Shown here piece by piece: positions 1 through 42,688 of a DNA stretch of 42,688 nucleotides. A model generated the notes under the pieces. The model was not told where the DNA came from. It ran no database searches and was given only the letters and a program-made list of their open reading frames with translations. Position 1 is the stretch's first letter; each line of letters opens with the position of its first letter. The DNA lies in assembly GCA_021776565.1 (NCBI GenBank), contig JAJFFQ010000028.1, positions 1 to 42,688 on the forward strand. Reading direction: 5' to 3'. Source of the stretch: Robiginitomaculum sp. Lineage in GTDB: Bacteria > Pseudomonadota > Alphaproteobacteria > Caulobacterales > Maricaulaceae. The translations under genes and the position numbers were made by a program.

Positions 1-48
1 CAGCGCCCCCGGTTGGATAAGTTTGGGGTGTTTATGTTTGCGTATCAT
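1..48 (-). CDS. 5' end of an unidentified gene (runs off the window)
   Basis: On the minus strand an ATG at 48-46 opens a frame that stays open to the window edge and encodes MIRKHKHPKLIQPGAL. A Shine-Dalgarno-like AAGGTG lies about nine bases upstream. Sixteen residues are too few to identify the product. The frame reads away from pyk, and its start sits just outside the long hairpin at 59-156, which would be its leader if transcription begins further upstream. It could be a chance frame. Confidence 0.4.
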   Translation of the reverse strand, partial: MIRKHKHPKLIQPGAL

Positions 49-58
49 GTCTAATCAC

Positions 59-156
59 CTTCGTCGCTCGTAGGCTTGACCGGAGAATCCAGTGGAAACT
101 ACAACGAGATCAGGACGTCACCCTGACCCCTCCGGTCAAGCAGTCGGGCGACGAAG
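59..156 (+). other. Long imperfect inverted repeat, likely a structured RNA or leader hairpin
   Basis: Bases 59-70 pair with 145-156 (12 bp with one T-G wobble) and 74-85 pair with 130-141 (12 bp). A 3x3 internal loop (TAG opposite AGT) separates the two helices. The 44-base apical part holds two smaller potential hairpins, GTGG/CTAC around an AAA loop and TCAGG/CCTGA. Read as plus-strand RNA, the imperfect positions become G-U wobbles and adjacent G-A oppositions; read as minus-strand RNA they are plain mismatches. This mildly favours a plus-strand transcript. On the minus strand the same hairpin would be the leader of the gene starting at 48, with GAAG of the ribosome-binding region inside the stem. 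It does not match the 4.5S or 6S RNA motifs I know. Confidence 0.55.
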
Positions 157-224
157 AGAAAACAAAAAGACAAACAAAAGGAAGAAAAGAGGATAACCAC
201 CACCTTATCCCCATATCCCGATTT

Positions 225-331
225 AAGGGTCACGGCCTGACCCTTGGCTGGCCTTCATCTGTCCCTTGAGTGACCCTTATAATACAAGTTTTGACCCTTA
301 ACCGTCCCTCAAATGACCCATATTGTCCCTT
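225..331 (+). repeat. Helically phased array of TGACCCTT-like motifs
   Basis: TGACCCTT or close variants start at 238, 260, 271, 292, 303, 314 and 324, with a weak copy at 249. Successive steps are 11, 11, 11, 21, 11, 11 and 10 bp, so all copies face the same side of the helix. An inverted copy at 225-232 pairs with the one at 238-245 around a 5-bp spacer. The arrangement resembles iterons or a cooperative operator array. The binding protein is unknown. Confidence 0.6.
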
Positions 332-411
332 ATTTACTGGTGCTATCGCGACGGTAAACCTCGCTATTTGAGCACACAAAAATTACTTATCCCCGCCCCC
401 TCAAGACCAGC

Positions 412-417
412 TATAAT
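412..417 (+). promoter_or_regulatory. Probable -10 element of pyk
   Basis: A perfect TATAAT lies 73 bp upstream of the preferred pyk start at 490. No convincing -35 hexamer stands 16-18 bp upstream. Transcription starting near 424 would give pyk a leader of roughly 65 bases. Confidence 0.4.
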
Positions 418-489
418 TGTGCAATTTGGATAATAATGTCGTGCAAAATCAGGCTTGCGCGAGCGTGCGAACACAGGCCTAATCAACTT

Positions 490-1902
490 ATGAAACGCGC
501 CCGCACAAAAATCGTTGCCACCCTTGGCCCCGCCAGTCATTCGCAGGACATGATTGATGCCCTGTTTGAGGCGGGTGTTGATGTTTTTCGCATGAATTTC
601 TCTCATGGAACCCATGAAGACCACCAGCGTATTTATGACACCATTCGCACCGTTGAGCGTGAAAAAAAACGCCCTATTGCGGTGTTGGCAGACTTGCAAG
701 GGCCAAAATTACGCCTTGGCAAGTTTGAAGAAAATAAAATTACCCTGACCCAGGGTGACAGTTACCGCTTTGACCTGGATGAGACAAAAGGGGACAAGAC
801 CCGCGCTCCCCTACCCCACCCTGAAATCTTCAAGGTCTTGAAAAAAGGCGAGTTATTGCTCATCGATGATGGACGCATGCGCTTTGAGATCACGTCTGTC
901 GGTGACGGATTTGTCAATGCTACAGTACTGACCACGGGCAAGCTTTCGGCTAATAAAGGGGTTAATCTTCCGGGCGCACGTCTGCCCATATCGGCAATTA
1001 CCGACAAGGACATGCGTGACCTTGCCTTTGCCCTGGTACTTGGTGTGGACTGGGTGGCGCTTTCTTTTGTGCAAGGGCCAGAGGATGTTGCTGAACTGCG
1101 CAAGCTGGTCGGTGGCAAGGCCGGGATTGTCTCCAAGCTGGAAAAACCGCTGGCCATTTCGCGGCTGACCGAGATTCTGGAACTGTCGGATGCGGTCATG
1201 GTCGCTCGCGGTGATCTGGGCGTAGAAATGCCACCCGAAGATGTGCCAATCCTGCAAAAACAAATTATCCGCGCCGGGCGGGCCATGGGCAAGCCGGTGA
1301 TTGTGGCCACGCAAATGCTGGAATCCATGATTTCCAATCCAGCACCCACCCGCGCCGAGGCCTCTGATGTTGCCACAGCCGTTTATGACGGGGCCGATGC
1401 GGTTATGCTGTCTGGCGAAAGCGCAGTGGGTGAGTATCCGGTCGAAGCGGTAACCATGATGGGGCGCATCATCTGCCGGGTGGAGCGCGCCGACAGTTAC
1501 AGGCGCTTGCTGGCCGCCGAACGGCTGGATCGCGAGAGCACCACACCAGACGCGATCATGGCCGCCGCGCACCTGGCGGCGGATACCATCAATGCGGCGG
1601 CTATTGTCACCTATACTTCCTCCGGTTCCACCGCCTTGCGGGCCGCACGCGAACGCCCCATCCAGCGCATTATCGGCCTGACACCCAATCGCACCACGGC
1701 CCGGCGTCTGACCCTTGTTTGGGGTGTGACAACAATCGAGATTGAAGATGCCCAGGATATTGATGACATGATCCACAAGGCCAAGGCACAAGCCAAAATC
1801 GAAGGTATTGCCAAAGTTCGCGACCGCATTGTGGTGACCGCCGGAATTCCCTTTGGAACGCCCGGGAAAACCAACCTCATGCGCATCGCGCGCGTCGATT
1901 AA
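490..1902 (+). CDS. pyk: Pyruvate kinase
   Basis: Catalyses the last glycolytic step, phosphoenolpyruvate plus ADP to pyruvate plus ATP, in the cytoplasm. The 470 residues fit bacterial pyruvate kinases. Visible family blocks are the N-terminal KIVATLGPAS, RMNFSHG, DLQGPKLR, the catalytic lysine (about residue 216) in SKLEKP, MVARGDLGVE, the substrate loop ATQMLESM followed by PTRAEASDVA, and DAVMLSGESA. A C-terminal allosteric domain follows. An in-frame ATG at 436 would add 18 residues with no family counterpart, so the ATG at 490 was chosen although its ribosome-binding site is weak. The ABC-F gene starts 17 bp after the stop, so the two are probably cotranscribed. The non-coding DNA upstream is unusually rich in motifs. 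Confidence 0.95.
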   Translation: MKRARTKIVATLGPASHSQDMIDALFEAGVDVFRMNFSHGTHEDHQRIYDTIRTVEREKKRPIAVLADLQGPKLRLGKFEENKITLTQGDSYRFDLDETKGDKTRAPLPHPEIFKVLKKGELLLIDDGRMRFEITSVGDGFVNATVLTTGKLSANKGVNLPGARLPISAITDKDMRDLAFALVLGVDWVALSFVQGPEDVAELRKLVGGKAGIVSKLEKPLAISRLTEILELSDAVMVARGDLGVEMPPEDVPILQKQIIRAGRAMGKPVIVATQMLESMISNPAPTRAEASDVATAVYDGADAVMLSGESAVGEYPVEAVTMMGRIICRVERADSYRRLLAAERLDRESTTPDAIMAAAHLAADTINAAAIVTYTSSGSTALRAARERPIQRIIGLTPNRTTARRLTLVWGVTTIEIEDAQDIDDMIHKAKAQAKIEGIAKVRDRIVVTAGIPFGTPGKTNLMRIARVD

Positions 1903-1919
1903 GAGCCATATACGCTGAC

Positions 1920-3722
1920 ATGGCCCCACCCATCCTGCATGTACGCGATATTGAGCAAAGTTTTGGCAATACTCAAGTGCTGGACGGGGCCGAATGTGCG
2001 CTGCATGCCGGTGAGCGGCTTTGCGTGGTTGGACGCAACGGCTCGGGTAAATCTACTTTGCTGAAGGTCATGGCCGGCCTGATCGAGCCAGACGATGGCA
2101 GTGTGTTTGTGCAGCCGGGCACCACCATACGTTACCTGCCACAAGAGCCGGATTTTGCGGGATATAAACGCCTGGGTGATTATGTCGAAGCGGGACTGGC
2201 ACCTGGTGACGATCCCCATCGAGTGCAAATGCTTTTGCATGCCTTGGGCCTGACCGGCGAGGAAGACCCGAAACTGGTCTCGGGCGGCGAGGCACGGCGT
2301 GCAGCATTGGCCCGCACGATGGCCCCGGAGCCAGATGTTTTGCTCCTTGATGAGCCGACCAATCATCTGGATTTGCCAACGGTTGAATGGCTTGAGCAGC
2401 AATTGTCCTCGCTTTCATCGGCACTGGTACTCATTAGTCACGACAGGCGCTTTTTGGAACGCCTAAGTCGCAAGACCTTGTGGGTGGATCGGGGCCAATG
2501 CCGCATGATGGGCAAGGGCTTTGCTGCGTTTGAGGACTGGCGCGATGACGTGCTGGAAAAGGAGGAACTGGAGCAACATAAACTTGCCCGCAAAATTGTC
2601 CGCGAGGAACACTGGCTCAGATATGGCGTCACGGCGCGGCGCAAGCGCAATATGCGACGGGTTAAAAACCTGCATGAATTGCGTAGTCAAAAACGAGACT
2701 TTGAAGGGCCAAAGGGCAATATAACTCTTAACGTCGCCGAAGGTCGCGGTGCGGGAAAAATCATCATTGAGGCCAAGGGAATTGGCAAAGTCTATGATGA
2801 CTTAACACTGGTGAAAAATTTCTCTTGTCGCATAACCCGGGGCAGCCGCGTGGGTATTGTTGGCCCTAATGGGGCAGGCAAGACGACGCTTCTAAAAATG
2901 CTCATCGGTGAGCTAAAACCCGACACAGGCAATGTCAAAACAGGCAGCAATATCGATCTGGTGAGCATGGATCAAAACCGCTCCGCGCTAAACCACGACT
3001 GGACACTGAAAGAAGCCCTGACCAACGGCGGCGATATGGTTGATCTGGCCACCGGGCGCAAACATGTCATGGCCTATATGAAAGATTTCCTGTTCACCCC
3101 GGATCAGGCCGGAACCCCTGTTTCGGTTCTTTCAGGCGGCGAGAAAGCGCGGCTGATGCTGGCACGTTCCCTGGCCCTGCCGGGTAATTTTCTGGTGCTT
3201 GACGAACCGACAAATGATCTTGACCTGGAAACTCTAGATTTGTTGCAGGCATTTTTATCTGATTATGCGGGAACGGTAATGCTGGTCAGCCATGATCGGG
3301 ATTTCCTTGACCGGGTGACAACCTCCATCATTGTCCATGAGGGGCAAGGCCAGTGGCGCGAATATCCCGGCGGCTATTCTGATATGCTGCGCCAGCGCAA
3401 GGCTGCATCTGCCGACAACAAAAAAGAGAATAAACAAGGCCAAAAAACTGGCAAATCAAAGCCAAAATCTGAAGTCACAAAGCCTACCAGGATAAAACTT
3501 ACCTTCAAGGATCAGCACGCGCTGAAAACTCTGCCCGGCGAAATTGAAGGCATGGAAAAGCGCATCAGGAAAATCAATTCAGCCCTGGCTGATCCGGAGC
3601 TGTTCACCAAAAACCGCACCCTGTTCGATCAGGCCAGCACGGCGCTGACCGAAGCGTCGGTAAAACTTGAAGAGATGGAACTGCGCTGGCTGGAACTAGA
3701 TGAACTGGCGGGTGGGGATTAA
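1920..3722 (+). CDS. uup: ABC-F family ATPase (Uup-like)
   Basis: A soluble ATPase of the ABC-F family, which acts on ribosomes rather than as a transporter; Uup members are linked to ribosome rescue or assembly and to genome stability. Two ABC cassettes are complete. The first has Walker A GRNGSGKST, signature VSGGEARRAALA and Walker B LLLDEPTNHLD; the second has GPNGAGKTT, LSGGEKARLMLA and VLDEPTNDLD. No membrane segments are present. The basic linker containing TARRKRNMRRV is typical of Uup, and after the second cassette come a Lys-rich stretch and a predicted coiled-coil C-terminus as in Uup. The 600 residues match Uup-type lengths. It follows pyk closely on the same strand; a possible terminator lies after it at 3762-3787. 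Confidence 0.9.
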   Translation: MAPPILHVRDIEQSFGNTQVLDGAECALHAGERLCVVGRNGSGKSTLLKVMAGLIEPDDGSVFVQPGTTIRYLPQEPDFAGYKRLGDYVEAGLAPGDDPHRVQMLLHALGLTGEEDPKLVSGGEARRAALARTMAPEPDVLLLDEPTNHLDLPTVEWLEQQLSSLSSALVLISHDRRFLERLSRKTLWVDRGQCRMMGKGFAAFEDWRDDVLEKEELEQHKLARKIVREEHWLRYGVTARRKRNMRRVKNLHELRSQKRDFEGPKGNITLNVAEGRGAGKIIIEAKGIGKVYDDLTLVKNFSCRITRGSRVGIVGPNGAGKTTLLKMLIGELKPDTGNVKTGSNIDLVSMDQNRSALNHDWTLKEALTNGGDMVDLATGRKHVMAYMKDFLFTPDQAGTPVSVLSGGEKARLMLARSLALPGNFLVLDEPTNDLDLETLDLLQAFLSDYAGTVMLVSHDRDFLDRVTTSIIVHEGQGQWREYPGGYSDMLRQRKAASADNKKENKQGQKTGKSKPKSEVTKPTRIKLTFKDQHALKTLPGEIEGMEKRIRKINSALADPELFTKNRTLFDQASTALTEASVKLEEMELRWLELDELAGGD

Positions 3723-3761
3723 CAAATAGATGACCTAAACTCCTGTTATTGGGGTTCTTGC

Positions 3762-3787
3762 ATTGCCCTGCATGTTTGCGGGGCAAT
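3762..3787 (+). terminator. Possible terminator after the ABC-F gene
   Basis: ATTGCCCTGCA (3762-3772) pairs with TGCGGGGCAAT (3777-3787) through 11 bp including one G-U, closed by a 4-base loop. The following bases are only moderately T-rich, so termination efficiency is uncertain. It lies between two convergent genes. Confidence 0.5.
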
Positions 3788-3840
3788 TTACTTCAAATTC
3801 TCTCGCCGAAGAAATATCGCTCTTTGTCTTCCAAAGAAAT

Positions 3841-4617
3841 TTATGATTTTGGGTATGCGGCGTCACTTATTGCTTTCAAAACTTGGAATTGTTTTTCAAA
3901 ATATACGATCAATTTTTCACTTCTTGATAAAAACACATGTGGGTGAATATTGTCGTCATCAAAAGCCCAGCCGTATAATACTTCTATTGGGATGTTGTTT
4001 TTATAAAAAATAATGAAATTTGTAAAAGGAATTGCATTACTTTTCAATACCCACGCACGAAAATCTTTAGACCCACCTGCATTGTTTATTAATTTTTCCA
4101 TATCTGTAATACGGCCTTTAATATTTTCACTAAAAATTTCATGATAAGTTCCACCATCTGAAACTATATTTGCTACTTTTCTATTCCACTCTTCGATTAG
4201 TTCTGTTGCATAAAATCGATTAAGCTTCATATTTTTAGACGGTATTCGTATTGTTGTATTAAGTACTTTATCTGTAATATCTAATATATCATTCGCATAT
4301 TTATGTGCAGCAGCAGTGTTTTCAAAAATTTCACCTTCTATTTCCGAGCGTATAATTGTTAATAAGGCATTATTTTTGTTTTCACAAACCGTTTCAATTT
4401 TTTCTATAGCTGAATCATTTCTGAATTTAGTTGCTATACGCTCTCCAATTACGAGAAATAACATAGACAACCCTAAAGAAGCCGCCAGTATTGCTGTTGG
4501 GTCATCTGGATATGCACCAAATACTGATGTTCGCATTGAGCAAATATATGCAACTACGCCAACTATTCCAGTAACGATTATCGCTATTATATCTTTCCTA
4601 TTGGATTTAATATTCAT
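3841..4617 (-). CDS. AT-rich hypothetical membrane protein with two N-terminal TM segments
   Basis: 258 residues; I do not recognise the family. The N-terminus has two hydrophobic segments (about residues 10-28 and 40-60) joined by a short loop. A largely helical soluble region follows, and the C-terminal 80 residues mix aromatic and charged positions (KNNIPIEVLYGWAFDDD, then an EKQF-rich helix). That layout, a two-helix anchor plus a cytosolic domain, is seen in many orphan and some defence-associated proteins, but no catalytic motif is clear. The start has a good GAGGG site six bases upstream. Gene and flanks are strikingly AT-rich compared with every neighbour, and codons ending in A or T dominate, which suggests horizontal acquisition. 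It stands alone between the ABC-F gene and the electron-transfer operon. Confidence 0.75.
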   Translation of the reverse strand: MNIKSNRKDIIAIIVTGIVGVVAYICSMRTSVFGAYPDDPTAILAASLGLSMLFLVIGERIATKFRNDSAIEKIETVCENKNNALLTIIRSEIEGEIFENTAAAHKYANDILDITDKVLNTTIRIPSKNMKLNRFYATELIEEWNRKVANIVSDGGTYHEIFSENIKGRITDMEKLINNAGGSKDFRAWVLKSNAIPFTNFIIFYKNNIPIEVLYGWAFDDDNIHPHVFLSRSEKLIVYFEKQFQVLKAISDAAYPKS

Positions 4618-4843
4618 ACGAACCCTCTTTCAATCATTGATTGTGGTCAAAATTTCCGTTTCCTAAGTCTTCTTCAGATGTTGGCGTATCAGCCGACTCA
4701 CCTACACAGGTTATAATAAAATTTGCGAAATCCAATTGCTCAGTGCTAAACGATAGAAAATAGCAGATATTTGTCCTATGATGGGCTAGGCGCTCCGATG
4801 AAGCCTAATGCAGATGGAAATGAAGGACGTTGAGGCAAGGGTG
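4618..4843. other. AT-rich intergenic region without a recognisable gene
   Basis: 226 bp upstream of the AT-rich gene and downstream of the 4844-5596 gene. Base composition stays low in G+C up to about 4780 and then returns to the local norm. I see no open frame, strong terminator or clear flanking direct repeats. The change in composition probably marks the right edge of the acquired segment. Confidence 0.5.
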
Positions 4844-5596
4844 TTAAACGCTCTGAATAGCCGCTGGATCAACGCGAAACTGCACCAGATCATCACGGCG
4901 CACCAGACGCCCGCTCACCCGCACCGGCTCGCCGACCAGCGGCAGAATTGCTTCGCGCAACGGTTCTCCCTTTGGCCCGGTCAGCACAAAAACCGCGCGT
5001 TTGCCGTTTTTGTCCCTGGCCAGAAACCAGGGCGTGCCGCCCATGCGAATGCACAGGGACGCGCAGGCCTTGTGGGTTTTTCCGGAACCGGGGCGCATGG
5101 CACCACTCCAGCATTTGGCATCCAGAATTTCACCGCTTAACGCCGCCCTGCCCAGATAATCCTCGGTAACGGCAGGGATGTTTTGCACATTTTGTGTCTC
5201 TCCGATCCAGTCGGCATTTTCCACCACGGCCAATAACCTGTGACGCCCGCGCGCGATAACCGAGCCACGCACCCAGACGGATTTTCCCTCCAATAGTTCC
5301 AGTTGCGCACTAACACCGCATTTACTGGAGCAAACAAGCGAAACGCTGCGCATCTGCCCATCCAGTACTGCCGTGCGCAAGACAGGATAGGGCGATTGCT
5401 CAACCACGCCTTCAATTACGATGGTTTTTTGCTGATCCCAATTGCCGCTTCCCCATGCCTGTTGATGCACGGCAAGTTTGGCACCGGCAAGGGCGGCAGC
5501 AAATAATCCGGCACCGCCGGCCAGCACCATGGCGCGCCGGTCAGGCTTATGCAGCCTGTCATGATAGCCAACGAAGAAATTATTTTTTCTGGTCAT
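4844..5596 (-). CDS. Membrane-anchored Cys-containing protein of the Rieske/cytochrome locus
   Basis: 250 residues, function unknown. A hydrophobic stretch at about residues 22-40 is probably a signal anchor. The exported part has two small beta-rich regions that read like OB-type folds (VWVRGSVIARGRHRLL and PVRVSGRLVRRDDLVQFRV). Between them lies a conserved-looking block, GEILDAKCW then PGSGKTHKACASLC, with three cysteines and one histidine; a further CSSKC pair comes earlier. I have the impression that this block recurs in alphaproteobacterial proteins beside Rieske/ferric-reductase genes, but it has no assigned function that I know. The start overlaps the end of the Rieske-fusion gene by 17 bp, so translation is probably coupled. 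The cysteines suggest metal binding or redox activity, which is inference. Confidence 0.8.
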   Translation of the reverse strand: MTRKNNFFVGYHDRLHKPDRRAMVLAGGAGLFAAALAGAKLAVHQQAWGSGNWDQQKTIVIEGVVEQSPYPVLRTAVLDGQMRSVSLVCSSKCGVSAQLELLEGKSVWVRGSVIARGRHRLLAVVENADWIGETQNVQNIPAVTEDYLGRAALSGEILDAKCWSGAMRPGSGKTHKACASLCIRMGGTPWFLARDKNGKRAVFVLTGPKGEPLREAILPLVGEPVRVSGRLVRRDDLVQFRVDPAAIQSV

Positions 5597-6647
5597 GAGC
5601 TTTGGTCTCGATCAAGGCCGGAGGGGTTTGGGTTCCGGGGGGTAGCGCATCGGGGTGAACATAAAGCACACCATTGTCGATCTGCACCCGATAGGTGGAA
5701 ATTTTTTCGGCAAATGGCGGCGGCGAGCGCCCGTCTTCTGGCCGATATTGCCAGCCATGCCAGGGGCAAGTGATACAGCCATCAATAATGCGCCCCTCGC
5801 CCAATGGCCCGTTCTGGTGCGCGCAGATATTGGTTACCGCACTGATCTTGCCATCATAGCGAAACACTGCAATGCGTTCCCCTTTTGCTGTGCGGATTGT
5901 TTTGGCGCGGTTTTCGGGGATACGTTGCGGCGCGCCAAGATTGATCCAGCCATCCAGAGATGCCTTGACCTTTCTGTCTGTCACCCGCCCGGTAAAGGCT
6001 GAAAATCCGTGCAGCCCGGCAATCAGGCAAAACATCCCGATCACACTGGCCGGATACAGCCCGGCCTTTTCCCCCTGCACAACCCCTAACATGATATGCA
6101 CCACCAATAATCCATAGGCAGCATAGACGCTCATATGGATACGTTTCCATACGCTCGGCCCCAATGCCGCTTGCCAGAAATCATGACTGCTAACGGCCAG
6201 AACAGCCAAAAGAAAAAGCGCAATAAGGCCCAGGCTTTCAAAGGGAAACCCGGAAATGGACGTAAAGCGTGCATTGGAAACAAACAGCGCCACAACCGGA
6301 TTAAGCGCGGAAAATCCCTGATACCAGAGCAAGGCCAACCCGGCATGAACCAACGCCAGTAAAAAGCATAAAACCCCCATATGACGCCGATTGTAGAGCA
6401 GCGGCTTGAACCGGGCACTCAGGCGCGCCAGTGGCCCTATGGCCAGGATAACATTCAGCAACAGGAATGACGCCGCCCCAAAGGCACGTACTAATACCTG
6501 AACCATGGTCAGCGACTGCCCCTCTATGCGCGAACCCATGGTCATAAGAACAAAACTGGCGATAAAAAATGTAACTCCCGCCAGAACGACTGCGTCATAA
6601 CGCCATTTGAAGCGGTTCCACTGCACGGCAGTATATCCATGGCTCAT
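5580..6647 (-). CDS. Ferric-reductase-like membrane domain fused to a Rieske [2Fe-2S] domain
   Basis: 355 residues. The N-terminal 220 form about six transmembrane helices resembling the ferric reductase/MsrQ heme-b domain, with candidate heme-ligand histidines H89, H101, H171 and H184. The C-terminal domain carries a complete Rieske motif: C275-x-H277 and C294-x2-H297 within a CPWHGW context, the type found in ferredoxins and oxygenase subunits. The protein could pass electrons between the [2Fe-2S] centre and membrane b-hemes. It overlaps its neighbours on both sides (4 bp with 6644-7021, 17 bp with 4844-5596), so the three are one operon. A heme-b/Rieske fusion next to a c-type cytochrome suggests a transmembrane electron-transfer module of unknown substrate. 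Confidence 0.88.
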   Translation of the reverse strand: MSHGYTAVQWNRFKWRYDAVVLAGVTFFIASFVLMTMGSRIEGQSLTMVQVLVRAFGAASFLLLNVILAIGPLARLSARFKPLLYNRRHMGVLCFLLALVHAGLALLWYQGFSALNPVVALFVSNARFTSISGFPFESLGLIALFLLAVLAVSSHDFWQAALGPSVWKRIHMSVYAAYGLLVVHIMLGVVQGEKAGLYPASVIGMFCLIAGLHGFSAFTGRVTDRKVKASLDGWINLGAPQRIPENRAKTIRTAKGERIAVFRYDGKISAVTNICAHQNGPLGEGRIIDGCITCPWHGWQYRPEDGRSPPPFAEKISTYRVQIDNGVLYVHPDALPPGTQTPPALIETKAHDQKK

Positions 6648-7021
6648 GACACTAGTTCCTCAAAAATAACGCCCCTGGGCAGGGCATCATTAAGCGGCTC
6701 GACGGGGCGCAGCATCAACGCCATCATGATAGCCAGCGCCACCAGTGGCACCAGAAACACCCAGAGGCGCGCATGAACACCGCGTAAGGCCCGCGGCGGG
6801 GCGGGGCGATGTGTTCTGCCTTTAATCAGTCGCACCAAAAGCACAGGCCAAAGCAGGATCGCCCCTGGCAAAATCATCAAACGAAACCCGAACCCGGCAC
6901 CCCGCGCCGCCGGAACCATCTGTGCCGCACCAATCGTCACAAAATACAAGCCATAAGCTATACCCAAGAGCAGATAAAACCCAAGCACACTGGCCAATGC
7001 TGTTGCCAGAGCAAGGCTCAT
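6644..7021 (-). CDS. Small membrane protein of the Rieske/cytochrome locus
   Basis: 125 residues with three likely transmembrane segments (about residues 5-30, 45-63 and 85-104) separated by a basic loop, IKGRTHRPAPPRALRG. No family is recognised. Its stop overlaps the start of the Rieske fusion in an ATGA arrangement, so the two are translationally coupled. It probably serves as a structural or assembly subunit of the same membrane complex; this rests only on operon position. Confidence 0.75.
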   Translation of the reverse strand: MSLALATALASVLGFYLLLGIAYGLYFVTIGAAQMVPAARGAGFGFRLMILPGAILLWPVLLVRLIKGRTHRPAPPRALRGVHARLWVFLVPLVALAIMMALMLRPVEPLNDALPRGVIFEELVS

Positions 7022-7133
7022 GGCCTGACCCCAAAACCGGACAGCAAAGCGATGGACGCTGTAAAAGCGAATTTCACAAGCCAGAACATGAAATTATCTT
7101 AGCGTGATTCGTGCGAGGGTTTAGAGTGCAAAC

Positions 7134-7889
7134 TCAATCAGTATTTAGTGAACCTTCGGCCCTTTTTACTAATGAGGCAATAAAGGTGTTTTCCGGCTCC
7201 AGCCGTGCCGCGGTCTGATAGGCAGCCAATGCTTCTGCAAATTTTCCCACCTGCATAAGTGAATTGCCCCAGGCCATAAAAACCAGTCCATCCTCAGGAT
7301 TAAGTTCTCGGTTCAGGTCATGAAGTGCAAAAGCAAACTCGGAACTGCCTTCTTTCATTATGTTTTCAGCATAATTACCCAGTGTGAATGGGGAAAAATC
7401 ATAGGTATGGGTGCCGTAATATGTTTCCCGGATTTCACGATAATGAGTCACCGCACCAATGGCATCATTTTTTGTCTTATACTGATCCAGAACATCTTGA
7501 ATCAACAACGGGCGGTTCTGTCCACGATGGCAGGTCATACAGCGCACAGCTACGGCATCACTGGCCTTAACACCCTCTATATCAGTCACATGACGATTGA
7601 TGATAGCCGTCATTTTTAACATATCACGGGCAATGCGTTTTTGTTTTTTTTCATCCAGACTAAAGTCCCATTCGGACAAGGGTGCCCCGGGTTCTGCCAC
7701 ATGGCATCCGGAACATCTGATTCCCGTGGCAAATGAAAAACCTCTCATGATTTCGCGCAACTCACCCGACGATATATCCTTGGGCAAAACTTTCAGATTT
7801 TTGGGATCAGAAAATGGACTTTTTGCCTGTTGCGCCTGCGCAATTGCATAGCCAGACAAGAACAATACCCCGATGAAAAACACCACCCG
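7134..7889 (-). CDS. Diheme c-type cytochrome (reaction-centre cytochrome family) with TPR tail
   Basis: 251 residues from the ATG at 7889, which has an AGGAGGG site seven bases upstream; a longer frame to 7967 lacks one. A signal peptide covers about residues 1-20. Two heme-c motifs are visible, C60-SG-C63-H64 and C118-MT-C121-H122. The surrounding pattern (VLPKDISSGELREIMRGFSF, then AARDM-like KRIARDMLKM and INRHV) matches the reaction-centre cytochrome C subunit family (PF02276), here with two hemes instead of four. The C-terminus has TPR-like helices (AWGNSLMQVGKFAEALAAYQ). It is periplasmic and probably exchanges electrons with the membrane subunits encoded downstream; the gap to the next gene is 112 bp. 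Confidence 0.85.
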   Translation of the reverse strand, partial: RVVFFIGVLFLSGYAIAQAQQAKSPFSDPKNLKVLPKDISSGELREIMRGFSFATGIRCSGCHVAEPGAPLSEWDFSLDEKKQKRIARDMLKMTAIINRHVTDIEGVKASDAVAVRCMTCHRGQNRPLLIQDVLDQYKTKNDAIGAVTHYREIRETYYGTHTYDFSPFTLGNYAENIMKEGSSEFAFALHDLNRELNPEDGLVFMAWGNSLMQVGKFAEALAAYQTAARLEPENTFIASLVKRAEGSLNTD

Positions 7890-8121
7890 CATAATAACCC
7901 TCCTAATTCCACGCACTTTTGAGTTTGGATTCTGGTGGCAGGTTAGCAAATACACTTGCGGCGACAATAAACAGGCGATTAAATATTGGTAATCTGCTAA
8001 CGTGTAAATTCAACGCTTTCACAGCACAACAGCAACAAAACGATGTGAAGCATTGACGAAATATCTTGTCTGTAACGCCAGAACGCCCTATTCCCGCATT
8101 ACAAAATAAAAAGAACACATT
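7890..8121. promoter_or_regulatory. Divergent promoter region between cytochrome and RND operons
   Basis: 232 bp between divergently transcribed genes, so it must hold both promoters. A TTGACG hexamer at 8053-8058 is a possible -35 for the RND operon, but no good -10 follows at the right spacing. GTTAGCA near 7945 and TGCTAAC near 7995 form a loose inverted pair that might bind a regulator. No small gene seen. Confidence 0.35.
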
Positions 8122-9201
8122 ATGAAAAAATCTTACATTGCGGCAATTGCTATTGCCGTTCTTGCCATTTTGTATTTCGGGCTGAACGCGCTTTTTGGTG
8201 GTGAACCTGAAAAATTACAAACTGAACCATCTTCCCCGCAAGAGGATCAGGCGTTCAGTGTTGTGGTGCGCACTTTGCAAGCCGACACCCGGCCTGGTGT
8301 TCTGGTCTTGCGTGGGCGTACCGAAGCTGCCCGTACCGTCAGTGTCCGCGCAGAAACCGCCGGTGCCGTTGCCTCTGCCCCGGCAACCGAAGGCGCGCAG
8401 GTAAAGAAAGGCGACATTCTGTGCCGCCTTTCAGTCCAGGCAAGGCGCGCCAATCTGGACCAGGCCATCGCCAACCGCCAGGCACGAAAGCTGGAATGGG
8501 ATGCCGCCAGCACGCTGGAACAAAAAGGTCATCGCTCGGCCAATCAAACAGCAGCCGCAAAGGCCAGTTATGACGCCGCCCATGCTGCCGTACGACAAGC
8601 CGAAATTGAGCTTTCAAACATCAAAATCCGCGCGCCATTTAATGGCGTATTCAAACAGCGGGATGCGGAAATTGGCGACTATTTGACCCCGGGACAAAGT
8701 TGCGGCGTGGTGGCGGAACTTGATCCTCTGGTTATCACCGCCAATGTATCCGAACTGGATGTAGGCAAGGTAGCGACAGGTATGCCCGGCAGGGCGGTTT
8801 TGGTGTCGGGCCAGACATTAGCCGGCATTGTCCGCTATGTTGACCCTGTCGCCGATAATGTCACCCGCACGTTCCGCGTGGAATTACAGGTTGAAAACCC
8901 GAATGGGCTTTTTCGCGCTGGTCTGACCACCGATATGCACCTGGTCGGTGCGCCGGTTACCGCGCAACGTATTCCCGCCGATACCATGGTTTTGAATGAC
9001 AATGGGCAATTGGGTGTACGCGTTGTGGATGATACGGGTCATGTACGGTTCTTCCAGGTTGTCCTGATTGAGGATGAGGGAGATGGTATGTGGGTTTCCG
9101 GCATGCCTGAGCGTGCGAATCTCATCGTTGAGGGGCAGGATTTTGTCCGTGATGGCAGCCTGGTAAATTCGGTTCTTGATAAGCTGGGGAGTGGGCCATG
9201 A
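8122..9201 (+). CDS. RND efflux periplasmic adaptor subunit (membrane fusion protein)
   Basis: 359 residues. It links an inner-membrane RND pump to an outer-membrane channel. An N-terminal hydrophobic anchor (residues 5-25) is followed by a lipoyl half-motif (VSVRAETAGAVAS, EGAQVKKGDILCRL), a short alpha-hairpin rich in Ala and Gln, and the second lipoyl half (IKIRAPFNGVF, IGDYLTPGQ). Beta-barrel and membrane-proximal domains complete the HlyD/AcrA layout. No lipobox is evident. The stop overlaps the pump start by 4 bp. No outer-membrane factor is encoded nearby, so the pump probably uses a channel encoded elsewhere. No drug or metal specificity can be read from the sequence. Confidence 0.9.
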   Translation: MKKSYIAAIAIAVLAILYFGLNALFGGEPEKLQTEPSSPQEDQAFSVVVRTLQADTRPGVLVLRGRTEAARTVSVRAETAGAVASAPATEGAQVKKGDILCRLSVQARRANLDQAIANRQARKLEWDAASTLEQKGHRSANQTAAAKASYDAAHAAVRQAEIELSNIKIRAPFNGVFKQRDAEIGDYLTPGQSCGVVAELDPLVITANVSELDVGKVATGMPGRAVLVSGQTLAGIVRYVDPVADNVTRTFRVELQVENPNGLFRAGLTTDMHLVGAPVTAQRIPADTMVLNDNGQLGVRVVDDTGHVRFFQVVLIEDEGDGMWVSGMPERANLIVEGQDFVRDGSLVNSVLDKLGSGP

Positions 9202-12200
9202 GTGCCATTGTTGCAGCCGCCATTGATCGCTGGCGTACATCATTACTGATTTTGTTTACCGGGCTTTTGGCCGGGCTGTTATCCTATATTAACCTGCCCA
9301 AGGAATCTGACCCGGATATCCCGGTGCCGTTTATCTATGTTGGCGTTCCGCTGGAAGGTGCCTCACCTGAGGACGCCGAGCGGTTGATTGTACGACCATT
9401 GGAAACCGAATTGCGCTCTCTTGAAGGTGTCAAGGAACTGAATTGCAATGCTCTTGTTGGCATTGGTATGTGTGTCATCGAATTTGAGGTCAATTTTAAT
9501 CAGGATCAGGCGCTCATAGATGTGCGCGACAAGGTGGACAATGCACGCCGCCGGTTTCCTGCCGAGGTTGATGAATGGATCGTGCAGGAATTTAACCAGA
9601 GCCTGGCCCCGGTTCTGGCCGTAACGCTTTATGGTGATGCGCCCGAACGCACGCTTTATGCCCTGGCCAAGGATCTGGAACGCGAACTGGAGGCCGTCCC
9701 CACCATCCTTAGCGCCAATCTTGCCGGTGCCCGCGAAGAAGTACTTGAGATTGAGGTCGATCCCGCCCGTCTTGAAGGTTATGACATTACCTATGAGGAA
9801 ATTCTGACCGCAGTTTCGGGCAATAATTCCCTGATAACGGCTGGCAATCTGGACACCGGCACAGGGCGGTTTCAGATCAAGGTTCCGGGCTTGATCGAAA
9901 ATGCGGATGATCTTTTGAATTTACCCATCCGCACAGAGGGCGACAAGGTGATCCTGCTCCGCGATGTATCCACCGTCAAACGCACCTTCAAAAATGCAGA
10001 CAGTTATGCGCGCCTGAACGGCCAGCCCGCCATTGCCTTGCAAGTTGTCAAACGCCTGGGCGCGAACCTGATTGAAACCACCGAACAGGCACGCATTGTT
10101 GCCAATCGTATGAGCGAGAACTGGCCGCAAAGCGTGCATGTGGCCTATAGCCTGGATCAATCAACCTGGATCCGCAATTCAATGGATCAACTAATTGCTT
10201 CGGTTATGACTGCCGTCTTGCTGGTGATGATACTGGTGGTGGCTGCACTGGGCTTGCGCTCCGGTTTGCTAGTGGGTTTTGCCATACCGGGCAGTTTCTT
10301 TTTGGCATTTTTCCTCATCGGCCTTGCCGGGATGAGCATCAACTTCATGGTGCTTTTTGGCATGGTTCTTTCTGTGGGCATGCTGGTCGACGGGGCCATT
10401 GTCATTGTCGAATACGCCGACCGGAAAATGGCCGAAGGTCTGGGACGCGTCGAAGCCTATAAAATGGCGGGTGAGCGCATGTTCTGGCCAGTGGTTTCAT
10501 CCACGGCGACAACCCTGGCCGCCTTTGTGCCGTTTCTGTTTTGGGACAGCATGGCCGGTAAATATATGAGCTTTTTGCCAAAAACGCTCATCCTAGTGCT
10601 GCTGGCGTCATTATCCATGGCATTACTGTTCCTGCCCGCTATTGGCTCTTTGGTTGGCAAACGCCCGGCAGATGCCGATAATGCCATTGGCAAGGTTAGC
10701 GCCGGTGCCGGTGCGCCTACAGACCTGCCCGGTTTCACCGGGCTTTATGCCCGGATGATTGCCAGGCTGGTCAAGCGCCCGATCATGGTCGCGATGACAG
10801 CAATTATTGTCGTTGTCAGTGTATTTATGTGGTTTGGCTCCACCAAGCATCATTCCGAATTCTTCCTGGCCACCGAGCCGGATCAGGTTTTTGTTTACGT
10901 GCGCGCCCGGGGCAATTTATCACCCCGTGAACAGGATGCCCTTGGCAATATGGTCACCAGTCGGATTATGAATGTAGAGGGTATTTCATCTATCTATATG
11001 AGCACCGGTTCCGGATCATCTCTTGGTGGTTTCAGCTCACCACCGCCTGAGGACACCGTGGTGACGCTGTTTGTTGATTTTTTACCCTTTGGTGATCGTC
11101 CCGATGGGCGCGAAATCAAGCGTGAAATCATCGAACTTGCCGCCGCAACACCTGGCGTTATTACCGAAGTACGCGATTTGCAACAGGGGCCGCCGGTGGG
11201 CAAGGATATACAAATAGAATTAACCGGCACGAATTCGGCAGCACTGGATCAGGCAGCGCGTTTGGTGCGCGCCCGTTTTGGCAGCATGAACAGCTTGAGA
11301 GATATCGAAGACACCCTGCCCTTGCCCGGTCTTGAATGGCAACTGGACGTGGATCGCGAACAGGCCGGGCGTTTCAAGGTTGACATCACCCGCGTTGGCG
11401 CGGCAGTGCAGCTTATCACCAATGGCATTCTGGTTGGCCGCTATCGCCCGGATGATTCTGATGAGGAGATCGACATTCGTGTGCGCTTCTCCCCCGAAGC
11501 CCGCAATATAGACCAGCTAGACCGGTTGCGTGTAACCACCCCCCAGGGGCCGGTGCCAGTTTCCAACTTTGTCACCCGCAAGGCCAGCCAGCGCGTTGAC
11601 AAAATATCCCGCCGGGATGGCCGCCGGGTTATCGAAGTACGCGCCAATGCCAAAGAAGGCTTTGCCGCAAACCTGCTCATCGAAGACATTAAAAACTGGA
11701 TCTCGAGCGCAGACATACCACCAAACGTTGACATAAATTTTCGTGGTGCCGATGAAGAAACCGCCGATGCATCAAGTTTCTTTATCGGGGCCATGGGTGC
11801 GGCTCTCTTTATGATGGCGGTGATCCTGCTCATGCAGTTCAATAATATCTGGCATGTTTTTTTGACCCTGCAAGCGGTGGTGCTATCGATCACCGGTGTG
11901 CTGATCGGCATACAGCTTGAGGCACCACTGGAATATATCAGCGTGCTGATGGTCGGCACCGGCGTGGTGGCCCTGGCCGGTATTGTGGTCAATAACAACA
12001 TTGTCCTGATCGATACCTATCACCATATGCGCGAGCTAGGATTTGAACCTGATGAAGCAGTAGTGCGCACAGCGGCGCAACGTTTGCGTCCGGTACTGTT
12101 GACCACCGTGACCACCATTTTGGGACTGCTGCCCATGGTGTTCATGCTCAATGCCAACTTCTTCAAGGCTGAGATTACCATTGGCGGCCCTTCGGCTGAA

Positions 12201-12392
12201 TGGTGGGTTCCTTTGGCCGCTACCGTGGTCTGGGGGCTTGGTTTTGCCACGCTGCTCACCCTGATACTGACGCCGGTTCTATTGGGCGCGCCATCACGAG
12301 TGCGGGCCGGGATCGCCAATTGCATCAGTTTTCTCAAAGAGCGGTTTGCACAATCTGGCTTTCGAAAACCCCCATCCCACCCGGCGGAGTGA
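9198..12392 (+). CDS. RND family efflux permease (AcrB-like)
   Basis: 1064 residues, a full-length inner-membrane proton/substrate antiporter. Features are an N-terminal helix, two large periplasmic loops and two sets of about six transmembrane helices. Helix 4 reads GMVLSVGMLVDGAIVIVEY: the aspartate matching AcrB D407 is present (D398), but the position of D408 is glycine (G399). In helix 10 the position of AcrB K940 is asparagine (N932, in GIVVNNNIVLID). The charged proton-relay triad is therefore reduced. I have the impression that this is a trait of a subfamily rather than a defect, since the rest of the protein is intact. It is coupled to the adaptor by an ATGA overlap and converges on a DUF4177-like gene with an 8-bp gap. 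Confidence 0.92.
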   Translation: MSAIVAAAIDRWRTSLLILFTGLLAGLLSYINLPKESDPDIPVPFIYVGVPLEGASPEDAERLIVRPLETELRSLEGVKELNCNALVGIGMCVIEFEVNFNQDQALIDVRDKVDNARRRFPAEVDEWIVQEFNQSLAPVLAVTLYGDAPERTLYALAKDLERELEAVPTILSANLAGAREEVLEIEVDPARLEGYDITYEEILTAVSGNNSLITAGNLDTGTGRFQIKVPGLIENADDLLNLPIRTEGDKVILLRDVSTVKRTFKNADSYARLNGQPAIALQVVKRLGANLIETTEQARIVANRMSENWPQSVHVAYSLDQSTWIRNSMDQLIASVMTAVLLVMILVVAALGLRSGLLVGFAIPGSFFLAFFLIGLAGMSINFMVLFGMVLSVGMLVDGAIVIVEYADRKMAEGLGRVEAYKMAGERMFWPVVSSTATTLAAFVPFLFWDSMAGKYMSFLPKTLILVLLASLSMALLFLPAIGSLVGKRPADADNAIGKVSAGAGAPTDLPGFTGLYARMIARLVKRPIMVAMTAIIVVVSVFMWFGSTKHHSEFFLATEPDQVFVYVRARGNLSPREQDALGNMVTSRIMNVEGISSIYMSTGSGSSLGGFSSPPPEDTVVTLFVDFLPFGDRPDGREIKREIIELAAATPGVITEVRDLQQGPPVGKDIQIELTGTNSAALDQAARLVRARFGSMNSLRDIEDTLPLPGLEWQLDVDREQAGRFKVDITRVGAAVQLITNGILVGRYRPDDSDEEIDIRVRFSPEARNIDQLDRLRVTTPQGPVPVSNFVTRKASQRVDKISRRDGRRVIEVRANAKEGFAANLLIEDIKNWISSADIPPNVDINFRGADEETADASSFFIGAMGAALFMMAVILLMQFNNIWHVFLTLQAVVLSITGVLIGIQLEAPLEYISVLMVGTGVVALAGIVVNNNIVLIDTYHHMRELGFEPDEAVVRTAAQRLRPVLLTTVTTILGLLPMVFMLNANFFKAEITIGGPSAEWWVPLAATVVWGLGFATLLTLILTPVLLGAPSRVRAGIANCISFLKERFAQSGFRKPPSHPAE

Positions 12393-12400
12393 GCCATGTC

Positions 12401-12586
12401 TCAAAACGGGCGTTTGAAATAAAGGTGTGTTTCGCCGCTACCAGGCATGGGGATAACATTGACCAGTTCCCAGCCATCCAGCCCACGGCGGTTTAGTATC
12501 TCATTGATAAACTCAGCTTTACTTTGCGCCTTGGAAAATACAGGCGGTTTGGCGCGTTCAATTTTATAAGCCCATTTACTTCTCAT
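12401..12586 (-). CDS. DUF4177-like small protein
   Basis: 61 residues from the ATG at 12586, which has a GAGGAG site seven bases upstream; an upstream TTG at 12601 would add five residues but is poorly placed. The pattern WAYKIERA, then LNRRGLDGWELVNVIPM and a final YFKR matches DUF4177, small proteins of unknown role whose GxxGWELV core is diagnostic. Its start lies inside the 3' end of the Arc-like gene (11-bp overlap), so it is the last gene of the SPFH operon and is probably translated by coupling. Confidence 0.8.
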   Translation of the reverse strand: MRSKWAYKIERAKPPVFSKAQSKAEFINEILNRRGLDGWELVNVIPMPGSGETHLYFKRPF

Positions 12587-12788
12587 TTTTTGTCTCCTCA
12601 ATTTCGTCCACTTCTATCATGTCTGGCTGGCGTTCTTTCAAGCGTCCTGCGCGGCGCAAGGCATCGCGCAGGACAAATTCGATCTGCCCGTTCAAGGATC
12701 GCAGTTCATCATCTGACCAGCGTTTCATGGCGCCCAGAATGTCCACGTGAATACGAAGGGGGTAGGATTTTTTGGCTTTGCGGGCCAC
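12576..12788 (-). CDS. Arc-type ribbon-helix-helix DNA-binding protein
   Basis: 70 residues with a GTG start. An N-terminal basic strand (KKSYPLRIHVDIL) followed by two helices (WSDDELRSLNGQIEFVLRDAL) matches the Arc/MetJ ribbon-helix-helix fold, in which the strand enters the DNA major groove. The acidic C-terminus is poorly ordered by composition. It sits 11 bp after the SPFH gene. Small RHH proteins in operons are often autoregulators, so it is a candidate binder of the GATATC repeat in the operon promoter at 13721-13749; this is inference. Confidence 0.82.
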   Translation of the reverse strand: MARKAKKSYPLRIHVDILGAMKRWSDDELRSLNGQIEFVLRDALRRAGRLKERQPDMIEVDEIEETKNEK

Positions 12789-12799
12789 AGATTTTATCC

Positions 12800-13690
12800 C
12801 TAGTAAATCGAGCCGGTATTAACCACCGGCTGGGTGGCCCGGTCTGAACACAACACCACCAACAGATTGCTGACCATGGCGGCGCGACGTTCATCATCAA
12901 GCTCGACCACACCTTTTTCTTTTAAGGAATTCAGCGCCGCTTCCACCATACCTACCGCGCCGTCCACAATCAGTCTGCGCGCTGCGATAATTGCACCGGC
13001 CTGTTGGCGTTGCAGCATGGCCTGAGCGATCTCTGGTGAATAGGCCAGGTGCGAGATGCGCGATTCAATGACGGTAATCCCGGCCTTGGTCAACCGATCC
13101 TGAATTTCGGATTTCATCCGCTCGGAAATTTCCGCCTGGTGCGAGCGCAAGGACGTGTCGCCCTCCTCTTGCGGATCATAAGGATAGCTGGTCGCCATAG
13201 AGCGAATAGCCGCCTCGGACTGGATTTGCACGAAGCTTTCATATTCATCGACGTTAAACACCGCCTCGGCGCTGTCGGCCACCTCCCAAACCACAATTGC
13301 AGCAATTTCGATGGGCGAGCCACCCAAATCATTGACCTTCATTCGCCCGCTTTCAAAATTGCGCACCCGCAGTGAAATTTTCTTTTTGGAGAAAAACGGG
13401 TTGTTGAAATGCAGACCCTGGCTGCGGTTAGTGCCAACATATTTGCCAAACAGGCTAAGCACTGCCGACTGGTTTGGCTCGACCTTATAAAGGCCGGCAA
13501 GCATAAAAATAGAGACGAACAATGATGCCAGAAACAGTCCAATGCCGCCCATAATCTGCACAAGACCATCTGCGTTTACACCATGAACGAAAATAAGAAA
13601 ACCGGCTATTACTCCACCAACGCCGACGGTCAATGCCAATAATAAAACCGGGATACCCGGTACGGATTGCTTTATACGTTCTTGCATCAT
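12800..13690 (-). CDS. SPFH/Band 7 domain membrane protein
   Basis: 296 residues. Two adjacent hydrophobic segments (about 12-35 and 41-66) anchor a SPFH domain beginning with [19 protein letters not shown], the typical opening of prohibitin/stomatin-like proteins. SPFH proteins oligomerise on membranes and are tied to microdomains and protease control, but the specific role here is unknown. The C-terminal part has the expected long helical region ([23 protein letters not shown]). The start carries GGAG eight bases upstream; an ATGATG doublet makes the exact initiator ambiguous by one residue. It is first in an operon with RHH and DUF4177-like genes, a grouping I believe is common in alphaproteobacteria. 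Confidence 0.9.
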
Positions 13691-13720
13691 GGTTCATCTC
13701 CATTTTATGATTATTTTAAT

Positions 13721-13749
13721 GTGATATCATTTTGATATCTATTTGTCAA
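13721..13749 (-). promoter_or_regulatory. SPFH operon promoter with operator in the spacer
   Basis: On the minus strand TTGACA (13749-13744) and TATCAC (13726-13721) are separated by 17 bp, a good sigma-70-type pair. Two perfect GATATC palindromes (13723-13728 and 13734-13739) separated by five bases lie across the spacer and -10. A dimeric or tetrameric regulator bound there would block RNA polymerase. It is 31 bp upstream of the SPFH start. Confidence 0.65.
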
Positions 13750-13783
13750 GTTCAATAATAACACGAAGATGCGCAAAGAGTTT

Positions 13784-15016
13784 TCAGGAGGAAATAGCTG
13801 CCGCCATAATTTCTTTCATCGGCACGGTAAGGTCAGCAAGTGCAGCCCGATCCGGGTTCGTGCCTTTGGCGATCATCATTCGGGCCGCCATGTATTCTGC
13901 CGGGGCATTGACGGCATCACAGGCAATGAGTACGCCCCCCTTGAAATAAAATACGGCAAAGGCATTTGCACTCATATCACCGCGCAGACTTGTCTCATCA
14001 TGGCCTTCTGAAAGCCCGGCGATTTGTAGCTTTATGTCATACTGATCCGACCAGAACCACGGAACCTGATTGTATGGTTTTTCGCGCCCAACAATGGCTC
14101 CGGCAGCGGTTTTGGCCTGTTCCAGCGCGTTATGAACAGATTCGAGCCGAAGCGAGCGACCATAAATGGTGCTGGGGTGACGGGTTACATCGCCGATAGC
14201 ATAAATGGCAGCATCTTCGGTGCGGCACAACGCATCTACAATAATACCGCTATCACAGGCCAGTCCGGCATTCAGCGCCAGTTCTGCATTGGCAACAAGA
14301 CCAATGCCCACAAGCGCAATATCAGCGCCCAAAAGCGTACCATCGTTAAGGCACACACCGGTCAGTTTATTTGTGCCTTCAAAGCCCTGCGCCAAGGCAC
14401 CAGTGATAATCTCAACACCGTGTTGGCGATGTATACGCTCGAAAAAGGTAGAAATTTCTGTGCCCGCAACCCTTGCCAACACGCGGGTCTCGGCCTCCAG
14501 AACAGTGACATCCAGCCCCCGTTTGCGGGCCGTTGCCGCAACTTCAAGACCAATATAACCGCCGCCGACAATCACCAGTTTTCGCCCGGTCTTCATGGCA
14601 GTATTGAGCGCATTTGCGTCATCAAGAGTACGCAGGACATGCACACCGGCAAGGTCTTCACCAGGGCAGTTCATACGCCGCGCCCGCCCGCCAGTGGCCA
14701 AAACCAGATGGGTGTAGGGTATCCGGGTGCCGTCATCACAGACAATATGCGCGGTTGTGCGATCAATGCTGGTCACACGACGACCCGTCATTACAGTGAT
14801 ATTATAGTCCGCCCAAAACCCTTTGGGTTTGAACAGCACATCGTCCAATCCGGCATCACCGGCAAGCCAGGCCTTGGACAGGGGCGGACGCTGATAAGGC
14901 AGGTAATTTTCCTCGCCAATCAGGGTAATCGACCCCTCATAACCAAACTGGCGCAAACTGGTCGCGATCTGGCCTGCACCATGCCCCGCACCAACAATAA
15001 TAACACCTGACTTCAT
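13784..15016 (-). CDS. FAD-dependent NAD(P)H:ferredoxin reductase-like oxidoreductase
   Basis: 410 residues. It belongs to the pyridine-nucleotide-disulfide family in the branch of putidaredoxin/rhodocoxin reductases, which pass electrons from NAD(P)H to a [2Fe-2S] ferredoxin for oxygenases. The FAD-binding motif VGAGHGAGQ is at residues 8-16, with PYQRPPLSK after it. A second dinucleotide motif, VIVGGGYIGLEVAA, is near 150, and YAIGDVTRH is the second FAD contact. The C-terminal reductase domain has VPWFWSDQYDIKLQIAG. No ferredoxin or P450 gene is adjacent, so its partner is unknown; the Rieske gene at 5580-6647 is the only [2Fe-2S] protein in the window. It has its own start signals and diverges from the cytochrome at 15170. 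Confidence 0.9.
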   Translation of the reverse strand: MKSGVIIVGAGHGAGQIATSLRQFGYEGSITLIGEENYLPYQRPPLSKAWLAGDAGLDDVLFKPKGFWADYNITVMTGRRVTSIDRTTAHIVCDDGTRIPYTHLVLATGGRARRMNCPGEDLAGVHVLRTLDDANALNTAMKTGRKLVIVGGGYIGLEVAATARKRGLDVTVLEAETRVLARVAGTEISTFFERIHRQHGVEIITGALAQGFEGTNKLTGVCLNDGTLLGADIALVGIGLVANAELALNAGLACDSGIIVDALCRTEDAAIYAIGDVTRHPSTIYGRSLRLESVHNALEQAKTAAGAIVGREKPYNQVPWFWSDQYDIKLQIAGLSEGHDETSLRGDMSANAFAVFYFKGGVLIACDAVNAPAEYMAARMMIAKGTNPDRAALADLTVPMKEIMAAAISS

Positions 15017-15169
15017 GGTTACCTGCCCCAGTGCTCAGGTCGGAAATCTTCTCCGACTCTGCATGAGAATAAACTTCTACGCGGCCAGCCGCAAACAAAA
15101 ACCTGATGACAAAAAAGTGGACTTGGGTGCCCTGAGCTTTTATGCCTCATCCAAATGGAGTAAATAATA

Positions 15170-15682
15170 ATGAGTCGAAATTTCTCTTGCATATCCATCA
15201 GTCTTCTTGTGGTTGCCCTTGCTGCTTGCGGGCCAAAATCCAGCCCAGAAAACACCGTTGAGGACGCAATTCCGGCGCCTTTCCCAGACACAATTGAAGC
15301 GCAGCTCCCGAAGGTACAGGACGTGGTTGTTGATGATCTGCCCCTTAACGACCAACCTGGCGTGCCCGACCTCACCAATGGCAAACGCCAATATGCCAAA
15401 TGCAAAATTTGTCATACGCTTATGCAAGGCGAACGTAACAAAATTGGCCCAAACCTTTATGGTGTTTTAGGCCGCCCAGCGGCCAGCCTCCCGGGGTTCA
15501 GGTATTCTGCAGCCTTAAAAGCATCAGGTATCATTTGGGATGAAAACACACTGAGCCAATGGGTACAAAATCCACGCCAAACCGTACCAAAAACCAGCAT
15601 GACTTTTGTCGGCGTTCGCGATGATAAATCCCGCCGCGACCTGTTGGCTTATTTGCTAAAACAAACCTCACCAGTAGAATAA
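15170..15682 (+). CDS. Lipoprotein class I cytochrome c
   Basis: 170 residues. A lipoprotein signal peptide ends in LAAC with lipid attachment at C20. A Pro- and Asp-rich linker leads to a cytochrome c2-type domain: C78-KI-C81-H82 binds the heme, KIGPNLYGVLGR and PGFRYSAALK are standard class I landmarks, and M144 in PKTSMTF is the likely sixth ligand. It is therefore a membrane-tethered periplasmic electron carrier, similar in principle to membrane-bound cyt cy/c552 types that feed terminal oxidases. It diverges from the flavoprotein gene and is convergent with the barrel protein, with 6 bp between stops. Confidence 0.9.
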   Translation: MSRNFSCISISLLVVALAACGPKSSPENTVEDAIPAPFPDTIEAQLPKVQDVVVDDLPLNDQPGVPDLTNGKRQYAKCKICHTLMQGERNKIGPNLYGVLGRPAASLPGFRYSAALKASGIIWDENTLSQWVQNPRQTVPKTSMTFVGVRDDKSRRDLLAYLLKQTSPVE

Positions 15683-15688
15683 ACGTCC

Positions 15689-16519
15689 TTAAAAGCGGCG
15701 CCAGAACCCCAGGGTCATACCGGTATCGCGCACAGCATTACGGCCCGCCAATGTGCGTGAAACAGACACTTGCAATCCCTGGTTTTTCTTTAAAAACCAG
15801 ACGCCACTGAGTTGTGTTTTGAAGCTGTCAACGGTGCGAATACCAGGTCGGGAGGACGGCATGCCAACAACAAAATAAGACTGGAACAGTACCTGAATAT
15901 CTTGAAAAGCCATGGCACCCAATGTCGTATCAAAGCGGATTTCATTGCCAGAGCCACGCGATCGTTCCCGAAAAGCGGCCTGAATATCTACAAACCCGTT
16001 ATGCCCGGCAAGGTTCAACGAACGCCCCGCCAACACCCTCACCTCCCAGTCAAGGCCATTTTGGCCAAGCGGTTTGTCAAATCCGTTTTCCACACCACCG
16101 GGAATGAATGCTCCTGCTTGTGTCGCCAACACCCATTGTTTCCATCCCGGCAGTGCCCGGCGAACAGATAATTCTGTTGCCCCAAACCCATTAGCTTCAT
16201 CAACAACATCACCAACACGCAGACGAACATTTTGCAAGGCTGGCCGCGCAACCAGTGTCCAGTTTTGCGTCAAGCCATATTCCAGAAAAATGGCATTCTC
16301 ATATTTTTGAAAACTCAAATCCACGTTTGCTTTGCCGTTGGGATCAAAACCCCGTGTTGAACCTTGCCAGGTCATGGTCGTAATCGTTTGCCCCTGACCA
16401 GCCTCCATAGGCCAGGCACCGGCAACAACCGGGCGCAGATCAACCAAACCAGCTATCCCGATAGCAAAAACCAGGCACAGGCTATGCCTAAACCATAATT
16501 GAGGTTGCCCAACACGCAC
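15689..16519 (-). CDS. Outer-membrane beta-barrel protein, function unknown
   Basis: 276 residues from a GTG at 16519 with GGAAGGG upstream; the longer frame begins at a TTG (16585) and adds 22 residues ahead of the signal peptide. After the signal peptide, short alternating strands rich in aromatic residues run to a C-terminal phenylalanine (TLGFWRRF), the usual outer-membrane insertion signal. Segments such as FLEYGLTQNWTLVARPALQ resemble transporter-like or OmpL-like barrels seen in alphaproteobacteria. No specific substrate can be assigned. It may share an upstream regulatory region with the divergent DUF2336 gene. Confidence 0.75.
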   Translation of the reverse strand: MRVGQPQLWFRHSLCLVFAIGIAGLVDLRPVVAGAWPMEAGQGQTITTMTWQGSTRGFDPNGKANVDLSFQKYENAIFLEYGLTQNWTLVARPALQNVRLRVGDVVDEANGFGATELSVRRALPGWKQWVLATQAGAFIPGGVENGFDKPLGQNGLDWEVRVLAGRSLNLAGHNGFVDIQAAFRERSRGSGNEIRFDTTLGAMAFQDIQVLFQSYFVVGMPSSRPGIRTVDSFKTQLSGVWFLKKNQGLQVSVSRTLAGRNAVRDTGMTLGFWRRF

Positions 16520-16682
16520 CTTCGTTTCCCTTCCCGGTTGTATAACTTTGTTAGTTAAGACTTCACCATTCACAAGATGAAACAATTGCAGCGATGTGGC
16601 AAAATGTTAACACCAAATCAATTGAATTGTTCCAAGATTGTACCTCGATAGAGATGTTTTTGAACACACAATCTGGATAAAA

Positions 16683-17777
16683 ATGATGGGGTTAAGCACC
16701 CAATTCAAAATGGCCGATCTGGCCAAGCTGGCACAATCCAATGATCCGGCTCATCGCGACCAGTTGTTCATGGCGCTCGGCTCATTGTGTGCGCTTGGCC
16801 CTTTGGACGATGCCGCAACGGAATCTGCCGTTGGCCAGATCATGCTGATCCTTTATCCCAAAGTACCGCAAAGCGCACAGATCGAGCTTTCAGGAAAGTT
16901 GAGTACGGCAGCCTGGGCATCCCACCCTTTAATTATGACAATGGCACAGGATGTCCCTCCCATTGCCAGGCCCATCATTACGGCAAGCCCGGTTCTACGT
17001 GACAGCGACCTTATTGACCTTACTAAACGCATGGGGCCAGAACATCGGGCGCTTATTGCGCATCGCCCCAACATTGATGAAACCATCACCGGCGCGCTGG
17101 TTCGTCAGGACGAGCCGGACGTACTTATGGCCTTGATTGAAAATTCCAGCGCCACGTTAAGCATGGAATCCTTTGCAACCTGTGTTCGCGTATCACGACG
17201 TGTAGAGCCATTACGGGATAAACTGTCACTACGTGAAGATATGCCGCGCAGCCTGATCCCTTCTCTTTTTGCCTATTCTGACGAACCCATGCGCCACAAA
17301 ATCGCAGAACGATTTGGTATTGATGGCAACCATTTGTCATCCGTGGTCAAGGACGCCATCACCAGCAAGAAAAAACAACCCTCGCAAAGCCCTGACCAAA
17401 AAATGGAAAATTCGGCACGCGGGCTGGTTGAAAAACTGGCACAGGCCGAGCGGTTAACATCGACCCTCATTATCAAAGCCCTGGATGACAAGAAAATTGT
17501 GTTGTTTGAACATGCCCTGGCCCGTCTGGCGGGTGTTGGTGTTGGACAATTGCGGGCATCGCTGGGACGCGACAAGCTCTATGCCCTGGCCTTGAGTTGC
17601 CGGGCAGCGCGAATTGATCGTGGTGTGTTTCCGGCGATCCACAGCGCCATGCAACGCGCAGGGCAGGATATTGCACCTCTGGTTGGCGATGATGGCAACA
17701 AGGCCGCCACGGCTTATGGCAATCATTCCCCCGCCGCTGCCGCTGTTGCTCTGAGATTATTAAGCCGCGAAGCTTGA
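16683..17777 (+). CDS. DUF2336 domain-containing protein
   Basis: 364 residues from the ATG at 16683; an upstream TTG frame adds 15 residues and seems less likely, and ATGs at 16686 and 16710 are also possible. The sequence is an all-helical, HEAT-like array of short repeats. It opens with MADLAKLAQSNDPAHRDQLFMAL and continues with the HRPNIDETITGALVRQDEPDVLMALIEN pattern typical of DUF2336, a family largely confined to alphaproteobacteria with no proven function. A disordered charged linker (KKKQPSQSPDQK) precedes a second helical domain. It lies 30 bp ahead of nadK on the same strand. Confidence 0.85.
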   Translation: MMGLSTQFKMADLAKLAQSNDPAHRDQLFMALGSLCALGPLDDAATESAVGQIMLILYPKVPQSAQIELSGKLSTAAWASHPLIMTMAQDVPPIARPIITASPVLRDSDLIDLTKRMGPEHRALIAHRPNIDETITGALVRQDEPDVLMALIENSSATLSMESFATCVRVSRRVEPLRDKLSLREDMPRSLIPSLFAYSDEPMRHKIAERFGIDGNHLSSVVKDAITSKKKQPSQSPDQKMENSARGLVEKLAQAERLTSTLIIKALDDKKIVLFEHALARLAGVGVGQLRASLGRDKLYALALSCRAARIDRGVFPAIHSAMQRAGQDIAPLVGDDGNKAATAYGNHSPAAAAVALRLLSREA

Positions 17778-17807
17778 CTTGTTGGCGTCTATCGCAGACG
17801 GAAACCT

Positions 17808-18590
17808 ATGAGCACCCTACCTCCCCCTTATAACAAGCTGGCATTTATCGCCGGCGAACGGCCCGAAGCGTATGCAGCACGCGACACCCTTATTGCCCGT
17901 TATGGTCAATGCTCCATAGACAATGCCGATGTAATCATTGCCCTGGGCGGTGATGGATTTATGCTGGAAACCTTGCACAAGAACATTGGTCGAGACGTGC
18001 CCGTTTTTGGCATGAATTGCGGCTCAGTTGGCTTTTTGATGAATGAATATAGTGCCGAGAACCTCATTGAACGCTTGAAAAAAACCGAGCAGACACAAAT
18101 ACGCCCCTTGCGCATGACAGGCAAAACCTTTGATGGTGAAGACTTTGACGCACTGGCCATAAATGAAGTCTCGCTATTAAGGCAAACTCACCAGAGCGCC
18201 AAAATCCGAGTTTCCATTGACGGCAAAGTACGCCTTGAGCAACTTGTTGCCGATGGCATATTGCTCTGCACCCCGGCGGGCAGTACCGCCTATAACCTGT
18301 CTGCCCATGGCCCGGTCATACCCCTGGATGCAGAGGTGCTGGCCCTGACGCCGATCAGTGCTTTTCGACCCAGGCGCTGGCGCGGTGCCTTGTTGCAGCG
18401 ATCAGCACGCGTACGATTTGAGGTTTGCGAGGCGGAAAAACGCCCGGTCAGCGCCGTCGCCGACAATCGGGAAATACGCAATGTCGCGCAGGTGAATGTT
18501 CGCGAAAGCCGAACCATCGCGCTCTCCATGCTGTTTGATGAAGGCAAGGCCCTGGAAGAACGTATTCTGGCCGAGCAATTTACCGTTTGA
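17808..18590 (+). CDS. nadK: NAD kinase
   Basis: 260 residues. Phosphorylates NAD to NADP in the cytoplasm. The diagnostic GGDG is at 47-50 ([13 protein letters not shown]), followed by [12 protein letters not shown], the NE motif in [10 protein letters not shown], and the catalytic-core pattern [21 protein letters not shown]. Length fits the compact alphaproteobacterial enzymes. The start has a GGAAACC sequence just upstream. It is probably cotranscribed with the DUF2336 gene; a terminator-like hairpin follows at 18649-18670. Confidence 0.95.
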
Positions 18591-18648
18591 AAGCTCCATT
18601 TCCCTAATACGCGCTTAACACTCCGCCCGTATGCTAGAGGCTGATTTG

Positions 18649-18670
18649 CGACCCGTTTCGGTCGTGTTTT
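18649..18670 (+). terminator. Probable intrinsic terminator of nadK
   Basis: CGACC (18649-18653) pairs with GGTCG (18660-18664) around a 6-base loop, directly followed by TGTTTT. Position 58 bp after the nadK stop fits. Confidence 0.55.
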
Positions 18671-18691
18671 GCGTGTGTGGTGTTTATGGCC

Positions 18692-18835
18692 CTAGGGTCT
18701 GAACCCAATTGGATTACACAATTCTGTTTGACGGGAAAGGTCAAGATGCCAACAAATTCGACGAAGGACAGGTTTACCCCTATTCAAGGAGAAGTTGCGC
18801 AGCAGAGTGGGCAATCGAATTGGGTTCAGACCCTT
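18692..18835. repeat. Small palindromic element with 21-22-bp inverted ends (MITE-like)
   Basis: CTAGGGTCTGAACCCAATT (18692-18710) is mirrored by AATTGGGTTCAGACCC (18818-18833). Extending inward gives 21 bp with a single mismatch (18695-18715 against 18813-18833). The element is about 140 bp and ends directly against the ATG at 18836 of the TPR gene. A third copy of the end motif, 18 of 19 identical to the left end read in reverse, stands at 24916-24934. No transposase is encoded, so it would have to be moved by an enzyme encoded elsewhere. Confidence 0.65.
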
Positions 18836-21800
18836 ATGAGCCTCATGAAATATGCACTGAAAATGGGCTTTGCCCTGCTGTTCAGCCTTGCACTTTGCTG
18901 TGCTGCAATGGCGGCAGTTCCAGTGACGGTAAAGGGCGAAAAAGGCCAGAACTACGTTCGTATTCTGGTGCAATGGCCCGAAGAACAGGCCGGTAGTGAT
19001 CTTGCCCTGGATGCGAAAATAAAAAATGGCGTTCTCGTTGCCCGCTTTACCGATGCGTATGTAACCGACCCCAAAATATTGCTGAGTGATCTGAAAGGCG
19101 TGGTCGCTTTGGCGCGGCTGGATGCAGATGAGCACACACTGCGCATTGCCCTTCGAGACAAGCGCGGGGTGCGCACGTCGCGATCATACAATGTTTTTGC
19201 CATTGACCTGTTGGTGCCAGATAGCAATGCCAATCCGCCAGAGGTCATGTCTGCGCGTGCAATACGAATACATGAGCAGGCTGAAGCCCAAAAACAGGCA
19301 GCACTTGCCGAGGCAAATAAAGAACCAGAAGTCATAGATTTTGGCCCCGCCATTCCCCTGAATGTGCGGGCAGCGCAGACCAGTGAATATACTCGTATCG
19401 CCTTTGACTGGACGAAACCTGTAGGTCATGAAATCCAGATCAATGGCAATACAGCCGAACTGGTGTTTGATCGCCCCGCCGCACCCAATCTTTCAAAGCT
19501 CAATGTCAAAGCACCACGTGGCCTGATTAACGCAACCAGCCGCGTTCAGGACGGTAAAACCTATGTCAAACTGGTCTTGGCTCCCGGTGTGCAGGCGCGC
19601 CTCTGGCAAGATGGATCCAAAATCCTGGTTGATCTTTTCGAGCCGGCCAGCGATTCATCTGCGGACATACCTGATGCCATCCCCACTGAAACGATTGAGA
19701 CAGTTGTTGCCAAGGAAATACCCGCTGCGCCGCAAATCGTTCATGTAGATCCTAGCCCCGGTGACGGACTGGTTCGGGCCAGGGTCTCACGCATTGGCAC
19801 AGACCTGCAAGTCGCCTTTAATTTTGCCGCACCGGTTGGCAGTGCGGCGTTTCGGCGGGCAGAAACCATCTGGATTGTATTTGATGACAATGCCAGCCTT
19901 GACCTTACAGAGCTGGAACGCGGCGCAAGTCAACACATTCGCGGCTTTGAAATTTTTCAAACAGCAAAGGCCAGCGGTGCACGATTTCGCGCCCCCCCTT
20001 CTACACAAGTAGAAGCACAGGTCAGCAAGGATGGTGCACAATGGGTATTTGCCTTTGGTGAAAAAGTCACCACAACACCCCGAAAACTGAAATTGCACCG
20101 TGAGGCCGATGGCTCTGGCCCCGGGCAGTTAATCGCAGACGTACCCAATATCACGGCAATTCATACGCTCAAAGACCCAGTTATCGGCGATCAGCTTAGC
20201 ATCTCCACAGCCCTTGGCCCCGTAACAGGTGTGCAATCACGCCGCCATTTTGTTGATGTAACGGCGCTGGCCTCAGCCCATGGATTGGCCTTTGAGGTCA
20301 ATGCCGATAATGTGTTGTTCGAGATGCGAAAAGACCAGGTGGTCATCCGCACCGATCAAGGGCTTTCTCTTACACCTTCGGTACGGCCAACACACATCGC
20401 AACAAATAATCGGGCGCAGTCCAGTCTTGCCCTGCCGGCCCGTACAGCATCGCCCGGATTTATAGATTTTGAAGGCTGGGCATCTCCGGACTCAAATTTG
20501 AATTTCAACCAAAATTATGACAATCAATTACGCCGCGTTGCCGCAGAGGAAACAGACCCACAAATGCGCATTGCCATGGCGCAATTTCTGATCGCCAATT
20601 CTCTGGCACCAGAGGCATTGGGTATGTTGAAACTGGCACAAAGGCTGGATCCAATGCTGGTGCAGGATGCACAGTTTCGTGCGCTACGCGGCACCGCCAA
20701 TATGTTGATGAATCGCATTAAGGATGCCCGTGCGGATTTTGCAGCACAAACACTAAACCGCGATCCGTCGGCGGCGTTGTGGCGCGGGTATCTGGCCGCG
20801 CAAATGGAAGACTGGGGGACAGCCCGGCGTGAATTTGATGCCGGCCGAGAGGCATTTTATCTTTTTGTGCCTGAATGGCAAACCCGGTTTCGCAACTCTT
20901 ATGCCCGCTCTGCACTAGAGCTGAACGATTTAGGTACGGCCAAGCGTCAGCTTGATGAAGCCATGGCCAATGAGGCCAGTGACGGCACCCGATTACGCAC
21001 GCGCCTTGTGCGCGCTGCCTTTGCCAAGGCAAGCGGTGACAACAAGGAGGCCATCCGCCTTTTCCAAACCGTTGCAGAAGGAGGGTATGAGCCTTTGGAA
21101 GCGCAAGCCCTGTTTGAGAAAACCAGACTGCAAACCGAAACTGGTCAGTTAAACTCGACCGAGGCTGCCAACATCATTGAAAACCTTCTCTATCGCTGGC
21201 GCGGCGATACGACCGAACTGGAGGAGGTATTGGCACTTGGTAAAATGTATGTCGAAATGGGGGATTACCGACATGCGTTAAAAGCCATGAACACCGCCGT
21301 TATGCGGTTTCCCGAAAGCCCGGTGACCCGCCGGATATCAGATGACATGCACACGATTTTTAACGACCTGTTCCTTCATGGCGGCGCCGATACAATGGAT
21401 CCGGTGCAGGCGTTGGCACTGTTTTATCAATTCATAGATATGGTTCCCATCGGCACCGAGGGTGACCGCATGTTGCGCCTTCTGGCTGATCGGTTAATTG
21501 ACTTTGACCTTTTGCCACAAGCGACAGAGTTATTGCAGCATCAGGTCGACAACCGTATAAGAACGGGACAGGCCCGCGCCCAAATTGCTGCCAAACTGGC
21601 ATTGATTTACCTGATGGATCGCGAGCCGGAAAAAGCACTGGGGGCCATACGCGGCACACGTCAGGCTCGATTGCCCAAAGCATTAAATCAGCAACGCCAC
21701 CTGATCGAGGCTCGCGCCCTGGTCGCCCTTGGTCGAACAGATCATGCCCTTGAGTTGATTGAAACAGATCGCACCCGCCAAGCAGCAATCCTGCGGGCCA

Positions 21801-22174
21801 ACATTTCCTGGCAATCCAAGCAATGGGCCAAAGCCGGGCCACTAATGTTGAGCGTAACGCAGCGATATATCCCGCACCAGGGCACATTAACGGATGAAGA
21901 TGCCGGATTGATATTGCGGACAGCCATCGCTCTTTCCCTTAGCCAGAACCGCAGCGGGATGGAAACACTACGCAATGATTATGAGAAGGTTATGGCAGCA
22001 ACCAAAGAAAACGAGACGTTTGAGCTGGTCACCCGACAAAAATACCTGGGCGATATACCGGTTAAAGACCTGGCCCCGGTTTTGGCTGAAACCCAGGATT
22101 TACGTGCTGTTCTAAGGCGCTATCAGGAGCGATTTGAAACATCGGCAGAGGCAACTGCATCTGGTTCGCCTTAA
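18836..22174 (+). CDS. Large secreted TPR protein
   Basis: 1112 residues from the ATG at 18836. A signal peptide (basic start, hydrophobic core, AMA cleavage site) is followed by three AMIN-like beta domains (for example YTRIAFDW with VKLVLAPGVQARLW), then about ten TPR-type helical pairs from near residue 560 to the end. It is a periplasmic or envelope scaffold of unknown function. The frame is open back to 18677 through the palindromic element. An ATG at 18746 has a strong GGAAAGG site but would put about 30 extra residues before the signal peptide, whereas 18836 lacks a visible site, so the start is uncertain. The stop overlaps the stop of the convergent propeller gene by 4 bp. I associate such TPR proteins with alphaproteobacterial flagellar neighbourhoods, but no core flagellar gene is in this window. 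Confidence 0.82.
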   Translation: MSLMKYALKMGFALLFSLALCCAAMAAVPVTVKGEKGQNYVRILVQWPEEQAGSDLALDAKIKNGVLVARFTDAYVTDPKILLSDLKGVVALARLDADEHTLRIALRDKRGVRTSRSYNVFAIDLLVPDSNANPPEVMSARAIRIHEQAEAQKQAALAEANKEPEVIDFGPAIPLNVRAAQTSEYTRIAFDWTKPVGHEIQINGNTAELVFDRPAAPNLSKLNVKAPRGLINATSRVQDGKTYVKLVLAPGVQARLWQDGSKILVDLFEPASDSSADIPDAIPTETIETVVAKEIPAAPQIVHVDPSPGDGLVRARVSRIGTDLQVAFNFAAPVGSAAFRRAETIWIVFDDNASLDLTELERGASQHIRGFEIFQTAKASGARFRAPPSTQVEAQVSKDGAQWVFAFGEKVTTTPRKLKLHREADGSGPGQLIADVPNITAIHTLKDPVIGDQLSISTALGPVTGVQSRRHFVDVTALASAHGLAFEVNADNVLFEMRKDQVVIRTDQGLSLTPSVRPTHIATNNRAQSSLALPARTASPGFIDFEGWASPDSNLNFNQNYDNQLRRVAAEETDPQMRIAMAQFLIANSLAPEALGMLKLAQRLDPMLVQDAQFRALRGTANMLMNRIKDARADFAAQTLNRDPSAALWRGYLAAQMEDWGTARREFDAGREAFYLFVPEWQTRFRNSYARSALELNDLGTAKRQLDEAMANEASDGTRLRTRLVRAAFAKASGDNKEAIRLFQTVAEGGYEPLEAQALFEKTRLQTETGQLNSTEAANIIENLLYRWRGDTTELEEVLALGKMYVEMGDYRHALKAMNTAVMRFPESPVTRRISDDMHTIFNDLFLHGGADTMDPVQALALFYQFIDMVPIGTEGDRMLRLLADRLIDFDLLPQATELLQHQVDNRIRTGQARAQIAAKLALIYLMDREPEKALGAIRGTRQARLPKALNQQRHLIEARALVALGRTDHALELIETDRTRQAAILRANISWQSKQWAKAGPLMLSVTQRYIPHQGTLTDEDAGLILRTAIALSLSQNRSGMETLRNDYEKVMAATKENETFELVTRQKYLGDIPVKDLAPVLAETQDLRAVLRRYQERFETSAEATASGSP

Positions 22175-24864
22175 ATTAAAAACCCGCCCGAACCGGATTG
22201 CAAACGAGCCAGCCCAGCCGAATAATTGGCAATCTGCGCTTGCAGATAGGCCGGAACCGGGCCGCCAAACCCTGAATTTTTTCCATTAAGAAGATCGGTC
22301 AATGCCGGATCCTGCGTTAAAGTGCGATAAGCAGAGCGAATTGTAGTCAGGGATTCTTGCAATGCCGTTGAAGCGGCGTCTGCACTGGTCAACAGGCTTA
22401 AATTCAGCTCACTACCAATGCCAAGCCCATAAATTGGCGGTGCAGCCGTGGCCGTGTCCTTGTTAAGAGTGGACGGGTCAATTTGAACGACGCCTTCTGG
22501 CAAGCCGAGCGCGCTTAATAAGTCCTGCCCCGCCGTCCCGGCGAAAAGTTCTATGGTGTGCCCCTCCGTCGGGGTGATGCGCAAGGTATCACCCTTGCTG
22601 GTGCGCACCACATCTGATTTGCCATTCAATACGGTGATGGCATTGATTTTGAACGTCAATGCCCGATAATTATCATCACTGTCAACGCGCACCTTGCGCT
22701 TTGCTCCACCATCAATACTGATTAAGAAACTGTCCCCGTCACGGGCCAATGAGCGATCTGTAATCACCCGGCTGTCAGCATAAAGAATATCACCATGGGG
22801 TAGGCCAAAAGCATCAAGAACCGAGGAGCCTTGTGGATCAATGGCAATGGATGTGGCCAATGAAAACCCGCCGCGCCCGGAAATTTGCACACTGCCATCC
22901 AGTACGCCAGTGGTGGAATCCAGAACTGTTGTAAACGCATTTTCCGTGCCGTCCAGCACGCCACCGCCGGGCAGAGAACCTGTGGTATCACCAGCAAGGT
23001 ATAGCTTGCCACCTTGAGCAACAACGCCAGCAATTCTGTCTTCTGCACTGGTGCCCAAAAACGTGGTGTAAGTTCGGATGGGTTGGCCACCGACATCTTC
23101 ATCAATACGAGCCACAAAGCCATCCCTTTGGCCCGCATGGGCGCTGATCCCGACACCCAGTCCGTTCGCAGAACCGGCAGTACCCGCAAGAATTATGCCT
23201 GCCCCGTCCAGCGTTATGGCATTGATTGCACCATTATCAAGCGCACCTAAATCATGCTCGTAAATGGCGGCTGAAACTCCGTCTGCGGCACTATATTTGC
23301 GCAGCTTTCCTGCACCAGCCTCTATGCTGGCCACCAGAAGATCACCATTGGCATCCACCGCAATGGCATTGGCACTTTCATTGCCGACACCACCAAACTG
23401 GCGTGTATATAACGTGGTGCCATCAGCGGCCAACGCCCGCACAAACCCGTCATCACCGCCGCCTTTTACACCACTTAGCGCAGATTGGGTGCGCCCGGCC
23501 AGATAAACCGTTCCAGTAGTGCCAATCGCCACACTGCGGACGTCTTCATCACCAGTGCCACCAAAGCGTTGTAAAAAAACCTCGCGGCCACTGGCATCAA
23601 ATTTGGTGACGAACGCATCGCTGCCACCCCGATCTGAACTTGTTCCCAATACGCCGCTCACCTTGCCAGCAACTACAATCGAGCCATCGCCCCCCACCGC
23701 CAGGGCAAGCCCAGAGGCTGTGTCTGCTGCGCCAAGCCCTCTGGTAAAAACCTCGCGTCCGGTAGAATCGTATTTGCTTAAAAACACATCCTGCTCACCC
23801 CTGGGTGTCAGCCCCCCGGTTGTGCCACCCGATTGAGAAAGCACATATATTTCGCCATTGGCACCGGTGGCGATGGCAAGGGCGTCACTTGGCGAGCCTT
23901 CTATTGTTTCAAGGCGTTTGGTAAATTCAACTTGCGGGGCGGCACCGGCCTGGGTGTTGAAACGGCTAAACTGCACAGTCTGATTTTCACCAATGCCACT
24001 TGTACCAACGGTATAAAGTGTGGGCGTGCTCACCGGGGCGGAAAAAGAAAGAGGCTCGGTACTAACCCCGGTAAATTTGAAACCGAATTTTGAGCCGGCA
24101 ATAATGCCATTTTCATCGGGTTCGCCAATTTTTTCACGCTTGATGGTTGTTACAATCCCCGCTGCTGCCAGTTTCCCATTGATATAAGCAGCAACGTTAT
24201 CCAGGGTTCTGGAGGTCGCCCCCATCTCGGCCAGATCAAGATTAACCACGACATTACCCGCAGATTTTTTGGCAGTAATATCAAAGCGCACATCCCCGGC
24301 AAATGAGGCTACGGGATCATCAAAAGCGCCATCGTGAATGACGCCGGTTATCAACTCACTACTGCCCCTTTCAATGGCAAGAGAGCTATCAGCCTTGGAA
24401 AGCTTCTTGCCTTTAAGAAAACTAAGTTCATCAAAATTTGTCGCCCCAAGAAAGCTGCTTAATTGGGTAATGCCTTGTGTAAATCGATTGTTCAAAAACC
24501 GGCGGCGTGCATCGGTGACGGTTTTATCCGAGGCTTCTGTTGCCAGAGCCGCCAGGCGATTTACACCGCTATAAAGGGCAAACAGTTTTTTTTGATCCTC
24601 TGGCGCTGCCGTATCGGAGAACGCACCCAGATCGTTTTCAAAGAACACCCCGCGCGCCAGCACATTTCGTAAAATTTCATCCAGCCCCGGGGGCTTTGCA
24701 TCCACATCCCAGGGCGGCGGCACAGATGTATCAGGAAGTGTGGTCGCTGGCAGGGATCGGGCGTTTGCTGTGCGCGCAAAATTCTGCGCCGACCGCGCCG
24801 CAAAGACGTCGATCAGCAAATTGGTGTTAAACACAATCGGTGGGGGTAGCCCCAGATCGGCCAT
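22171..24864 (-). CDS. SBBP beta-propeller protein resembling FlaEY
   Basis: 897 residues from the ATG at 24864 (AAAGGAG site eight bases upstream). The N-terminus (MADLGLPPPIVFNTN) has no signal peptide. Residues of about 330-660 contain at least five SBBP-type propeller repeats with the pattern DAFVTKFDASGREVFLQRFGG then AVGGDGSIVVAG. The C-terminus (GPVPAYLQAQIANYSAGLARLQ) resembles alphaproteobacterial proteins annotated as regulatory protein FlaEY, linked in Caulobacter to flagellin expression and filament assembly. The N-terminal SELITGVIHDG and AAYINGKLAAAGI portions resemble flagellin/hook-associated domains. Likeness is from memory and moderate. It converges on the TPR gene, sharing the TTAA stop region. 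Confidence 0.75.
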   Translation of the reverse strand: MADLGLPPPIVFNTNLLIDVFAARSAQNFARTANARSLPATTLPDTSVPPPWDVDAKPPGLDEILRNVLARGVFFENDLGAFSDTAAPEDQKKLFALYSGVNRLAALATEASDKTVTDARRRFLNNRFTQGITQLSSFLGATNFDELSFLKGKKLSKADSSLAIERGSSELITGVIHDGAFDDPVASFAGDVRFDITAKKSAGNVVVNLDLAEMGATSRTLDNVAAYINGKLAAAGIVTTIKREKIGEPDENGIIAGSKFGFKFTGVSTEPLSFSAPVSTPTLYTVGTSGIGENQTVQFSRFNTQAGAAPQVEFTKRLETIEGSPSDALAIATGANGEIYVLSQSGGTTGGLTPRGEQDVFLSKYDSTGREVFTRGLGAADTASGLALAVGGDGSIVVAGKVSGVLGTSSDRGGSDAFVTKFDASGREVFLQRFGGTGDEDVRSVAIGTTGTVYLAGRTQSALSGVKGGGDDGFVRALAADGTTLYTRQFGGVGNESANAIAVDANGDLLVASIEAGAGKLRKYSAADGVSAAIYEHDLGALDNGAINAITLDGAGIILAGTAGSANGLGVGISAHAGQRDGFVARIDEDVGGQPIRTYTTFLGTSAEDRIAGVVAQGGKLYLAGDTTGSLPGGGVLDGTENAFTTVLDSTTGVLDGSVQISGRGGFSLATSIAIDPQGSSVLDAFGLPHGDILYADSRVITDRSLARDGDSFLISIDGGAKRKVRVDSDDNYRALTFKINAITVLNGKSDVVRTSKGDTLRITPTEGHTIELFAGTAGQDLLSALGLPEGVVQIDPSTLNKDTATAAPPIYGLGIGSELNLSLLTSADAASTALQESLTTIRSAYRTLTQDPALTDLLNGKNSGFGGPVPAYLQAQIANYSAGLARLQSGSGGFLI

Positions 24865-24915
24865 TTTGCGCACTCCTTTGTTACAGGATAACCCTGAAAC
24901 ATGCAGGAAGGCTTA

Positions 24916-24934
24916 AATTGGGTCCAGACCCTAG
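24916..24934 (+). repeat. Solo copy of the 18692-18835 element end
   Basis: AATTGGGTCCAGACCCTAG matches the reverse complement of 18692-18710 at 18 of 19 positions. With that left end it brackets the TPR/propeller gene pair in inverted orientation, 6.2 kb apart. It lies just past the trhO stop codon. Confidence 0.6.
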
Positions 24935-24937
24935 ACG

Positions 24938-25852
24938 TTAAATTTGTGTTGAACCAATATGTGTCTGGCCGCGTTTTGCCGCCAGCTCGACCTGTTTTTG
25001 GCGCTCGGTCAAAGACTGTATTTTCTTTTCGTCATGCAGATTGTAACAGGCCGGGCAGGAAACCCCTTTGGCGAAATGTACCGAGGCCTTGTCGGCTTGG
25101 GTAATGGGCAAGCGGCAGGCATGGCACATATCATATGATCCGGGTGCCAAATCATGATCGACAGAAACCCTGTTGTCGAAGACAAAACACTCCCCTTGCC
25201 ACTGGCTTTGTGCTTTTGGCACCGTCTCCAGATACTTCAATATGCCGCCTTTCAGATGAAACACCTCATCCACGCCGATCTCACGCGCAAAGGCTATGGA
25301 TTTTTCACACCTGATTCCGCCAGTGCAGAACATGGCAATTTTTGTCGCCTTGTTATTTTTGCGGAACGTACTGAACCATTCGGGAAATTCGCGAAAGGAT
25401 TTTATGCCTGGATTTATCGCGCCATCAAATGTTCCAATCGAGACCTCATAATCATTGCGCGTATCAATGAGGATGGTTTCAGGATCAGTAATTAAATCGT
25501 TCCAGTCTTCCGGTTCCACATAGCGTTCAGGGCTATTTTGCGGCGCAAGGCCACTAATGCCCATGGTTACAATTTCTTTTTTGAGCCGTACTTTCATCCG
25601 ATAAAATGGATTGTTATCCGTAGCAGACAGCTTCCAAACCAGATGTTCGCACCCGGGAAATGTTTTCAAATGGGCAAGCACAGCATCAATGCCAGCACGA
25701 GGGCCGGCAATTGTGCCGTTAATGCCTTCGCCAGCCAGCAAAATCGTGCCAAAAACACCCGCTTTTTGCGCAGTGTCAAACAGTGGCTTCCTAAGTGTTT
25801 CATGCTCAGGAATAACGGCAAAGCGGTAAAAGGCGGCAATTATAATATCAGA
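24938..25852 (-). CDS. trhO: tRNA uridine(34) hydroxylase, rhodanese-like (TrhO/YceA)
   Basis: 304 residues from the ATG at 25852; an upstream ATG at 25885 gives 11 more residues not typical of the family. TrhO makes 5-hydroxyuridine at the tRNA wobble position. An N-terminal domain (AFYRF, LLAGEGINGTIAG) precedes a rhodanese domain with ILIDTRNDYEVSIGTFDGAINP and the catalytic cysteine in MFCTGGIRCEKS. A C-terminal zinc-ribbon-like part has four cysteines in CHACRLP and CPACYNLHD. It lies downstream of phaZ on the same strand with a 70-bp gap and may be read through from the PHA operon, although its role is unrelated. Confidence 0.9.
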   Translation of the reverse strand, partial: SDIIIAAFYRFAVIPEHETLRKPLFDTAQKAGVFGTILLAGEGINGTIAGPRAGIDAVLAHLKTFPGCEHLVWKLSATDNNPFYRMKVRLKKEIVTMGISGLAPQNSPERYVEPEDWNDLITDPETILIDTRNDYEVSIGTFDGAINPGIKSFREFPEWFSTFRKNNKATKIAMFCTGGIRCEKSIAFAREIGVDEVFHLKGGILKYLETVPKAQSQWQGECFVFDNRVSVDHDLAPGSYDMCHACRLPITQADKASVHFAKGVSCPACYNLHDEKKIQSLTERQKQVELAAKRGQTHIGSTQI

Positions 25853-25922
25853 CATGGGCGCAGTGTTTACGCGACGACCAGACATCGCTCAAGAGACTCT
25901 GTCAAAAGAAACCAGTGAACCC

Positions 25923-26783
25923 TCAAGCCGTTTGCACCCCACGGCGAATATCGGCCAGATCAACTTCATATGGCTCGTTCAGGAAATCCTGAATAACGGG
26001 TATAGTTTCGTTGGCTCTGGTGACCAGAAACAGATGTCCGCCATCCTTGATAATATGCAGACGTGATTTCGGCAGGGCGAAGTTGAGAATGTGGGCGTTG
26101 GCCATGGGTACAATCCTGTCCCGCTCACCTGCTAAAACAAGTGTTGGCTGGCGCAAAAAGCGCAAAAATGGCAAACTAGACCAGCCCGCAAAGGCCAGCA
26201 TCTGATACAGATAACCACGGGTACTGGGTGGCTTTAAGGCGGCGACGTGCGAATCTGCACCGCCCTGCATTTCATCCCCATAAAGTGTTTCAAAATTGCG
26301 GCGCATAAAATCCGGGTCTGCATAGCGGCGCGGATCCGTCATTTTGGAAATGGAGGTCATGCGCCCGGGGATCATGGTTACGCCAGTGGTGGTTGCCGCC
26401 AGAATGATGCGTTTCACCCGCTTGCGGTATTGAATGGCAAATTGCTGGGCCATCACGCCGCCCCATGAAACACCCATGACATCAAGATTATAAAACCCGA
26501 ACCGGTCAACCAGCTTGCGCGCCGTGCGGGCCAGCTGCCAGGGCCGATAGGGGAAAACCGGTGGTGGACTTTCGCCGACACCGGGTACATCAAAGGTCAG
26601 AATATCCCGATCCGGTAACATCTCACCCAGCACCAGTGACAGCTCAAGATTGGCACCAATGCCATTAAAAAACAGCAGGGGCCGTTTGCCCACATCTGTT
26701 TCTGCACGCCAGTGCGCCACCCGCAGAACCTGTTTGCCTACAGTTTCAAAACTGATGCTCAGGCGTTCGTTAGAACTGGCCAT
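25923..26783 (-). CDS. phaZ: Intracellular medium-chain PHA depolymerase
   Basis: 286 residues, alpha/beta hydrolase that mobilises stored polyhydroxyalkanoate. The nucleophile is S106 in GVSWGG, the acid D222 in GERDRIVP, and the histidine H250 in GGHLFL; spacing is close to the pseudomonad PhaZ enzymes, as is the N-terminal LLFFNGIGANLEL oxyanion region. There is no signal peptide, which fits an intracellular granule enzyme. A perfect AAGGAGG site lies seven bases before the ATG. It follows phaC by 45 bp in the same direction, as in pseudomonad phaC1-phaZ operons. A general lipase is less likely given the context. Confidence 0.88.
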   Translation of the reverse strand: MASSNERLSISFETVGKQVLRVAHWRAETDVGKRPLLFFNGIGANLELSLVLGEMLPDRDILTFDVPGVGESPPPVFPYRPWQLARTARKLVDRFGFYNLDVMGVSWGGVMAQQFAIQYRKRVKRIILAATTTGVTMIPGRMTSISKMTDPRRYADPDFMRRNFETLYGDEMQGGADSHVAALKPPSTRGYLYQMLAFAGWSSLPFLRFLRQPTLVLAGERDRIVPMANAHILNFALPKSRLHIIKDGGHLFLVTRANETIPVIQDFLNEPYEVDLADIRRGVQTA

Positions 26784-26828
26784 AAGGCCTCCTTGTTCCG
26801 ATTTTGATACGATTACGAATCGGTTTGC

Positions 26829-28511
26829 CTATCCGAACACGTATTCGCCCGGTGCATCAACCAGTGGCGGGAAAGCTTCTGAACCCAGTGTCTTGGGAAC
26901 AGTTTTCATCGTGCCAGAATGATCTTTTAGCCATCCTGCCCATTCGACCCACCATGATCCTTCATTCTCATTGGCCTGGGCAACCCATTCGTCGGCGCTG
27001 CCAGAAAGGTCGGTATTACTGAAATATTTTGATTTCGGGTTGCCCGGCGGATTAAGCAAAGACTGGATATGACCGGAATTGGTGAGATAGAATTTGATAT
27101 TCTTCGCACCCAGCAGCTTTGTGGTACGATAACAGGCTTTCCAGGGGGTAATATGATCCTTGATCCCGGCGACAATGAAAATATCGCATTTAACCTTGGT
27201 CAGGTCAGCAACATGCCCGGCAAATTCAACCTCACCGGGATGGGAAAACGGCTCAAGCACACTCATATCAAGATAATCAGAATGCAATTGCGCCGGTAAA
27301 TTGGTGGTATCGGCGTTCCAGAACAAAATATCAAACGGCGGCGGATCCTGGCCCATCAGATAATTGTTGATGACATAACTCCAGACCAGATCATTGGGCC
27401 GCATCCAGGAAAACATGCGGGCGAGATCATCGCCTTTAAGAATACCCTTTCGTCGCGAAAACTGGCGGGCAATCTCAATGCTTTTGTCAGAGACAATTTG
27501 GCCCAGTTCGCTGTCATCGCTGCGCGGGTCGAGAACACAAACCTGAAACGTCAGGGCGTTGATACGCTTATCCCCGGCGGCGGCCAGTGTGCTGGCAAAT
27601 GTCGCCGTCGTAATGCCTCCCGAACAGGCCCCCGACACGTTCAGCTTTTTTGATCCGGTAATATGGGCGATAACCTCGCTCGCCTTAATCAGGCTATCAA
27701 CATAATCCTGTAGCCCCCAGTGTGCATTTTCTTCCTGCGGATTGGCCCAGCTGACAATAAATGTCTGAATCCCCTGCGACAGCAAAAAGCGGATCACGCT
27801 TTTCTCCGGCGACAGATCGCTGGCATAAAATTTGTTGATCTGCGGCGGTATCTGTAAGAACGGAATGCGGTGAACCTTGTCGGTGGTCGGGGTATACTGG
27901 ATCAACTCCATCAACTCGTTTTTCCACACCACCTTGCCCGGTGTATTGGCCAGGTTTTCCCCAACCTTGAACGGGCGTTTGTCCACTTGCGAGGGCATGC
28001 CGCCGTTTTTGGTCATATCGTCATAGACATTCTTCAATCCCTTGACCAAAGAAAGCCCGCCGGAATCAATGACGCGCTTTTGCGCCATGGGGTTGCCAAG
28101 AAGACTGTTTGTCGGGGCCAGCGCATCCACGATCATGCCCATGACAAACTGTGCGCGGGCCTGTTCCAGTTCATCCAGTTGCAAATCATCAACCCAGGTA
28201 TTCAGGTTATCCTGCATGGCCAGATAGCCTTGCAAACCGCGCTTGTAAAACGGGTTAAACGTCCAGGCCGGATCCTGAAACCGGCGATCTTTAGGGTCGG
28301 GCGCACGTTTCGATTTACCCAGTACAATATCCATGCTTTCCTTGGCCATGCGACCGGCATATTTCGCCGTCGCCTTGGGACTGGTGCCTGTTCGTTTGAG
28401 CAGCATGGTCACTGCACCCAGTAATTCCTCACGGTTGATACCCATCATCGGGTTCAGTGCCGTTGTATTACTGGCCGCATTTGCGCCAATGTTTCCCGTT
28501 GTTTTTGCCAT
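26829..28511 (-). CDS. phaC: Poly(3-hydroxyalkanoate) synthase, class II-like
   Basis: 560 residues. It polymerises (R)-3-hydroxyacyl-CoA into storage granules. The lipase-like box is GACSGG with catalytic C296; D452 (GIKDHITPW) and H481 (NSGHIQSLL) complete the triad. The box sequence, residue numbering and length match class II (medium-chain) Pseudomonas synthases better than the GYCVGG-type class I enzymes common in alphaproteobacteria. A GGGGAGG site precedes the ATG. It heads a phaC-phaZ operon and is divergent from the TetR gene phaD. Substrate range cannot be settled by motif alone. Confidence 0.93.
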   Translation of the reverse strand: MAKTTGNIGANAASNTTALNPMMGINREELLGAVTMLLKRTGTSPKATAKYAGRMAKESMDIVLGKSKRAPDPKDRRFQDPAWTFNPFYKRGLQGYLAMQDNLNTWVDDLQLDELEQARAQFVMGMIVDALAPTNSLLGNPMAQKRVIDSGGLSLVKGLKNVYDDMTKNGGMPSQVDKRPFKVGENLANTPGKVVWKNELMELIQYTPTTDKVHRIPFLQIPPQINKFYASDLSPEKSVIRFLLSQGIQTFIVSWANPQEENAHWGLQDYVDSLIKASEVIAHITGSKKLNVSGACSGGITTATFASTLAAAGDKRINALTFQVCVLDPRSDDSELGQIVSDKSIEIARQFSRRKGILKGDDLARMFSWMRPNDLVWSYVINNYLMGQDPPPFDILFWNADTTNLPAQLHSDYLDMSVLEPFSHPGEVEFAGHVADLTKVKCDIFIVAGIKDHITPWKACYRTTKLLGAKNIKFYLTNSGHIQSLLNPPGNPKSKYFSNTDLSGSADEWVAQANENEGSWWVEWAGWLKDHSGTMKTVPKTLGSEAFPPLVDAPGEYVFG

Positions 28512-28577
28512 CTTTATGTGGCCTCCCCTGACCTTTGAACATATTCATACCCCAGGCAGTATTTATTCTGCCCGATC

Positions 28578-28600
28578 AAATTCATAACTCTATGGAATTT
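28578..28600. promoter_or_regulatory. Imperfect palindrome in the phaC-phaD intergenic region, candidate PhaD operator
   Basis: AAATTCATA (28578-28586) and TATGGAATTT (28591-28600) are inverted around ACTC with one extra base. The 156-bp gap between the divergent genes also repeats TTTGAAC at 28534-28540 and 28598-28604 and GTTGAAC at 28625-28631. A TetR regulator usually binds a palindrome in such a divergent promoter. Confidence 0.4.
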
Positions 28601-28667
28601 GAACAAAAATCGTTTCATAATGACGTTGAACTGTCAAACCAAGTCAACAAAAAAGATGAAATGAGAC

Positions 28668-29303
28668 ATGAAAACCCGTGATCGTATTCTGCAGGTCGCT
28701 CTGGCCCTGTTCAACGAGGAGGGCGAAGCGCCCCAATCCGCCGTTGATATTGCCAATGCGCTGGATATGTCGCCCGGCAATCTTTATTATCATTTCAAGG
28801 GCAAGGACGCGATTATCCGTGCCTTGTTCGATGATTTTGAACACGAAATGCGCATCATTCTGCGCGGCTCCCGGGGCAAGATCACCTCAATAGAGGACAA
28901 CTGGATTTATAACTATATCATTTTGGAAGAAATCTATGATTTCCGGTTTTTCTACCGCAATCTGGGGGAGTTATTAGCGCGTTACCCTGATTTAGCCGTC
29001 CGGTTTCGGGCATTGCTGGCGGAAAAACGCCAAACCATCACCAGCCTGCTTAAGGGGCTGGATCAGCGCGGCGTGCTGTTCCTTGGCCCACGCATGGGTG
29101 ACGTGATAACCGATCAAATCCTCTCGGCCCTGACCTTTTGGCTCAACCTTGATGTCATTGAAGGCAGCAAAGTTACGCCAAGCACCCTGATCCATAAAAC
29201 AGTGTTTCAAATCATGGCGCTCGTCGCTCCGCATATGGGCAAAGACGGCTTTGCCATCATGCAATCCATGATCGCCTATTACGACAGCAAAATCGGGGCA
29301 TAG
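28668..29303 (+). CDS. phaD: TetR-family regulator of PHA genes (PhaD-like)
   Basis: 211 residues. The N-terminal helix-turn-helix begins KTRDRILQVALALFNEEGE and contains DIANALDMSPGNLYYHFKGKD, very close in pattern to pseudomonad PhaD. That protein controls the phaC and phasin operons in response to a PHA-pathway metabolite. The remaining helical domain would bind the ligand. It is divergent from phaC, with the candidate operator between them. The ribosome-binding site is weak (GAGAC). It ends ahead of a hairpin shared with the convergent phasin transcript. Confidence 0.88.
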   Translation: MKTRDRILQVALALFNEEGEAPQSAVDIANALDMSPGNLYYHFKGKDAIIRALFDDFEHEMRIILRGSRGKITSIEDNWIYNYIILEEIYDFRFFYRNLGELLARYPDLAVRFRALLAEKRQTITSLLKGLDQRGVLFLGPRMGDVITDQILSALTFWLNLDVIEGSKVTPSTLIHKTVFQIMALVAPHMGKDGFAIMQSMIAYYDSKIGA

Positions 29304-29321
29304 CCGTAAATTTACGCAAAA

Positions 29322-29349
29322 AAACGGGAGGCCGTAAAACCTCCCGTTT
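29322..29349 (-). terminator. Intrinsic terminator of the phasin transcript
   Basis: AAACGGGAGG (29322-29331) pairs perfectly with CCTCCCGTTT (29340-29349) over an 8-base loop. Read on the minus strand the hairpin is followed by seven T residues, a strong terminator for the phasin gene. Towards phaD (plus strand) only three T follow, so it acts more weakly there. Confidence 0.8.
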
Positions 29350-29372
29350 GAAGAATACTCAAATCCAAAGAA

Positions 29373-29452
29373 TGTCATTGCCGGACTTGTTCCGGCAATC
29401 CAGCACAACTTAACCGCTTGACTGGATTACCCGAATAAATCGGGTAATGACA
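29373..29452. repeat. Paired dispersed palindromic repeat units (TGTCATT...CCAG type)
   Basis: Unit one (29373-29403) begins TGTCATTGCCGG, folds on itself through CCGG arms and ends CCAG. Unit two (29422-29452) begins CTGGATTACCCG and ends AATGACA, in opposite orientation. The pair therefore forms a larger palindrome with an 18-base centre. Related pairs occur at 40784-40909 and 42473-42543. Confidence 0.75.
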
Positions 29453-29478
29453 GTCTGAGGCGGTAAAGCTCCACACTG

Positions 29479-29566
29479 TGTCATCCCGGGCGTCAGACCC
29501 GGGATCCATAGTGCGTAAATTCTTCACCATGGCCCCGGATAGCCTTGCGGCTTCCGGGGTGACACG
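29479..29566. repeat. Second pair of dispersed palindromic units
   Basis: TGTCATCCCGGG begins a unit (29479-29508) ending in CCCGGGATCCA. A related unit, inverted, ends GGGGTGACA near 29566 and contains GGCTTCCGGGG. Both resemble the REP-like sequences common between alphaproteobacterial genes. They fill the space between the phasin stop and its terminator. Confidence 0.6.
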
Positions 29567-29573
29567 TTTTTTC

Positions 29574-30242
29574 TTAAACCGCTTTTTTAGCGACCGGCTT
29601 TTTGGCAGCCGACTTTTTAGTGGCAACTTTCTTGGGTGCTGCTTTTTTGGCTGTTACTTTTTTGGCTGTTGCTTTTTTTGGTGCGGCCTTCTTGGTTGCA
29701 ACTTTCGGCGCATTGGCTTTGGCAATGGCTTCGATTTCGCCGGTCAATTGGGCCAGACGATCGGCAACGCTTTGGTCAGCAGCCTTGGCCTTGGAAGCCG
29801 TAGTTTCATTGCGAAGTGTCGCTATTTCTTCTTCCAGCTTGTCAATCTTGCTGTGCAGGGCATCAACCTTGCTGGTCTTTTTACCAAACCCAAGAACATC
29901 ACGCATACGGGTCATGCGATCTTCCAGGCGGTCACGTTGTTTTTGGCGCATGGTTTTGGCAGCACCGGCAACTTTGGCAACGCGGGCGCTGGCATTGGCA
30001 AGGCGTTCATTAGAGGAAATGCGGGTTATCACATCGCCTTCAATCACTTCGCCGCGCTTGACCAAATCATCAAAAAACTCATTGGTGCCAGCGTTGACTT
30101 TCAATGCACCATCACGGGCTTCGGTAAAGGCACGACCATAGGCGCCAATGCCGGCCAGCCAGATTTTATGAGCAACATCTTTGCCCTGAGCTTCGATTTG
30201 TGCGCCAATTTTAGCGGCGGTTTCTTTTGCACTTTTTGACAT
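29574..30242 (-). CDS. phaF: PhaF-type phasin with histone-like C-terminal tail
   Basis: 222 residues. The N-terminal phasin domain (PF05597-like; KIWLAGIGAYGRAF, FFDDLVKRGE) coats PHA granules. A coiled coil follows (VDALHSKIDKLEEEIATLRNE). The last 50 residues are AAPKK/ATKK/TAKK repeats like histone H1, which in Pseudomonas PhaF bind DNA and share granules between daughter cells. The start was placed at the ATG at 30242, eight bases after GGAG; an in-frame ATG at 30248 is nearly equivalent, and the longer frame to 30332 has no support. It is convergent with phaD; the 314 bp upstream carry its promoter and that of the Tad operon. Confidence 0.88.
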   Translation of the reverse strand: MSKSAKETAAKIGAQIEAQGKDVAHKIWLAGIGAYGRAFTEARDGALKVNAGTNEFFDDLVKRGEVIEGDVITRISSNERLANASARVAKVAGAAKTMRQKQRDRLEDRMTRMRDVLGFGKKTSKVDALHSKIDKLEEEIATLRNETTASKAKAADQSVADRLAQLTGEIEAIAKANAPKVATKKAAPKKATAKKVTAKKAAPKKVATKKSAAKKPVAKKAV

Positions 30243-30556
30243 ATTCATGTCTCCATCTTGTTTTTCGGGTGATCCACCCGGTTGCGATCTGTTGATGAAG
30301 CCCTTCTTAAAGACAAAAATTAGAAACCGCATACTAGACGCATTTCACCATCTGAATTTTCCAAAAGCTATGCTTAAAAAATTCTTGTTAAGAGTTCAGT
30401 AATTTGCCTTTAGTTCTAAAAATAATTATCTCAAAATTATATAAATAACAATAGAAATGCAAAAACAAATATTATCAAGTATTTGAACCTTGCCCTGTAT
30501 AACGTCAGAATGATTTGCTCTCTACCATAGCAAAAACTAAATATACGGGGGTTAAA
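30243..30556. promoter_or_regulatory. AT-rich divergent promoter region, phasin / Tad operon
   Basis: 314 bp with no gene. TATAAC at 30498-30503 is a possible -10 for cpaB, but no matching -35 is seen. CTTAA and TTAAG at about 30373-30392 are inverted around ten bases; the spacing does not fit a CtrA site. The strong A/T bias is typical of upstream activating regions. Confidence 0.35.
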
Positions 30557-31501
30557 ATGCGTTTCATGACTGTAATAAGTATTGCTGCCTCAGCAGTGCT
30601 TGGAATTTTGGCAGTATTTCTTGTTCGCGGCATGATAAGTAAATCTTCTGCGCCTGAACAGTCACTCACAGAAGCCGCCCCAGTGGAAACCGTATCAATC
30701 GTTGTCGCTGCGCAGGACATTGCTTTTGGCGATGCGCTAAAAACCGGTCGTTTGAAACTGGTGCAATGGCCAAAAGAAGCTGTTCCCAAGGATGCGTTTT
30801 CTTCACTGGAGCCTTTTGCGGAAAATAACAAGACCTGGCGGTCTGCTCTGGTTCGCATGGCCAGAAATGAACCTGTGCTGGCTTTCAAGGTTTCAGGTGA
30901 AGGACAGCGCCAGTCCCTGTCATTGCAAATTGGCATAGATATGCGCGCCTTTGCCATTCGCACCAATCAGGCCAGTGGCGTGGGCGGGTTTATCCTGCCC
31001 GGTGATAGTGTTGATGTGCTTTTGGTACGCACACTAAACGGAGAAGCCCGCAGCAGCAGAAAAGCGGTTTCTGACCTGATTGTGCAAAATGTGCGGGTTT
31101 TAGGTGTGGATCAAAATGCTGATGCTGCATCAGAAAAAACCAAAGTTGCCAAAACCGTAACGATAGAGGTCAGCGCCCGCGATGCGCAGCGTCTGGCTTT
31201 GGCCGTTGACCTTGGGAATTTAAGCCTGACTCTGCGCCGGGCTGGCTCAGAAAAAACCTCACAAACCCGACAGATCACCCTTGCTGACCTCAAAGTCATG
31301 ACGCCAGTAACGCCGCGCCGCGGCAAAGGCAATAGACGAACCAACCGCCGTCCAAGAACTTTGCAAGTTGCGGTGATCCGCCCCGAAACAAAGGAGCTGG
31401 TCAGCGTTCCGGTAACATACGAAACACAAAATCCTGGCACCACAACAGCAAAAGCATTTGCCAGTGCAAACGACAAACTTGAGGGGGGGATACAGCCATG
31501 A
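30557..31501 (+). CDS. cpaB: Flp pilus assembly protein CpaB
   Basis: 314 residues from the ATG at 30557, preceded by GGGGG; the TTG-started longer frame is unlikely. An N-terminal membrane anchor (about residues 4-24) is followed by a SAF domain (VVAAQDIAFGDALKTGRLKLVQWP) and the RcpC/CpaB domain (GGFILPGDSVDVLLVR, QNVRVLGVD). CpaB is a periplasmic subunit of the Tad secretion machine. The C-terminus is basic and low-complexity. It begins a seven-gene operon with minimal gaps; its stop overlaps cpaC by 4 bp. Confidence 0.92.
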   Translation: MRFMTVISIAASAVLGILAVFLVRGMISKSSAPEQSLTEAAPVETVSIVVAAQDIAFGDALKTGRLKLVQWPKEAVPKDAFSSLEPFAENNKTWRSALVRMARNEPVLAFKVSGEGQRQSLSLQIGIDMRAFAIRTNQASGVGGFILPGDSVDVLLVRTLNGEARSSRKAVSDLIVQNVRVLGVDQNADAASEKTKVAKTVTIEVSARDAQRLALAVDLGNLSLTLRRAGSEKTSQTRQITLADLKVMTPVTPRRGKGNRRTNRRPRTLQVAVIRPETKELVSVPVTYETQNPGTTTAKAFASANDKLEGGIQP

Positions 31502-32886
31502 GCGTTTCCAAATTCATCAAACTGACGGCGGTTATTCTAGGGTTTACCATGCTTTGCGCCGCGCCTGTTCTGGCAGAGGTTCATGCGATTAAAACTGGCC
31601 AGTATAGCGATTCCTATATTTCGGTTGCTGTTGCCAAATCCTCTGTCATGAGCACCGAAACCGGGTTTGCCACCATAGTGGTTTCTCACCCTGATATTGC
31701 TGATGTTTTCCCGATGACGGATCACACCTTCTATTTGCAGGGAAAATCCATCGGTGCAACCAATGTTCTTCTGTATGACAAGAAACGCCGTCTGGTTGAT
31801 ATTGTCGAGGTACGGGTTGGTCATGACATAGACAGTTTGCAACGCGATCTTGCACTCGTCCTGCCCGGCGAAAATATCAAGGCCCATGCCGCCGCATTTG
31901 GCATTTATCTTTCTGGCAGCGCCTCCAGCGCCCCGGTGGCCACCCGCGCACGTGAACTGGCCGAACGATATGCGCCCGAGGCCGTCACCAATGGCGTCGC
32001 AATCGCTGGCAAACAGCAGGTTCTGCTGGAAGTTCGCTTTATTGAGGCGTCCCGAACTGCGATAAAGGAAATGGGGCTAGGCTCACTGATACAAAAGTTC
32101 GGTAATTTTTCATTTTCGACCAGTGCCAGTCTGATCGGTGGATTGGCGTCCAATACCTCCGGGGCAGTGAACACCAGCATTGGCGGCACAAATATAGACC
32201 TGTTCCTCAACGCCCTTGAAGAAAAGGGCGTGGTGCGCACCCTGGCCCAACCTAATTTGATAGCCCTTTCCGGCGATACGGCCAGCTTTCTTGCCGGCGG
32301 TGAGTTTCCGTTTCCCGTTGCCAATCGCGATGACAATATCAGTATTGAATTTCGCCAGTTTGGCATTGGTCTGGCATTCACGCCGACGGTACTTGGCGGT
32401 GGTGTTATCAATTTGAAAGTCATCCCCGAGGTCAGCCAGCTTGACCAGCGCAATGCCATCCGCATCAAGGGGGTTGAAATACCATCCCTGACCGTGCGGC
32501 GCGCAAATACAACGGTGGAATTACGCGATGGGCAAAGCTTTGCCATCGCCGGGATGTATCAATCCTCCTATACAAATATGGCCCGGCAAACACCCTGGCT
32601 CGGTGATGTGCCAATTTTAGGCGCACTGTTCCGCTCCAGCCGCTTTCAACGCAATGAAACAGAGCTGGTGATTTTAATTACACCGCATCTGGTGGCCCCA
32701 GTAGATGACATTGAAACGCTACACACGCCTTTGGCAAAAACCCGTGAACCTGGTGACGCAGAACTTTTCCTGAACGGCAAGGTGAGCAAAAGCAATCAGC
32801 CGACCAATACCACCTCTCCAAATACGGCAAGGGCAAAGCGCGCTTTTCCACGCATAGTAGCAAGCAATGAGGAGACAAAAACATGA
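31498..32886 (+). CDS. cpaC: Outer-membrane secretin CpaC/RcpA
   Basis: 462 residues. A signal peptide ends near VLAEVHA. The N-terminal domain has the pilus/flagellar N0-like pattern (VVSHPDIADVFPMTDHTFYLQGKSIG), then the BON-like domain, then the secretin domain with VRTLAQPNLIALSGDTASFLAGGEFPFPV and the signature VPILGALFRSS near the end, followed by LVILITPHLV. The protein forms the outer-membrane channel for the Flp pilus. The C-terminal tail is extended and Asn/Thr/Lys-rich. It overlaps the next gene by 4 bp. Confidence 0.93.
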   Translation: MSVSKFIKLTAVILGFTMLCAAPVLAEVHAIKTGQYSDSYISVAVAKSSVMSTETGFATIVVSHPDIADVFPMTDHTFYLQGKSIGATNVLLYDKKRRLVDIVEVRVGHDIDSLQRDLALVLPGENIKAHAAAFGIYLSGSASSAPVATRARELAERYAPEAVTNGVAIAGKQQVLLEVRFIEASRTAIKEMGLGSLIQKFGNFSFSTSASLIGGLASNTSGAVNTSIGGTNIDLFLNALEEKGVVRTLAQPNLIALSGDTASFLAGGEFPFPVANRDDNISIEFRQFGIGLAFTPTVLGGGVINLKVIPEVSQLDQRNAIRIKGVEIPSLTVRRANTTVELRDGQSFAIAGMYQSSYTNMARQTPWLGDVPILGALFRSSRFQRNETELVILITPHLVAPVDDIETLHTPLAKTREPGDAELFLNGKVSKSNQPTNTTSPNTARAKRAFPRIVASNEETKT

Positions 32887-33125
32887 GATATATTCGTTCT
32901 ACAGGAACCGGTATGGCGCTGCTGCTGTTAACGGCCTGTGCCAGCACCTCAACCGACGCCGTGCGCCGCTCTGCGGCCAGCGCCAACATTATAGCCCATA
33001 GTCAGGCTGATGATGAACTACCGGTATCGACCGCGCGCATGGTTCTGGCCGTTACCCGTTATTATGAAAATGATAGCGAGAAACCGGTGAAAATGCACAC
33101 CACAGATGATGTTACGGACGATTAG
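32883..33125 (+). CDS. Small lipoprotein in the cpaD position
   Basis: 80 residues. The signal peptide (MALLLLTAC) ends in a lipobox with the lipidated cysteine in LTAC. The mature part is short, Ser/Ala-rich and then acidic, ending KMHTTDDVTDD. It is translationally coupled to cpaC by an ATGA overlap. In most Tad loci this slot holds CpaD, a lipoprotein of about 200 residues. The present protein is far too short and has no recognisable CpaD domain. It may be a reduced secretin pilotin or an unrelated lineage-specific lipoprotein. Confidence 0.78.
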   Translation: MRYIRSTGTGMALLLLTACASTSTDAVRRSAASANIIAHSQADDELPVSTARMVLAVTRYYENDSEKPVKMHTTDDVTDD

Positions 33126-33133
33126 GACACAAC

Positions 33134-34345
33134 ATGCCCAACACTCCAATGCTCGCAATGAACCGACCATCACACGCAACCCGCGTTTTAGCCGTGCTCG
33201 GTTCTTCATCCGCAGCCGTTCAAGCAATCCTTCAGGAGGAAACGCAACTTTCCCTTGAGATACATGATGCCAATCAGTGCGCAAGTTTGCCAAGGCAGGC
33301 AGAGCACCAGCCGGATATTGTTCTTCTGGAACCCCCGACCAAAGATCAAGACCGGTTGGCCGCCTGGCTGCGTGAACTATCTGTCCAATCGCCAACAACA
33401 CCTGTTCTGGTCATTGGTGAATTATTATCCGTTAGCGCCGTTCAGGCTCTGTTGGCCTTACCAGCCTCCAACGTAATGCCACTACCCTTTACCCGAAGCG
33501 CCCTTCTATCCCTCATATCGTCGACCATGCGCAGTAATACTGGCAGCAAAACAAACACGGCCAGGTGCTGGTCATTTATGTCCGCTGTTGGCGGCGCCGG
33601 GGCGACAACACTGGCCATTGAATCCGCTTATCAACTTCAAACCATGGGCGTATCGACAAGCAACGTGGCGCTTATTGATCTGAATTTCATTGATGGTGCC
33701 TGTGCCGCCTGTCTTGATGTGCCGGCCAATTTGCGTCTTGGCGAGGTTGCTGACAATCCTGATCGCATTGACGAAGCCCTTATTGATGCATTTGCCTCGC
33801 CCCATGCCAGTGGATTTGACGTGCTGGCCTCAACACGCAATCCCGTGGGTTATCAAGGCATAAACCCCCAGGCCATAGGGCGTTTACTGGATGTGTGTTG
33901 CGATATTTATGACCATGTTGTTATTGATATTTCCCGCTGGATGCAGGACTGGACACTGGATGTTGCTGCCGGGTCAGATGCCCTTGTTGTCGTATCAGAG
34001 TTAACCGTACCGGCCCTGCACGCGGCACGGGATCTGGTTATGAATATTGAAACCGAAATGCCGGGCAGCGCAGAAAACCTTCACCTCGTGCTTAACCGCA
34101 TGGCAAAACGAGTATTCGGGCATTCCATATCAATGACTGAGGCACAAAAGGCTTTGGGCAGAGATGCTGCCGGATCAATCAGCTCTGATTGGGATGGTGC
34201 AGCTCAAGCGGTCAATTATGGTTTGCCCGTTGGTCAAGCCAGTCCCAAAAGCCGCATTGCCAAGGACGTGCGCGCACTCATCCGCACACTGGAAAGCAAA
34301 ATGGTCGATCATGGCGCGCCAACAAGCGTGCAGGTGGCGTCATGA
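33134..34345 (+). CDS. cpaE: CpaE/TadZ-like ATPase
   Basis: 403 residues. The N-terminal 130 resemble an atypical receiver domain (HQPDIVLLEPP, PVLVIGELLSVSAVQALL). The rest is a MinD/ParA-type domain: the nucleotide loop reads SAVGGAGATTLA, without the usual lysines, as is normal in TadZ/CpaE. It continues with NVALIDLNFIDGACAACLD, YDHVVIDISRWM and LVLNR. TadZ marks the site of pilus assembly, usually at a pole. Its stop overlaps the cpaF start in ATGA. Confidence 0.88.
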   Translation: MPNTPMLAMNRPSHATRVLAVLGSSSAAVQAILQEETQLSLEIHDANQCASLPRQAEHQPDIVLLEPPTKDQDRLAAWLRELSVQSPTTPVLVIGELLSVSAVQALLALPASNVMPLPFTRSALLSLISSTMRSNTGSKTNTARCWSFMSAVGGAGATTLAIESAYQLQTMGVSTSNVALIDLNFIDGACAACLDVPANLRLGEVADNPDRIDEALIDAFASPHASGFDVLASTRNPVGYQGINPQAIGRLLDVCCDIYDHVVIDISRWMQDWTLDVAAGSDALVVVSELTVPALHAARDLVMNIETEMPGSAENLHLVLNRMAKRVFGHSISMTEAQKALGRDAAGSISSDWDGAAQAVNYGLPVGQASPKSRIAKDVRALIRTLESKMVDHGAPTSVQVAS

Positions 34346-35754
34346 CAAGCCGGTTCACACGACGACAGGCACCGACCGGGCGAAGCGATTTCAAGGATAC
34401 TGCCCGGCCTAGCGCACCACCAGCCAGCAGCGTACCTGATCCATCAAAAGCCAAACCATCCAGTGTAAAAAACGATCTGCTGGGGGCCAAACTGCGTATC
34501 CACAGCAAACTTATTGACGAGATTGACCTGAGCGATCTTGACAAGCTGGACGACAAGGCCTTGCGTAGACAGGTTCATGCACTGGTCGCCGAAATTGTCC
34601 GCGAAGAACGCCTGACCATGAATGCCGCAGAAGTGGTGACTTTTGCCAATGCCGTTTTTGATGAAATGACGGGATTGGGGCCGATTGAACCATTACTACA
34701 GGACGACAGCATTTGCGACATACTAATCAACGGCCCTGGACAGGTTTATATAGAACGAAATGGTGAACTGGAACTCGCACCGGTGACCTTTGCCGATGAT
34801 GCCCATTTGTTGCGAATCATCAACCGCATAGTTGCAAAGGTCGGGCGGCGGGTAGACGAATCCCATCCTATGGTCGATGCCCGTCTGCCCGATGGCTCAC
34901 GCTTTAATGCTGCCATTGCCCCCATCGCCGTTGATGGGCCATTGGTCTCCATTCGCAAGTTTTCAAAACAGCCGCTCACCATTGAAAAACTGGTCGCCTT
35001 TGGGGCCATGCCGACTTGCGTGGCAGAGTTTCTCAACGGGGCGGTGAATGCGCGGGTAACAACCATCATTTCCGGTGGCACGGGTTCGGGAAAAACCACA
35101 CTTTTGAACGCCCTCTCCTCCTCGATCTCCCATGGGGAACGCCTGATTACCATTGAAGATGCTGCCGAATTACAATTGCAACAACCCCACGTCGCACGCA
35201 TGGAAACACGCCCACCCAATGTGGAAGGCAAAGGCGAAATCAAACAACGCGAGTGTGTAAAAAATGCCCTGCGCATGCGCCCGGACAGGGTCATCCTTGG
35301 CGAGGTGCGCGGCGAGGAGGCCTTTGACATGCTGCAAGCCATGAATACCGGTCATGAAGGCTCTATGGCAACCATTCACGCCAATACGCCCCGCGATGCC
35401 ATCACCCGGCTTGAGCAAATGGTGGCCATGGGTGGCCTGAACATCAGTGAAGAAGCGGTGCGGGGCCAGATTGCCTCGGCCATCGGCTTGATTGTTCAGG
35501 CCACACGTCTGGCCGACGGACAGCGCAAGGTGGTTTCCGTTTCCGAGGTAACCGGCATGGAAGGCAATGTTATCCAGATGCAGGAAATTTTCCATTTTGA
35601 ACGCACAGGAACCGGCCCCAATGGTGAAGTCTTTGGTGAGCACCGTGCCTCTGGCCTGCGCCCCAAATGCCTGGATGAAATGCTGACCAGAGGTCTGCAT
35701 TTTGACACCGGCTGGTTTGATCCGTCCCTAGATCTAAACCGGGAGCAAGCCTGA
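34342..35754 (+). CDS. cpaF: CpaF/TadA secretion ATPase
   Basis: 470 residues from the ATG at 34342, which overlaps the cpaE stop; the frame is open further upstream but that start is unlikely. It is the cytoplasmic hexameric motor of the Tad system. A disordered Pro/Ser/Lys-rich N-terminus (about 50 residues) leads to the helical domain and LINGPGQVYIERNGELE. Walker A is GGTGSGKTTLLN with K251. Also seen are TIEDAAELQLQQPHVARMETRP, VILGEVRGEEAFDMLQAMNTGHEGSMATIHAN and the His box region. All are typical of CpaF. It is coupled to tadB by a 1-bp overlap. Confidence 0.95.
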   Translation: MTSRFTRRQAPTGRSDFKDTARPSAPPASSVPDPSKAKPSSVKNDLLGAKLRIHSKLIDEIDLSDLDKLDDKALRRQVHALVAEIVREERLTMNAAEVVTFANAVFDEMTGLGPIEPLLQDDSICDILINGPGQVYIERNGELELAPVTFADDAHLLRIINRIVAKVGRRVDESHPMVDARLPDGSRFNAAIAPIAVDGPLVSIRKFSKQPLTIEKLVAFGAMPTCVAEFLNGAVNARVTTIISGGTGSGKTTLLNALSSSISHGERLITIEDAAELQLQQPHVARMETRPPNVEGKGEIKQRECVKNALRMRPDRVILGEVRGEEAFDMLQAMNTGHEGSMATIHANTPRDAITRLEQMVAMGGLNISEEAVRGQIASAIGLIVQATRLADGQRKVVSVSEVTGMEGNVIQMQEIFHFERTGTGPNGEVFGEHRASGLRPKCLDEMLTRGLHFDTGWFDPSLDLNREQA

Positions 35755-36704
35755 TGCCCATTGAGATCATTTATGTTTTAATTTTTGGCTCCGGGTTCCT
35801 GTTCGTGCAAGCCATATTTGGCCTGGTGCGCACAGCCCGCAGTGGCCATGTGGTCAATCAGCGCCTACGGGTTGAGGCACAGACCGGTTCAGGACGCGAA
35901 GCCCTTACAGTCATGCGCAAATCACGGGGGCTTACTGAAAGTGGTGATTTTGCGCTGGCCGTATCCTGGTTCAACAAACTGGTCACGCGCTCTGGCTTGC
36001 CTTTTCGGGCAATGGAATGGGCGATGATTGGCGTTGCACTGTTTCTCATTGGGGCCGTGGGTGCATTTTTCATGACCCACAACATCATGATGACGGTTCT
36101 GGCAAGCCTGTTCACTGGCATCGTTCTGCCAATTTTTTATTTGAAACGACGTGCCAAAAAACGTTCCAAACATTTAAGCTCGCAATTGACCAATGCGCTG
36201 GAAATTATTGTGCGCTCGCTCTCCGCCGGTCATCCGGTGCCAAGTGCGGTTTCGTTGGTGGGGCGCGAAATGCCCGACCCTATTGGCTCTGAATTTGGCA
36301 TCGTCTCTTACGAAATTTCCTACGGCTCCTCGCTTTCACAGGCTGTGGGCAGATTGTCCGAGCGCGTTGCCAATCCGGACATAGACCTGTTTGCCGCCAC
36401 AGTACGGTTGCAGGAACGCACAGGTGGCAATTTGGCTGAACTGCTCTCGGTTATCGCCGGTACCGTGCGTGAACGCCAGAAAATGCGTCTTAAAATCAAT
36501 GCGGCGTCCTCTGAAGGGCGCGCCTCGGCGATGATTCTCACCTCTGCGCCTTTTATAGTGGCTGGGGTATTACAGGTCATGTCACCAGATTTTTATGGTG
36601 ATGTCATCCACGAACGCGCCATCCATATCGGCCTTGCCGGACTGTTTACCTGGATGGTGCTGGGCAATCTGGTCATGCGCAAAATGATAAATTTCAAGGT
36701 GTAG
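35754..36704 (+). CDS. tadB: Tad inner-membrane platform protein TadB
   Basis: 316 residues. One N-terminal transmembrane helix, two mid helices (about 87-120) and two C-terminal ones surround a T2SSF domain (LTNALEIIVRSLSAGHPVPSAVSLVGREMPDP). TadB and TadC form the membrane core that CpaF drives. The start overlaps the cpaF stop (TGATG); tadC starts 2 bp after the stop. Confidence 0.92.
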   Translation: MPIEIIYVLIFGSGFLFVQAIFGLVRTARSGHVVNQRLRVEAQTGSGREALTVMRKSRGLTESGDFALAVSWFNKLVTRSGLPFRAMEWAMIGVALFLIGAVGAFFMTHNIMMTVLASLFTGIVLPIFYLKRRAKKRSKHLSSQLTNALEIIVRSLSAGHPVPSAVSLVGREMPDPIGSEFGIVSYEISYGSSLSQAVGRLSERVANPDIDLFAATVRLQERTGGNLAELLSVIAGTVRERQKMRLKINAASSEGRASAMILTSAPFIVAGVLQVMSPDFYGDVIHERAIHIGLAGLFTWMVLGNLVMRKMINFKV

Positions 36705-36706
36705 CT

Positions 36707-37645
36707 ATGAGCGCAATTTTTTCAGACCCAATCACTATGGCGCTGCTCATCCTGGGGGCTATCCTTGGGCCGATGTTGATGATTGGTGCGCAAACCGTAA
36801 CCAACAAGCGCACGCGGCTGGCAGAGCGACTGACCAGCACAGGGCCGACACCAACCACTGGCAAAACCAAAGCACAACAATTTTCATGGGTTCAGGGGCT
36901 GGGGCAAGTCGTCTCACCCAAGGGCGACAAGGCCAACTCTGCCATCCGGATGCGCCTTGTCCATGCCGGTTATATCTCTAAAAATGCGCCCTATTGGTAC
37001 TATGGCACCCGGCTGATCCTGTTGGTGGGCGCGCTGGCTCTGGTCATGGCGCTTTGGCCATTGATCGGTGATAGTCTGCCCGTGTCCGGGCCGCTGCCGG
37101 CGGCTATTGTGGTTGCGTTGATCGCCAACATTGCCCCGGGGTTATGGCTTGATCGGCGCCAGGGCATTGTGCAGCAGGAATATCGCAATGGCTTTCCTGA
37201 CATGATGGATTTACTGGTCGCCTGTGTGCAGGCCGGTCTTAGCCTTGATGCGGGCATTGGTCGTGTATCCGAGGAGATTGGACGACGTTACCCCAACCTC
37301 AATGTGCATTTAGGTATTATGAGCCTGGAACTGCGCGCCGGGCGTTCACGCATCGAAGCCCTGTCCGGTTTCGCTGATCGGTTGGGCATGGACGAGGCCC
37401 GCGCCTTTGCCACCATGTTGCGCCAGTCCGAGGAAATGGGCACCAGTTTAAGCGCCACTTTGCGTGTTTTTGCCGACGATATGCGCGAAAAACGGATGTT
37501 GTACGCCGAAGAAAAAGCACTGTCCCTGCCCGCCAAGCTGGTCGTGCCATTGATCCTGTTTGTCTTTCCATCCCTGCTGGGCGTGCTCATGCTTCCCGCC
37601 GGTGTGCGGCTGTACTGGGTGTTTTCCGGTGTTGGTGGGCCTTGA
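36707..37645 (+). CDS. tadC: Tad inner-membrane platform protein TadC
   Basis: 312 residues. The topology is the same as TadB: N-terminal helix, two central helices (about 104-145), a T2SSF domain (FPDMMDLLVACVQAGLSLDAGIGRVSEEIG, TMLRQSEEMGTSLSATLRVFADDMREKR) and a C-terminal hydrophobic helix. It is the last Tad gene in the window. No TadD TPR protein, pilin, prepilin peptidase or pseudopilin follows. The convergent sulfotransferase stops 26 bp downstream. Confidence 0.92.
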   Translation: MSAIFSDPITMALLILGAILGPMLMIGAQTVTNKRTRLAERLTSTGPTPTTGKTKAQQFSWVQGLGQVVSPKGDKANSAIRMRLVHAGYISKNAPYWYYGTRLILLVGALALVMALWPLIGDSLPVSGPLPAAIVVALIANIAPGLWLDRRQGIVQQEYRNGFPDMMDLLVACVQAGLSLDAGIGRVSEEIGRRYPNLNVHLGIMSLELRAGRSRIEALSGFADRLGMDEARAFATMLRQSEEMGTSLSATLRVFADDMREKRMLYAEEKALSLPAKLVVPLILFVFPSLLGVLMLPAGVRLYWVFSGVGGP

Positions 37646-37671
37646 AGTGACAGGACAATAAAAAAACTTTG

Positions 37672-38580
37672 TCATCCCCGCAGTTCCCCGTTTTTCAGCC
37701 AGTGCGCGCAATCAGCACCCAGCCTGTCCAGCGCCATGGCCTCGTACTTGTCGCAATCCTGCGCGCTTAACATATCTTTCCAGCGGCCGTTTGTGCCTTT
37801 GTTGATGAAGGTTTTGGCGCCGCCCTGCCACATGATGCCGCCCAATGGCGTGCTTAATTCTGCGTTGTTTTTCATGTAATCAAAATCGCAATGCTCTACG
37901 ATGGCCTCCCAGTTGTTTTCATCTATGGGAATGTCCAAAAACGCAGCAATTTTACGTATTTGCCCCGGCATATCGGCCTTTAAGGCACTAAAATGCAACA
38001 GCATGACATTGGGCAAATCGCGGATCGCCCACCAAGAGGCAATGTTTTCCCAAAACGGCCAGATGGGCCAGCCATCCCTGTCCAGCCAGTCATGAAAATA
38101 TTTGACTATATCTTCATTCGGCGGCGCAAATCGTTCCAGACCCGACGGACAAACTGCGGCCATTCTTTCGTACATTTGCGGCGTATGATTTGTGTGGTGG
38201 TTATAATAACTCCACAGCACATCGCGACCATCGCGGGCAATATAAAGATATTTGGCTTTTGGAGAAAAATTGAGCGCATCAACCGGTAAATGGGTTTTCA
38301 GGAAACGCCGGTGGGTTTGCGCCTCAACTTCGGGCAGTTTTTCGTCTTTGGGGGGCAAGCGAAAATCGATCCAGGGCGACATCTCGGCCACATTGAGACC
38401 TGTCTTGCCATTAAAAATCAGTTGCGCCACGATCTGTTGCAGCCAGGTCGTACCGGATTTTGCGTAGGTGGCGATGATGATGTCATCATCGCGAAAGGCA
38501 AAATCATTCCAGATTGACGAGTCAAAATGATTGTGGACAAACTCGCGTGTTTTTTTCGGCCAACTAACTGTTTCACTCAT
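37672..38580 (-). CDS. Sulfotransferase (PAPS-dependent, Sulfotransfer_1 type)
   Basis: 302 residues from the ATG at 38580, with AGGGGGA upstream; the open frame runs 123 residues further but without family similarity. The 5'-phosphosulfate-binding loop is TYAKSGTTWLQQIVAQL near the N-terminus, and the 3'-phosphate motif is RDGRDVLWSYYNH. The C-terminal MWQGGAKTFINKGTNGRWKDML corresponds to the conserved RKG-x-x-G-x-WK region. It transfers sulfate to an unknown small-molecule or glycan acceptor. Such genes are common in marine alphaproteobacteria. It diverges from the MDR oxidoreductase. Confidence 0.88.
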   Translation of the reverse strand: MSETVSWPKKTREFVHNHFDSSIWNDFAFRDDDIIIATYAKSGTTWLQQIVAQLIFNGKTGLNVAEMSPWIDFRLPPKDEKLPEVEAQTHRRFLKTHLPVDALNFSPKAKYLYIARDGRDVLWSYYNHHTNHTPQMYERMAAVCPSGLERFAPPNEDIVKYFHDWLDRDGWPIWPFWENIASWWAIRDLPNVMLLHFSALKADMPGQIRKIAAFLDIPIDENNWEAIVEHCDFDYMKNNAELSTPLGGIMWQGGAKTFINKGTNGRWKDMLSAQDCDKYEAMALDRLGADCAHWLKNGELRG

Positions 38581-38727
38581 TAGTGCATCCCCCTGCCACC
38601 TTTCCAGACGAACAGCATAATGATTTACCGCATACATGCCATACAAAAAAATGCTGATTACCCCTTCGACAAGCCAGCAGAGAGACAGTAGGGTTTGTAG
38701 GAAAATCACAAAACACAGGAATGTCTC

Positions 38728-39741
38728 ATGACAACGATTAGCCGCGAAATCCACCTTGCCAGCCGCCCGGACGGCATGCCGGTTGCGACAAATTTTGAAC
38801 TGGCCAGCGTCGAACTCCCCGCGCCTGGAGCCGGTGAATTGCTGGTCAGGAATTTGTGGATGTCGGTTGACCCTTATATGCGCGGACGCATGATTGATCG
38901 CAAAAGCTATATACCACCGTTCCAGATCGGCAAGGTTCTGGAAGGCCATGCGGTTGGCAAAGTGGTCAGCTCAAACAACCCCGATTTTGCCACTGGCGAT
39001 CTGGTACTATCGATGAATGGCTGGCGCGAAGCCTATATCTGCGACGGTAAGGGATTGCAAAAACTGGAAACTTTTGGCTTGCCCGAACAGGCGTTTTTGG
39101 GCGTTGCCGGTATGCCGGGCCTGACCGCCTATGCCGGACTTTTACGTATTGGCGAACCCAAAGAAGGCGAAACTGTATTTGTCTCTGGAGCAGCGGGCGC
39201 GGTTGGCTCGCTGGTTTGCCAGATTGCCAAAATCAAGGGCTGCCGGGTTATCGGCTCGGTTGGCTCAAAGGAAAAGGGCGAATGGCTCAAATCCTTGGGC
39301 GTTGATGAGATCATTGTTTACAAAGACCATGCCGACCAGCAATCCTTGATGACCGCCCTAAAAGCCGCAGCCCCCAAGGGGGTGGATGTTTATTTTGAAA
39401 ATGTTGGCGGCGATCATCTGGTTGCCGCACTGGAGGCGATGAATGTGTTTGGCCGCATTATCGTTTGCGGCCTTATTTCCAGCTATAATGATACCAAGCC
39501 CAAACCCGGCCCGTGGAATTTATTTAATATAATTGGCAAACGTTTGCGAGTGCAGGGGGTTCTGGTTGCGGATCATCAGGATATGTTGGGCGATTTCGTT
39601 CGTGATCTGTCTAGCTGGGTGCCTGCGGGCAAGGTGCAATGGCAGGAAACCGTGGAAAACGGTATTGAAAACGCTCCCACTGCATTTCTGAAACTGTTCT
39701 CTGGCGGTAATACCGGCAAAATGCTGGTGAAACTGGATTAG
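38728..39741 (+). CDS. NADP-dependent MDR oxidoreductase (CurA/leukotriene B4 dehydrogenase type)
   Basis: 337 residues. Zinc-free medium-chain dehydrogenase/reductase that reduces activated C=C bonds with NADPH. Family features are MSVDPYMRGRM near residue 50, the cofactor motif SGAAGAVGSLVCQIAKIKGCRVIGS, and YFENVGGDHLVAALEAMN. Its precise substrate is not evident. AGGA lies seven bases before the ATG. The thioesterase begins 2 bp after its stop and DUF1697 overlaps that, so the three are one operon. Confidence 0.9.
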   Translation: MTTISREIHLASRPDGMPVATNFELASVELPAPGAGELLVRNLWMSVDPYMRGRMIDRKSYIPPFQIGKVLEGHAVGKVVSSNNPDFATGDLVLSMNGWREAYICDGKGLQKLETFGLPEQAFLGVAGMPGLTAYAGLLRIGEPKEGETVFVSGAAGAVGSLVCQIAKIKGCRVIGSVGSKEKGEWLKSLGVDEIIVYKDHADQQSLMTALKAAAPKGVDVYFENVGGDHLVAALEAMNVFGRIIVCGLISSYNDTKPKPGPWNLFNIIGKRLRVQGVLVADHQDMLGDFVRDLSSWVPAGKVQWQETVENGIENAPTAFLKLFSGGNTGKMLVKLD

Positions 39742-39743
39742 GC

Positions 39744-40187
39744 ATGGAAGGGTTTTCAAAACTTCTGACGGATCGCCAGTCACTGGAAGCCGCCAATGCG
39801 GTTGGCAAGGGTTTGTTTCCTGAACATATGGGTATCGTTTTTACCAATGTGGATCCAGCGCATGTTGAAGCCGAATTTGAAATCACCCCAAAACATATGG
39901 CCCCAAACGGGTTTATGCACGGTGGGTCTGTGGTGGCACTGGCAGACAGTATTGCCGGGTTTGGCAGTGCGATAAATCTGCCTGAGGGTGCCAGCGGGTT
40001 TACCACTATTGAGTTGAAAACCAATTATCTTGGCTCGGCCCGTGAAGGGGTGGTCAAAGGCATTGGCACACCGGTGCATCTGGGCAAGAGCACGCAGGTC
40101 TGGGATGTTGAGGTGAAGCGCGCCAGTGACGACAAAATCATCGCCCTGTTTCGCTGCACCAATATGGTCTTATGGCCGAAAACCTGA
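39744..40187 (+). CDS. PaaI-like hotdog-fold thioesterase
   Basis: 147 residues, a complete single hotdog domain. The segment NGFMHGGSVVALADSIAGFGSA carries the catalytic asparagine/histidine-glycine pattern of the PaaI family, and TIELKTNYLGSAREGVVKG is the second conserved strand pair. It is likely to hydrolyse acyl-CoA thioesters in the cytoplasm. It overlaps DUF1697 by 16 bp and follows the MDR gene directly, which suggests a shared fatty or aromatic acyl pathway, though the substrate is unknown. Confidence 0.88.
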   Translation: MEGFSKLLTDRQSLEAANAVGKGLFPEHMGIVFTNVDPAHVEAEFEITPKHMAPNGFMHGGSVVALADSIAGFGSAINLPEGASGFTTIELKTNYLGSAREGVVKGIGTPVHLGKSTQVWDVEVKRASDDKIIALFRCTNMVLWPKT

Positions 40188-40726
40188 TCGTCTGGATTGC
40201 CCTGTTGCGCGGCATCAATGTTGGCGGTCATCACCGACTGCCCATGCAGGAACTACGCGAGTTGCTGGGGGATATGGGGCTGCAAAACGTCCAGACCTAT
40301 ATTCAAAGCGGCAATGCGGTATTTTTGGGGCCATCTGAAAATGCCATACAATTGGGGCAAAGAATAACAGATGCCATAGAACACCAATTTGGCTTTGCCC
40401 CAAAAATTTTGATGATCGGAGAAAAAACGCTTGATGAAGCGATCAACCGCAACCCTTTCACCGACCAGATAAAGGAAGACAAGCACATGCATGTTTCTTT
40501 CCTCACCCGGCAGCCTACTAACCCCGACCTTGCCAGACTGTCAGATTTAGCAAGTAATGGTGAAGTATTTCATCTGGGCGAGCATTGCTTTTATCTCCTC
40601 GCACCATCCGGCATTGGTCGCTCCAGACTGGCCGCAAAAGTTGAGCAGGTGCTTGGAGTAAAAACGACTGCACGCAACTGGCGCTCTCTTATGGCAATCA
40701 AGGCCATGGCTGATACTTTAGCATAA
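40172..40726 (+). CDS. DUF1697 family protein
   Basis: 184 residues. The opening WIALLRGINVGGHHRLPMQELRELLGDMGLQNVQTYIQSGNAVF-type block, of which LLRGINVGG and YIQSGN are diagnostic, identifies DUF1697. The C-terminal TARNWRSLMAI is the other conserved element. No biochemical function is established. Its start lies inside the thioesterase gene, indicating coupling. Confidence 0.9.
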   Translation: MAENLIVWIALLRGINVGGHHRLPMQELRELLGDMGLQNVQTYIQSGNAVFLGPSENAIQLGQRITDAIEHQFGFAPKILMIGEKTLDEAINRNPFTDQIKEDKHMHVSFLTRQPTNPDLARLSDLASNGEVFHLGEHCFYLLAPSGIGRSRLAAKVEQVLGVKTTARNWRSLMAIKAMADTLA

Positions 40727-40783
40727 AACGGTTTGGGTTTTGGCTGCCTGTTGTTGTTCAGGTTATAGGTTACCCGATTTACA

Positions 40784-40909
40784 AAAACCTGACCTTGTCA
40801 TTCTTTGAATAAATCCACTATTGTCCGGTTTAAGTTAAATCCACCTCATCCTGAGCTTGTCGAAGGATGGATTACCGGAACAAGTCCGGCAATGACAAGG
40901 TCAGGTTTT
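40784..40909. repeat. 126-bp element with perfect 19-bp terminal inverted repeats
   Basis: AAAACCTGACCTTGTCATT (40784-40802) and its exact reverse complement (40891-40909) bound the element. Inside are the tract CTATTGTCCGGTTTAAGTTAA (40818-40838), a CATCCTGAGCTTGTCGAAGG palindrome (40844-40870) and a GGATTACCGG...CCGGCAATGAC unit like those at 29373. No gene is present. The whole could fold into one large hairpin and end transcription from the DUF1697 operon. Confidence 0.75.
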
Positions 40910-40965
40910 CGTTGGACGGTTTAGTGAAGCAAAATCCGCTGTTTAATCAAGCTAATCACTTTCAC

Positions 40966-41001
40966 TTGACTTCATCATTATATGTAATAATGTAATTACA
41001 T
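40966..41001 (+). promoter_or_regulatory. arsR-type promoter with operator covering the start codon
   Basis: TTGACT (40966-40971) is a likely -35. TAATGT (40988-40993), 16 bp away, is a possible -10, putting transcription start at about 41000. ATGTAATTACAT (40990-41001) is a perfect 12-bp palindrome that overlaps the -10 and the ATG. A further TGTAAT lies at 40983-40988. The operator position is ideal for autorepression. Confidence 0.55.
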
Positions 41002-41341
41002 GATTACTGAACAAAACATGGATGATGTTTTCCACGCCTTGTCCCACACCAGCAGACGACAAATGCTTGACGTTCTTAAAACCCGGCCCGGTTGCGCCGT
41101 GGGAGAGTTGGCAAAGGAATTTGACGTTAGCAGGATTGCCGTGATGAACCATTTGACTGTGCTTGAGCGTGCTGGCCTGGTTATCAGTCGCAGATCCGGT
41201 CGCACACGTCAGCTTTATCTGAACGTCGCCCCGATCCAGATGATCCATGAACGCTGGGTTGATGAATATGGTGCGTTTTGGGTAGACCGTCTTTTATTCA
41301 TTAAAGCAGCCGCCGAAGATAAACCCGGATCGCAATTATGA
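41000..41341 (+). CDS. ArsR-family winged-helix repressor
   Basis: 113 residues. The winged-helix pattern FHALSHTSRRQMLDVLKTRPGCAVGELAKEFDVSRIAVMNHLTVLERAGLV is that of ArsR/SmtB regulators. No cysteine metal site of ArsR type is seen; instead it belongs to the group paired with SRPBCC/AHSA1 genes, as here. No Shine-Dalgarno precedes the ATG, and the palindrome over the start suggests leaderless, autoregulated expression. The SRPBCC gene follows after 10 bp. Confidence 0.9.
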   Translation: MITEQNMDDVFHALSHTSRRQMLDVLKTRPGCAVGELAKEFDVSRIAVMNHLTVLERAGLVISRRSGRTRQLYLNVAPIQMIHERWVDEYGAFWVDRLLFIKAAAEDKPGSQL

Positions 41342-41351
41342 GGAACGAGAC

Positions 41352-41888
41352 ATGACCGACCAAAACACAATTGCGCCTGATGCCATGTATCAGGTGATAA
41401 TCAAGGCCTCTATCACAGATGTATGGGCCGAACTGATAAGAACAGATCGCCCACTTCCCTTCTTCTTTGGTGCCATTTGCGAGACAACAGGATTAGAGGC
41501 TGGCGCCCCCATCCGCATGTGCTCCCCTAATGGTAAATATACCAGCGTCGCAGGAACAGTGACGGTTTTTGAGCCACCTTTTCGCTATGGGCATACCTTT
41601 CGCTTTACTCATTTGGACGACCCCGTCTGTACGGTTTTATATGAGTTGAAGGAAACCCCTGAAGGTGTTGAATTTACACTCACCACGCAAAATGTTGTCG
41701 CCAATACACAAACTGAAAAAGCCATGGCTCAAGGCGGCACGTTCATCACAGAAAACCTGAAAGCGTTGGTAGAAACCGGGAAACCGAAATTCTCAGGACG
41801 TCTGATTTTGGCCATGATTAGCATTATGGCACCATTCAGCCCAAAAGTGTGCTTAAGTAAAAACTGGCCCATGGATCGTAATATCTAA
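41352..41888 (+). CDS. SRPBCC/AHSA1-like domain protein
   Basis: 178 residues. The START/Bet v1-like fold is indicated by the opening IKASITDVWAELIRTDRPLPFFFG, the central GTVTVFEPPFRYGHTFRFTH, and FTLTTQNV near residue 115. Such AHSA1 proteins, often encoded beside an ArsR regulator, bind hydrophobic ligands; their role is unsettled. An AGGAACGAG site precedes the ATG. It is the middle gene of a three-gene operon. Confidence 0.85.
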   Translation: MTDQNTIAPDAMYQVIIKASITDVWAELIRTDRPLPFFFGAICETTGLEAGAPIRMCSPNGKYTSVAGTVTVFEPPFRYGHTFRFTHLDDPVCTVLYELKETPEGVEFTLTTQNVVANTQTEKAMAQGGTFITENLKALVETGKPKFSGRLILAMISIMAPFSPKVCLSKNWPMDRNI

Positions 41889-41904
41889 AGCGAAGGAGAC
41901 AAGA

Positions 41905-42450
41905 ATGGCATCCCCTGAAGAGATGGCGGCCAGTATGATCGCCAACATGCCTGAAAAAACTGGTAAATCCCTTGATGCCTGGTTGAGTATTGCCAAAGAC
42001 AGCAAGCTTGAAAAGCATGGCCAGGTGGTCAAATTGCTCAAAACCGAACATGGCATGACCCACGGTTTTGCCAATCTGGTGGCCCATCATGCCCTCAAGA
42101 GTGACCAGCCGGTTGATCTGGTCTCAGCGCAATATGCGGGCGGCAAAGCCGGACTAAAACCCCTTCACGATGCGTTGATTAAAATTGCGCTTGGCTTTGG
42201 CAAGGATGTTGAAATTGCCCCAAAAAAGACCTGCGTCAGCTTGCGTCGAAACAAACAGTTTGCCGTTATCACCCCAGCCACAAAAACCCGTATTGACCTG
42301 GGAATAAACCTCAAAGGACATCAAGGCACAGCCCGCATGGTGGCAGAAAAACCAAAGTCCATGTGCACCCATAAAATTGGCCTGACTGCTTTAGACGAAA
42401 TAGATGGTGAATTAACTGATTGGCTGTATGCCGCCTACGATATGGCTTAA
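41905..42450 (+). CDS. DUF4287/DUF5655 domain protein
   Basis: 181 residues. The N-terminal DUF4287 part reads MPEKTGKSLDAWLSIAKDSKLEKHGQ then LKTEHGMTHGFANLVAH. The C-terminal DUF5655-like part contains KKTCVSLRRNKQFAVITPATKTRIDLGIN. Both are uncharacterised domains, often fused in this order. A strong GAAGGAG site is just upstream. It ends the ArsR operon. Confidence 0.85.
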   Translation: MASPEEMAASMIANMPEKTGKSLDAWLSIAKDSKLEKHGQVVKLLKTEHGMTHGFANLVAHHALKSDQPVDLVSAQYAGGKAGLKPLHDALIKIALGFGKDVEIAPKKTCVSLRRNKQFAVITPATKTRIDLGINLKGHQGTARMVAEKPKSMCTHKIGLTALDEIDGELTDWLYAAYDMA

Positions 42451-42472
42451 GTCAAGAACCACATAAACTCCA

Positions 42473-42543
42473 TGTCATTACCCGGTTTATCCGGGTGATC
42501 CAGTTCTTCCTTATCGACTCTTTATCTGGATTGCCGGAACAAG
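42473..42543. repeat. Paired palindromic units, second one truncated
   Basis: TGTCATTACCCGG...CCGGGTGATCCAG (42473-42503) is a complete unit of the 29373 family. After 22 bases CTGGATTGCCGGAACAAG (42526-42543) begins an inverted partner but breaks off before its CCGGCAATGACA half and runs into another repeat. Confidence 0.7.
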
Positions 42544-42547
42544 CCCC

Positions 42548-42686
42548 CTACTGTCCGGTTTAGATTTAACTTGGGTCAAAAAGAATAATAGACACAATCT
42601 GTTATGGTGAAAAAGGCTCTTCAGGACAGGATTTTTGCACCACCAACTTTTTCCTCCCCTGCCCTCATCCTGAGCTTGTCGAAGGA
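42548..42686. repeat. Second copy of the CTAyTGTCCGG and CATCCTGAGC repeat motifs
   Basis: CTACTGTCCGGTTTAGATTTA (42548-42568) matches 40818-40838 closely. CCTCATCCTGAGCTTGTCG starting at 42663 matches 40844 onward. Both occur in the same order as in the 40784-40909 element but are about 70 bp further apart. No gene lies in 42451-42688. Confidence 0.6.
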
Positions 42687-42688
42687 GC

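Follow-up and report, generated by a model that had tools for sequence, protein, structure and literature searches.

A membrane cassette of a ferric reductase–Rieske fusion, an anchored OB-fold protein and a small membrane protein in Robiginitomaculum and other bacteria

Closest described systems and the layout of the locus

In the MsrPQ (YedYZ) system, a six-helix haem protein of the membrane is paired with a dedicated extracytoplasmic partner encoded beside it. The ferric reductase domain/Rieske fusion described here, FRDR, resembles this system in its MsrQ-like six-helix haem domain, the three common His residues and its own neighbouring partner, OBcys, but it differs in having a fused C-terminal Rieske domain and extra conserved His residues, and OBcys shows no match to a molybdoenzyme family. 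NADPH oxidases, including SpNOX, and ferric reductases also convey electrons outward through a transmembrane haem domain, whereas FRDR lacks their FAD/NAD(P)H module. The Rieske domain of FRDR has the fold (TMt up to 0.87-0.89) and the cluster motif of the dioxygenase Rieske ferredoxins CarAc and BphA3, although here it is fused to a membrane haem protein. The combination of ferric reductase and Rieske domains itself is already listed as a domain model in bacteria (Zhang et al. 2013, PMC3591440); the available portion of that paper gives the architecture alone and says nothing of its genomic context, its partner or its function. Flavinylation systems likewise pair MsrQ-like membrane proteins with proteins outside the cytosol, which, according to the available text, are FMN-binding or ApbE proteins (PMC8238504); none of these was seen among the neighbour families annotated in the cassette loci. 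No description of a smallTM-FRDR-OBcys cassette was found in the open-licence literature, and it has apparently not been studied before as a unit.

The window, that is, the whole stretch of 42,688 nucleotides analyzed, comes from a Robiginitomaculum sp. genome. The original prediction placed an uncharacterised four-gene membrane electron-transfer locus here, which is supported for three genes but not for the cytochrome as the fourth. All four genes are present in the predicted order on the minus strand (Table 1). The three said to overlap are smallTM, FRDR and OBcys, with overlaps of 4 bp (smallTM/FRDR) and 17 bp (FRDR/OBcys), while the cytochrome gene, cytRC, lies outside them, upstream on the same strand and separated from smallTM by 112 bp. 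As its ATG is at 7892, cytRC ends there rather than at 7889. The predicted characters of three products were confirmed: a two-haem reaction-centre-type cytochrome with a TPR tail (two CxxCH motifs, CytoC_RC at E 8.6e-9, C-terminal TPR), a ferric-reductase-like/Rieske fusion (Ferric_reduct 6.7e-13, Rieske 1.7e-16) and an anchored protein with Cys motifs and one predicted transmembrane helix. The cassette, its co-occurrence, the natural fusion, and the predicted fold and topology described below were all obtained by computation.

Table 1. Genes of the locus, in positions of the window
Gene	Position	Strand	Product and basis
smallTM	6644..7021	-	125-aa membrane protein; ORF, alignment and profile search
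FRDR	5580..6647	-	Ferric reductase domain/Rieske fusion; Pfam matches and alignment
OBcys	4844..5596	-	Anchored tandem OB-fold protein; alignment and AlphaFold2 model
cytRC	7134..7892	-	Two-haem c-type cytochrome with TPR tail; adjoins the cassette, not a member

Conservation of the cassette

The conserved unit consists of smallTM, FRDR and OBcys, associated beyond chance, and excludes the cytochrome. Our locus set comprised the best 80 of 132 confirmed loci, which bear nine phylum labels and show the gene order smallTM-(f4)-FRDR-OBcys. These 80 loci were searched with smallTM and OBcys profiles that derive in part from the same loci. In 79 of them smallTM lies no more than 1.6 kb upstream of FRDR, and in 79 OBcys lies no more than 1.5 kb downstream of it. 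The sole locus without smallTM, L051, is explained by its contig, which starts 168 bp before FRDR; in L100, FRDR is present and no OBcys was found within 1.5 kb. The smallTM profile matched 54 of the 55 loci outside its alignment (the window and 25 smallTM sequences), with a weakest E of 3.3e-17 among matched loci and no match in 2016 control frames. The cassette is patchily distributed across the phylum labels.

Of 99 relatives, the 23 that have FRDR are also the 23 that have OBcys, with the two genes side by side; these are genomes matching both FRDR parts, with G038 split over two contigs. A looser FRDR tally (88/99) includes Rieske-only and haem-domain-only matches, and the OBcys tally (24/99) includes a weak match, G031 (E 9e-4), that was left out of the 23. 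Similarly, of 150 genomes of the planctomycete class of G100, 14 have FRDR, and exactly these 14 have OBcys. In four genomes they are encoded as a single FRDR::OBcys polypeptide: L090, L098 (Nitrospirales), L106 (Singulisphaera) and G313, a planctomycete, in which the fusion has 636 aa. The tree distances of the two proteins are correlated (mirror-tree r 0.89), with none of 999 permutations as high. Some MAG frames contain stops, namely FRDR in G009 and G301 and OBcys in G011. G086 has a second OBcys copy on C82, 9 bp short of the contig end. The original prediction would have been contradicted by families occurring independently of each other in other genomes: FRDR, OBcys and smallTM are found together, but the cytochrome is separate.

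Features of the three proteins

FRDR is composed of a six-helix MsrQ-like ferric reductase domain (PF01794, 49.2 bits; gathering cut-off 28) and a C-terminal Rieske domain. It scores 49.1 bits against the MsrQ equivalog NF003831, below the cut-off of 130, while the MsrQ arrangement of three His residues, one in TM3 and two in TM5, is present. His101, His171 and His184 are invariant in 81 rows and align with the His residues of the genome's own MsrQ; His89 and His155 are also invariant, and His213 is found in 80 of the 81 rows. One FRDR alignment comprised the window and 56 of the 80 FRDR sequences. The four-His set of NOX and long-form ferric reductases is incomplete, as Arg87 occupies the first canonical His position, as in YedZ and STEAP and unlike in NADPH oxidases. 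On the FRDR chain, searches returned only Rieske-type and Ferric_reduct matches and one sub-threshold match, with no FAD or NAD(P)H domain. In place of the MsrP molybdoenzyme of MsrPQ, OBcys adjoins FRDR. The window genome also encodes an MsrP-MsrQ-like pair elsewhere, on contig C31, which we named by inspecting the sequences for features of MsrP.

The respiratory bc1/b6f Rieske motif carries a disulfide-forming Cys pair. The FRDR motif, CAHQ...CPWHGW, with Cys275, His277, Cys294 and His297, has no such pair, which sets it apart from that class. Most of the matches to the Rieske domain, and the best ones, are dioxygenase ferredoxins such as CarAc, and the matches listed also include 8hn2 and 5cxm, both named as b6f iron-sulfur subunits. 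In a Foldseek search with the fused model, Rieske-type proteins are among the 50 matches listed, and the haem domain is unconfirmed by fold. With loop boundaries set by us, the K+R content predicts a cytoplasmic location for the N-terminus, for loops 2-3 and 4-5 and for the Rieske domain.

OBcys is predicted to consist of an N-terminal anchor helix (residues 17-44) and two OB folds (AlphaFold2, pLDDT 88), and its K+R content, again with boundaries of our choice, suggests an N-in/C-out topology. It is the conserved and probably periplasmic partner of FRDR. The second OB fold has an insertion in which Cys162, Met167, His175, Cys178 and Cys182 are invariant in 67 rows (the window and 66 of 74 related OBcys ORFs), and a predicted helix (173-184) bears the last three. 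Judging from this invariance and the helix spacing, these residues may constitute a metal or redox site. No Pfam or NCBIfam family matched OBcys above cut-off, no solved structural relatives were found by sequence, and its Foldseek matches were OB folds of a generic kind, all with E above 0.001. DUF5818 and DUF4131 matched weakly, in one of 67 rows each, and were not used; no paper on DUF5818 was found in the open-licence literature.

The small three-helix protein of the original prediction, smallTM, has a conserved two-helix core with FR, PG and WP motifs plus a third helix, and it matches no Pfam or NCBIfam family. The third helix of smallTM matches the N-terminal helix of f4, the fourth cassette gene in other phyla (hhalign probability 93.5, one pairwise comparison). 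At E ≤ 1e-3, f4 was detected by profile in 40 of the best 80 of 132 loci, but at E ≤ 1e-6 in only 26 of them.

A possible electron path, neighbour genes and the adjacent cytochrome

We consider it fairly probable that the cassette is an outward transmembrane electron conduit of the MsrQ/ferric-reductase type leading to OBcys; the cofactors of FRDR and OBcys, the donor, the acceptor and the direction of the electrons are what we infer. A cytoplasmic reductant would reduce the [2Fe-2S] Rieske domain of FRDR, from which an electron would cross the membrane via b-haem(s) in the ferric reductase domain and reach periplasmic OBcys, whose Cys/Met/His/Cys/Cys site would carry a metal or redox centre. 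OBcys may then act as a reductase or carrier, and smallTM, together with f4 in some phyla, would have a structural role as a subunit. Electrons could come from a dioxygenase-type NADH:ferredoxin reductase and, in some genomes, also from the products of the cassette-adjacent f3 and f2. The reductase, encoded in the window at 13784-15016, is near-universal (96 of 99 relatives) and is therefore not specific to the cassette.

Both adjacent genes encode Rieske fusions and are optional to the cassette. Among the best 80 of 132 loci, f2 (Rieske and an FMN glutamate-synthase-like domain) is found in 29, more often than any other non-cassette neighbour, and f3 (Rieske and a TPP enzyme) is present in 23; the best NCBIfam scores of f3 are to pyruvate oxidase and PoxB-type models, below cut-off. 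Full-length f2 occurs in 13 cassette carriers among the 99 relatives, and in 12 of these its Rieske motif is intact; the motif is broken in G021, and the G011 frame has a stop. A double-CDGSH form of f2 is found in one carrier and six non-carriers, and Rieske f2 in three non-carriers (Fisher p 0.007; 99 relatives), namely G019, G042 and G006, the last cut by a contig end. Three cassette-less relatives (G095, G028, G019) have f3, and the window genome, 96% complete, yielded neither Rieske f2 nor f3. More tentatively, the cassette could represent a new class of membrane redox system with the FRDR Rieske domain as its cytoplasmic docking port. Soluble enzymes with Rieske domains of their own, f3 and f2, would exchange electrons Rieske-to-Rieske with FRDR, and FRDR would drive OBcys, which would then stand for a new periplasmic 3Cys/His/Met metalloprotein family.

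Other neighbours offered no further link. In cassette-less G028, EgtB/EgtD-like genes, by our reading, lie beside f2/f3; a connection to ergothioneine was rejected, since such genes were found in none of the 80 cassette loci (best of 132). One to ornithine lipids was too restricted, with an OlsB-like f14 in 9 of these 80 and an OlsA-like gene in L069. A glutathione-synthetase-like f18 occurs in seven of the best 80 of 132 loci, in cyanobacteria and Nitrospirales.

The prevalence of f2 also bears on the opposite direction, in which OBcys would oxidise a metal or a substrate in the periplasm and FRDR would carry the electrons inward to its Rieske domain, feeding Rieske-fused reductive enzymes of the cytoplasm, among them f2, which would be an electron consumer. 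We regard such reverse flow as unlikely, because the characterised relatives MsrQ and NOX carry electrons outward, according to the available parts of the sources (PMC5676040, PMC3591440), and the other Rieske fusion, f3, resembles an electron-yielding pyruvate oxidase. Slightly less likely still is a role in assembly or quality control, for instance supplying envelope oxidases with metal or haem. OBcys would then be a chaperone like CcmE, which is itself an OB-fold chaperone, and FRDR would keep the thiols of OBcys reduced. The anchored OB-fold architecture and the three invariant Cys and one His of OBcys would suit this role, but the annotated recurrent neighbour families include no cytochrome or oxidase, save pyruvate-oxidase-like f3, and the generic Foldseek matches of OBcys argue against it.

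In the reading favoured here, the gene of the reaction-centre-type cytochrome is local and stands apart from the cassette. With CSGCH and CMTCH as its haem motifs, cytRC exceeds the cut-off of the non-photosynthetic model NF033196 (95.9 bits vs 70) and falls short of that of the PufC model NF040706 (42.2 bits vs 150), and no Photo_RC was found in its own genome. Searches for it covered cassette loci and alphaproteobacteria. By tblastn it was absent from all 84 cassette loci (the best 80 of 132 plus four short ones, possibly repeats), and a full-length cytRC was found only in its own genome when 99 relatives and 289 genomes of its class were searched (0/98 and 0/288 with that genome excluded). 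Its slot is variable, holding Rieske f2 in four of eight Robiginitomaculum loci checked and being a gap of 219-248 bp in three near relatives. The GC3 of cytRC is 0.435, against 0.59-0.61 for the cassette; another cytochrome in the window has 0.468. On its absence from cassette loci and relatives and its variable slot, cytRC was rejected as a cassette member. The predicted electron path to periplasmic c-haems is unsupported, since the cytochrome is found with the three families only in this genome; despite the strand and proximity of cytRC and its place in the f2 slot, its absence elsewhere, its GC3 and the gap in near relatives make a four-gene pathway most improbable here, and as a general pathway it is refuted.

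Under nine phylum labels in the best 80 of 132 loci, our findings assign a dedicated partner to a branch within the ferric reductase superfamily that is uncharacterised. This partner, OBcys, belongs to no known family and is probably a redox protein of the periplasm. The natural FRDR::OBcys fusions of Singulisphaera, Nitrospirales and a planctomycete offer both proteins in one chain, which opens the question to direct testing.

Composition and conservation of the cassette

The genes for the small membrane protein smallTM, for FRDR (a ferric reductase domain with a C-terminal Rieske fusion) and for OBcys (an anchored tandem OB-fold protein with a Cys motif) form a real, conserved transmembrane redox cassette, which is uncharacterised as far as literature searches show. 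The original prediction of an undescribed four-gene membrane electron-transfer locus is supported for these three genes, while its fourth member, the two-haem cytochrome cytRC, has to be removed. The smallTM and FRDR genes overlap by 4 bp and the FRDR and OBcys genes by 17 bp, and cytRC is separated from smallTM by 112 bp. The host genome is alphaproteobacterial, with Robiginitomaculum MAGs as its closest named relatives. Elsewhere in the window, the 258-aa ORF has a GC content of 0.318 (0.517 for the window) and no solid family match, and is possibly of foreign origin; the c-550-like cytochrome has an N-terminus judged by eye to be lipoprotein-like.

Features of the window (nucleotide positions)
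Feature	Position	Strand	Description
258-aa ORF	3841-4617	-	low GC
OBcys	4844-5596	-	OB-fold protein with Cys motif
FRDR	5580-6647	-	ferric reductase domain/Rieske fusion
smallTM	6644-7021	-	membrane protein
cytRC	7134-7892	-	two-haem cytochrome with TPR
Reductase	13784-15016	-	NADH:ferredoxin reductase, dioxygenase type, AndAa/HcaD/BphA4-like
Cytochrome	15170-15682	+	c-550-like, single haem

FRDR relatives were sought in 84,980 species genomes, and the best 80 of 132 confirmed were used; the titles of their records give nine phylum labels in a tree of 78 rows that includes the window and has four unlabelled rows. Among these 80 loci, a profile search placed smallTM within 1.6 kb upstream of FRDR in 79 (weakest match E 3.3e-17; no match in 2016 control frames), the sole exception, L051, lying on a contig that begins 168 bp before FRDR. 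OBcys lies downstream of FRDR in 79 of the 80, the exception being L100. Both parts of FRDR occur in 23 of 99 related genomes, and OBcys in the identical 23, adjoining FRDR each time; G086 holds an additional OBcys copy that stops at a contig end. Within the class of the Phycisphaerae MAG G100 (locus L091), FRDR (E ≤ 1e-40) and OBcys (E ≤ 1e-10) occur in the same 14 of 150 genomes, side by side or fused. The tree distances of the two proteins correlate at r 0.89 over 78 rows (FastTree trees; 0/999 permutations equally high). Of 146 genomes from the cyanobacterial phylum, only the centre genome itself gave an OBcys match, and the cassette is therefore patchy there.

FRDR and OBcys form a single chain in two Nitrospirales MAGs, one Singulisphaera MAG (L106) and additionally G313, where it has 636 aa; the predicted structure of the L106 fusion reached pLDDT 87.3 and pTM 0.59. 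In other phyla an extra, separate gene, f4, is placed after smallTM and before FRDR; f4-type sequence occurs in 26/80 loci at E ≤ 1e-6 and 40/80 at E ≤ 1e-3, and helix 3 of smallTM from the window resembles the N-terminal helix of f4 (hhalign probability 93.5 in one pairwise comparison). Downstream of OBcys in L069, L094, L105 and L109, genes for OlsB-like acyltransferase (f14), DinB-like (f6) and VTT-domain (f7) proteins recur, and a TANGO2 gene (f8) also lies beside the cassette in some of these.

The adjoining cytochrome

The four families had been expected to co-occur as a unit. FRDR, OBcys and smallTM do travel together, but cytRC does not go with them: a tblastn search of 84 cassette loci (the best 80 and four short ones) gave no match, and its own genome alone has it at full length among the 99 relatives, or at E ≤ 1e-10 among 289 genomes of the alphaproteobacterial class. 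Six other matches in the relatives (E 1e-6 to 9e-4) are partial: five fall within the TPR region or close to it, and the one in G089 covers residues 32-180. Its GC3 of 0.435, against 0.587-0.606 for the cassette, is a modest sign only, because another cytochrome of the window has 0.468. It matches the NCBI non-photosynthetic model; identity with PufC was rejected since the PufC model was not matched, and no photosynthetic reaction centre genes were found in the window genome. The slot between an RND adaptor gene and smallTM, a gap of 219-248 bp in L031, L033 and L036, holds f2 (see below) in L032, L034, L035 and L037 and cytRC in the window. Because another redox gene uses this slot elsewhere, cytRC may have a local role in this organism.

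Putative electron path and candidate donors

In FRDR, His89, 101, 155, 171 and 184 are invariant, His213 is present in 80/81 rows, and the Rieske motif is Cys275-His277-Cys294-His297. His101, 171 and 184 align with His residues of the MsrQ of the same genome. Arg87 lies 14 residues N-terminal of His101, where NOX proteins have their first His instead; this arrangement matches the pattern given for YedZ/STEAP in PMC3591440. The Rieske domain has the fold of dioxygenase ferredoxins and, from charge bias, is predicted to be cytoplasmic, with OBcys outside. The predicted OBcys structure (pLDDT 88, good confidence) comprises an anchor helix and two OB folds; helix 173-184 carries His175, Cys178 and Cys182, with Cys162 and Met167 shortly before it, a spacing that would fit a metal site. 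A twin-arginine lies close to the anchor in 36/67 members, so Tat export is lineage-specific at most.

Ferric reductase domain proteins move electrons across membranes, as from MsrQ to MsrP (PMC5676040). Electrons may likewise pass from a cytoplasmic donor to the Rieske centre, the haem and OBcys, the candidate donors being f3, f2 and the window's NADH:ferredoxin reductase. The family f3, in which a Rieske domain is joined to a TPP enzyme resembling pyruvate oxidase (L050:3447-5471 and relatives), had no published account in the open-licence literature searched. Its best NCBIfam matches, pyruvate oxidase and PoxB, are sub-threshold. It occurs in 23/80 loci, and among the 99 relatives in 10 carriers of the cassette and 3 non-carriers. 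PoxB feeds the membrane quinone.

The family f2, which joins a Rieske domain to an FMN glutamate-synthase domain, occurs in 29/80 loci. Among the relatives, the Rieske type is found in 12 carriers versus 3 non-carriers (the copy in non-carrier G006 is cut by a contig end), and a 13th carrier, G021, has a broken motif; a double-CDGSH type is found in 1 carrier versus 6 non-carriers (type versus carriage, p 0.007; the CDGAH variant of G016 was assigned by eye). The latter proteins (L120 of G028, 5526-7058, and L121-L126), six of the seven in cassette-less relatives, have an N-terminal CDGSH-type [2Fe-2S] module and lack Rieske; PMC5859297 mentions a CDGSH/Glu_synthase combination. Searches of the genome that contains the window gave no f3 and no f2 of the Rieske type, and these therefore cannot be general donors. 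The reductase is near-universal (96/99 relatives); its distance from FRDR is 6-8 kb in the window and in G017, G010, G004 and G012.

The genomic evidence for the cassette is strong; from its sequences we infer a function of a known mechanistic kind, in which OBcys would be a new partner family.
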